Of a stretch of DNA of 39,531 nt, positions 1 to 39,531 are shown one piece after another. The notes under the pieces were generated by a model. That model saw only the letters and a list, made by a program, of their open reading frames with translations. It was not told the origin of the DNA and made no database searches. Source of the stretch: Treponema sp. (GTDB lineage: Bacteria > Spirochaetota > Spirochaetia > Treponematales > Treponemataceae). Every line of letters begins with the position of its first letter. Within the stretch, counting starts at the first letter, position 1. The stretch is taken from contig JAILON010000096.1 of NCBI GenBank assembly GCA_024690865.1, forward strand, positions 1 through 39,531, given 5' to 3'. The position numbers and the translations under genes were made by a program.

Positions 1-69
1 TTTCTTGACACCGATGTCGTCCGAGAGCTTCAATGCCTCGTCCTTGAAACTTTGATCGTAGCTTTTCAT
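1..69 (-). CDS. IS3-family transposase OrfA, N-terminal fragment cut by the window edge
   Basis: Reading leftwards from an ATG at 69, 23 codons are open to the window edge and give a peptide beginning MKSYDQSFKDEALKLS, followed by DDIGVKK. This is typical of the first helix of the helix-turn-helix domain of IS3/IS911-type OrfA proteins, which bind the insertion-sequence ends and are normally followed by OrfB through a programmed frameshift. An AAGGGG ribosome site sits about six bases before this ATG; another ATG at 75 lies too close to it. Only the first quarter of such a protein is visible, so whether the element is complete cannot be told. No terminal inverted repeat could be confirmed downstream. 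Confidence 0.6.
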   Translation of the reverse strand, partial: MKSYDQSFKDEALKLSDDIGVKK

Positions 70-206
70 TGCCATTCCCCTTGTTTTTTCGGCAATTTAG
101 GCACTGCACTTTTATTGTATCACTCCACAGCCTACGATGCAATATACAGCAAAAGAGCAGGGGCTTTTTGTAGCCATTTGACTACAAGAAGCTGTTTTGC
201 TGTCTT

Positions 207-310
207 AAAGCTCGTGCTTTAAGCTCATAAAGCTCGTACTTTAAGCTCATAAAGCTTGTGCTTTAACCTCTTAAAGCTCGTGCTTTGATGTTGTAAAGCC
301 CCTCTTTGAC
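207..310. repeat. 22-bp tandem repeat array, about 4.5 copies, each carrying a small dyad
   Basis: Units start at 207, 229, 251 and 273, with a decaying partial copy from 295. The consensus begins AAAGCTCGTGCTTTAAGC and ends with TCAT. Units 1 and 2 differ at one base; units 3 and 4 diverge more. Each unit contains the dyad AAAGC-TCGT-GCTTT, so the array could form serial hairpins or present repeated protein sites at about two helical turns. It lies in the roughly 310-bp gene-free stretch between the transposase start and the ATPase pseudogene. Confidence 0.85.
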
Positions 311-387
311 ATGCCGCGGAGGATTCCTTGAAACTTCACCCTGCTTGTGATGCCATAAAGAGGCAGCATGGAAATAGGAGGAAGGGC

Positions 388-545
388 ATGGAATTCTCTG
401 TCGGTGTGGGGAAGTCAGATTTTGCCGAAATCAGGTCGAAAAAAACTAATATGTTGACAAGACGGAGCTGATTTACGAACTTGTGGGGAAATCTGAGAAC
501 AATGTGACTCTGTTCACCCGCCCCCGCAACTCAACGTCCTTGTCA
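388..545 (+). pseudogene. Frameshifted N-terminal remnant of an AAA-ATPase-like/PD-(D/E)XK family gene
   Basis: An ATG at 388 with a strong GGAGG ribosome site about nine bases upstream opens a frame reading GVGKSDFAEIRSKK. Close to position 450 the frame must change to continue as YVDKTELIYELVGK and then TLFTRPRN. This order (G..F..IR, then YVDKT.LI..L, then F..RPR) is the N-terminus of the AAA-ATPase-like family, and the intact gene starting at 722 has the same motifs. After RPRN the expected FGKSL motif is lost through a deletion and a second frame change, and nothing further is recognisable. At least two lesions make it a pseudogene; it probably records an older copy of its neighbour. Confidence 0.75.
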
Positions 546-706
546 TGAAGGTTCCATGCGAGATACTCGTTTATGAAGGTCTGCTCGAATTTCTTTGCAT
601 GGCCTTCTGCCCGGCATCGCGGCTCCGCACAATATAATGCTATATCGCCGGAAAATCAAATACGGATAAGCATTATGTGCTGCCTATGGATTTTTTACCT
701 TGACAG

Positions 707-715
707 TGCTATAGT
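707..715 (+). promoter_or_regulatory. Extended -10 promoter element (TGC-TATAGT) placed for a leaderless transcript
   Basis: TGC at 707-709 directly precedes TATAGT at 710-715. A start site seven bases after the hexamer falls on the A of the ATG at 722, and there is no ribosome binding site before that ATG. The TTGACA at 700-705 is too close to act as its -35. The same GTGCTATAGTAT string occurs upstream of leuS. Confidence 0.45.
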
Positions 716-721
716 ATACGT

Positions 722-2314
722 ATGGAAAACTTGAAGATTCTGCCCCTGGGCATCCAGAATTTCAGCGTCCTTCGTGAAAAAGACTGCCTCTATGTGGACA
801 AGACCAGATTAATCCACCAGCTGACGCATACCAAGCGAGGCGTTTTCCTAAGCCGCCCCCGGCGCTTCGGCAAGAGCCTCCTGCTTTCCACGCTCAGGTA
901 TTATTTTCAGGGCCGCAGGGACTTGTTCCGGGGGCTTGCGATCGAGGAACTTGAAGGCAAGGAAAAGGAGCCCTGGACGGAATATCCGGTCATGTATTTT
1001 TCGCTCGCAAGCGGCGATTTCACGGAGGAAAAGGGCCTTTCCGCCAAGCTCCGGACGACGCTGAACGACTTTGAGGACTCCTACGGCCTGCCGCATGAGG
1101 AGCCGTCGCTTTCCATACGCTTCGCAAAGGCACTGGAGAACGCAGCAAAAAAAACGGGGAAAGGAGTCGTCGTCCTTATCGATGAATATGACAACCCGCT
1201 CCTCAAGAACATGACGGCAAACCCCGCTCAGGAGGAAGCGAACAGGACGCTGTACAAGGCGTTCTTCGCCGCGCTCAAGGACTGCGACGAGTTCCTTCAG
1301 TTCTACATGTTCACTGGGGTGACGAAGTTCAGCAAGGTCTCGATATTCAGCGACCTGAACCAGTTGACGGACATCTCCCTGGACGATGAGTATTCCGGCA
1401 TTTGCGGCATAAGCCAACAGGAGCTGGAGGACAGTTTCTCCCCTTATATTGATGTAATCGGGAAGAAGTTTGGCCTCTCCCATGAGGAATGCCTTGCCGA
1501 ACTGAAGCGGATGTACGACGGCTACCATTTCAGCGGGACGGGGGAAGGAATGTACAACCCATTCAGCATCCTGCACTGCTTTGACGAGAAGAAATTCAGT
1601 TATTATTGGTTCGAGAGCGGAACGCCGACCTTCCTGATCAACAAGCTCAAGGACTCCAAGATGGACATACGCCGCTTTACGGAGGGGGTCAAAGTTCCGG
1701 AGTCCGCCTTGAAGGACTACCGGCCCGAAAACCCTGACCCCATGCCGCTTTTCTACCAGTCGGGCTACCTGACCATAAAAAGCTGGAACAGCAGGCAGAA
1801 TTCATACAAGCTTGGCTTTCCCAATGCGGAGGTCAAGTTCGGCTTCCTTGAGTCGCTCGCCCCCGGCTACCTGAACATTGAGGACAAGCCCAGCCCATTC
1901 AGCATAGACCTGCTCGACGATGCGGTAGAAGCGGGCGACACGGACGGCATGCGCGACTGGTTCACGGCGCTTTTCGCCATGCTCCCCTATCCGTCTGGGG
2001 GTGATGCTGATGTCCAGATGGCCGTGACCGAACAGAACTTCCAGAACGTCATCTTCATGGCCCTGACGATGATGGGCAAATACGCCCGCACCGAGGTGCA
2101 TTCTGCGAAAGGCAGGGCGGACTGCATCCTTGAGGCGGAGGATTACGTGTACGTATTCGAGTTCAAGAGGGACGCGTCCGCCGCCGAGGCCCTCGCCCAG
2201 ATCGAGGAGAAAGGCTATTCCGCCCCCTATGCGGCGGACAGGCGCAAGCTGTTCAAAATCGGCGTGAACTTCTCAAGCAGCGAGCGGAACATCACGGAGT
2301 GGGAAGTATCGTAA
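722..2314 (+). CDS. AAA-ATPase-like protein with C-terminal PD-(D/E)XK nuclease-like domain
   Basis: This 530-residue protein fits the family that joins an AAA-ATPase-like domain to a C-terminal DUF1703/PD-(D/E)XK domain, common in many copies in gut anaerobes and of unknown role. The N-terminus has YVDKTRLIHQL, then an atypical Walker A within RPRRFGKSLLLSTL (around residues 45-60). A Walker B, VVVLIDEYDNPLL, lies around residues 150-160. Near the C-terminus GRADCI followed by FEFKRD gives the D...ExK arrangement of the nuclease fold. The length is normal and no lesion is visible. There is no Shine-Dalgarno sequence; a -10 element suggests a leaderless start. Its last 23 bases overlap the convergent zinc-ribbon gene. 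Mobile or defence-related behaviour is only inferred from copy-number habits of the family. Confidence 0.88.
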   Translation: MENLKILPLGIQNFSVLREKDCLYVDKTRLIHQLTHTKRGVFLSRPRRFGKSLLLSTLRYYFQGRRDLFRGLAIEELEGKEKEPWTEYPVMYFSLASGDFTEEKGLSAKLRTTLNDFEDSYGLPHEEPSLSIRFAKALENAAKKTGKGVVVLIDEYDNPLLKNMTANPAQEEANRTLYKAFFAALKDCDEFLQFYMFTGVTKFSKVSIFSDLNQLTDISLDDEYSGICGISQQELEDSFSPYIDVIGKKFGLSHEECLAELKRMYDGYHFSGTGEGMYNPFSILHCFDEKKFSYYWFESGTPTFLINKLKDSKMDIRRFTEGVKVPESALKDYRPENPDPMPLFYQSGYLTIKSWNSRQNSYKLGFPNAEVKFGFLESLAPGYLNIEDKPSPFSIDLLDDAVEAGDTDGMRDWFTALFAMLPYPSGGDADVQMAVTEQNFQNVIFMALTMMGKYARTEVHSAKGRADCILEAEDYVYVFEFKRDASAAEALAQIEEKGYSAPYAADRRKLFKIGVNFSSSERNITEWEVS

Positions 2315-2564
2315 ACGTTTTTTCAGCGTTGCCTCGAGAAATTGATTTTTTTCGATTTCTCCTAAGGCCCTCGATGCCACCCGGCAGTGTTTCCAGAAAG
2401 CGCATGATTTCCTCCTGAAAATCCTTGTCGTCGGGCCTTTCTGGCACTTTCTCTATTGCATCGGCGACAGCGGATAATATTGACGGGATGCCAATCCACC
2501 TCCCGCAGGTATAGCAGAACGCGGCTCCGGGAAACAAAGCCTTGCCACAATAACAGCAGTACAT
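2292..2564 (-). CDS. Small zinc-ribbon protein
   Basis: The 90-residue product begins MYCCYCGKALFPGAAFCYTCG, two CxxC pairs typical of a treble-clef/zinc-ribbon knuckle at residues 3-20. The rest is a short hydrophilic helical region ending in a basic tail and has no recognised domain. The gene starts six bases after the stop of the DUF6884-like gene on the same strand, so it is probably co-transcribed and translationally coupled; no good ribosome site is visible. Its 3' end overlaps the end of the ATPase gene coming the other way. Three genes in this minus-strand run start with such a ribbon. The function is unknown. Confidence 0.6.
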   Translation of the reverse strand: MYCCYCGKALFPGAAFCYTCGRWIGIPSILSAVADAIEKVPERPDDKDFQEEIMRFLETLPGGIEGLRRNRKKSISRGNAEKTFTILPTP

Positions 2565-2570
2565 CGTGCA

Positions 2571-3047
2571 TTAAAACTCATGATTTGAAAACCTGAGTTC
2601 TTTTCCGTCTTTATATACAATTGGGGTATCCAATAGTATGTTTTTGCACCCCTTAAATCTGAATGCCACGCAGTTACTCAAATAGGGGATTAGAGGCTCA
2701 TAATATGATTTACCACCGAAAATGTAGAATACGTCATTCTTTAGGTCCAGTTCTTTCTGTCTTAACTTAGAGACCACGATTCTCGCCCATCTTTCTTTAT
2801 AGGCTTTACCTTGCTTGGCGAGATCGACTTCGTAGTACTTGATAAGGGCATCTTTATCAAGAAGGTTGTAATCTTCTTTGCTGGAGAGTATGAACCAGTC
2901 ATCGCACCGGTACATTCTCAAGCCATCAGACTTTGCCCTTTTGAATGTTCGCCCCTGATATATGTCCTGTGCCTTGAACAAACGCTCTGGTGCTTCCATG
3001 CCCAGTTTTGTTTTGCTGCAAGCAATTAATCCTATCTTTCTTCCCAT
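2571..3047 (-). CDS. DUF6884-like protein
   Basis: The protein starts GRKIGLIACSKTKLG, and the IALIACSKTK-type opening followed by ELF.A..IYQGRTFKRA and a W.ILSSKEDYNLLD stretch is typical of DUF6884-like proteins. These are small and cytoplasmic, often found near mobile or phage genes; no biochemical role is established that I can name. I place the start at 3047 (158 residues) rather than the longer open frame at 3077, because GGAGG lies five bases before this ATG and the conserved core begins right after it. Composition is AT-richer than the flanks, suggesting acquisition by transfer. Confidence 0.7.
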   Translation of the reverse strand: MGRKIGLIACSKTKLGMEAPERLFKAQDIYQGRTFKRAKSDGLRMYRCDDWFILSSKEDYNLLDKDALIKYYEVDLAKQGKAYKERWARIVVSKLRQKELDLKNDVFYIFGGKSYYEPLIPYLSNCVAFRFKGCKNILLDTPIVYKDGKELRFSNHEF

Positions 3048-3065
3048 ATAGTCCTCCGAATCGTA

Positions 3066-3094
3066 ATTCAACCTCAAAAAACTTTCTTTGTCAA
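3066..3094 (-). promoter_or_regulatory. Possible promoter for the DUF6884-like gene
   Basis: Read leftwards: TTGACA at 3094-3089, a 17-base spacer, then TTGAAT at 3071-3066, about 20 bases before the ATG at 3047. The -35 is perfect; the -10 matches only four of six consensus bases. The rest of the 150-bp gap up to 3198 shows nothing clear. Confidence 0.35.
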
Positions 3095-3198
3095 ATTATC
3101 CATCTTCATTATACTGTTCTGTATATCATTTGTCCATGTTGTGCATATGCGGCCGCTTCAATCTACAGGCTACCGGCACTTCTTTTTGTTCCGCTCCT

Positions 3199-4563
3199 TT
3201 ATTTTGGGTATGCAACACATGGGGCAAAGAATTTGTCATCTGTATGACTGTAATTGCGGGTCCCCGACAGCATCAAGAACATCGCATCAATATAATTCAG
3301 GTAGAAATCATCATCAATAGAACTATAATGCAAGCCTATGGGGATTATACTGCCTACTCTGCTACCAATACCAAATCCTTCACGGTTCTCACGTTCACGA
3401 TACTCATTTGCTGACTCATCTCCTTTCAGAAATTTTCCGTCCTTGTCGTACCAAACCGTATAACCCTCAGGTCTATCGTCATGATTCACGTAAATCGAAA
3501 AGGCATAACAGTCTTTTTCACCAAGATTCCGGGTACTCGCATCAGGATCCCCGCTGACAGAATTGCCCATCTTGTCGCAGAAGAATATAGCTATCTTGCC
3601 TTTTCCTTCTTTTTCTTTGGTCAGCGACTGCCAGCCGGCCTTGCAGTTGACGGGCCTCATGTTTGCATCATACAGGTACACCCCGTCATCCTTAAGATCG
3701 CAAACAGACCAACCTGAGAACCTGTTGTTTGTTGACCAAACGACACGCTTTCCATTTGCCCCATAATATGATATCCTGTTTTTTTCTACCACTCGTTCCG
3801 CCCATCCTTCGGAACCGTTCGTCAGATTCCCATCGGGGCCATAGTATGAGATGCCGCCATTGCCATCTTTGACCCTACGTGCCCATCCTTCTCCGCATAC
3901 CACAGGCTTGCCGTCAGACCCGAAAAGGCTTATGTCGCTACTATAGCCGCTTATTTTCGCGATGCCATACGGATTTTCTTTCAAGTTTCCGTAAGCATCA
4001 TGGCGAGACCAATTCCATCCGGCTATATCTTCATGTACAACATATAGTTCATAATCCTTTCCCATGCCGTAGCAGTAGGTCTTTGATACATTCCCTTCAC
4101 TGTTGTATTCCCAAGTGTATTTGTGCCAGCCGTAATCATCGGTACACGACTTGCCTGCCGCATTGTAGTAGCGTCTTTCTATTTCTTGGGAAGTTTTCTT
4201 GTATCTTTTTGAGGCATAATACCCACCGTTGCGCAGTTCGGTTTTATCAAAGCTATAGGGATATACATAGCCGACAATCATCACCACTGCAAATATGACA
4301 GCAATGGCCCAGAAGGTTATTGCTATTCTCTTTGCACATATAACTGCAAAAGATTGGGCTTCACGTTTAGAACTTTTTCTTCCTTGATTTATCTTCGGAG
4401 AAGACAGACTATCGACGTTGCTCAAAGAAGATTTCTCCATTTGTGATTCTTTGTTCTGTTCATAGTTTTCATATTTTGTCTCATTGGAAGAAACTCTTTC
4501 TCCACATTCTGGGCAGAATATTGCCTCGTCATCTATTTCCTTTCCGCATTTTTCACAGATCAT
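3199..4563 (-). CDS. Zinc-ribbon, single-pass membrane protein with YYG-x-DG repeats outside
   Basis: The 454-residue product begins MICEKCGKEIDDEAIFCPECG, a zinc ribbon at residues 3-21. A Ser/Lys-rich linker follows, then one membrane segment at about residues 80-104 (ITFWAIAVIFAVVMIVGYVY). The larger C-terminal part carries imperfect repeats such as ISYYGPDGNL with GSEGWAERV, and ISYYGANGK, plus many Trp/Tyr-Gly motifs. These recall WG or YD-type beta repeats, but I do not recognise a named family. Topology is inferred: ribbon inside, repeats outside. It starts four bases after the upstream 85-residue gene ends, so the two are likely coupled. The gene is AT-richer than the window average. 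A sensor or surface role is a guess. Confidence 0.7.
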   Translation of the reverse strand: MICEKCGKEIDDEAIFCPECGERVSSNETKYENYEQNKESQMEKSSLSNVDSLSSPKINQGRKSSKREAQSFAVICAKRIAITFWAIAVIFAVVMIVGYVYPYSFDKTELRNGGYYASKRYKKTSQEIERRYYNAAGKSCTDDYGWHKYTWEYNSEGNVSKTYCYGMGKDYELYVVHEDIAGWNWSRHDAYGNLKENPYGIAKISGYSSDISLFGSDGKPVVCGEGWARRVKDGNGGISYYGPDGNLTNGSEGWAERVVEKNRISYYGANGKRVVWSTNNRFSGWSVCDLKDDGVYLYDANMRPVNCKAGWQSLTKEKEGKGKIAIFFCDKMGNSVSGDPDASTRNLGEKDCYAFSIYVNHDDRPEGYTVWYDKDGKFLKGDESANEYRERENREGFGIGSRVGSIIPIGLHYSSIDDDFYLNYIDAMFLMLSGTRNYSHTDDKFFAPCVAYPK

Positions 4564-4567
4564 AATT

Positions 4568-4825
4568 CTATTTACCTTTCCTTCTCATCTCGATTATCTT
4601 TCTCACTGTACAGTGGGTATTCTCGTTTTTTTCTGTTTTAATTCCTTGAGTGTTCAAAAAATCCCTTGCAATAGGTAACATCATCCTTTCTGGATTTTCC
4701 TCTGTGCCTTTATAAACTATATCATAATATGGGCGCTTTGCGTTTTCTCCAGGAAGATACTTCCTCGCTTCATATTGTTTTCCGTGCAATTCAAACTCCA
4801 CAGACTCAATCACCTTTTTTGTCAT
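4568..4825 (-). CDS. Hypothetical protein, 85 residues
   Basis: I do not recognise this protein. It is short, basic and soluble: an N-terminal part with likely beta character (ESVEFELHGKQYEARKYLPG), then a helical part with ERMMLPIARDFLNTQG. No signal peptide, membrane segment or metal motif is visible. It looks real because GGAGG sits five bases before the ATG, the frame is followed four bases later by the next gene, and composition matches that AT-rich neighbour. It is probably part of the zinc-ribbon gene run. Confidence 0.6.
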   Translation of the reverse strand: MTKKVIESVEFELHGKQYEARKYLPGENAKRPYYDIVYKGTEENPERMMLPIARDFLNTQGIKTEKNENTHCTVRKIIEMRRKGK

Positions 4826-4869
4826 CCTGACCTCCTCTTGCAGGGCAACTGTTCAGTTAAAATCTATTT

Positions 4870-5160
4870 TCATATTCCGAGAAGCTTAGCTTTCGCTTTC
4901 TTGTACTCGTCAGCGTCTATGAGTTCCTTTATGAAAAGCTCGTGCAGTTTTGAAAGCTTTTCTTCCAAGACATCCATATCGGGCATAGACGCTTTTATCG
5001 ATGAAGAGTTGCCTGTGCCTATGGAAGCGTCACATTCTTCACCCGATATCGCAGGACAGTCCTCTCTGGAGTCCAAGACAGGTCGAACTACAGGAGTTCC
5101 GCATTTCAGGCAGAATTTGTAGTCATCTTTGAGTTCCGTACCACAATTTGAGCAGGTCAT
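4870..5160 (-). CDS. Zinc-ribbon protein with C-terminal SHOCT-like helix pair
   Basis: The 96-residue product begins MTCSNCGTELKDDYKFCLKCG, a zinc ribbon at residues 3-20. After a polar, Ser-rich linker it ends in LEEKLSKLHELFIKELIDAD followed by EYKKAKAKLLGI. That is the pattern of the SHOCT (short C-terminal) domain, a small oligomerisation module found at the ends of many unrelated proteins. An AGGAG lies about 13 bases before the ATG, rather far. It sits 35 bases after the secreted-protein gene on the same strand and 44 bases before the 85-residue gene, so shared transcription is plausible. Function unknown. Confidence 0.7.
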   Translation of the reverse strand: MTCSNCGTELKDDYKFCLKCGTPVVRPVLDSREDCPAISGEECDASIGTGNSSSIKASMPDMDVLEEKLSKLHELFIKELIDADEYKKAKAKLLGI

Positions 5161-5195
5161 ATCTTATTGCTTTCTCCTATTGACTCTGCGAGCCA

Positions 5196-6152
5196 TCAAT
5201 TGCTTTCCTTCCAGGCATAATCTATCTTGCGGAACTCAAACTCCTGCCAGTTGTTCTTTTGGACAACGCTTATCAGCTGGCGTTTATTTCCTCCTATATC
5301 CCTTACAACCGCAACGCCCGCGAACTCCTTCTCATCCATCAGCCTGCCGAGCTCCTTCATCTGCTTCAGAGTGTAAGTCCTGATCATGTAACCGGGTCTG
5401 CTGATATTTTCTCCGGAGGCTGCTTTCCCGACCTCTTTCGGGGTCAGCGTATAAGCCATTTCCCACTTACCGGAACCCGGCATCGTTACCAAGCCGCCCG
5501 TCGCAAACGCCATAACCAGGCCCACGGTTGCTGTGGCCGTAGACTGCGAGGAGCCAAGGCTGTAATCATAATACTGCTTGTACTCTTCGTTGTTGATAAA
5601 GGTGACCAAATCACTGACCGTCCCGTCCGGCAATGTCGCCCCCTTTATGACGTTGCCGCCAAGCTCGTCCTGGGCCCTTTCTACCATGTAGAATTTCTCA
5701 TAAGTCAGCGCCGTATACTTCTTGTCCGCAGTGACATAAATCACCCGCATCCTGTCATCCTCGAAGGTAAAGGAAGACCCGATGACGGCTTTCTTTTTCT
5801 TCATCATATCCAGCAAATCCGTTTCCTTTGCCGAATACTGCTTGAGGAAGTAATCCTCAGTTTCCACCGGCTGCTTGCTCTCTTTCCATGCGGCAGACTC
5901 CTCTTTTGTCAGCCTGCGGAGGTGTTTCGTATAGTCCGAATACGGCGAGTCGCCTCCGATGCGGGCTTCCCTGTCCTCGTTGAATTTTTCCTTGTTCTTG
6001 AACAGGTTCAGGTCCGTCACCGTGCCGTCCGGCAGGGCAAAGCCTTTCAGCTCAAGATCGGCTTTCGGCGTACCCTTGGCCATAAGGCAGGATGGCGCGA
6101 GCGCAAAGGCAAGGGCAAGGAGCGCGAGGCGTGGCAGCGATCTTCTTTTCAT
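5196..6152 (-). CDS. Secreted protein of unknown function
   Basis: I place the start at 6152, not at the longer open frame from 6299. GGAGG lies seven bases before this ATG, and the protein then begins MKRRSLPRLALLALAFALA, a textbook signal peptide. Cleavage could follow LMA, or the nearby Cys in APSC could be lipidated by a loose spirochaetal lipobox; I cannot decide. The mature 290 or so residues contain two related segments, LKGFALPDGTVTDLNLFKN and IKGATLPDGTVSDLVTFIN, so the protein is probably an internal duplication of an 'LPDGTV-DL' unit. No catalytic motif is recognised. It lies at the head of the minus-strand run with the zinc-ribbon genes. Confidence 0.75.
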   Translation of the reverse strand: MKRRSLPRLALLALAFALAPSCLMAKGTPKADLELKGFALPDGTVTDLNLFKNKEKFNEDREARIGGDSPYSDYTKHLRRLTKEESAAWKESKQPVETEDYFLKQYSAKETDLLDMMKKKKAVIGSSFTFEDDRMRVIYVTADKKYTALTYEKFYMVERAQDELGGNVIKGATLPDGTVSDLVTFINNEEYKQYYDYSLGSSQSTATATVGLVMAFATGGLVTMPGSGKWEMAYTLTPKEVGKAASGENISRPGYMIRTYTLKQMKELGRLMDEKEFAGVAVVRDIGGNKRQLISVVQKNNWQEFEFRKIDYAWKESN

Positions 6153-6220
6153 ATCAAAACCTCCATGAATTCCCCCGCAGTCCGCAGGGGTTCTTGTTAT
6201 AAATACAACAGACAGCGGAT

Positions 6221-6249
6221 ATAGTAACAAAAATGACTCGGAAACGCAA
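6221..6249 (-). promoter_or_regulatory. Possible promoter for the secreted-protein gene
   Basis: Read leftwards: TTGCGT at 6249-6244, a 17-base spacer, TACTAT at 6226-6221, giving a leader of about 60 bases to the ATG at 6152. Within that leader CCCCTGC and GCGGGGG can pair just upstream of the ribosome site. Both hexamers are imperfect. Confidence 0.35.
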
Positions 6250-6321
6250 GTTTTCTCTCCATTTTGTGACCCCTCGTTGTCATGGTCAAAGAATAGCATA
6301 CGTGGGCACCCCCGTGGTAAA

Positions 6322-6357
6322 CTGCCAGTTGACTTTTTAACGGCAGGAACTTTACAT
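6322..6357 (+). promoter_or_regulatory. Promoter overlapped by a dyad, upstream of the XRE regulator
   Basis: TTGACT at 6329-6334, a 17-base spacer and TTACAT at 6352-6357 form a plausible promoter with a leader of about 60 bases. A dyad, CTGCC-a-GTT (6322-6330) with AACGGCAG (6339-6346), straddles the -35 and would suit an autoregulatory operator for the HTH protein encoded next. A second small palindrome, GCAATTGC, is at 6376-6383. Confidence 0.4.
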
Positions 6358-6422
6358 ATCTCTGGATAATGACAGGCAATTGCGAGTTATGAAAACGAAT
6401 AGCCTTGCGTAAAGTTATATTC

Positions 6423-6740
6423 ATGACAGAAGATGAATTGCAGACGCGGGTACTGACGAACCTGAGGGCGTACCGCAAGAAGATGGGGCTCACCCAAGAA
6501 AAGCTTGCGGACAAGGCGGGGCTCTCCCGGCAGATGATGAACGACATAGAGGGCCGCAGAAGGTGGCTGACCAAGGGGACGCTCGTCAAGCTGGTAAATG
6601 CGCTAGAAATTGACGTGCATGAGCTTTTTGTCCCCGCATCGGGGGAAAGCCCGCAGGCGAAGGAAACCTACGAGCTCATAAAGGAAAAGGCCGTGGCCGA
6701 GATAAAGGAAGCCGTGGACCGGGTCCTCGCAGGCATCTGA
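6423..6740 (+). CDS. XRE-family helix-turn-helix regulator
   Basis: The 105-residue protein carries an HTH of the Cro/C1 type at about residues 10-60: LRAYRKKMGLTQEKLADKAG, then LSRQMMNDIEGRR, then LVKLVNALEIDVHELF. A C-terminal helix (about residues 75-103) may be the dimerisation or partner region. I use the ATG at 6423; a TTG six codons earlier is also open, and neither has a clear ribosome site. The gene is preceded by its own promoter with a dyad and is convergent with the MgtC-family gene, seven bases apart. The target genes are unknown; autoregulation is inferred from the dyad. Confidence 0.85.
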   Translation: MTEDELQTRVLTNLRAYRKKMGLTQEKLADKAGLSRQMMNDIEGRRRWLTKGTLVKLVNALEIDVHELFVPASGESPQAKETYELIKEKAVAEIKEAVDRVLAGI

Positions 6741-6747
6741 CACCGCC

Positions 6748-7455
6748 CTAATCCTTCAGCGTGAATTCCTCCAGATTGCCCAGATCGGAAAGCTCCCCTA
6801 TCACCTGGTCGTAGTCATCCAGGTCAGGGGACTTGACGGAGTACAGGAGGATGACCTTCCTGTCCGCCATTATGCGCTTGATGTTCAGGTCCGTCACCTT
6901 GAAACCGTAGCTCTCTATGACTTTCTTGATTGCACCGAGGTCTATCCCTCTCTCCCCGTCGGCAAACACCAGACGCAAGGTCTTGTTGCGCCCTGCCAGG
7001 AAAAAGCGGCTCTCTATCTTCTCCAGTACTAAAAGAAGGAAGATGGCGACCGCAAGGACTATAAGGGACTGCTCGTAAAGTCCCGCCCCGATCGCAAGGC
7101 CTATCGCGGCGGCTGTCCAGACGACCGCGGCCGACGTAAGACCGCGTATATTCAGTCCCTGGTGGACTATGGCGCCCCCGCCCAGAAAGCCTATGCCGCT
7201 CACGACCCCGGCTATGATGCGGGTCGGGTCCCCTCCGTAAAAGCCCTTGCCCGTCTGTATCTCGGTCAGCGAGTAGGACAGGATTGACAGCAAGGTCGAG
7301 GAGACGCTTATGAGCACGAGGGTCCTCATGCCGACAACCTGATAGCGGTGCTTGCGCTCCAGGCCCAGTATTGCGCCGGATATGGAGCTGGCCAGTATCT
7401 TGATCAGCGAGTCAATGTAAAAATCCAGCGAAATTCCGAACAGTTCCACAGGCAT
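6748..7455 (-). CDS. MgtC/SapB-family membrane protein
   Basis: The 235-residue protein has the conserved MgtC core: LASSISGAILGLERK near residues 22-36, VGMRTLVLISVSSTLL, then GVVSGIGFLGGGAIV and IRGLTSAAVVWTAAAIG (about residues 84-120). About five membrane segments precede a soluble ACT-like C-terminal domain at about residues 158-235. MgtC proteins are linked to growth at low magnesium and, in pathogens, to survival in phagocytes and control of the F-type ATPase; the transported substrate is unsettled. A GGGGAAG ribosome site supports the start. It follows the 266-residue unknown gene by eight bases, so they are probably one operon. Confidence 0.9.
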   Translation of the reverse strand: MPVELFGISLDFYIDSLIKILASSISGAILGLERKHRYQVVGMRTLVLISVSSTLLSILSYSLTEIQTGKGFYGGDPTRIIAGVVSGIGFLGGGAIVHQGLNIRGLTSAAVVWTAAAIGLAIGAGLYEQSLIVLAVAIFLLLVLEKIESRFFLAGRNKTLRLVFADGERGIDLGAIKKVIESYGFKVTDLNIKRIMADRKVILLYSVKSPDLDDYDQVIGELSDLGNLEEFTLKD

Positions 7456-7463
7456 GACTTCCC

Positions 7464-8261
7464 CTAGCGTCTTTTTCTGCCAAACAGCTTGTTAAAGCCG
7501 CCGGCTCCGTAACGGCTTCCGGCCTTCACCCATTCCGAGGATGTCCTTGAATCGAACTTCGCCCCCGTGGCCTCGAACGCATCCAGATAGGACGCCAGCC
7601 ACTTGCCCAGCTCCACGTCACTGGAGCTAAGCTCGTTGCTCAGGTCGCTGCGGGCAAGCAGGATGTTCACGTATGACTTGTTGCCAAACTGGACGGCCAC
7701 GTTCTCCGCGAAAATCTCGAACGCGGCGGCGGCGGCGGCGACGACCGGCGAGGCTATGGAAGCCCCGCCGGAGCGGAGGGCCTGGGTCTTCAGGCAGTCC
7801 AACTGGTCCGGAGTCTCCTTGAAGAGGAATACGAGCATTCCTGGAGTGCCCGTTGCATTCTTTTTTTCGAAGCGCGACAGGATTTCCAGCGCGAGGCACT
7901 GGAAAGGCAGGACAAGCTCGTCGCAGCCTCTGGCGCACTCACCGCAGTTCAGGGGCCCCTCCTGGGAGGCAAACCATTCCGCATCAAAATAGAGGACAGC
8001 CTCGTCCATGCGTCCGAACGTAGCCTCAGTGCTGAAGATTATTGTCCGGGAAGAGATGGGTGAAACCTTGTGCCATTCTACAAGGGAGATGCCTGATGCT
8101 TCCGTAATCGCAATGCTCTTTCCTGAGGGAGGATCATCCTCCTCGCCATGGTCCTGCTCTGGCGCAGTTATGGAAATGCTTCTGCCAGAGAGGGACAGGC
8201 CGTCGGCAAGCTTGCTCCCGGCAGGCATCTCCTTTCCAGCTACAAGGACAGTTTTAGCCAT
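7464..8261 (-). CDS. Hypothetical protein upstream of the MgtC-family gene
   Basis: I do not recognise this 265-residue protein. It starts MAKTVLVAGKEMPAG and contains an acidic loop (DHGEEDDPPSGK). A central part has Cys residues in NCGECARGCDEL, and an alanine run (VVAAAAAAFEIFAENVAV) lies about two thirds of the way along. The C-terminus is basic (LFGRKRR). No signal peptide or membrane segment is visible. I prefer the ATG at 8261 to the open frame from 8279, because a promoter (TTGCAA, 17 bases, TATACT) puts the transcription start exactly on 8261 and there is no Shine-Dalgarno site. Its link to MgtC rests only on operon position. Confidence 0.65.
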   Translation of the reverse strand: MAKTVLVAGKEMPAGSKLADGLSLSGRSISITAPEQDHGEEDDPPSGKSIAITEASGISLVEWHKVSPISSRTIIFSTEATFGRMDEAVLYFDAEWFASQEGPLNCGECARGCDELVLPFQCLALEILSRFEKKNATGTPGMLVFLFKETPDQLDCLKTQALRSGGASIASPVVAAAAAAFEIFAENVAVQFGNKSYVNILLARSDLSNELSSSDVELGKWLASYLDAFEATGAKFDSRTSSEWVKAGSRYGAGGFNKLFGRKRR

Positions 8262-8267
8262 GCATCC

Positions 8268-8296
8268 AGTATAACACATTCCGGCGGACTTTGCAA
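8268..8296 (-). promoter_or_regulatory. Promoter of the unknown-MgtC operon, leaderless geometry
   Basis: Read leftwards: TTGCAA at 8296-8291, a 17-base spacer, TATACT at 8273-8268. Seven bases further is 8261, the A of the ATG. The palindromic TTGCAA is shared with the divergent rightward promoter. Confidence 0.55.
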
Positions 8297-8318
8297 AGAC
8301 TGGCCTTGTTGATATAAT
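8291..8318 (+). promoter_or_regulatory. Promoter of the DAACS-type transporter, near-leaderless geometry
   Basis: TTGCAA at 8291-8296, a 16-base spacer, and a perfect TATAAT at 8313-8318. The expected start at about 8325 is two bases before the ATG at 8327. A GGAGG at 8319-8323 would then lie outside the transcript, so either the start is further upstream or the ribosome site is not used. Confidence 0.5.
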
Positions 8319-8326
8319 GGAGGAAT

Positions 8327-9556
8327 ATGAAAATCTGGATAAAATACATCATTGGAATTGTCCTGGGCTTCGGGCTTGCGAAAGTCCTGCCGCTCGGTTC
8401 CAAACAGGCCCAGGACGGCCTGGACTTCATCGTCGAGCTTGTGATACGCTTTGGCCGCTATCCCCTGGTCCCCCTGCTCTTCTTCTCGATTTCCACCGCA
8501 TGCTACAAACTGCGCGACGAAAAGCTGATGATGAAAACGGGCCTGTGGACCCTGGCCATGATAGTCCTTTCTTCCGCCATGCTGGTAACCCTGGGACTTC
8601 TGGCAGCCCTGCTAGTCAAGCTGCCACGGATTCCCATGACCATAGAAAGCTCCAGCGATATACCTTCCATAGATCTTCAGGGCTTGCTCAGGCAGCTTTT
8701 CCCCTACACAGGGATTCAGTCACTTCTGAGCGACAGATACCTCCTGCCATGCTTCATCTTCGCAGGTCTCGTAGGGTCGGGCGCGAACGACGACAAGCAT
8801 GCCGCGGCCCCGGCCGTGGCGGTGTTCAACTCCATAGCGAGGGTATCATACATAGTGATGAGCTTCTTCACAGAGCTGCTCGCCATAGGAATGATAGCCC
8901 TCTCCTACCGCTGGACGCTTTCATTCTTCGCGCTCAAGAAGATGGAACTGTACACCCAGCTTTTCATGTTGCTGCTGGCCCTGCTGGCTCTGACGGCCCT
9001 GGTCATCTACCCCTTGCTTGTGCGTTTTGTCTGCGGGGAGCGGCATCCATACCGAATCATTTACGCTTCCATAGCACCGATGTTGTCGGCCTTCATCTCG
9101 GGCGACGCCAACATGACCCTGCCGCTTCTCATACGGCACGGCAACGAAAGCCTGGGCATCAGGCACAGGGTGAACGGCGTGACATTCCCCCTTTTCTCCA
9201 TATTCTCCCGGGGAGGAGCCGCGCTGGTCACATCCGTATGCTTCATCGTGATACTCCGTTCCTACTCCATGCTGGAGATAAAGATGGCTCAGGTAATCTG
9301 GGTGGGCTTCTGGTCTTTCCTGCTCTCCTTCCTTCTTGGCGAGCATCCTTCCGGGGCGGCCTTCATGCTGCTCAGCATACTGTGCATAAAGTACGGCGGG
9401 GGCTACGAGGCGGGATATCTGCTGTTGCGCGAGGCGGCTCCTGTCCTGGGATGCTTTGCCGCCACGTTTGATGCGCTGACCGCCATGACAGGCAGCTACA
9501 TCGTGGCAGCCAATACTGACAGCATAGAACCGCAGGAGCTCAAGAAGTTCATATAA
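8327..9556 (+). CDS. DAACS-type (glutamate/dicarboxylate:cation) symporter, divergent
   Basis: The 409-residue protein has eight or so membrane segments and the family layout: an N-terminal IVLGFGLAKVLPLG, then YPLVPLLFFSIST, and a re-entrant-loop region ISGDANMTLPLLIRHGNESLGI that corresponds to the serine-rich HP1 of GltPh/GltT proteins. The segment GVTFPLFSIFSRGGAAL falls where the NMDGT motif of TM7 normally sits, and that motif is absent. LGEHPSGAAFMLLSI and AATFDALTAMTGSYIVA match HP2 and TM8. The fold assignment is fairly safe; the substrate is not, since the cation-binding NMDGT is replaced. A role in C4-dicarboxylate export or uptake would suit the fumarate pathway in this window, but that is inference. 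Confidence 0.75.
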   Translation: MKIWIKYIIGIVLGFGLAKVLPLGSKQAQDGLDFIVELVIRFGRYPLVPLLFFSISTACYKLRDEKLMMKTGLWTLAMIVLSSAMLVTLGLLAALLVKLPRIPMTIESSSDIPSIDLQGLLRQLFPYTGIQSLLSDRYLLPCFIFAGLVGSGANDDKHAAAPAVAVFNSIARVSYIVMSFFTELLAIGMIALSYRWTLSFFALKKMELYTQLFMLLLALLALTALVIYPLLVRFVCGERHPYRIIYASIAPMLSAFISGDANMTLPLLIRHGNESLGIRHRVNGVTFPLFSIFSRGGAALVTSVCFIVILRSYSMLEIKMAQVIWVGFWSFLLSFLLGEHPSGAAFMLLSILCIKYGGGYEAGYLLLREAAPVLGCFAATFDALTAMTGSYIVAANTDSIEPQELKKFI

Positions 9557-9599
9557 TCGTAAGGCCCTGCCCCCCGTGGGAAGCTTGAGCCTGAGGCTG

Positions 9600-10619
9600 T
9601 CAAAGGCCCAGGGGAAGCCCCTCCGACGCGGATATACCGCCGTCAGAGCTGATAAAGACGCATTGGGTGCCGGGGAAGGCGCGAAGGAAGTTATCCCGCC
9701 CCATCAGGAAGGCGGACGTGCTCATGGCATCGGCCTCCATGGACGAGGCTGCGACTATCGTCGCGGAGGCGACATTTCCTCCGCCGGGGCAGCCGGTCTT
9801 GGGGTCTATGATGTGGTGGTAACGCCTGCCCCCGCTGACGAAATAGCGCTCGTAGTTGCCGCTCGTCACGACGGACAGGCCTCCCGGCAGGGAGAGGACG
9901 GCGGCGACCGTTTTTCCGCCGTCGCCGGGGTTCTTGATCCCGACCTTCCATGCGCTGCCGTCAGCCTTGCTTCCGAACACGCAGACGTTGCCCCCCAGGT
10001 CTATTACCGCCCGGCTGACATTCCTTTCCTTTAATATGCGTACAAGCTCATCGGCGGCGTAGCCTTTCGCTATGCCGCCCAAGTCCAGGGCCATGCCCTC
10101 TTTCTCCAGGAAGACGGATGAATCCGCCTCGTCCAGGATGACCTTGCGCCAGTCCACTAGCGAGAGGGCTGCGTCAATCTCTGCCTGGGAGGGGACTTTC
10201 TGGTGGTCCGTGCCGATTCCCCAGAGCGAGACGAGGGGGCCGATCGTCGGGTCGAACGCACCCCCGCTCCGCTCCGCGAAGCCGAGGGCCGCCTTTATGA
10301 CGAAAAAGACATCGGGGCGGACTGCGATGCTGTCGGTTCCGGCGGCGGCGTTGATGCGGGCTATGTCCGAACCGGGCCGGTTCACCCCGAACGATGAGTC
10401 TATCTCCATGAGGCGGGCGGAAATCTCCCCGTAGAGGCTTTCATTCCCCCCGTCGAACGCGTTGACAGTGCATACCGTCCCTAGGGCCTCCCAGCTTTGC
10501 GCGGGGAGCGGCTTGCCTGCGGGAATGCCCCGGCCCGGAGTTCCTCCCTCCCGCCGGCAGGAGAGCGGCAGGAGCAGGAGGAGGAAGGGCAGGACTGCAA
10601 GAACGGCTCGCTTTTTCAC
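9600..10619 (-). CDS. apbE: FAD:protein FMN transferase, lipoprotein form
   Basis: ApbE transfers FMN from FAD to a Thr or Ser of target proteins such as RnfG/RnfD, NqrB/C or extracellular FMN-bind reductases, in a Mg-dependent reaction outside the membrane. Family motifs are LGTVCTVNAFDGG, FDPTIGPLVSLWGIG, ALDLGGIAKGYAAD, AVIDLGGNVCVFG, HHIIDPKTGCP and SMEADAMSTSAFLMG, in the usual order. I use a GTG start at 10619 because it gives a lipoprotein signal (KKRAVLAVLPFLLLLLPLSC, Cys at residue 21) and the normal length of 340 residues; the longer open frame overlaps the TPR gene. It begins 11 bases after that gene's stop. No FMN-bind substrate is encoded in the window. Confidence 0.93.
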   Translation of the reverse strand: MKKRAVLAVLPFLLLLLPLSCRREGGTPGRGIPAGKPLPAQSWEALGTVCTVNAFDGGNESLYGEISARLMEIDSSFGVNRPGSDIARINAAAGTDSIAVRPDVFFVIKAALGFAERSGGAFDPTIGPLVSLWGIGTDHQKVPSQAEIDAALSLVDWRKVILDEADSSVFLEKEGMALDLGGIAKGYAADELVRILKERNVSRAVIDLGGNVCVFGSKADGSAWKVGIKNPGDGGKTVAAVLSLPGGLSVVTSGNYERYFVSGGRRYHHIIDPKTGCPGGGNVASATIVAASSMEADAMSTSAFLMGRDNFLRAFPGTQCVFISSDGGISASEGLPLGL

Positions 10620-10630
10620 GGAAGGGGGCC

Positions 10631-13600
10631 TTACAGCGATGAAAGGAGCTGCTTGACCTCGGAGCTCTTGTAGTCGGGGTTGTTTCTCTGAAGGAATGAC
10701 AAGTAGTCCTTGGCCGCGTTCGTGTCCTTGAGCGTTATGCACACCTTGGCAAGCTCGAAGTACGCGTCCCAGTTCTTCTTGTCGGCCGCGATGACATCCT
10801 GGTATGTCGATTTCGCCTTGTCGTAGTTTCCTGCCGAGGCGTATGCCTTGGCGAGGTTCTCGCGGACGGTGTTGTCCTTGGGGCTTATCTTGAGCGCGCC
10901 CTGGTAGTACTTGACGGCATTGTCGTAGTCGGCCTTCTGCCTGTAGGCGTTACCCAAGTTGTTGTTGACCTCGAAGTTCCCGCTCTCAAGCGAATATGCC
11001 TTCTGCAGGAATGTCAGCGCGGAGTCCGCGTCGCCCGACTCCAGGCTGAGCGCACCGATGTTGGTCAGGGCCTTGACGTTCTTGGGATCGGCGGCCAGCA
11101 CCTCCTTGTAGAGGGCGAGCGCATTCGTCTTGCCGCCGGTCTCCTCGCACATCAGGGCATAGTTGTAGGTGATGTTAGTCTGCACCAGCTGGACCGCGTT
11201 CGACTTATTGTCATAGGCCTGCTTGGCATAGGAGAGCGCGTTGTCCTTCTTTCCCTGCGCGTACATGACTGTAGACAGGTTGTAGTAGGTGACGGGATCC
11301 TTCTTGGCGGGGTCCATGTAGGCGAGGGCCTTCTTGAAGGCCTCCTCGGCGGCGGTGTAGTTGCCGGCAGACGAGTATACCGAGCCAAGCTCCTGGTAGT
11401 TCTGGGAGGACGAGGGGTTTATGCGGATGGCCTGCTTGAACAGGTCCGCGGCCCCGTTGAAATCGTTCTGCCTGACGAGGATCCTCGCCGCGGCAAGATA
11501 CGCCCTCTCGTAGTTCGAGTCAATCTGGAAGGCCTTGCGGTAAGCGGTGAGGGCCTGCTGCGTCCTGTTCAGCTTCTCGTTGACGAATCCAAGGTTGTAC
11601 TGGGCCGAGGCGAACGAGGGGTTGTACTTGATGGCGGATGCAAAGGAGGAGCTTGCCGCCTCATACTTCTTCTGCTGGGCCTGGACACGTCCCAGCTGGT
11701 AGTAGTAGTTGGGGTTATTGGGGTCGGCGGCAATCGCCTTCTTGAGCTCCGCCTCGGCGGTCGCCCAGTTCTTGGAGTCGAACGCGTCCATCGCCTTTAT
11801 GTAGTGGGCCTCAGGGTTTGCCGCATCCTTTGAGAGAGCGTCGTTGGCATATCCCAGGGCCTGCTGCATGAGCTTCTTCTTCTGCGCAGGGTCCTGCGCG
11901 TTCTGGGCCGCATCGTATATGGCAAATCCTATCTCGCCCATCTTGTCGGCATAGAATTCCTTGTCCTCGGGGGGAAGCTTCGCCTTTTCTTTTGCGTTGG
12001 CGAAGTGCTTGAGGGCCTCGTCTATGTCGCCGGAGTTCAAGGCGGCCATGCCTTTGGCTATCTCGTCGTTCGCTTCCTTTATACGCTTGGCGGCGGCAGC
12101 GCTCTCGGCGGCCTTGCGGGCCTCCTCTTCCTTGCGTTTCTTCTCCGCCTCCGCCCTCTGCCTGGCTTCGGCCTCCTGACGCTGTTTCTCTTCGGCGGCG
12201 GCGGCCTTGCGGGCTTCCTCCGCCTCCTTCTGGGCGCGGACAAGCTCGTTCATCGCCTGCACGTTCTTGCGGTTCTCCTCGGTCTGCTTGGCAAGCTGGT
12301 CCTTGAGGGCCTGCGTGCTCTTGGCGTTCTCGGCGTTCTGCCGTGCAAGCTCGTCCCTGAGGGCCTGGTTGCTCTTCGCGCTCTCAGCCGTCTGCTTGGC
12401 AAGCTCGTCCTTGAGGGCCTGGTTGGTCTTGACGCTCTCAGCCGTCTGCCTTGCAAGCTCGTCCCGGAGCGCCTGGTTGGTCTTGACGCTTTCCTCCGTC
12501 TGGCGGGCAAGCTCATCCTTGAGGGCCTGTGAATTCTTGGCGTTCTCCTCCGTCTGGCGGGCAAGCTGTTCTTTCAGGGCCTCTATCGTCGCCTGCATCG
12601 CGTCGGACAGGGCAGAAGCCTCCCCTCCTGCGGTTCCGCCCGATGCCGGGTGGAAGTTCCCCTGTGCGTCATAATAGCCGCCGGCTCCGGCCATGCCGGC
12701 TGTCCCAGCCGCCGGATGGAAATTTCCCTGAGCATCATAATAACCGCCGGCTCCGGCCATCCCGCGGGAAGCCCCCGCAGGTGTCACACCTGGCTCATTC
12801 GCAGAGTGGAACTTTCCGGTGGAATCATAATATCCCACGCTTCCGTCAGGGCCGACTGCGGCGGGGTGGTAGTTTCCCTGCGCGTCATAGAAGCCCGCGG
12901 TCCCGCCAATGCCTCCGTAGCCACCTGCCCCGGCCATTCCGGCAGCCCCAGTGGCAGGGACGGCGGTGACGCCCGGCTCGCTCGCCGAATGGAATTTGCC
13001 GTCGGATCCGTAATAGCCCACGCTTCCGTCAGGGCCGACCGTCGCGGGGTGATAGTTCCCCTGAGCATCGTAGAAGCCAGCAGTCCCGTTCACCCCGCCT
13101 GCCCCGGCCATGCCGGCGGCACCTGTGGCGGGGACGGCGGTGACGCCAGGCTCGCTCGCCGAATGGAACTTGCCGTCGGATCCGTAGTAGCCGACGTTTC
13201 CGTCAGGGCCTACCGTCGCGGGGTGGTAGTTTCCCTGCGCATCGTAGAAGCCAGCAGTCCCGTTCACCCCGCCTGCCCCGGCCATTCCGGCAGCCCCGGT
13301 GGCAGGGACGGCGGTGACGCCCGGCTCGCTCGCCGAATGGAACTTGCCGTCGGATCCGTAGTATCCCACGCTTCCGTCAGGGCCGACTGCGGCGGGGTGA
13401 TAGTTTCCCTGCGCATCGTAGAAGCCCGCGGTCCCGCCAATGCCTCCGTAGCCACCTGCCCCGGCAAGCCGGTACAAGGAGGCCAGCTGATCGAATAAGG
13501 AGGAAACTGCCGCATCATGCGGGTCTTTTATCATAAGGTCATTCAGGAGGGAAAGAGCTTTATCGTACATGCCCGCATCTATATACCTCCGGACCAAATC

Positions 13601-14638
13601 CAGCGTGTTCGCCTTCTCTGCCGGACTGAGCCGTGACAGCCCGCCGGAAGATGAGATTTTTTTCGCAAGGAAAGTGCCCCCGACCCCTCCTCCGAGTCCC
13701 AGGAGCAGGGCAAGCAGTATGATAAGCCAGACAGGGAACCGCTTCTTTTTCTCCTCATCTTCATCTTCATCATCCACTTCGGCCGGGCCCTTTTCGGGCA
13801 CAAGTTCCGGCGTATCAGCGACAGGGCTTTGTGCCAAGCCCGGATCAGGCTGAGAGGAATATGATGCAGGGGATGCCTCCTCTGATACAGCAGGAGACGA
13901 CGGGGCAGGTTCTTCCACCGGAGTTGCACTTCCGTCAGAACTTTCACTTCCTGAAGTGCCGGAGGACAGGCTTGCGAGCCATTCACGCGCGGACTGGCTG
14001 GAAGAGCTCTGTGCGGGAGCAGCCTCACCCACAGCAGCTGACTCATGGGCAGGCTCCGGTTCCGGCTTGAGGTCATAGGCAGACGGCAAATCCGCCGCGG
14101 AAGGAAGCTCGGCAGCGGAAGCTAAGTCCGTGGCAGAGGGAAGCTCTGAGGCGGAGGGCAAGGCGTCTGCTGACGAAAGCGGCTCCTCCTTGTGCTTCTC
14201 CTCGGCAAGGCGGGCGAATTTCATCAGGTAGGATTCTTCTGCAGGGCTTGTGACGCTTGAGGCAGCGGGCTTTTGTGCCTCTGTGGCCATAGCCGCGGCA
14301 GCCGCAGTTTTTGTTGCGGTTGCAATGCGTTTAGCGGCGGCAGGAGTTGTCCTTGAGGTGGCAGAAGCTGTCCTTGTGGCGGTCGCCCTGGTCCTGCTTG
14401 TCTTAAGCTCTTCGTCCTCGTCCTTGACGCTCCTGCTGGGTCTGGCCGCCGTAGTCCTGCTGGCAGCAGACCTGGTACCGGTCGTCCTTGCCGCCGGAGT
14501 AGATTTTGCAGTGCCGGTCCGGCCGGAACCTGTCCTCACGGATGCCGGCGCTTTTTTTTCCGCGGTTGCGGACTTGCTGGCGGAAGCTTTTTTTGCAGCC
14601 GTCTCCTTCTTTTTCTCTGTTGCCTTTTCCGTTGCCAT
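10631..14638 (-). CDS. Giant membrane-anchored repeat protein with TPR domain
   Basis: 1335 residues in five parts. (1) A Lys/Ala/Thr/Ser-rich, disordered N-terminus to about residue 290. (2) One membrane segment at about 300-322 (FPVWLIILLALLLGLGGGVG). (3) A glycine-rich region at about 391-670 with four near-identical units of roughly 58 residues built on FYDAQGNYHPA, VGYYGSDGKFHSA and GVTAVPATGAAGMAGAGG, plus two short copies. (4) Six 18-residue coiled-coil units (ALKDELARQTEESVKTNQ type) and a charged Ala/Glu/Lys helix to about 860. (5) About eleven TPRs to the end. GGAGGGG precedes the start. It follows the periplasmic TPR gene by 27 bases and precedes apbE. Probably a scaffold across the inner membrane; the function is unknown. 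Confidence 0.85.
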   Translation of the reverse strand: MATEKATEKKKETAAKKASASKSATAEKKAPASVRTGSGRTGTAKSTPAARTTGTRSAASRTTAARPSRSVKDEDEELKTSRTRATATRTASATSRTTPAAAKRIATATKTAAAAAMATEAQKPAASSVTSPAEESYLMKFARLAEEKHKEEPLSSADALPSASELPSATDLASAAELPSAADLPSAYDLKPEPEPAHESAAVGEAAPAQSSSSQSAREWLASLSSGTSGSESSDGSATPVEEPAPSSPAVSEEASPASYSSQPDPGLAQSPVADTPELVPEKGPAEVDDEDEDEEKKKRFPVWLIILLALLLGLGGGVGGTFLAKKISSSGGLSRLSPAEKANTLDLVRRYIDAGMYDKALSLLNDLMIKDPHDAAVSSLFDQLASLYRLAGAGGYGGIGGTAGFYDAQGNYHPAAVGPDGSVGYYGSDGKFHSASEPGVTAVPATGAAGMAGAGGVNGTAGFYDAQGNYHPATVGPDGNVGYYGSDGKFHSASEPGVTAVPATGAAGMAGAGGVNGTAGFYDAQGNYHPATVGPDGSVGYYGSDGKFHSASEPGVTAVPATGAAGMAGAGGYGGIGGTAGFYDAQGNYHPAAVGPDGSVGYYDSTGKFHSANEPGVTPAGASRGMAGAGGYYDAQGNFHPAAGTAGMAGAGGYYDAQGNFHPASGGTAGGEASALSDAMQATIEALKEQLARQTEENAKNSQALKDELARQTEESVKTNQALRDELARQTAESVKTNQALKDELAKQTAESAKSNQALRDELARQNAENAKSTQALKDQLAKQTEENRKNVQAMNELVRAQKEAEEARKAAAAEEKQRQEAEARQRAEAEKKRKEEEARKAAESAAAAKRIKEANDEIAKGMAALNSGDIDEALKHFANAKEKAKLPPEDKEFYADKMGEIGFAIYDAAQNAQDPAQKKKLMQQALGYANDALSKDAANPEAHYIKAMDAFDSKNWATAEAELKKAIAADPNNPNYYYQLGRVQAQQKKYEAASSSFASAIKYNPSFASAQYNLGFVNEKLNRTQQALTAYRKAFQIDSNYERAYLAAARILVRQNDFNGAADLFKQAIRINPSSSQNYQELGSVYSSAGNYTAAEEAFKKALAYMDPAKKDPVTYYNLSTVMYAQGKKDNALSYAKQAYDNKSNAVQLVQTNITYNYALMCEETGGKTNALALYKEVLAADPKNVKALTNIGALSLESGDADSALTFLQKAYSLESGNFEVNNNLGNAYRQKADYDNAVKYYQGALKISPKDNTVRENLAKAYASAGNYDKAKSTYQDVIAADKKNWDAYFELAKVCITLKDTNAAKDYLSFLQRNNPDYKSSEVKQLLSSL
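12257..12580 (-). repeat. 54-bp coding tandem repeat, six units (18-residue coiled coil)
   Basis: Six contiguous 54-base units encode variants of ALKDELARQTEESVKTNQ. Spacing of Leu and Ala fits a continuous coiled coil. Units differ at several codons, so they are older than the glycine-rich units of the same gene. Confidence 0.85.
12630..13465 (-). repeat. About 174-bp coding tandem repeat, four units plus two short copies
   Basis: The units encode GTAGFYDAQGNYHPA, VGPDGSVGYYGSDGKFHSA, then EPGVTAVPATGAAGMAGAGG. Two units share the VNG junction and two the longer YGGIGG junction. Two shortened copies (YYDAQGNFHPA) close the block. Nucleotide identity between units is very high, which points to recent duplication or gene conversion. 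Confidence 0.88.
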
Positions 14639-14665
14639 TATCCCCTCCCGATGGCGTTTATGACG

Positions 14666-15424
14666 TTATTCCAGCTCTGACTCGTATCCGTAGTCAACCG
14701 TGCCTTCGGCCCCTGCGGACATATTTTCCGATGCCGCATCCTGCAAGGATGAGGCGACGTCCTCGAGCAGCTTCTTGCGGCGGGTGGCCTCCTCCTGCTC
14801 AAGCCGTGTCCGCTCGGCGGCGATTCGCTGCGCCTCCTCCTTCTGTTTCCGCTCCTGCTCGACACGGATGGCCTCGGCTTTCTCCTCGTTCTCCATCTGC
14901 TGGGTCAGCATGCTGATGATTGTCTTTATGGAATTTCCCTGGGGTGTCTCAGGCTCCAACCCCAGGTAGTTCACGTAGTCGGCCTTGCTGTCCTCATACT
15001 TTCCGGCTTTGAGCCTGGTATTGGCCCGGTTCAGGACAGGGGCAGAATAGGAGGGATCCGCGGCTATGGCCATGGTATACCAGTTCTCCGCGGCAGCGTA
15101 GTTGCCCATAGCGAAAGAGATGTTTCCGGCATCAAAGGCAATCACCTTCTTGTTTGTTCCGGGGACGTCCATTCCCCGTTCCAGGACGGCGAGTCCCTTC
15201 TCGTATTCCTTCATCTGCTGGTAGCAAAGGGCAAGATATATGTATGCCTTGGGATTCTCTCCCGATTCGACGGCTTTCTCCAGCTGCGGAACGGCCTCGG
15301 AGAATTTTCCGGTCCTGAAAAGCTCCTCCCCGGAGGAAAAAGCGGAAGACTGGGCCTGTGCGCCTATGCAAAAAACAAGGGCCAGGGGAAGAAAAAGAAA
15401 GCTCCTAAAATCAAAACGCACCAT
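14666..15424 (-). CDS. Periplasmic TPR protein with C-terminal coiled coil
   Basis: The 252-residue protein begins MVRFDFRSFLFLPLALVFC and then IGAQAQ, a signal peptide probably cut after AQA. TPR-type helices follow: SSGEELFRTGKFSEAVPQLE, AYIYLALCYQQMKEYEKGL, ISFAMGNYAAAENWYTMAIA and VLNRANTRLKAGKYEDSK. A highly charged coiled coil (about residues 170-225, many E/K/R with the EEAQRIAAERTRLEQEEA pattern) leads to an acidic tail ending YGYESELE. It lies just upstream of the giant TPR membrane protein, 27 bases away on the same strand, so both probably act in one envelope complex. The start has only a weak GAGG. Confidence 0.82.
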   Translation of the reverse strand: MVRFDFRSFLFLPLALVFCIGAQAQSSAFSSGEELFRTGKFSEAVPQLEKAVESGENPKAYIYLALCYQQMKEYEKGLAVLERGMDVPGTNKKVIAFDAGNISFAMGNYAAAENWYTMAIAADPSYSAPVLNRANTRLKAGKYEDSKADYVNYLGLEPETPQGNSIKTIISMLTQQMENEEKAEAIRVEQERKQKEEAQRIAAERTRLEQEEATRRKKLLEDVASSLQDAASENMSAGAEGTVDYGYESELE

Positions 15425-15559
15425 AATATTGCCTCGCTCTAATCATTGACATATTCTCATAAAAAAGTTAATCTTTCAACAGCTACCTTATAAAAGCATT
15501 TTAAGCCTTTTAGGGTAACATGTAATCATGAAGACAAATCAAGGTGGACTTTTCTAGTT

Positions 15560-16930
15560 ATGGACAACATAGCGACAGTGATTGCGTTTGCGGTAGTCAT
15601 CGCCATATTGGTCATTGTATGTTTCATCATATTAAAGACCCTCCTCACACCTAAGAAAATCGGCAGTATTCAGAAGTTAATTAAGATGGGCAAAGCCCAG
15701 CAGGCTCAGAAAGTGGCGAAAGCCATACTGACGAAAAACCCGAAGGATTATGTGGCGCACTACTGGCTGGGCGAGGCCTATATGGCCGAAAACAAGACCG
15801 CGCTGGCCTTCATGGAGTTCAAGAGCGTCGCCCAGCATATGGTGTTCGACGGAACCATCCCCGAAGTGCCCTTCAGGAAGCAGTTGGCCAAGCTTTACGT
15901 AAAATACAATGAGAATGATAATGCGCTGAAGGAGTACCTGCTCCTGACCAAGCAGGATCCTAAGAACCCTGACAACTACTTGGAGTGCGGTAAGCTCTTT
16001 GACGAGGCTAATGACCATGCTGCCGCTCTCGGGGCTTACCAGAAGGTCATACAGCTGGCACCCCGCAACGCGAAGGCCCATGCCGCCCTCTCAAACCTGT
16101 ATGTGCATACCAAGCAGTATGCCGATGCGAGGGCAGAGATAGACACGGCCATAAAGCTTTCGCCGGAGTCGCCGTCCAACTACTACTATCTGGGGAAGAT
16201 CCTGAAGGAAACGCATGATTACCCGGGGGCCGTCAAAGCATTCGAAAAGGGGCAGCGGGATCCGGAATTCAAGCAGCGCGCCCTCATAGAGAAAGGAAGC
16301 TGCTTCATGCTGGCAGGCCAGATAGACAGGGCTACGGCGGAATTTGAGAATGCCATCAAGAACACAAAGAACGAGGGAAGCCAGGAAACCCTTTACGCAC
16401 GCTACTTCCTGGCCGACTGCTACGAGAAGAACCACAAGATAGAGGAAGCCATAGGCCAGTGGACGGAGATTTCAAAAAAGAACCCGAAATTCCGCGATGT
16501 CCCGACAAAGCTGAACCAGTACAAGGACGTGCAGACCAATGACAGCATCAAGGAGTACCTTACGGCCACCCCGCAGGGATTCCTGGACATAGCGAAGAAA
16601 GCAGCAAAGACAGGCTTCAACCTGGTTTCCATGAACATTGAGAGCACGAAATACGGTTGTATAATGCTGGCTACGGAGGAATCTGCGGAAAGCTGGAAGA
16701 ACGCCCGCAAGCAGGTATGGCTGGTGCAGTTCTACCGGATAAGCAAGCCTATTGAGGAAGCGGCAGTCCAGAAGGTGGCGGATGTGCTGAAAGAAAAGAA
16801 ATACTACAAGGCTGTCATATTCTCATCATCAGGATTCGCAATAGAAGCAGTGAACTTCGCGGAGAACAGGCCCATAGTCCTGGCGGGAAAGGAGATGGTG
16901 GAAAGCATACTTTCAAGGGCGGGCTTATAG
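15560..16930 (+). CDS. Membrane-anchored TPR protein with nuclease-fold-like C-terminus
   Basis: A single N-terminal membrane segment (IATVIAFAVVIAILVIVCFI, residues 4-23) is followed by about seven TPRs (residues 33-310), for example ALGAYQKVIQLAPRNAKAHA. The last 100 residues contain KQVWLVQFYRISKPI, then YKAVIFSSSGFAIEAVNFAE and RPIVLAGKEMVESIL. That pattern resembles an Mrr_cat-type restriction-nuclease fold, but the usual D...ExK catalytic residues are not evident, so it is probably a binding version. AAGGTGG lies 12 bases before the ATG. It is the first gene of a three-gene run with a phosphoesterase and a ParB-like protein. Spirochaete flagellar-collar proteins are also TPR proteins; that role is only one possibility. 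Confidence 0.75.
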   Translation: MDNIATVIAFAVVIAILVIVCFIILKTLLTPKKIGSIQKLIKMGKAQQAQKVAKAILTKNPKDYVAHYWLGEAYMAENKTALAFMEFKSVAQHMVFDGTIPEVPFRKQLAKLYVKYNENDNALKEYLLLTKQDPKNPDNYLECGKLFDEANDHAAALGAYQKVIQLAPRNAKAHAALSNLYVHTKQYADARAEIDTAIKLSPESPSNYYYLGKILKETHDYPGAVKAFEKGQRDPEFKQRALIEKGSCFMLAGQIDRATAEFENAIKNTKNEGSQETLYARYFLADCYEKNHKIEEAIGQWTEISKKNPKFRDVPTKLNQYKDVQTNDSIKEYLTATPQGFLDIAKKAAKTGFNLVSMNIESTKYGCIMLATEESAESWKNARKQVWLVQFYRISKPIEEAAVQKVADVLKEKKYYKAVIFSSSGFAIEAVNFAENRPIVLAGKEMVESILSRAGL

Positions 16931-16934
16931 CAGA

Positions 16935-17699
16935 ATGCGGTTCCTGTGCGTTTCCGACCAGATAGATCCACTCATATACTCCACCGTCCTGAAAGAACGT
17001 TATGACGATGTGGATGCGGTGTTCTGTGCTGGAGACCTGCCAATGGACTACGTTGACTTTATAGTGACCTCGCTGGGAAAGCGTACCTACTTCGTTTTCG
17101 GAAACCACGATTTGACGGAATTCGACTATTACCGGAGGGGAGGAAAGGCGGACCCAACGCCAAGCGCACCGTTCGGAGATCCGACGTTGAGCCATGCCCA
17201 CGGGGGCGACTATGTAAGCAACAAGAGCCTTAGGGTCAAAAAGCTGTCCTTCAAGCTGCCGAACGGATCTTCCACCCCCCTGCTCATCGCCGGAGTCTCA
17301 GGTTCCATACGGTACAACAACGGCAAGGACCAGTACACCGAGGGAGAGATGAAAAGGCAGCTCCTCTTCCTTGCCCCGCAGCTTATATGGAATAAAATTC
17401 GCTACGGTCGCTATTGCGACGTGTTCCTGACCCATGCCTCACCCAGGCACATCCATGACAAGGAGGATGCCTGCCACAAGGGCTTCGAATGCTTCAACTG
17501 GTTCATCCAGAAATTCAAGCCCGCACTGCTCATGCACGGACATATACACCTGTATGACCTGGCAACTCCCCGGACGACGGTCAGCGACATGACCACGGTT
17601 GTCAATGTCTACAGCCACATAGTCATAGATTTCAATCCTATATTCTCAGACAAAGGAAGTTATGCAAACTCAAACATTACTATCCTCTCAGACCGATGA
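16935..17699 (+). CDS. Calcineurin-like metallophosphoesterase
   Basis: The 254-residue protein has the metallophosphoesterase motif series: CVSDQID at residues 6-11, CAGDLP at 31-36, FGNHDL at 55-60, LTHASPRHIHD around 165-175 and MHGHIHLYD at 200-208. These residues bind two metal ions in the active site. Motif I is normally DxH; here it reads D8-Q9-I10, so one metal ligand is replaced or supplied by D11. The substrate cannot be predicted. It starts four bases after the TPR gene stop with no Shine-Dalgarno site, so translation is probably coupled, and its last 38 bases overlap the ParB-like gene. Confidence 0.87.
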   Translation: MRFLCVSDQIDPLIYSTVLKERYDDVDAVFCAGDLPMDYVDFIVTSLGKRTYFVFGNHDLTEFDYYRRGGKADPTPSAPFGDPTLSHAHGGDYVSNKSLRVKKLSFKLPNGSSTPLLIAGVSGSIRYNNGKDQYTEGEMKRQLLFLAPQLIWNKIRYGRYCDVFLTHASPRHIHDKEDACHKGFECFNWFIQKFKPALLMHGHIHLYDLATPRTTVSDMTTVVNVYSHIVIDFNPIFSDKGSYANSNITILSDR

Positions 17700-18630
17700 G
17701 GACTTCAACAAGGCCCGCAACAAGGCCCTTTTCAACGAGCTGCAGCACCTTTTACGGCCCGACGAGGCTACACTGATTTCATTTTCCGACATACGGAAAC
17801 TGCTGAAGCCCAAAAACGAGGTCTACATAGGGATGCAGATTGTCCCCGTGGACAAAATAGTCGGAAGCGAGGGCCGCTACAAGGACTTCGACAATCATTT
17901 CTTTCCCAAGAGCCGCTTCCTCAAGAACCGTTGGGAACACGTGGATATGGCCCATCTGCAGGACATCACCCTGCCCCCCATCAGCCTTTACGAGGTGGGA
18001 GGGCTGTACTTTGTCCGTGACGGCAACCACAGGGTTTCCGTTGCCAAGGCACAGGGAGTGGAAAACATCGACGCAGACGTGGTGAGCCTGCAGAGCGAGA
18101 TAAAATTCAAGTCGGGAACAACCAAGCAGGACATGGTGAAGCAGGTCATAAACTATGAAAAGCGGGTGTTCTATGCGGAAACGGCATTCGGGGACATAAC
18201 CGACTGCTGGACATTGGATTTTTCCACTCCAGGCCAGTACGACCTGATCTACAACCACATCCTCATCCACAAATACTACATAAACCAAGGCATACAGGAA
18301 GAGATCCCCTTTGAAGACGCCGTCATGTCCTGGTTCCAGAACGTGTACCTTCCTGTCATAAAAGTGATCGGCAGCCAACACATCATCCGCCTGTTCAAGG
18401 GCAGGACCAAGAGCGACCTTTACATCTACTTGATAAAATACTGGGACGAGCTCAAGCAGAAATTTGGCAACGACTACAGCCTGGATCTCGCGGCGAAGAA
18501 CTTCAAGAGCGAAAGCCAGAAGAACACGTTCCTCGGGAAAATCAAGAACGCAATAGCCCGCAGAAACATGAAAAAGCTTCTTGCTCCCTCCGACAACCCA
18601 CAGAAGCAAGAGGAACAGCTTCAAAAGTAA
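17662..18630 (+). CDS. ParB/Srx-fold protein (DUF4032-like N-terminal region)
   Basis: The 322-residue protein contains IVPVDKIVGSEGRYKDFD (residues 60-77), LPPISLYEVGGLYFVRDGNH (104-123) and RVSVAKAQGVENIDADV (124-140). This is the pattern of ParB/Srx-like domains such as those at the start of DUF4032-type proteins, where DGNHR(V/I)SVA is the signature. The C-terminal half, about residues 150-300, is helical and not recognised. A good AGGAAG ribosome site sits just before the ATG inside the phosphoesterase gene. ParB-like folds can bind DNA or nucleotides or act as kinases or nucleases, so the family alone does not fix the role. It is the last gene of a run starting at 15560. Confidence 0.78.
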   Translation: MQTQTLLSSQTDEDFNKARNKALFNELQHLLRPDEATLISFSDIRKLLKPKNEVYIGMQIVPVDKIVGSEGRYKDFDNHFFPKSRFLKNRWEHVDMAHLQDITLPPISLYEVGGLYFVRDGNHRVSVAKAQGVENIDADVVSLQSEIKFKSGTTKQDMVKQVINYEKRVFYAETAFGDITDCWTLDFSTPGQYDLIYNHILIHKYYINQGIQEEIPFEDAVMSWFQNVYLPVIKVIGSQHIIRLFKGRTKSDLYIYLIKYWDELKQKFGNDYSLDLAAKNFKSESQKNTFLGKIKNAIARRNMKKLLAPSDNPQKQEEQLQK

Positions 18631-18665
18631 CCAACCTTTGAAACATACTCAAGAGTAAGGCATCC

Positions 18666-20162
18666 TCAGGCCAAAGTCCCCAGGCAGTCCAGCTCCCCTC
18701 CAGAGGCAATCGAATCCTCCAGGCATCTGCCTATGACCAGGTTAACAAGGCTGCCGCTAGCGGGTCCTTCTCCATTCGCTTCCCCCCCCCTACCGGCTCC
18801 GTCCGGCAAGGGGCATTCCACATGCAGGTAGTTTCCCGTCACCGCATGGAGTACGCCCGGTCCTTGGCTCCGGCTGTGCTCTACAACAGCCTGGAGGGTC
18901 CTGCCCTCCCACTGCCCCGCATACGAGATTTTACCTTCAACGGCCTTCCTCGTCAGCCAGGCAACGCGCTTCCCCTTTACGCTCTCGGGAACCTGCCCCT
19001 TCATGCTCATGGCAGGGGTGCCGGGACGGGCAGAAAAAGGAAAGGCATGTATCCAAGCAAAAGAACTTTTCTCGCAGAGGGCTTTCGTGGCAGCGAAGTC
19101 CTCCTCGCTTTCACCTGGAAAACCAGCTATGATGTCGCAGGAGATAAAGGGATTTTCCTTTATCTCCCTCAGCCGTGCAATGGCCCGATCAACATGTGAA
19201 AGAGAATGGGGCCGCCGCATGGCCTGCAGGATCCTGTCGCTGCCCGACTGGATGCTCAAGTGAAAAAAGGGCTGCACGCGGGGATGGGCAAGGACGGCAC
19301 AAAGCTTTTCATCGACGCTTTCAGGATATAAACTTGAAAGCCGAAAGAAAATTCTGTCGGTTCCTTCCAAAAGACCTTCCACCAAAGACGCAAGGCCAAC
19401 CGACCGCCCCTGTCCATCTTCCCCCCGCCACTGGCTCAGGTTCACACCAGTCAGCACAGCCTCGGTTACGCCTGTTTCCTCCAGCTTCCTCGCACGGCGA
19501 ACAGCCTCATCGAGCGGCAATGAGACGGAAGCCCCCCTCGCAAGGTGGATGCGACAATAGGAACACTCGCAGTTGCATCCGTCCTGCAGCTTGAGCGTCG
19601 CCCTGCTATGTTTCTGGAATACATTGGTATAGAGAGTGAACGCATTTACCGGAGGTGCTTTCCGTCTGATGGGAGGGACAAGCAGTGGGGAAGCGGAGGA
19701 GGAAAGCTTTCTCTGTATGAATACATCAAGCCGGTCATGGCGAAAAAGGCCCTCCGCAATGCAAAGGTCCCCCCCCGCAACCATTGCCGTAGGCAGGAGT
19801 GAAAGGACAAATTTGCCCGTACCGGGAATAATGGAAATTCTCTCTGTCGATATGGCGCACAGCAACTCCCCGTCCAAGGCAGCATAGCACCCAGTAACTA
19901 TTACCAGTGCAACAGGAAACTTTTCCAGCATGAGCCGGATAATCCGCCTGGCCTTCTGCTCCGCCTTGCCCGTCACCGTACAGGTATTTATAACGGCAAG
20001 GACAACATCGCGGTCAACAGGGGAAGCCGCCGTCAGCGGATTCATATCAACCGTAAATCCACTTTCTGAAAAAAAACGGGCGGCCCCCTCGCTCTCATCG
20101 TGGTTCAGGCGGCAGCCCAAGGTCTCAAAATGTATCGTACCCGTCACAGGCGGCTCTGGCAA
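18666..20162 (-). CDS. mtaB: tRNA (N6-threonylcarbamoyladenosine-37 C2)-methylthiotransferase
   Basis: MtaB is a radical-SAM enzyme that converts t6A37 to ms2t6A37 in tRNAs reading ANN codons, using two 4Fe-4S clusters. The N-terminal UPF0004 domain has Cys17 (ETLGCRLNHDE), Cys61 (INTCTVTGKAEQ) and Cys92 (VTGCYA). The radical-SAM cluster is C196-x3-C200-x2-C203 (GCNCECSYCRI). TGVNLSQWRG, FFHLSIQSGSD and CDIIAGFPGESEEDF are family motifs, and a TRAM-like C-terminal region follows. At 498 residues it is somewhat long, with insertions before the radical-SAM domain and a Gly-rich insert near the end. It overlaps the upstream TPR gene by 19 bases and is convergent with the ParB-like gene. Confidence 0.93.
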   Translation of the reverse strand: MPEPPVTGTIHFETLGCRLNHDESEGAARFFSESGFTVDMNPLTAASPVDRDVVLAVINTCTVTGKAEQKARRIIRLMLEKFPVALVIVTGCYAALDGELLCAISTERISIIPGTGKFVLSLLPTAMVAGGDLCIAEGLFRHDRLDVFIQRKLSSSASPLLVPPIRRKAPPVNAFTLYTNVFQKHSRATLKLQDGCNCECSYCRIHLARGASVSLPLDEAVRRARKLEETGVTEAVLTGVNLSQWRGEDGQGRSVGLASLVEGLLEGTDRIFFRLSSLYPESVDEKLCAVLAHPRVQPFFHLSIQSGSDRILQAMRRPHSLSHVDRAIARLREIKENPFISCDIIAGFPGESEEDFAATKALCEKSSFAWIHAFPFSARPGTPAMSMKGQVPESVKGKRVAWLTRKAVEGKISYAGQWEGRTLQAVVEHSRSQGPGVLHAVTGNYLHVECPLPDGAGRGGEANGEGPASGSLVNLVIGRCLEDSIASGGELDCLGTLA

Positions 20163-20791
20163 CGTTCCTTCCCGCTCTTGGCATCGGCAAGGTTGGCGTT
20201 CAAGGACAAGGCCTTGTCATATGCTTCAATTGCGGAAGTGTACTCTTTGCACATCTCGCGGGCATATCCCAGCCGGGTCCAATAGTCAGCCCGCTCCGGC
20301 TTGTTCCTGACGGCAGTCGTAAGGGCTATGTCCGCATGCTGGAATTTCGACTGCTTTATATAGATTTCTCCCATATAGTAATAAGAAAGCACGTAGTCGC
20401 CCTCGCTTTCCCGGGCATTGGAAACATACCGCTGGAAATATGAAAGGGCAGCATCGTTCTTCCCCAAGTAATACTCGGCCTCTCCAAGGGCCTCGATAAT
20501 CCGTATGTCATAGGAGTTTTCTTTCCGGGCCTGCAGGCCCTTCTCTTCTGCCTGAAGGTAGCGCTTCTGCCGGAGCAGGGACCAGATGAGCACACTGTAT
20601 GCATCCATATTGGCGGGGTTCGCCTTTATCTCCTGTTCACATATCGCTATGGCAGCATCGTACTGCCTGTTCCTGTACAGTTGGAGGGCATCCTTCTGAA
20701 CCGTGGTCTGTGCGCACAGGCCCAGACCAAGCCCCATGACGACCGTCAAAAGGCACAGGCGTTTTACATTAGACCCCATTATCCTTGTCAT
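20144..20791 (-). CDS. Secreted TPR protein
   Basis: From the ATG at 20791 the 215-residue product begins MTRIMGSNVKRLCLLTVVMG and then LGLGLCAQ, a signal peptide. A second start four codons later would serve equally. Five TPR units follow (ALQLYRNRQYDAAIAICEQE, YSVLIWSLLRQKRYLQAEE, ALGEAEYYLGKNDAALSYF, YYYMGEIYIKQSKFQHADI, and WTRLGYAREMCKEYTSAIEA). The longer open frame from 20908 is rejected because the signal peptide begins at 20791 and GAGGGG is ten bases upstream of it. It lies between bactofilin (41 bases upstream) and mtaB (19-base overlap) and is probably co-transcribed with both. Confidence 0.8.
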   Translation of the reverse strand: MTRIMGSNVKRLCLLTVVMGLGLGLCAQTTVQKDALQLYRNRQYDAAIAICEQEIKANPANMDAYSVLIWSLLRQKRYLQAEEKGLQARKENSYDIRIIEALGEAEYYLGKNDAALSYFQRYVSNARESEGDYVLSYYYMGEIYIKQSKFQHADIALTTAVRNKPERADYWTRLGYAREMCKEYTSAIEAYDKALSLNANLADAKSGKERCQSRL

Positions 20792-20832
20792 ACAAGCACA
20801 TCCCCTCTGATCTTTTAAAATATGCACCCGGA

Positions 20833-21258
20833 CTACAGGCTGGAACCTACGGACTCTTCTCCCGACTCGCCATCCACAGGCGAAGGAACGTCCTCCAGCA
20901 TGGTACAACGGCCGGAGAAAACCGCACCATTTTCCAAAACGACCTTGCGAGACGAGATGTCGCCTTTGACAGAACCGGTTGCGGTGACATAGATAAGCCG
21001 GGCGGCATCAATGTCGCCAAGCACCTTCCCCCGTATGTACACCCGGTCCGAAACGATATCGGCATCCACCACCGCCCCGGTGTCTATGAGCAGGTCGCTG
21101 GCGGACTTGATATGCCCGTTGACCTTTCCCTTTATGAAAAAAGGCTTGTCAAAGCTGATGGTTCCCTTGAACGTGATGTCAGAGGCAAGGACCGTATCAA
21201 AGTCCTCCTCGTCCGTATCAAACTTGTCCACCGCCTTTCCGTTTATATCCGTAGCCAT
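20833..21258 (-). CDS. Bactofilin
   Basis: Bactofilins polymerise without nucleotide into a right-handed beta-helix and act as scaffolds for cell shape and envelope proteins. The core is at about residues 25-120: ITFKGTISFDKPFFIKGKVN, IDTGAVVDADIVSDRVYIRG, KVLGDIDAARLIYVTATGSV and KGDISSRKVVLENGAVFSG, the repeated GxI/GxV pattern of the beta-helix. Disordered, acidic tails flank it (EDVPSPVDGESGEESVGSSL at the end). At 141 residues it has the usual length. There is no ribosome site; a promoter ends eight bases before the ATG, so the message is probably leaderless. The TPR gene that follows may be its partner. Confidence 0.93.
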   Translation of the reverse strand: MATDINGKAVDKFDTDEEDFDTVLASDITFKGTISFDKPFFIKGKVNGHIKSASDLLIDTGAVVDADIVSDRVYIRGKVLGDIDAARLIYVTATGSVKGDISSRKVVLENGAVFSGRCTMLEDVPSPVDGESGEESVGSSL

Positions 21259-21295
21259 TACAATATATTGTAGCGATTAGCCGTCAGCACGTCAA
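21259..21295 (-). promoter_or_regulatory. Bactofilin promoter with 14-bp palindrome
   Basis: Read leftwards: TTGACG at 21295-21290 (overlapping the coaD stop), a 17-base spacer, TACAAT at 21272-21267. The start site would be at about 21260, two bases before the ATG. The -10 lies inside the perfect palindrome TACAATATATTGTA (21259-21272) that abuts the start codon and could be an operator. Confidence 0.55.
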
Positions 21296-21783
21296 TTGCT
21301 CAAAAAACCCCGATATTTCTCTTTTATCGCGTCAACGACGATGGAAGGAACCATGCCGCTGATGTCGCCGCCGAAACGGGCGACTTCTTTGATGCTGCTG
21401 CTCCGTATGAGGAAGTAACGCTGCTCGGTGGGAACCAGCAGTGTCTCCACTTCCCCGTTCAGCGAGCGGTTCATCAAGGACAGGTCGAATTCGTAGGAGA
21501 AATCGTTCGTGTTGCGGATTCCCCTCAGGAGCACTTTCGCACCGACGGCCCGGCAGTAGTCCGCAATCAGCGTATTGCAGGTGTGCACCTGAACGTTGCT
21601 GAAGCCTTTCGTCAGCTCCTTCAGCATGGCAAGCCGCTCCTCTGCCGAGAAAAGGCAGGTCTTGTCCGGGTTAATCGAGATGGCGACGTCGATGCGGTCA
21701 AAGAGCCTGCAGGTCCGCTCGATGATGTTCAGGTGTCCGTAGGTCGGCGGATCGAATGTGCCGGGGAATACTGCCGTTATCAT
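21292..21783 (-). CDS. coaD: Phosphopantetheine adenylyltransferase
   Basis: CoaD transfers AMP from ATP to 4'-phosphopantetheine, giving dephospho-CoA, the penultimate step of coenzyme A synthesis, in the cytoplasm. The nucleotidyltransferase motif GTFDPPTYGHLNII is at residues 8-21, the substrate-binding VLLRGIRNTNDFSYE lies around 84-98, and the C-terminal RSSSIKEVARFGG (the ISSTxVR-like site) around 128-140. The length of 163 residues is normal for the bacterial hexamer. GGGGAAGGG precedes the ATG. It starts nine bases after leuS ends and is very likely co-transcribed with it. Confidence 0.96.
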   Translation of the reverse strand: MITAVFPGTFDPPTYGHLNIIERTCRLFDRIDVAISINPDKTCLFSAEERLAMLKELTKGFSNVQVHTCNTLIADYCRAVGAKVLLRGIRNTNDFSYEFDLSLMNRSLNGEVETLLVPTEQRYFLIRSSSIKEVARFGGDISGMVPSIVVDAIKEKYRGFLSN

Positions 21784-21792
21784 GCCCTTCCC

Positions 21793-24459
21793 CTACTTCG
21801 CGACGATGTTGACGAGCTTGTCCGGCACGATGACGACCTTGACGATGCTCTTTCCGTCAAGGAACTTCTTGGCCCCCTCTGTCTCAAGGGCAGTCTTCTG
21901 GAGCGTGTCCTTGTCCGTGCCGGGGGCGGCCTGGAACTTGTCGCGGAGCTTGCCGTTTATCATAACGACGATTTCCTTGCTGTCTTCCTTGGCAAAGTCC
22001 TCGCTGAATTCCGGCCAACTCTCATAGGCGAGCGTCTTGTCGTGCCCGGCCTTCTGCCAAAGCTCCTCTCCCATGTGGGGGGCGTAGCAGGCGAGCATCT
22101 TGACAAACCCTTCCCAGAAGGCGCGGGGCAGCTTGTCCAGCTTGGAAGCCTCGTTGATGAAAATCATCATCTGGCTTATCGCCGTGTTGAAGCTCAGGCT
22201 GTCAGTGTCGTCCGAGACTTTCCTGACTGTCTTGGCGTAAGTCTTGCGGAGCGAGACGAGCTTGTCGTCGTCCAGCTTTCCCGTCACGTCAATGTCGCAG
22301 AGCTCCTTCTGGCCCACCGCCCAGACCTTGTCCAGGAAGCGGCTTATTCCGATCAGTCCCTGGGTGTTCCAGGGCTTGGACTCGGTGAGCGGCCCCATGA
22401 ACATCTCGTACATGCGCACGCTGTCCGCCCCGTAGTTCTGGATCATCTCGTCGGGGTTCACGACGTTCTTGAGCGACTTGCTCATCTTGGCGATGACCCG
22501 CTCAAGCTTCTCGCCGGTCTCCTTCTCCTTGAAGCTGCCGTCAGAGGCCTCTTCCACCTGATCGACGGGGACGAGGGATTTGTTGGCCCTCTGGAAGGCG
22601 AAGCTCGTTATCATCCCCTGGTTTATGAGCCTGTGGAAGGGTTCCTTCGTGGAAACCACCCCGATGTCGTACAAAACCTTGTGCCAGAAGCGGCTGTAAA
22701 GCAGGTGCAGGACGGCATGTTCCGCCCCTCCCACGTAGAGGTCAACCGGCATCCAGTAGCTCTCCGCCTCTTTGGAGCAGAACTCCTTGTCGTTGTGGGG
22801 GTCCAGGTAGCGCAGGTAGTACCAGCAGCTTCCCGCCCACTGGGGCATCGTGTTGGTCTCGCGGCGTGCCTTGCCGCCGCACACGGGGCACGTGCAGTTG
22901 ACCCACTCGTCTATTCCGGCAAGGGGCGACTCGCCCGTACCCGTCGGCTGATAGGACTTGACGGCGGGAAGCTCAAGCGGCAGCTGGTCCTCGGGAACGG
23001 GAACGGTACCGCACTTGGGGCAGTGCACGAGCGGAATCGGCTCGCCCCAGTAGCGCTGGCGGCTGAAGACCCAGTCGCGCAGCTTGTAGCTGACGGCCTT
23101 GTTGCCGATTCCCTCTTTGCCGAGCCACTCTATTATGGAAGGAATGACCTCTTTTGTCGCCCTTCCGCTGAAGTCGGCGGAGTTGATCGAATAGCCGTCC
23201 TTGGCGGGCGTGCACTCGCTGGCAACGTCGAACACATCGGGGTGGGCGGCGGCAAGCTTGGCGTAAGCACTCACATTCTTTGCGGCCTCGCGGATCATCG
23301 CGGCCCCCTTCGCCTCGTCGCCGTCCGCAAGGGAAGCGACCTCTTCCTTGCTCGCGACGACCTTGATTATCTTGAGGCCGAACTTCTTGGCAAACTCCCA
23401 GTCCCTCTCGTCGTGGGCGGGAACGGCCATGATCGCGCCGGTTCCGTGGCCGGTCAGGACGTAGTCGGAAATCCAGATGGGCACCTTCGCGCCGTTCACG
23501 GGGTCAATGCCGTAGCTGCCGGTAAAGACGCCGGTCTTGTCCTTGGCAAGGTCGGTCCGCTCCAGGTCGGACTTCTTGGCGGCCTGCTCGATGTAGGCCT
23601 CGACGGCAGCCTTCTGCTCCGGCGTAGTCAGGCTGGCGACCATCTTGTGCTCAGGAGCGAGGACCATGTAGGTCGCGCCGTAGAGGGTGTCGGGCCTGGT
23701 CGTGTAGACGCGGATTTTCTCATTTGTCGCCTTGCCGTCGGCCCCGGCAATCGCGAAGTCAACCTCCGCTCCCTCGGACCGGCCTATCCAGTTGCGCTGC
23801 ATCAGCTTGACGCTCTCGGGCCAGTCCAGGCCGTCCAGATCCTTTATGAGGTCATCGGCGTAAGCGGTGATTTTCAGAATCCACTGACGGATAGTCTTGT
23901 GGGTGACGGAAGCGCCGCATCTCTCGCACTTGCCTTCCTTGACCTCCTCGTTGGCAAGGCCGGTCTTGCACTCGGGGCACCAGTTGATCGGTGTCTCCGC
24001 CTCGTATGCAAGGCCCTTCTTGTAGAGCTGCAGGAAAATCCACTGGGTCCACTTGTAGTAGTCCGGGGTGCAGGTGCGGACCTCGCGGTCCCAGTCGTAG
24101 GAGAAGCCCAGGGCCTTTATCTGCTGGGTGAAATGCTCGATGTTCTTGAATGTCGTCGCGGAAGGATGGGTCCCCGTCTTTATCGCATAGTTCTCGGCAG
24201 GAAGGCCGAACGCGTCGTAGCCCATCGGATGCAGGACGTTGTAGCCCTTCATCCTCAGGTAGCGGCAGTATATGTCCGTCGCAGTATAGCCTTCGGGGTG
24301 GCCGACGTGCAGGCCCGCCCCCGACGGATAGGGAAACATGTCAAGGACGTAGCGCCGCTTGTCCTTGGGGAAGCGGCTGTCCTCCGTCACCTTGAATGTC
24401 TTGTTGTCATCCCAGTATTTCTGCCATTTGCTCTCAATCTCGCCGAACGGATACGCCAT
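21793..24459 (-). CDS. leuS: Leucyl-tRNA synthetase
   Basis: LeuS charges tRNA-Leu with leucine, with editing by a CP1 domain. The 888-residue length is that of the bacterial enzyme. The class I signature appears as HVGH at residues 51-54 after PYPSGAGL, and KMSKS around residue 656 ([15 protein letters not shown]). The editing domain includes [19 protein letters not shown] and [19 protein letters not shown], and zinc-type Cys pairs occur (CPECKTG, CERCG). GAGG before the ATG supports the start. Coding bias makes the opposite strand open for about 1000 codons; that frame is not a gene. It is the first gene of leuS-coaD. Confidence 0.98.
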
Positions 24460-24493
24460 AGCCTAAAACCTCGTAAATCTTGTGTAATGAAGG

Positions 24494-24502
24494 ATACTAT
24501 AG
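24494..24502 (-). promoter_or_regulatory. Extended -10 promoter of leuS
   Basis: Read leftwards: TGC (24502-24500) then TATAGT (24499-24494), giving a leader of about 28 bases that still contains the GAGG ribosome site. No -35 close to consensus is visible, as expected for an extended -10. Confidence 0.45.
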
Positions 24503-24556
24503 CACCTTTCGCCGGTTTGGGAAAGTGGGGGGATATATCGCAGCGACACACGAATG

Positions 24557-24710
24557 TCCATTCTGCTGGCACCAGACAGTCCATCTTGGTGATACCAGAT
24601 AGCCCATCCTGCTGGCACCAGATAGTCCATCTTGGTGATACCAGATAGCCCATCCTGCTGGCACCAGATAGTCCATCTCGGTGACACCAGACAGCCCATT
24701 CTGATGCCTG
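24557..24710. repeat. 23-bp tandem array, six full units and one partial, alternating two forms
   Basis: Units start at 24557, 24580, 24603, 24626, 24649 and 24672; a partial seventh begins at 24695. Consensus YCCATYYTGSTGRYACCAG with AYAG at the end. Odd units contain the dyad CTGG-CA-CCAG and the inner even ones TGGT-GAT-ACCA, so units 2-5 form a 46-bp higher-order repeat (2 equals 4, 3 equals 5 exactly). There are no spacers, so it is not CRISPR. It fills the 400-bp gap between divergent leuS and the phosphatase gene; nothing else but promoters was seen there. Confidence 0.92.
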
Positions 24711-24759
24711 TGACGCCCTCTTTTTACTGCCGAAAAAAAGCAAATCTGCCGATAACAAC

Positions 24760-24788
24760 TTGACGGCAAGGGCTTATGATGTTAGAAT
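24760..24788 (+). promoter_or_regulatory. Promoter of the SpoIIE-STAS-HATPase set
   Basis: TTGACG at 24760-24765, a 17-base spacer, TAGAAT at 24783-24788, giving a leader of about 65 bases to the GTG at 24860. It lies just beyond the 23-bp array. Confidence 0.6.
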
Positions 24789-24859
24789 AAGTTTAATGAA
24801 AGTTGATATACTTCCATTTTTACCTTAATAAAAAATTGTGAATTGAACGGGAGTTCGTT

Positions 24860-26566
24860 GTGGCACTGGATGACAGTTTTGCGTACCTGCCCCTTTTGGG
24901 AATAGCGGCCTTATCATGTATCCTCTTGATTCTTGTTTCCGCAATAAAGAAAAAGGGGTCCGCACGGGTGAGTGTCGTCATGTACATGGGTCTTCTCATC
25001 GTGCTCGTCTCCAGCCTTTCTGCAGCCCTTAAAAACCACGGCATGGAAAACGGAAGCGGTGGTAACGCATTCGTCACCTTCACCGTTGGAGTCCTGCTGG
25101 CGGCTATACTGACGGTTCCCTACTGTATCATACTGCTCACCTTTGAACCCAAAAAGATTCCAAAGCTGGTGCCCCGTTCCACGAACAGGAAACTGGAAGA
25201 GGCCGAGCGGGCTCAGTCCGAAACAAAAAAGACGGACAATGCAGACAGCGATGCCTACGAAGGCAAAATTCTGGAGATAAGCCGCGACTTCATGCTCGAA
25301 GCGTCCAAGTCCTACGAAGGCAGCGACGGAATGCAAAGCCTTTTGGACTATATCAACAAGACCATTGAAGAGCAGATAAAGGCAGACGGAGGAGCCATCC
25401 TTATGGTCGATGACTTTGAGGACCTCGTCACGGTCAAATCCTTTGACGGCGACTTTCCTCCGCCCTACAAGCTGCCCAACGACATGCCCCACAAGCCTGT
25501 CCGGGTGGCCACAAACTTCAAGTTCGCCTCCTTCCCCCTGCACGACAACATCTTTGGAGAAGTCGCTTCATCCGGTGTAGCCGAACTCATCACGAACCCC
25601 AATGCCGACACGAGGATTTACCAGAACGGACCGGAGGAGTTCCTTGAGTGCGGTTGCTACATCGTCGTTCCGATGAAGATCCAGGACACGGTCATCGGTG
25701 TGACGGCATTCGCCCGCAAGCACGGGGCCGAGCTGTTCAGCCACGGGGACCTCAAGATAGCGATGACCCTCTCCGATTTCGCCGCCGCCGCTATCCGCAG
25801 CGTCGTAACCGTCAGCGACATCATAGAAACCAGCAAGCAGAATAAGGAAATGGAAATTTCCGGCAACATACAGAACTTGCTCAAGCCTGCAAAGCTCCCC
25901 GTCATCCCCGGCATCCAGATTTCCACGATATGGAGCCCTGCCGCCGGTGTCTGCGGCGACTGCTACGACGTCATCGTTTCCCGCAAGGACAGGGTTTCCT
26001 TCATGCTGACCGACATAGCGGGCAAGGGCATCAACAGCACGATGATCATGGTAATGGTCCGGTCCATGCTCCGCCTGGTTGTCAACACGACCCAGAGCGC
26101 CGGAAAAATTCTTACCTGGGTGAACAAGGGCATCTGCGGGGAATCCTTTAGTACGGACCACTTCGGTTCTGCCCTGCTGATGAACTACAACCCGGACTCA
26201 AAGGAAATCCAGTTCTCCATGGGAGGCTCGATTCCCGTTTACCTCTACGACAACGAGGCGGGCGCATTCTCACTGATTTCGGTCAACGACGAGCCAATCG
26301 GCGTTGAAAAGACGACGGAATACAAAGATTACGTGCACAAATTGAAGACTGGTGATATAATAGTAGCATATACGGACGGGGTTGTTGAGACTCTGAACGA
26401 AGACGGCCAGCCCTACTCCGCCCAGTCGTTGCTCAAGGTCATAGCGGATAACCACGCGAAGAGCAGCAAGGACTTGACCAAGCTCGTAAAAGATGACATA
26501 AAGAAGTTCAGCGGTTCGGCAGTACAACACGACGACGAGACGCTGCTCTTGTTTAAGGTCTCATAA
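24860..26566 (+). CDS. Membrane GAF-SpoIIE/PP2C phosphatase (RsbU-like)
   Basis: The 568-residue protein dephosphorylates a STAS-domain antagonist in partner-switching systems. Two to three membrane helices occupy residues 10-93 (YLPLLGIAALSCILLILVSA is the first). A GAF-like sensor follows at about 135-320 (EEFLECGCYIVVPMKIQDTV). The C-terminal PP2C/SpoIIE domain has GVCGDCYDVIV around 362-372, MLTDIAGKGINSTM, YTDGVVE and HDDETLLLF, which supply the metal-binding aspartates. The GTG start is backed by GGGAG six bases upstream and by a promoter. The STAS and HATPase genes follow at once on the same strand, so its substrate is probably that STAS protein. Confidence 0.92.
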   Translation: MALDDSFAYLPLLGIAALSCILLILVSAIKKKGSARVSVVMYMGLLIVLVSSLSAALKNHGMENGSGGNAFVTFTVGVLLAAILTVPYCIILLTFEPKKIPKLVPRSTNRKLEEAERAQSETKKTDNADSDAYEGKILEISRDFMLEASKSYEGSDGMQSLLDYINKTIEEQIKADGGAILMVDDFEDLVTVKSFDGDFPPPYKLPNDMPHKPVRVATNFKFASFPLHDNIFGEVASSGVAELITNPNADTRIYQNGPEEFLECGCYIVVPMKIQDTVIGVTAFARKHGAELFSHGDLKIAMTLSDFAAAAIRSVVTVSDIIETSKQNKEMEISGNIQNLLKPAKLPVIPGIQISTIWSPAAGVCGDCYDVIVSRKDRVSFMLTDIAGKGINSTMIMVMVRSMLRLVVNTTQSAGKILTWVNKGICGESFSTDHFGSALLMNYNPDSKEIQFSMGGSIPVYLYDNEAGAFSLISVNDEPIGVEKTTEYKDYVHKLKTGDIIVAYTDGVVETLNEDGQPYSAQSLLKVIADNHAKSSKDLTKLVKDDIKKFSGSAVQHDDETLLLFKVS

Positions 26567-26607
26567 TAGTGTAAACTACAAAAGGGATAAAATATAAGGA
26601 GTATCTT

Positions 26608-26946
26608 ATGGAACTGAAGATAAGGAAGAACGGAGAAGTCTACATCATCGACGTAAACGGGGAGATGGATTTGTACAACTCCTACAAGCTTAAGGAGTTG
26701 GTCGTCAAGATGCTTGAAAAGAACGTCAAAGCCTTCATAATCAACCTTGAGCAGGTGGACTACATCGATTCGTCTGGAATCGGTGCGCTGATATACATCT
26801 GTTCAACGATTAAGAAGATGAACCTCAAGCTCTATATCTCCAACATCCACGGCTCTGTAAAGAAGGTCATCGAGCTTACAAAGCTCATGGGCTACTTCCC
26901 CATTGCGAACAGCGTTGAGGAAGCGCTGTTGATGATTAAAGAATAA
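26608..26946 (+). CDS. STAS-domain anti-sigma factor antagonist (RsbV/SpoIIAA-like)
   Basis: A single STAS domain of 112 residues. The phosphorylation loop reads VDYIDSSGIGAL, with Ser55/Ser56 as the site normally phosphorylated by the partner kinase and dephosphorylated by the SpoIIE-type phosphatase. MELKIRKNGEVYIIDVNGEMD matches the domain's first strands. AAGGAG lies six bases before the ATG, and the gene starts 41 bases after the phosphatase. In the unphosphorylated form such proteins sequester the kinase/anti-sigma factor. Confidence 0.94.
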   Translation: MELKIRKNGEVYIIDVNGEMDLYNSYKLKELVVKMLEKNVKAFIINLEQVDYIDSSGIGALIYICSTIKKMNLKLYISNIHGSVKKVIELTKLMGYFPIANSVEEALLMIKE

Positions 26947-27030
26947 AGACCTCACGGGCCCAAGACAAGCAATTTACTCACAACGGAGACATACAGACTT
27001 CCCGGCAGGGAACTGTAAGGAGGAAAGAAT

Positions 27031-27579
27031 ATGGCAGAAGATATAAAGGAGTTGCGTGCAGACGGCAACGATCCCCTGTTTGACAAGTCCAATATGATGT
27101 ACAAGGAGTTCCCCTCGGACTTTAGGCAGATACGCTACTTTACCCTTTTGATAGTGCAGTCTGCTCCCTTGGAAATCAAGGAAATAAACCTCCTTGAGCA
27201 GCAGATAAGCGAAGTCATCAAGAACGCGGTCAAGCACGGCAACAACTGCGACATAAACAAGAAGCTCCATATCTGGTACTCCTTCAGTGCAAACCACGCC
27301 CACATCATCGTAGAGGACGAGGGAGAGGGATTCAAGGATTTGGAGAAGTGGAACGAGTTCAACCGGAAGAGGCTGGACTGCCTCAGGGACTCAAACTTCG
27401 AGGAGCTGTCAAACTACGTTTCTTTCCGCACGAGGAAGTCCGACGACCAGGACGGCGGAAACGCCCTCTTCGCTGCGCTTGAGTACTGGGACGGTGGATT
27501 CGTCTACAACGACAAGAGGAACGGCGTAGCGATGCTCAAGCACTTCCAGCAGAAGCGGCATGGAGTTTCCATAGACTAA
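27031..27579 (+). CDS. HATPase_c serine kinase/anti-sigma-type protein (RsbW-like)
   Basis: The 182-residue protein has the GHKL ATP-binding core: N box EVIKNAVKHGNN (E61, N65, H69) and G1 box VEDEGEGF (D96-G100). It would phosphorylate the STAS protein and hold a sigma factor or other target when free. It carries about 60 extra residues after the core (FRTRKSDDQDGGNALFAALE region), longer than a minimal RsbW and without a recognised domain. AGGAGG gives a strong ribosome site. The gap of 84 bases to the STAS gene holds nothing clear, and a terminator follows. No sigma factor is encoded nearby. Confidence 0.85.
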   Translation: MAEDIKELRADGNDPLFDKSNMMYKEFPSDFRQIRYFTLLIVQSAPLEIKEINLLEQQISEVIKNAVKHGNNCDINKKLHIWYSFSANHAHIIVEDEGEGFKDLEKWNEFNRKRLDCLRDSNFEELSNYVSFRTRKSDDQDGGNALFAALEYWDGGFVYNDKRNGVAMLKHFQQKRHGVSID

Positions 27580-27609
27580 ATCCAAGTCATTATACAGAGA
27601 AAGACTTGC

Positions 27610-27635
27610 AACCCGGCGTGTATGCCGGGTTTTTT
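27610..27635 (+). terminator. Rho-independent terminator after the HATPase gene
   Basis: AACCCGGC (27610-27617), a six-base loop, GCCGGGTT (27624-27631), then a run of T. It closes the phosphatase/STAS/kinase unit and separates it from mdh-fumC. Confidence 0.93.
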
Positions 27636-27665
27636 GTTTTGACGGCTGTCCTACTCTCCCCAAGA

Positions 27666-27714
27666 CTGTAAATATTTTCACAGTCAAAAACTATCATTGT
27701 GCAAACATTCACAA
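27666..27714. promoter_or_regulatory. Two Rex-like operator sites upstream of mdh
   Basis: The second site, 27697-27714, reads TTGTGCAAACATTCACAA. The Rex consensus is TTGTGAA-N4-TTCACAA, so 13 of its 14 fixed positions match. The first site, 27666-27683, CTGTAAATATTTTCACAG, matches 11 of 14. Their centres are 31 bp apart, about three helical turns. Rex senses the NADH/NAD ratio and represses fermentation and reductive genes until NADH rises. The mdh promoter found is about 60 bases downstream, so either looping or an extra promoter would be involved. Confidence 0.6.
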
Positions 27715-27771
27715 AAAAAAGAAAAATCCTGCCAAAACGCATAAAAAAGTCTTTTTCTTTCAATATTATAC

Positions 27772-27800
27772 TTAACAACTGGAAGTTTATGATTTATAAT
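27772..27800 (+). promoter_or_regulatory. mdh: Promoter of mdh-fumC
   Basis: TTAACA at 27772-27777, a 17-base spacer and a perfect TATAAT at 27795-27800. The leader of about 66 bases contains the palindrome ATGCCG-T-CGGCAT (27814-27826) and the weaker pair CACG/CGTG just after it. Confidence 0.75.
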
Positions 27801-27872
27801 ATTTGCTAAGATAATGCCGTCGGCATATCCGTCACGGCGAATCGTGGCTGTATCTAATGTAGGAGAATTCAA

Positions 27873-28829
27873 ATGGCTAACACCAACAAAATCACAATCA
27901 TCGGTGGCGCGGGAAAAGTAGGCTCTACGGTCGCCTATGCGCTCACGCTCAAAGAGCTTGCCTCCGAGATTGTCCTCATCGACGTAAGGCAGGAAGTCAC
28001 CGAGGGAGAGGCAATGGACATCCGCCAGGGAACGCCCTTCGTAGGCCCCGTCTACGTCCATGCCGGAGATTACAACGACGCGAAGGATTCCGACATCGTC
28101 ATCCTCACGTCAGGAGTTGGACGCAAGCCCGGACAGACCAGGCTGGACCTGGCGCAGACCAACGTCAACATAATGAAGTCAATCATTCCGCAGATCACCA
28201 AGGTGGCTCCCAACGCACTGTACGTTTTGGTCGCCAACCCCGTTGACATACTCACCTACCAGTTCGTCAAGACCTCCGGAATCCCCGCCAACCGCGTGTT
28301 CGGTACGGGAACGATGCTCGATACGGCCCGCTTCCGCGCGAGGATTGCCGAGACCTACAAAGTTTCCCAGGAGAACGTCCACGGCTACGTCTTCGGCGAG
28401 CACGGCGACTCCTCATTCGTGCCCTGGTCACTCGCCAACATCGGGTCGATTCCTGTGGACAAGTACGCGGCCTCTTTCGAGACGAAGAAACTCCCCGAGT
28501 TCAGCCACGACGATGTTGAGGACTACATTCGCAAGTCCGGTGGCATCATCATCAAGGCCAAGGGCTGCACCAACTACGCAATCGGCGTGACGACCGCCTA
28601 CCTCTGTGAGACGCTGACTTATGACACGGACTCCGTGCTGACGATTACCTCCATGCTCGACGGCGAGTACGGCATCAAGGATGTTACCCTGAGTATCCCG
28701 ACAGTCGTCGGACACAACGGCATCACGAGCCGCCTGGTCGCCCCCCTTCTGGACAGCGAAGTCGCCTCTCTCAGGCACAGCGCGGACTGCCTCAAGGAAG
28801 TCATCGGCCAGCTCGACTTCTCGATGTAA
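27873..28829 (+). CDS. mdh: NAD-dependent malate dehydrogenase (LDH-like family)
   Basis: This 318-residue enzyme belongs to the lactate/malate dehydrogenase superfamily. The NAD site is IIGGAGKVGSTVAYAL with the NAD-selecting Asp in LIDVRQ. Catalytic residues are D150, R153 (MLDTARFR) and H177 (GEHGDS). The substrate loop reads GVGRKPGQTRLDL: position 84, which is Gln in lactate and Arg in malate dehydrogenases, is Arg, so I call it malate dehydrogenase. It would reduce oxaloacetate to malate with NADH. AGGAG lies eight bases before the ATG, with Rex-like sites and a strong promoter upstream; fumC follows 18 bases later. Confidence 0.88.
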   Translation: MANTNKITIIGGAGKVGSTVAYALTLKELASEIVLIDVRQEVTEGEAMDIRQGTPFVGPVYVHAGDYNDAKDSDIVILTSGVGRKPGQTRLDLAQTNVNIMKSIIPQITKVAPNALYVLVANPVDILTYQFVKTSGIPANRVFGTGTMLDTARFRARIAETYKVSQENVHGYVFGEHGDSSFVPWSLANIGSIPVDKYAASFETKKLPEFSHDDVEDYIRKSGGIIIKAKGCTNYAIGVTTAYLCETLTYDTDSVLTITSMLDGEYGIKDVTLSIPTVVGHNGITSRLVAPLLDSEVASLRHSADCLKEVIGQLDFSM

Positions 28830-28847
28830 GGGACGGTTTTTACTAGT

Positions 28848-30239
28848 ATGGAAAACTACCGCATAGAACACGACTCCATGGGAGAGGTCAAGGTTCCCGC
28901 CGACAAGCTCTGGGGTGCGCAGACTGAGCGCAGCCACGAGAACTTCCTTATCGGCGTCGGGATCGAGACCATGCCCCGCGAGATTACAAAGGCCTTCGGC
29001 TACCTCAAGAAGGCAGCCGCACAGGCGAACAACGAGCTGAAGAGCGAGAAGATGACGGCAGAAAAGCTCAAGTGCATTAGCCAGGCCTGCGACGAGGTCA
29101 TCTCCGGTGCCCTGAACGACAACTTCCCGCTCGTCGTCTGGCAGACGGGAAGCGGCACGCAGAGCAACATGAACACGAACGAGGTCATCGCGAACCGCGC
29201 CAACCAGATTGCGGGCAGCAAGCTCTGCCATCCGAACGATGACGTGAACATGAGCCAGTCGAGCAACGACACCTTCCCGACCGCCCTGCACATCGCGGCG
29301 ACGGTGGAGATTGAGGACAAGCTCTTCCCGGCGATTGACCTGCTCGTGAACACTTTCAAAAAGCTTGAGAAGGAGAACGAGGGCATCGTCAAGTCCGGCC
29401 GTACCCACCTGCAGGACGCGGTTCCGATTTCCTTCACACAGGAGATTTCCGGCTGGAGAAGCTCTCTGGAGCGGGACAAGGAGATGATTTCATCCTCCCT
29501 CCCCTACCTGAAGCAGCTTGCCCTCGGTGGAACTGCCGTCGGAACGGGACTGAATGCGCCCAAGGGCTTTGACACCCTCGTCGCGAAGAAGGTCTCTGAG
29601 CTGACCGGCAAGGACTTCATCACCGCGCCCAACAAGTTCCATGCGCTTTCCAGCAAGGACGAAGTCGCCTTCGCCCACGGTGGGCTCAAGGCACTCGCCG
29701 CCGACCTGATGAAGATTGCCAACGACGTGCGCTGGCTGGCATCCGGTCCCCGCGACGGTCTCGGCGAGATCCACATCCCCGAGAACGAGCCCGGCTCGTC
29801 GATTATGCCCGGAAAGGTGAATCCGACCCAGTGCGAGGCCATGACGATGGTCGCCGTGCAGGTAATGGGAAACGATGTGGCCGTCGGTGTCGCCGCGTCA
29901 CAGGGCAACTTCGAGCTGAACGTCTTCATGCCCGTGATTGCCTACAACTTCCTGCAGTCGGTCCGCCTGCTCGCGGAGGTCATGGTCAGCTTCAACAACA
30001 ACTGCGCCGTCGGCATCACCGCAAACAAGGAGAAGATGCACTTCAACCTGCACAACTCCCTGATGCTCGTGACCGCCCTCAATCCCTACATCGGCTATGA
30101 GAATGCGGCGAAGACTTCCCACCTGGCATACGAGAAGAACATCTCGCTCAAGGAGGCCTGCGTGAGCTTGGGCTTCCTGACGGCAGAGAAGTTCGACGAA
30201 GTTTTCCATCCGGAAGAGATGGCCGGCGTAAAGAAGTAA
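28848..30239 (+). CDS. fumC: Class II fumarase
   Basis: Class II fumarate hydratase, iron-free, interconverts malate and fumarate. The 463 residues include KLWGAQTERS, GSGTQSNMNTNEVIANRA, SQSSNDTFPTALH, the THLQDAVP loop and the superfamily signature GSSIMPGKVNPTQCEAM from about residue 315. All the residues expected for substrate binding in these loops are present. It lies 18 bases after mdh with no strong ribosome site of its own, so the two are probably co-transcribed. With the fumarate reductase operon after it, the working direction should be malate to fumarate. Confidence 0.97.
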   Translation: MENYRIEHDSMGEVKVPADKLWGAQTERSHENFLIGVGIETMPREITKAFGYLKKAAAQANNELKSEKMTAEKLKCISQACDEVISGALNDNFPLVVWQTGSGTQSNMNTNEVIANRANQIAGSKLCHPNDDVNMSQSSNDTFPTALHIAATVEIEDKLFPAIDLLVNTFKKLEKENEGIVKSGRTHLQDAVPISFTQEISGWRSSLERDKEMISSSLPYLKQLALGGTAVGTGLNAPKGFDTLVAKKVSELTGKDFITAPNKFHALSSKDEVAFAHGGLKALAADLMKIANDVRWLASGPRDGLGEIHIPENEPGSSIMPGKVNPTQCEAMTMVAVQVMGNDVAVGVAASQGNFELNVFMPVIAYNFLQSVRLLAEVMVSFNNNCAVGITANKEKMHFNLHNSLMLVTALNPYIGYENAAKTSHLAYEKNISLKEACVSLGFLTAEKFDEVFHPEEMAGVKK

Positions 30240-30250
30240 AAACACCTGCT

Positions 30251-30280
30251 GCCGGGTCTTATGGCTGAGATCCGGTGGTG
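30251..30280 (+). other. GC-rich hairpin after fumC
   Basis: CCGGGTCT and AGATCCGG, flanked by CACC and GGTG, can form a bulged stem just after the fumC stop codon. There is no T run close behind, so it is either a weak terminator or an RNA-stabilising end. It could separate mdh-fumC from the hdr operon. Confidence 0.4.
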
Positions 30281-30344
30281 ACTCAGGCTTCCTGTTTTGG
30301 GAGAATAGCGGGAAGTTTGTTTTAATGAGACTATTTGTATTGCG

Positions 30345-30547
30345 AGTTCTCAGTCACTCTTCGGGTGTCTGAGAATTCGTTGGCCAACATAAAAACGCTC
30401 GTCGCGTTTTTACGTGGCCGTTGCGATGTCCGATGTCGCCCGCAGGGCGTCTTCGGACTCGTTAAGTTCGCGGAAACTCCGACGGAGATTCCGCGAACTT
30501 GTGGCTGTGTATTATGTCCTGTACGTAATGCACAAGTATTACATACA
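30345..30547 (+). other. Leader with five consecutive stem-loops before the hdr-flx-frd operon
   Basis: Five inverted repeats follow one another with only short gaps. (1) 30345-30357 with 30365-30377. (2) GGCCA and AAAAACGC (30382-30398) with GCGTTTTT and TGGCC (30404-30419). (3) 30428-30441 with 30445-30458. (4) 30466-30480 with 30484-30498, 14 of 15 paired. (5) TGTACGTAAT (30520-30529) with ATTACATACA (30538-30547), next to the ribosome site of hdrB. Stems 1, 3 and 4 hold internal T-T or A-A mismatches. No known riboswitch was recognised, and no confident promoter was found in this 319-base gap. Confidence 0.7.
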
Positions 30548-30558
30548 AGGATGTAAAG

Positions 30559-31371
30559 ATGGACAATAACATCACTTACTCCTACTTCCCCGGCTGTACG
30601 CTCAAGAACAAGGCGAAAGACCTTGATATGTACGCGCGCAAGTCGGCGGAGGCACTGGGGTTTACTCTCGAGGAGATTCCTGACTGGCAGTGCTGCGGAG
30701 GGACCTATCCTCTTGCGAAGGACGAGATTGCGACCAAGCTCTCGTCCGTACGTGCTCTTGCCTATGCAAAATCCTCGGGGCATGATTTGGTCACGCTCTG
30801 CTCCGCCTGCTACAATGTCTTGAAGCAGGTCAATGACGATATGCAGAATGATGAGAATGTCATCCTCAAGGTGAACAACTACCTGAAGCACGATGACATT
30901 GAATACCACGGCGAGACGAAGATCGTCCACTACCTTGAGGCTCTCCGCGATGTCGTGGGCTGGGACAAGCTCAAGCAGGCCGTGAAGAATCCCTTCAAAG
31001 GAAAGAAAATCGGCGCATACTACGGCTGCCTCCTCCTGCGCCCCGGCAAGGTCCTTCAGTTCGACGATCCGGAGAATCCTCAGATTATCGAGGACTTCAT
31101 CAAGGCAATCGGCGGAACCCCTGTCATCTACGCCCAGAGGAACGAGTGCTGCGGAGCATACGCCGGATTCGAGGACGAGTCCATCCCGCAGAAAAGGGCC
31201 GCCGCCATACTTTCCAACGCGGAGGACATGGGCGCGGACTTCCTCGTCACAAGCTGCCCCCTCTGCCGCTACAACCTCATCAAGAACAAGGGCGACAGCA
31301 AGCTGGACGTAATCTACTTTACGGAGCTTCTTGCCGAGGCCCTTGGGGTGAAGGAGGCATGCAATGCTTAA
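30559..31371 (+). CDS. hdrB: Heterodisulfide reductase subunit B-like (two CCG domains)
   Basis: HdrB-type proteins carry two CCG domains, each binding a non-cubane 4Fe-4S cluster at which a disulfide is split in methanogens. Both five-Cys sets are complete: C13, C45-C46, C81, C84 and C157, C197-C198, C233, C236 (for example WQCCGGTYP and NECCGAYAGF). At 270 residues it is shorter than methanogen HdrB by the usual margin for bacterial homologues. AAGGATG precedes the ATG. It heads the nine-gene operon and overlaps hdrC by eight bases. In this setting it should pass electrons towards fumarate reductase or reduce an unknown disulfide. Confidence 0.93.
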   Translation: MDNNITYSYFPGCTLKNKAKDLDMYARKSAEALGFTLEEIPDWQCCGGTYPLAKDEIATKLSSVRALAYAKSSGHDLVTLCSACYNVLKQVNDDMQNDENVILKVNNYLKHDDIEYHGETKIVHYLEALRDVVGWDKLKQAVKNPFKGKKIGAYYGCLLLRPGKVLQFDDPENPQIIEDFIKAIGGTPVIYAQRNECCGAYAGFEDESIPQKRAAAILSNAEDMGADFLVTSCPLCRYNLIKNKGDSKLDVIYFTELLAEALGVKEACNA

Positions 31372-31765
31372 GAGCGAATGTGAAGAGATAAAGAGCCAGC
31401 TCCTTTCCATAAGCGGTGTCAATCCCAAAAAGTGCATGGTCTGCGGCAAATGCTCCGCGACCTGCCCCAACTATGATTCGATGGAATACCACCCGCACCA
31501 GTTCGTGCAGATGGTGGAGAACGGCGAGATTGAGAAGCTCCTTGAGTCCAAGTCCATCTATGCCTGCCTGTCATGCTTCGCCTGCCTGGAGCGCTGTCCG
31601 CGCCAGGTGGAGCCTGCCAAGCTGATAGAAGCCGTCAGGATGGTCGTGGAGCGCAAGCGGGGTCCGCAGCACCTGACTCCGGAGGCTGTCGCCGAGATGT
31701 CCAAGCTTGACGACGAGCTGCCGCAGCAGGCGATAGTCAGCGCGTTCAGGAAGTACCGCAAGTAA
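31364..31765 (+). CDS. hdrC: Heterodisulfide reductase subunit C-like
   Basis: This 133-residue 4Fe-4S protein relays electrons between HdrA and HdrB. Two cluster motifs are CMVCGKCSATCP (residues 24-35) and CLSCFACLERCP (about 68-79), both followed by the P expected for bacterial-type ferredoxin sites. The remainder is helical. AAGGAGG lies six bases before the ATG, inside the end of hdrB. The HdrA gene starts 10 bases later. Length and motif spacing match bacterial HdrC. Confidence 0.93.
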   Translation: MLKSECEEIKSQLLSISGVNPKKCMVCGKCSATCPNYDSMEYHPHQFVQMVENGEIEKLLESKSIYACLSCFACLERCPRQVEPAKLIEAVRMVVERKRGPQHLTPEAVAEMSKLDDELPQQAIVSAFRKYRK

Positions 31766-31775
31766 GGAGTGGCAG

Positions 31776-33788
31776 ATGGAAAGAATAGGTGTTTTCGTAT
31801 GTCACTGCGGCACGAACATTGCCGGAACAGTTGACGTTGAGAAAGTCGCGGAGGAGCTGGGAAAGGTAGACGGAGTCGTGTATTCGACCCACTATACCTA
31901 CATGTGCTCTTCCGCCGGACAGAAGATGATAGAGGACCACATCAAGGATGACAAGCTCACGGGCGTCGTCCTGTGTTCCTGCTCTCCCCGTATGCACGAG
32001 AAGACTTTCCGTGCCTGCGCGGAGCGGGCCGGCCTGAACCAGTTCAAGGTCGAAATCGCGAACATCCGCGAGCAGACCTCATGGGTCATGAAGGATATGC
32101 CCCAGGCGACCGAGAAGGCAATCGCCCTCGGAAAGGCTGCCATCGCAAAGACGATCCTGAACACACCGCTTACCCCCGGCGAGACCTTGGTGACCAAGCG
32201 CGCGCTCGTCATCGGTGGCGGTATCGCGGGCATCACAGCCGCGCTCGACATTGCCGATGCGGGCTTCCCGGTTGACATCGTTGAGAAGGACTACACGGTC
32301 GGTGGCAAGATGGCCAAGCTGGACAAGACCTTCCCGACGCTCGACTGCGCGTCCTGTATCGTCACGCCCAAGATGACCGAGGTGAGCCAGAACCCGAACA
32401 TCCGCATCCTCTCCTACTCCGAGGTATGCAAGGTGTCCGGCTACATCGGAAACTTCGAGATTGACATCAAGCGCCACCCCCGCTACGTGGACGAGACAAA
32501 GTGCACGGGCTGTGGTGCCTGTATTGAGAAGTGCCCCAACAAGAAGGTTCCGAACGCATTCAACCTGAACCTGAACAACCGCAAGGCGATAGACATTCCG
32601 TTCGCACAGGCGGTTCCGAAGGTTGCGAACATCGACGCGAACTACTGCCTGCACATGAAGGGCCTCGCCAACGGCAAGGACAACGTGTGCGGCTTCTGCG
32701 AGAAGGCCTGCGGTGTGGGAGCAATCAACTTCCACCAGAAAGAAGAGGTCATCACCGAAAAATACGGAGCGATTATCGTCGCGACGGGATACAACCCGAT
32801 TTCATTGGAGAAGTTCGACGAGTACGCCTACAACCAGAGCCCGGACGTCGTGTCCTCGCTTGAGTTCGAGCGCCTCTGCAACGCCTCCGGCCCGACGAAC
32901 GGCCACCTCCTCCGCCCCTCCGACGGCAAGGAGCCCAAGACTATCGTCTTCGTCCAGTGCGTCGGCTCCCGTTGTTCCGCGGACGCGACAAAGGGACACG
33001 AGTACTGCTCCAAGATTTGCTGTATGTACACGGCAAAGCATGCAATTCTGACCCGCGACCACTACCCGGACACCGACTGCTACGTCTTCTACATTGACGT
33101 GCGCACCCCCGGAAAGAACTTTGACGAGTTCTACCGCCGCGCCGTCGAGCAGTACGGCGTGCACTACATCAAGGGCCAGGTCGGCAAGGTCACGCCCCAG
33201 TCCGACGGCAAGCTGGACGTGCAGGGAAGCGACCTTATCCTGAACCGCCAGGTTCACATCAAGGCGGACATGGTCGTCCTCGCGGCCTCGATTGAGCCGG
33301 ACAAGACTGCCCGCCCGCTCGCGACGATGCTGACGACGAGCATGGACAACAATGACTTCTTCCTTGAGGCGCATGCGAAGCTCCGCCCGGTCGAATCTCC
33401 GACCGCCGGTATCTTCTTGGCCGGCTGCTGCCAGGGTCCCAAGGACATCCCGGAGACGGTCGCCCAGTCCTCAGGAGCGGCGGCAAAGGCAATCTGCCTG
33501 CTCGTCAAGGACAAGCTCAAGAACGATCCCTGCACGGCACAGCCGGACGAGAATGCCTGTAACGGCTGCGGCCAGTGCATCAACGTCTGTCCCTACGGAG
33601 CCATCTCCTATGTGGACAAGGACTTCCGCGGTCCCAACCGCACGACGATCACGCGCCATGTCTCGCAGGTCAACTCCGCGATGTGCCACGGCTGCGGTGC
33701 CTGTACGGTCGCATGTCCTTCCGGTGCGATGGACCTCAAGGGATTCACCAACAAACAAATTCTGGCGGAGGTTGACTCGGTACTGTAA
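31776..33788 (+). CDS. hdrA: Heterodisulfide reductase subunit A-like, electron-bifurcating flavoprotein
   Basis: HdrA holds the bifurcating FAD. Of 670 residues, an N-terminal part has CHCG (C9, C11) and LCSCSPRMHE. The FAD site is LVIGGGIAGITAALDIADAG (from residue 144), followed by GGKMAKLD and LDCASCIVTP (C191, C194). Four ferredoxin-type cluster motifs lie at C243-C253, C291/C305/C308/C312, C595-C605 and C637-C647. Bifurcating HdrAs send one electron to ferredoxin at low potential and one to HdrBC at high potential. AAGGAG is six bases before the ATG. Electrons should come from FlxA-D. Length and cluster number match full-size HdrA. Confidence 0.95.
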   Translation: MERIGVFVCHCGTNIAGTVDVEKVAEELGKVDGVVYSTHYTYMCSSAGQKMIEDHIKDDKLTGVVLCSCSPRMHEKTFRACAERAGLNQFKVEIANIREQTSWVMKDMPQATEKAIALGKAAIAKTILNTPLTPGETLVTKRALVIGGGIAGITAALDIADAGFPVDIVEKDYTVGGKMAKLDKTFPTLDCASCIVTPKMTEVSQNPNIRILSYSEVCKVSGYIGNFEIDIKRHPRYVDETKCTGCGACIEKCPNKKVPNAFNLNLNNRKAIDIPFAQAVPKVANIDANYCLHMKGLANGKDNVCGFCEKACGVGAINFHQKEEVITEKYGAIIVATGYNPISLEKFDEYAYNQSPDVVSSLEFERLCNASGPTNGHLLRPSDGKEPKTIVFVQCVGSRCSADATKGHEYCSKICCMYTAKHAILTRDHYPDTDCYVFYIDVRTPGKNFDEFYRRAVEQYGVHYIKGQVGKVTPQSDGKLDVQGSDLILNRQVHIKADMVVLAASIEPDKTARPLATMLTTSMDNNDFFLEAHAKLRPVESPTAGIFLAGCCQGPKDIPETVAQSSGAAAKAICLLVKDKLKNDPCTAQPDENACNGCGQCINVCPYGAISYVDKDFRGPNRTTITRHVSQVNSAMCHGCGACTVACPSGAMDLKGFTNKQILAEVDSVL

Positions 33789-33804
33789 TGCCGGGGAGTG
33801 ATTT

Positions 33805-34251
33805 ATGAGTGAGAACAACAACCCCAACTGGGTACCCAAGATTGTGGCCTTCTGCTGCAACTGGTGCTCATATGCAGGTGCTGACCTGGCGGGAAACAAC
33901 CGCCTGGAGTATCCTGGAAACGTAAAGATTATCCGCATCCCCTGCTCATGCCGCCTGAACCCTCTGTTCATCCTGCGTGCGTTCCAGCGCGGGGCTGACG
34001 GCGTGATTCTCTGTGGCTGCCACCCGGGTGACTGCCACTACTCCACGGGCAACTACTTTGCCCGCCGCCGTATGACGCTGCTTTTCTCCATGCTGGACTA
34101 TCTGGGCATTGAGAAGGGACGTACGCGCGTAGAATGGTGCTCCGCCGCCGAAGGCGTGCGCTTCGCGGGAATCATGAACGATTTCGTCAAGCAGATTACT
34201 GAGCTTGGCGAATGCAAGAAGCTGGAGGACGTAAGATGCAAGACAAACTGA
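33805..34251 (+). CDS. flxD: MvhD/FlxD-type 2Fe-2S electron transfer subunit
   Basis: The 148-residue protein matches the MvhD/FlxD family, which delivers electrons to HdrA from a hydrogenase (MvhD) or an NADH oxidoreductase (FlxD). Cysteines are in FCCNWCSYAG, IPCSCRLNP and CGCHPGDCHYSTGN, the family pattern for a 2Fe-2S cluster. No hydrogenase genes are present and the next genes look like FlxC, B and A, so I use the Flx name. GGGGAG precedes the ATG; the gap after hdrA is 16 bases. Its end overlaps the next gene by 16 bases. Confidence 0.92.
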   Translation: MSENNNPNWVPKIVAFCCNWCSYAGADLAGNNRLEYPGNVKIIRIPCSCRLNPLFILRAFQRGADGVILCGCHPGDCHYSTGNYFARRRMTLLFSMLDYLGIEKGRTRVEWCSAAEGVRFAGIMNDFVKQITELGECKKLEDVRCKTN

Positions 34252-35198
34252 TTGCCCGTGCCAAGGAGCTTCTTGCGGCTGGCAAGGTGCAGAAGGTCGT
34301 CGGCTGGAAGAAAGGCCTTTTCGATGACGACATCACTCCCGCAGTGTTCACCACGGCGGAGGAGCTTGACAAGGACTTCGTGTTCAACAAGTTCTGCAAG
34401 GCCAACCTGTCCAAGTACTTGGTGGGCATTACCCGGCAGATTGAGACCGCCAAGAGCACGACGCGCGTGAACAACGCGATGGCAAAGCAGCGCGATCCGA
34501 ACGCGCAGGACAAGCCGATTCCCCAGGAGGTCGTTCTGGTCTTCCTGAAGCCGAACGACACCTACTCCTTCACCCAGCTTTTGAAGGAGAACAGGATAAC
34601 CCGCTCCGATGTGTACGCCATAGGTGTTCCCTGCCAGGACACGCTCGACGGCGGAGAGGTCTGCGAGACCTGCAAGAACAAGAAGCCCGTCTCATGCGAC
34701 GAGCTTATCGGCGTGGAGGCGGAGCCCGCCCCCGTCCAGTCCAAGAGGATGGAGGAAGTCGAGAAGCTTGAGGCGATGACGGCGGACGAGAGGGACGCTT
34801 TCTGGAAGAACGAGTTCTCCCGCTGCCTCCGCTGCAACGCATGCCGGGACATCTGCCCCGCCTGTACCTGCGAGCGCTGCGTCTTTGACAACAACAAGCT
34901 CTACACCTCGCAGAAGGTCGCGGAGACAAGCTTTGAGGAGAGCCTCTTCCACATCATCCGCGCATGGCACGTCGCCGGACGCTGTACGGACTGCGGCGAA
35001 TGCTCGCGCGTCTGCCCCCAGCACATCCCGCTGTACCTGCTGAACCGCAAGTTCATCAAGGACATCAACGAGATTTACGGGGACTACCAGGCCGGAAGCG
35101 ACATGGAGACCAAGCCCGCCATGCTCACGTTCAACGCAGAGGGTGATCCCGAGACGACGATTGTCTGGGAGCGCTCCAAAGAAAGGGAGGCCGAATAA
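34236..35198 (+). CDS. flxC: FlxC-like 4Fe-4S protein
   Basis: A 320-residue iron-sulfur protein. The cluster-rich part reads CLRCNACRDICP, then ACTCERC (about residues 200-220), then CTDCGECSRVCP (about 250-261). The N-terminal half has two further Cys pairs, GVPCQDTL and CETCKNKKPVSC, similar to the FrhB-type N-terminal region of some electron-transfer proteins. I choose the ATG at 34236 because GGAGG lies seven bases before it; an open frame from 34212 is longer but lacks a ribosome site. The name FlxC rests on position beside flxD and flxB. It probably carries electrons between FlxB and FlxD. Confidence 0.8.
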   Translation: MQDKLIARAKELLAAGKVQKVVGWKKGLFDDDITPAVFTTAEELDKDFVFNKFCKANLSKYLVGITRQIETAKSTTRVNNAMAKQRDPNAQDKPIPQEVVLVFLKPNDTYSFTQLLKENRITRSDVYAIGVPCQDTLDGGEVCETCKNKKPVSCDELIGVEAEPAPVQSKRMEEVEKLEAMTADERDAFWKNEFSRCLRCNACRDICPACTCERCVFDNNKLYTSQKVAETSFEESLFHIIRAWHVAGRCTDCGECSRVCPQHIPLYLLNRKFIKDINEIYGDYQAGSDMETKPAMLTFNAEGDPETTIVWERSKEREAE

Positions 35199-36244
35199 TG
35201 CTTTCAATCAGTGCTGATAAAATCGACTCGCTGTTTGAGCTCGTCGGCTCCAAGCAGCCCCTCTACCTGCCGGTGGACAACACGTCCGGCAAGGCAGACT
35301 TCAAGCGTTGGGAGAAAGGCAGCAAGCTTTCCTCCGCGCTCAAGACCGTCCGCTCGGCCAAGGATTTCTTCTTCCCCAAGACGGAGCACATGGTCTCCTA
35401 TCAGGTCAGCGGGAAGGAAATCACCGTGACCGACCCCAGGAAGGACGTTGAGGACTTCGTCATCTTCGGTGTCCGCGCCTGCGACGCGAAGGGCTTTGAG
35501 ATAATCGACAACGTGTACATGAACATGGAGCCCAAGGACTCCTACTACATCAACCGCCGCGAGCACGGCACGGTCGTGACGCTCGCCTGCGCTGAGCCTG
35601 CGAAGGAGTGCTTCTGTTCCAGCTACGGAATCGACGCTTCCCTCGCAAAGCCCGCCGGTGACGTGAGCTGCTGGCTCGCGGACGGCAAGTTCTTCTTCTC
35701 TGCCAATACCGACAAGGGAAAGAAGTTCGTCGAGGGTGTGAAGCAGCTGCTCGCCGATGGCGACGACAAGGCCGTGGAGGCAGCCAAGAAGGACATCGCC
35801 GCCAAGACGGAGAAGCTGCCCTTCGCCCACTTGGATTTGTCCAAGCTCGGCGGTGTGAAGCCGGAGCAGATGATGAAGGTGTTCAACTCCAAGGTCTGGG
35901 ACAAGGTCGCCGAGCCCTGCCTGGGCTGCGGAACCTGTACCTACGTCTGCCCCACCTGCATGTGCTTTGACGTGCGCGACTTCAACACGGGCAACGGCAT
36001 CCGCCAGGTCCGCTGCTGGGATTCCTGCATGTACAACGACTTCACGCAGATGGCAGCGGCCAACCCCCGCCTGACGCAGAAGGAGAGGAGCCGCCAGCGC
36101 TTCATGCACAAGCTCGTGTACTACCCGATGGCACATGAGAATCTGTTCTCATGCGTCGGCTGCGGCCGCTGCCTTGAGAGCTGCCCTGTCAACATGAACA
36201 TCGTCAAGGTCATAAAGGCCATCGGCGAGTCGGATGACATCTAG
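35198..36244 (+). CDS. flxB: FlxB-like 4Fe-4S protein (AsrA-related)
   Basis: The 348-residue protein has the features of AsrA/FlxB-type electron carriers: GVRACDAKGFEIIDNVYMN at about residues 90-108, then cluster motifs CLGCGTCTYVCPTCMC (about 241-256), RCWDSCMYNDF, and CVGCGRCLESCP (about 325-336). In sulfite reductases and Flx complexes this subunit accepts electrons from the NADH-oxidising flavoprotein. Its ATG overlaps the stop of flxC (TAATG), a classic coupled start. FlxA starts 15 bases after it. Confidence 0.87.
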   Translation: MLSISADKIDSLFELVGSKQPLYLPVDNTSGKADFKRWEKGSKLSSALKTVRSAKDFFFPKTEHMVSYQVSGKEITVTDPRKDVEDFVIFGVRACDAKGFEIIDNVYMNMEPKDSYYINRREHGTVVTLACAEPAKECFCSSYGIDASLAKPAGDVSCWLADGKFFFSANTDKGKKFVEGVKQLLADGDDKAVEAAKKDIAAKTEKLPFAHLDLSKLGGVKPEQMMKVFNSKVWDKVAEPCLGCGTCTYVCPTCMCFDVRDFNTGNGIRQVRCWDSCMYNDFTQMAAANPRLTQKERSRQRFMHKLVYYPMAHENLFSCVGCGRCLESCPVNMNIVKVIKAIGESDDI

Positions 36245-36259
36245 GATAAGGAGCCTGAC

Positions 36260-37090
36260 ATGGAAGCGAAAGAATCATTCATTCCTTATGTGGGAAAAAT
36301 TATAGACATCAGGCAGGAGACCCCGGACGTAAAGACCTTCAGCGTGGTCGGCCTTGACGGGAAGAAGCTCTTTGAGCACATTCCCGGCCAGTGCGCCATG
36401 CTGATCGTGCCGGGTGTCGGCGAGTCGATGATTTCCATCACCTCCTCCCCGACCCTCCAGACGCACATGGAGTTCTCCATCAAGAAGTGCGGCTGCGTGA
36501 CCGAATGGCTGCACAGCGCGGAGGTGGGCCAGCAGATTTGCGTGCGCGGTCCCATCGGAAACGGCTTCCCCGTGGACACCAAGCTCAAGGGCAAGGACAT
36601 CCTCGTCATTGCGGGAGGAATCGGAATTGCCCCGGTTCACTCGGTCGTCAACTACATGATGGACCACCGCGCCGACTACGGGAAAATCCAGGTCATCTAC
36701 GGCTCGCGCTCCATGGCGGATCTGGTCCGCCTGGACGAGATGCAGAACGTGTGGATGAAGCAGCCCAACTGCTCGATCGACCTGACGATTGACCGTGCCG
36801 AGGACGGCTGGAAGGGGCACGTCGGCTTCGTTCCGCCCTACGTGACGGAGCTGAACCCCGACCCGAGCATGACCGTCATCATGTGCGGCCCGCCAATCCT
36901 GATTCACCTCTCGCTCGACGCGCTCAAGAAGCTGGGCTTCAAGGACGAGCAGGTGTTCACGACGATGGAGATGCGCATGAAATGCGGCATCGGAAAGTGC
37001 GGCCGCTGCAACATCGGCAACAAGTTCGTCTGCAAGGACGGACCGGTGTTCAGCTTTGACCAGCTCGGAGAACTTCCACCAGAGTATTAA
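36260..37090 (+). CDS. flxA: FlxA-like FAD/NAD(P)H-oxidising subunit (AsrB-related)
   Basis: This 276-residue flavoprotein belongs to the ferredoxin-reductase-like AsrB/FlxA family, which takes hydride from NAD(P)H. An N-terminal FAD-binding barrel ends in MISITSSP (residues 57-64). The nucleotide-binding half begins at about 113 (ILVIAGGIGIAPVHSVVNY) with VIYGSRSMADL and VIMCGPPILI. A C-terminal 2Fe-2S site, MKCGIGKCGRCNIG with a fourth Cys in FVCKDGP, completes the family layout. NADH rather than NADPH is inferred from the pathway. AAGGAG precedes the start. It links to flxB (15 bases before) and frdB (15 bases after). Confidence 0.9.
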   Translation: MEAKESFIPYVGKIIDIRQETPDVKTFSVVGLDGKKLFEHIPGQCAMLIVPGVGESMISITSSPTLQTHMEFSIKKCGCVTEWLHSAEVGQQICVRGPIGNGFPVDTKLKGKDILVIAGGIGIAPVHSVVNYMMDHRADYGKIQVIYGSRSMADLVRLDEMQNVWMKQPNCSIDLTIDRAEDGWKGHVGFVPPYVTELNPDPSMTVIMCGPPILIHLSLDALKKLGFKDEQVFTTMEMRMKCGIGKCGRCNIGNKFVCKDGPVFSFDQLGELPPEY

Positions 37091-37105
37091 TAGGAGAATA
37101 CGTTT

Positions 37106-37795
37106 ATGGCAGAGAAAGAAATGGCAACCATCTATATTTTCGGAAAGAAATATGATGTTCCCGCAGAATTGACTATAATGAACGCGATGGAGTACGCGGG
37201 CTACCAGCTCAAGCGTGGCTGTGGCTGCAGGAACGGCTTCTGCGGTGCCTGCGCGACGATTTACAGGATAAAGGGAGACAACCAGCTCCAGACGTGCCTC
37301 GCCTGCTCCAAGAAGGTCGAGAACGGCATGTACATCGCCACCCTCCCCTTCTTCCCGCTCGTCAAGCAGGTCTACGACATCGAGAAGATCAAGCCCGAGC
37401 AGCAGGTGATGATGCAGCTCTACCCGGAGATTTACGCCTGCGTCGGCTGCAACGCCTGTACCCGCGCCTGTCCCCAGGAGCTCAACACGATGCAGTACAT
37501 CGCTTACGCCCAAAGGGGAGATTTCGCCAAGTGCGCGGACCTCTCCTTTGACTGCGTCATGTGCGGATGCTGCTCCTCCCGTTGCCCGGCCGGAATCAGC
37601 CACCCGCAGGTCGCGGAGCTTGCCCGCCGCCTGAACGGAAAGTACCTGCAGCCCGAGACCCAGCACCTGCTTGACCGCGTCAAGGAGATTGACGAGGGCA
37701 AGTGCGAGGAAGCGATAAAGAAGCTCGTGGCGATGTCCACCGGCGACAAAGAGCAGATCAAGAACCTGTACAACAACAGGGAAATCGAGAAATAA
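37106..37795 (+). CDS. frdB: Fumarate reductase iron-sulfur subunit
   Basis: The 229-residue protein has the three-cluster layout of SdhB/FrdB: a 2Fe-2S site (C41-x4-C46-x2-C49 and C64, in GCGCRNGFCGACA), then 4Fe-4S-type sites C112-C122 (CVGCNACTRACP) and C150-C160 (CVMCGCCSSRCP). The spacing of the last two sites is ferredoxin-like, rather than the CxxCxxC...3Fe-4S form of quinone-linked enzymes. It equals the N-terminal half of methanogen TfrB, whose second half is HdrC/HdrB-like; here those halves are separate genes. No membrane anchor gene is present. frdA starts eight bases later. Confidence 0.87.
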   Translation: MAEKEMATIYIFGKKYDVPAELTIMNAMEYAGYQLKRGCGCRNGFCGACATIYRIKGDNQLQTCLACSKKVENGMYIATLPFFPLVKQVYDIEKIKPEQQVMMQLYPEIYACVGCNACTRACPQELNTMQYIAYAQRGDFAKCADLSFDCVMCGCCSSRCPAGISHPQVAELARRLNGKYLQPETQHLLDRVKEIDEGKCEEAIKKLVAMSTGDKEQIKNLYNNREIEK

Positions 37796-37803
37796 GGGGG
37801 CGG

Positions 37804-39531
37804 ATGATGTACGGAAATTACTTGGACGAGGCGGCAAAGATTGTCGCGGAAAAACGCGCTGAGAACCTGAAATTCGAGCACGTGCGCCTGACGGCGGACG
37901 AGAAGGACCAGCTGCTCAAGGAGTATCACCCCGACCGCATTTCCTCTCAGTTCGTCGAGCTGAAGATTGGCCCCAACAAGGGACAGAAGGCCCCGATAGA
38001 GCTTGCGGAGATGCTGCAGGCCAAGCCCCGCCTGGAGCCGGAGAAGATTGACCTGAGCAAGGTCAACTACGAGGCTGATGTCCTCGTCATCGGTGGAGGC
38101 GGAGCCGGTACGTCCGCCGCAATCATGGCGAGCGAGGCGGGCGCGAAAGTCCTCCTTGTGACCAAGCTCCGCGTCGGCGACGCGAACACGATGATGGCCG
38201 AGGGCGGAATTCAGGCCGCGGACAAGCCGAATGACTCTCCTGCCCAGCACTATCTGGACGCGTTCGGAGGCGGACACTTTGACGGAAAGCCCGAGTTGGT
38301 CTACACGCTCGTCAACAAGGCTCCCTCCGTCATCAAGTGGCTCAATGACCTCGGTGTCGAGTTCGACAAGGAAGCCGACGGTACGATGGTGACCACCCAC
38401 GGAGGCGGAACGAGCCGCAAGAGGATGCACGCCTGCAAGGACTACTCCGGTGCCGAGATAATGAGGACCCTCCGCGACGAGACCTTCAACCGCGAGAGCA
38501 GCATCACGGTCGTGGACTTCACCGCCGCAATCGAAATCATCAAGAACGACAAGGGCGAGGCCGCCGGAGCCGTCCTGATGAACATTGAGACCGGAGAGAT
38601 CCGCATCGCGAAGGCCAAGGTCGTCATCATCGCGACCGGAGGAGCGGGACGCATGCACTACCAGGGCTTTCCCACCTCCAACCACTACGGTGCGACGGCG
38701 GACGGCCTTGTGCTCGCCTACCGGGCGGGAGCCAAGCTGCTCTACCAGGATTCACTGCAGTACCACCCGACCGGTGCGGCCTACCCCACCCAGATTCTGG
38801 GCAAGCTCGTCACCGAAAAGGTTCGCTCGCTCGGCGCAAAGCTGATCAACAAGGACGGTGAGGTCTACATCCACCCGCTCGAGACCCGCGACGTCAACGC
38901 CTCAGGAATCATCCGCGAGGTCAAGAACGGACGCGGCGTCAAGAACGAGGTGCAGGATGCGGTCTGGCTGGACACCCCGATGATCGAGATGATTCACGGC
39001 GAGGGCACGATTCTCAAGAGCATCCCCGCCATGTACAAGATGTTCATCAAGTACGGCATCGACATCCGCAAGGAACCGATCCTCGTCTACCCGACCCTGC
39101 ACTATCAGAACGGCGGAGTCGAGATTGACAAGACCTGCCATTCCAACGTACCGAACCTGCTCGTTGCGGGCGAGGCTTCCGGCGGAGTGCACGGCACGAA
39201 CCGCCTGATGGGCAACTCCCTGCTCGATGTCGTCGTCTTCGGACGTGAGGCGGGAATCGAGGCGGGCAAGATGTTCAAGAACATCGCGCTGTCCGACAAG
39301 CTCACTCTGCAGCACGTCAAAGACTTCGAGAAGGAGCGCGATGCGGCGGGAATCAAGGGCGACGTTATGTCTCCCAAGATTCTGCCCCGCTACACGCACG
39401 GCAACCCCGAGTTTGCCGCCTCCGCGAAGGATCAGTATGCCCAGGACGAGCGCTTTGTCATGGGCCAGCAGAAGCCGGGCTCTGACGGGCTCGCTGAGCC
39501 GTTCCCGGAGGTAATTGCTTTTGGAGGCTTC
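37804..39531 (+). CDS. frdA: Fumarate reductase flavoprotein subunit, runs off the window
   Basis: Open to the window end (576 codons). The FAD site is VLVIGGGGAGTSAAI (residues 94-108). The active-site markers of the family are present: QYHPTG (319-324), LETRDV with the proton-donor Arg at 362, HYQNGGVEID, and GGVHGTNRLMGNSLLD. At the place of the FAD-linking His of membrane enzymes (SHTVAAEGG type) it reads ANTMMAEGG, Asn128, so FAD should be non-covalent, as in soluble TfrA and L-aspartate oxidase. An N-terminal extension of about 88 residues precedes the FAD domain. AAGGGGG precedes two ATGs (37804 and 37807). L-aspartate oxidase is less likely given the neighbours. Confidence 0.92.
   Translation, partial: MMYGNYLDEAAKIVAEKRAENLKFEHVRLTADEKDQLLKEYHPDRISSQFVELKIGPNKGQKAPIELAEMLQAKPRLEPEKIDLSKVNYEADVLVIGGGGAGTSAAIMASEAGAKVLLVTKLRVGDANTMMAEGGIQAADKPNDSPAQHYLDAFGGGHFDGKPELVYTLVNKAPSVIKWLNDLGVEFDKEADGTMVTTHGGGTSRKRMHACKDYSGAEIMRTLRDETFNRESSITVVDFTAAIEIIKNDKGEAAGAVLMNIETGEIRIAKAKVVIIATGGAGRMHYQGFPTSNHYGATADGLVLAYRAGAKLLYQDSLQYHPTGAAYPTQILGKLVTEKVRSLGAKLINKDGEVYIHPLETRDVNASGIIREVKNGRGVKNEVQDAVWLDTPMIEMIHGEGTILKSIPAMYKMFIKYGIDIRKEPILVYPTLHYQNGGVEIDKTCHSNVPNLLVAGEASGGVHGTNRLMGNSLLDVVVFGREAGIEAGKMFKNIALSDKLTLQHVKDFEKERDAAGIKGDVMSPKILPRYTHGNPEFAASAKDQYAQDERFVMGQQKPGSDGLAEPFPEVIAFGGF

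Follow-up and report, generated by a model that had tools for sequence, protein, structure and literature searches.

The region between fumC and hdrB in this Treponema genome (G000) is, in our judgement, probably composite: a bistable leader that would turn translation of the hdr-flx operon on and off adjoins hdrB, and twin-hairpin elements appear to have been dropped in upstream of it. Five stem-loops are formed by positions 30342-30550 of the window, by which we mean the whole 39,531-nucleotide stretch analysed, and each of the five inverted repeats of the preliminary description is found both in the sequence and in the minimum free energy (MFE) fold. The predicted energy of 30330-30565 is -116.7 kcal/mol, compared to -67.7 +/- 4.3 kcal/mol for shuffled sequences (z -11.4; 0 of 200 shuffles as low), which bears out the claim of more structure than chance gives. 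The internal T-T and A-A mismatches had also been described correctly; the arms are indeed repeats, but extend to 17-18 bp once the mismatch is crossed, rather than the 10 to 15 bp given. What does not stand is the treatment of the five stems as a single object, as they fall into two, stems 1-4 on the one hand and stem 5 with its surroundings on the other. Seven hairpin clusters are present in an 882 kb sample of G000 and none in shuffled sequence, and the window stretch and a second locus, C110, are the strongest two. The genome was compared with 200 genomes of the genus (congeners are denoted by other G-numbers), and its relatives are rumen and gut Treponema; most of the sequences are metagenome-assembled genomes, and G000 itself has an estimated completeness of 91% and contamination of 7.7%. 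The features of the region are as follows.

28848-30239, plus strand: fumC, the fumarase C gene, upstream (Pfam Lyase_1, 1.6e-106, and FumaraseC_C).
30244-30287, plus strand: element A, a hairpin with the invariant loop CTTATGGCTGAG (CTTTTGGCTGAG in G037) and ACTCAGG downstream; the stem sequence differs between species.
30284-30325, plus strand: element B, a hairpin with the conserved loop TTTT(A/G)GGAGAAT (TTTTRGGAGAAT) and a varying stem, from alignments of the upstream region.
30339-30501, no strand assigned: lineage-specific insert with stems 1-4 (the stems at 30342-30501), boundaries good to about +/- 4 nt.
30342-30380, minus strand: stem 1, hairpin Y of unit 2, CGAATTC...GAACTCG; 12 bp, T.T, 5 bp, loop TTC.
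30382-30419, minus strand: stem 2, hairpin X of unit 2, GGCCACGTAAAAACGC...GCGTTTTTATGTTGGCC, followed by AA; an outer GGCC-type stem plus 9 bp, loop of 5.
30423-30462, minus strand: stem 3, hairpin Y of unit 1, CGAGTCCGA...TCGGACATCG; one G-C pair between two T.T mismatches, loop GCA.
30463-30501, minus strand: stem 4, hairpin X of unit 1, followed by AA; 13 bp, A.A, 4 bp, loop GAC.
30501-30570, plus strand: conserved leader block of about 70 nt (model R1), running over the hdrB start.
30506-30534, plus strand: stem 5, or state C, a predicted 12-bp hairpin UGUGUAUUAUGU:ACGUAAUGCACA that frees the Shine-Dalgarno (SD) sequence from the antiSD helix.
30512-30556, plus strand: alternative state P1+D, in which UAUGUCCU and its neighbours are predicted to pair with the SD stretch AAGGAUGUA; cap GUAAUGC-ACAA-GUAUUAC.
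30547-30551, plus strand: SD sequence AAGGA of hdrB, from the sequence.
30559-31371, plus strand: hdrB (CCG domain; Pfam CCG, 6.3e-19), first gene of the downstream cluster, with its ATG at 30559.

The cluster continues on the plus strand beyond hdrB with genes for a small Fe4S4 protein, an HdrA-like flavoprotein, FlpD/MvhD and further Fe-S proteins, and then an NAD/FAD subunit, an FrdB-like Fe-S protein and an FrdA-like flavoprotein that is cut off by the end of the window. This complement (HdrB, HdrA-like, FlpD/MvhD, NAD/FAD, Fe-S and FrdA-like genes) supports the hdr-flx-frd operon context proposed earlier. No sigma-70-like promoter was seen between fumC and hdrB, so a joint fumC-hdrB transcript is possible and the hdrB leader may sit inside such a message.

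The leader block is present in 17 of the 200 Treponema genomes (E about 1e-16 or better), in one copy each and always upstream of hdrB; an 18th match to the R1 model, in G032, is weak. These comprise 10 distinct sequences, in which two incompatible folds, P1+D and C, are kept. In P1 the conserved UAUGUCCU pairs with the SD-bearing AGGAUGUA, and D is a 7-bp hairpin, GUAAURC-ACAA-GUAUUAC, on top of P1. Across the 10 distinct sequences 97.8% of the P1+D cells are paired, a proportion above most shuffled and slid controls, and compensatory G-C/A-U exchanges occur at columns 26-51 and 30-47. Only 2 pairs (5 cells) show such two-sided change, among sequences that are related, and the antiSD:SD pairs themselves are invariant. 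In state C, UGUGUAUUAUGU pairs with the strand that is used by D, and 99.2% of the main-helix cells are paired in the same 10 sequences; the variation here consists of one-sided wobble changes only, and the conservation is partly a by-product because the 3' strand of C is common to D. When the blocks are folded alone the MFE structure is P1+D in eight of nine and C in one, with the two states within about 9 kcal/mol of each other, and within 3 kcal/mol in five of the nine species. With its native 3' sequence the G000 block favors C (pairing probability 0.68-0.85, versus 0.14-0.32 for P1), and beside the insert alone the probability of C is 0.99. A switch needs two states of similar energy, and the models place P1+D and C near one another; their values should not be read more finely than this.

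Stem 5 is therefore not the single fixed stem that was first described, although it does adjoin the hdrB ribosome site; it is one of two mutually exclusive folds. As judged from the models, it is part of an older, conserved leader, one of whose folds is predicted to hide the hdrB SD. The proposal of a structured RNA element accordingly holds for stem 5 and its surroundings, which are conserved in 17 species, covary as had been asked of related treponemes, and sequester the SD in one predicted fold. We infer that the pairing controls translation in the following way. In the OFF state UAUGUCCU would pair with the SD-containing AGGAUGUA, stacked on the 7-bp ACAA-loop hairpin, and translation would be off; in the ON state the 5' strand UGUGUAUUAUGU would capture the 5' strand of the ACAA-loop hairpin in a 12-bp stem, and the SD would be freed. 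The balance would be shifted by some signal, which could be a ligand, a protein, a small RNA or the upstream element A or B.

The leader thus modelled looks like an undescribed gene switch. It is like translational riboswitches and other SD-sequestering leaders in having two exclusive folds, an antiSD that hides the SD and a position 5' of the first gene of an operon; its antiSD strand pairs with the SD in a helix backed by compensatory change, and the competing SD-freeing fold is conserved in relatives, with both states populated in the models. It differs from widespread riboswitches in being confined to one clade and one gene, and an Rfam search for known aptamer classes gave no match at the gathering threshold, with just two chance-level matches up to E 10. 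The sequence AUACAAGGAUGU over the SD resembles the E. coli CsrA consensus. A CsrA-repressed leader was considered and rejected, as no csrA gene was found in G000 in a search that detected its controls, a result that is not final for a genome that is 91% complete. No description of the leader or of the twin hairpins in Treponema was found in the open-access literature, whose coverage is partial, such that this speaks weakly for novelty.

Two further hairpins with conserved loops, elements A and B, lie at 30244-30325, upstream of the range first described; they covary and are clade-specific. The element A pattern is present as a single copy in 5 of the 200 genomes, in all cases at hdrB, with a sixth, diverged copy in G037. 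Its loop and the downstream ACTCAGG could form a 5-bp pseudoknot, CTGAG:CTCAG, as read from the sequence. A dispersed riboswitch was considered for element A and dismissed, given its single copy and its restriction to hdrB. Element B was not seen in the upstream alignments of the clade of G058, G087, G117, G170 and G187. As ideas only, the CAGG of the element A tail could instead pair with the 3' end of element B, and the AGGAG of element B could compete for the UCCU of the leader block.

A different history is seen with stems 1-4. After a search for HdrB in 146 congeners, the regions 5' of the gene were compared. Stems 1-4 are absent from G069, G129 and G012, in which an AT-rich spacer leads straight into the final block ahead of hdrB. 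G069, the sister of G000 in the fumC tree (support 98/98), is without the insert, and the HdrB of G129 is 98% identical, yet G129 lacks it too. One related unit is present at the same spot in G194, where the stem 4 homologue differs little in sequence, one T-A pair having changed to C-G in a compensatory manner, and is neighboured by a hairpin that is unrelated in sequence; G037 has unrelated hairpins at the same hdrB site. Reading stems 1-4 as an insert takes three gains or losses on the fumC tree. There is no clear target-site duplication; the insert is flanked by TTGT in G000, a feature that G194 does not share. By these comparisons stems 1-4 are a separate, apparently recent layer upstream of the leader, and they would be tolerated as a spacer there because the pairing of each hairpin is internal to it.

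On the minus strand, the order within the insert is stem 4, AA, stem 3, CAAC, stem 2, AA, stem 1, which amounts to two units with Y ends of the CGAR...CTCG type. The general architecture is a hairpin X, a short linker (usually AA, TA or TTA) and a hairpin Y with CGAG...CTCG ends; the X hairpins have no sequence consensus. Hairpins were surveyed in samples of 882 kb (G000), 803 kb (G194) and 400 kb (G044). Outside the window the X-linker-Y arrangement is found in the G000 sample at C110 (as an array), C16, C98, C48 and C18, and in G194 at C11, at C1 (the site equivalent to C110) and at hdrB; the distant congener G044 has one CGAG...CTCG case. Strong hairpins side by side hardly ever occur in shuffled sequence; in G000 there are 9, non-family pairs included, versus 0 in its shuffles. 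A covariance model built from short Y hairpins and their flanks matched C18 independently (E 0.004), and gave further matches at C54 and C57 that are model matches alone. Because the genome-wide search with this model pre-filtered its candidates and passed over known units that local search recovers, its yield is a lower bound. The Y hairpins of the window match the same model (R2) weakly on the minus strand (stem 1 at 13.7 bits, stem 3 at 9.6 bits). Two Y-model matches in G194 (L399) look coding and were set aside, as was an early pattern match, TTGGCCAACGAG in C126, which is coding sequence and not an element. An integron attC core (RYYYAAC) was also rejected, as it agrees with one linker (ACTTAAC) and not with the others.

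At C110 (L153 10809-11270) we note at least six hairpins of the CGAG...CTCG type after an SDR dehydrogenase gene, the stop codon of which is inside the first hairpin, and shorter versions of this array in G194, G069, G129 and G037. The twin hairpin is kept at this site in five species with differing Y sequences, and in four of the five, hairpin X is formed between the final codons of the gene and a copy of them that follows the synonymous differences in those codons. Such a pattern can arise through either selection for structure or templated mutation.

The palindromes of stems 1-4 have only self matches below E 1 in the genome, and the earlier suggestion that they might recur elsewhere fails at the level of sequence; a search of this kind would have missed any recurrence because it is the architecture and linkers that recur, not the sequence. 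A nest of inserted palindromes, also suggested earlier, fits stems 1-4 in these respects and in the presence or absence of the insert among close species, but not in sequence recurrence. The sequences suggest that stems 1-4 are two copies of a twin-hairpin element of rumen Treponema, recently inserted and perhaps mobile or neutral, that came to lie upstream of the leader in this lineage.

Other repeats were encountered. In the window an intergenic tandem array of the 22-bp palindromic unit TAAAGCTCGTGCTTTAAGCTCA is at 206-286, long tandem repeats with periods of 54 and 174 bp (multiples of three) are within a 1335-aa open reading frame at 12265-13436, and a 46-bp tandem repeat at 24558-24703 (CACCAGATAG.CCATC...) is like repeats beside an IS200-like gene at C121 of G000 (L308). 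Elsewhere in G000, C20 (L144 1053-1087) and C17 (L252 4156-4196) share nearly the same palindrome, CGAACATAACATTTGG-N3-CCAAATGTTATGTTCG. G044 has a different dispersed pair, a terminator-like hairpin beside AAAGTTTGCgttGCAAACTTT, in four copies per 400 kb (L376 17550 and 18459; L378 4096; L385 7869).

Several other explanations can be weighed against this composite. All five stems could be one device for mRNA stability or processing, protecting an abundant hdr message or separating it from fumC, and the very stable, tandem and intercistronic hairpins would suit this, as would the twin hairpins elsewhere that also adjoin genes, one of them spanning a stop codon. We regard it as unlikely, because close relatives with the same operon lack stems 1-4 whereas 17 species keep stem 5. 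Tandem intrinsic terminators are alike in having GC-rich hairpins that adjoin genes, but no T-run follows stems 1-4, and the sole terminator-like pattern is weak and overlaps stem 4. It is similarly improbable that a regulator binds the conserved block as DNA, in the role of operator or promoter region, with the palindromes as protein half-sites. The near-dyad TGTGTATTATGT...ACGTAATGCACA, the strong conservation and the position 5' of the operon are as expected of an operator; however, the variation obeys RNA wobble rules (U-G for U-A) in a manner that breaks a DNA dyad, UCCU is an exact antiSD, the hairpin is preserved by G-C to A-U exchanges, and the region is without a recognizable sigma-70-like promoter.

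For the hairpin arms themselves, neutral template switching at mutational hotspots, generating quasipalindromes with neither an element nor a function, deserves somewhat more weight, though we still consider it a minority prospect. The arms are different from locus to locus, at C110 one of them copies the end of the neighboring gene in four species, and G037 gained other hairpins at the corresponding hdrB site, but the linker and the CGAG...CTCG ends recur at distant loci, and stem 4 is homologous between G000 and G194. Mobilization by a REP-associated tyrosine transposase, which would make stems 1-4 REP-type elements, seems very improbable. Like REP/BIME and tagged palindromic repeats (PMC3733652), the twin hairpins are short extragenic palindromes that come in pairs or arrays and vary in presence between relatives, and the genome has two Y1 transposase genes. 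However, tagged REPs are defined by a conserved stem sequence and an unpaired GTAG/CGTC tag (PMC3733652), whereas the twin hairpins have few units per genome, their stem sequence is not conserved between loci, and neither tag is found in the unit sequences. The genome search revealed no many-copy conserved palindrome, those of the window being without a sequence copy, and no Y1 transposase gene in the genome is flanked by such palindromes; the two Y1 genes are near-identical IS200-like copies with short hairpins of their own that are unlike the insert.

Under the composite reading, it is possible, and we propose it tentatively, that this is a new bistable RNA controlling an electron-bifurcating Hdr-Flx/fumarate reductase operon, in rumen Treponema, accompanied by an undescribed class of dispersed twin hairpins that keep their architecture and short linker signature as almost all of the sequence turns over. 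The twin hairpins would then reveal a class of repeat that is missed by similarity searches, since what persists is structure and a few terminal letters only. Should the leader act in the proposed way, it would provide a testable control point for hydrogen and electron disposal, through fumarate reduction with Hdr-Flx, in abundant rumen spirochaetes whose gene control is little known.
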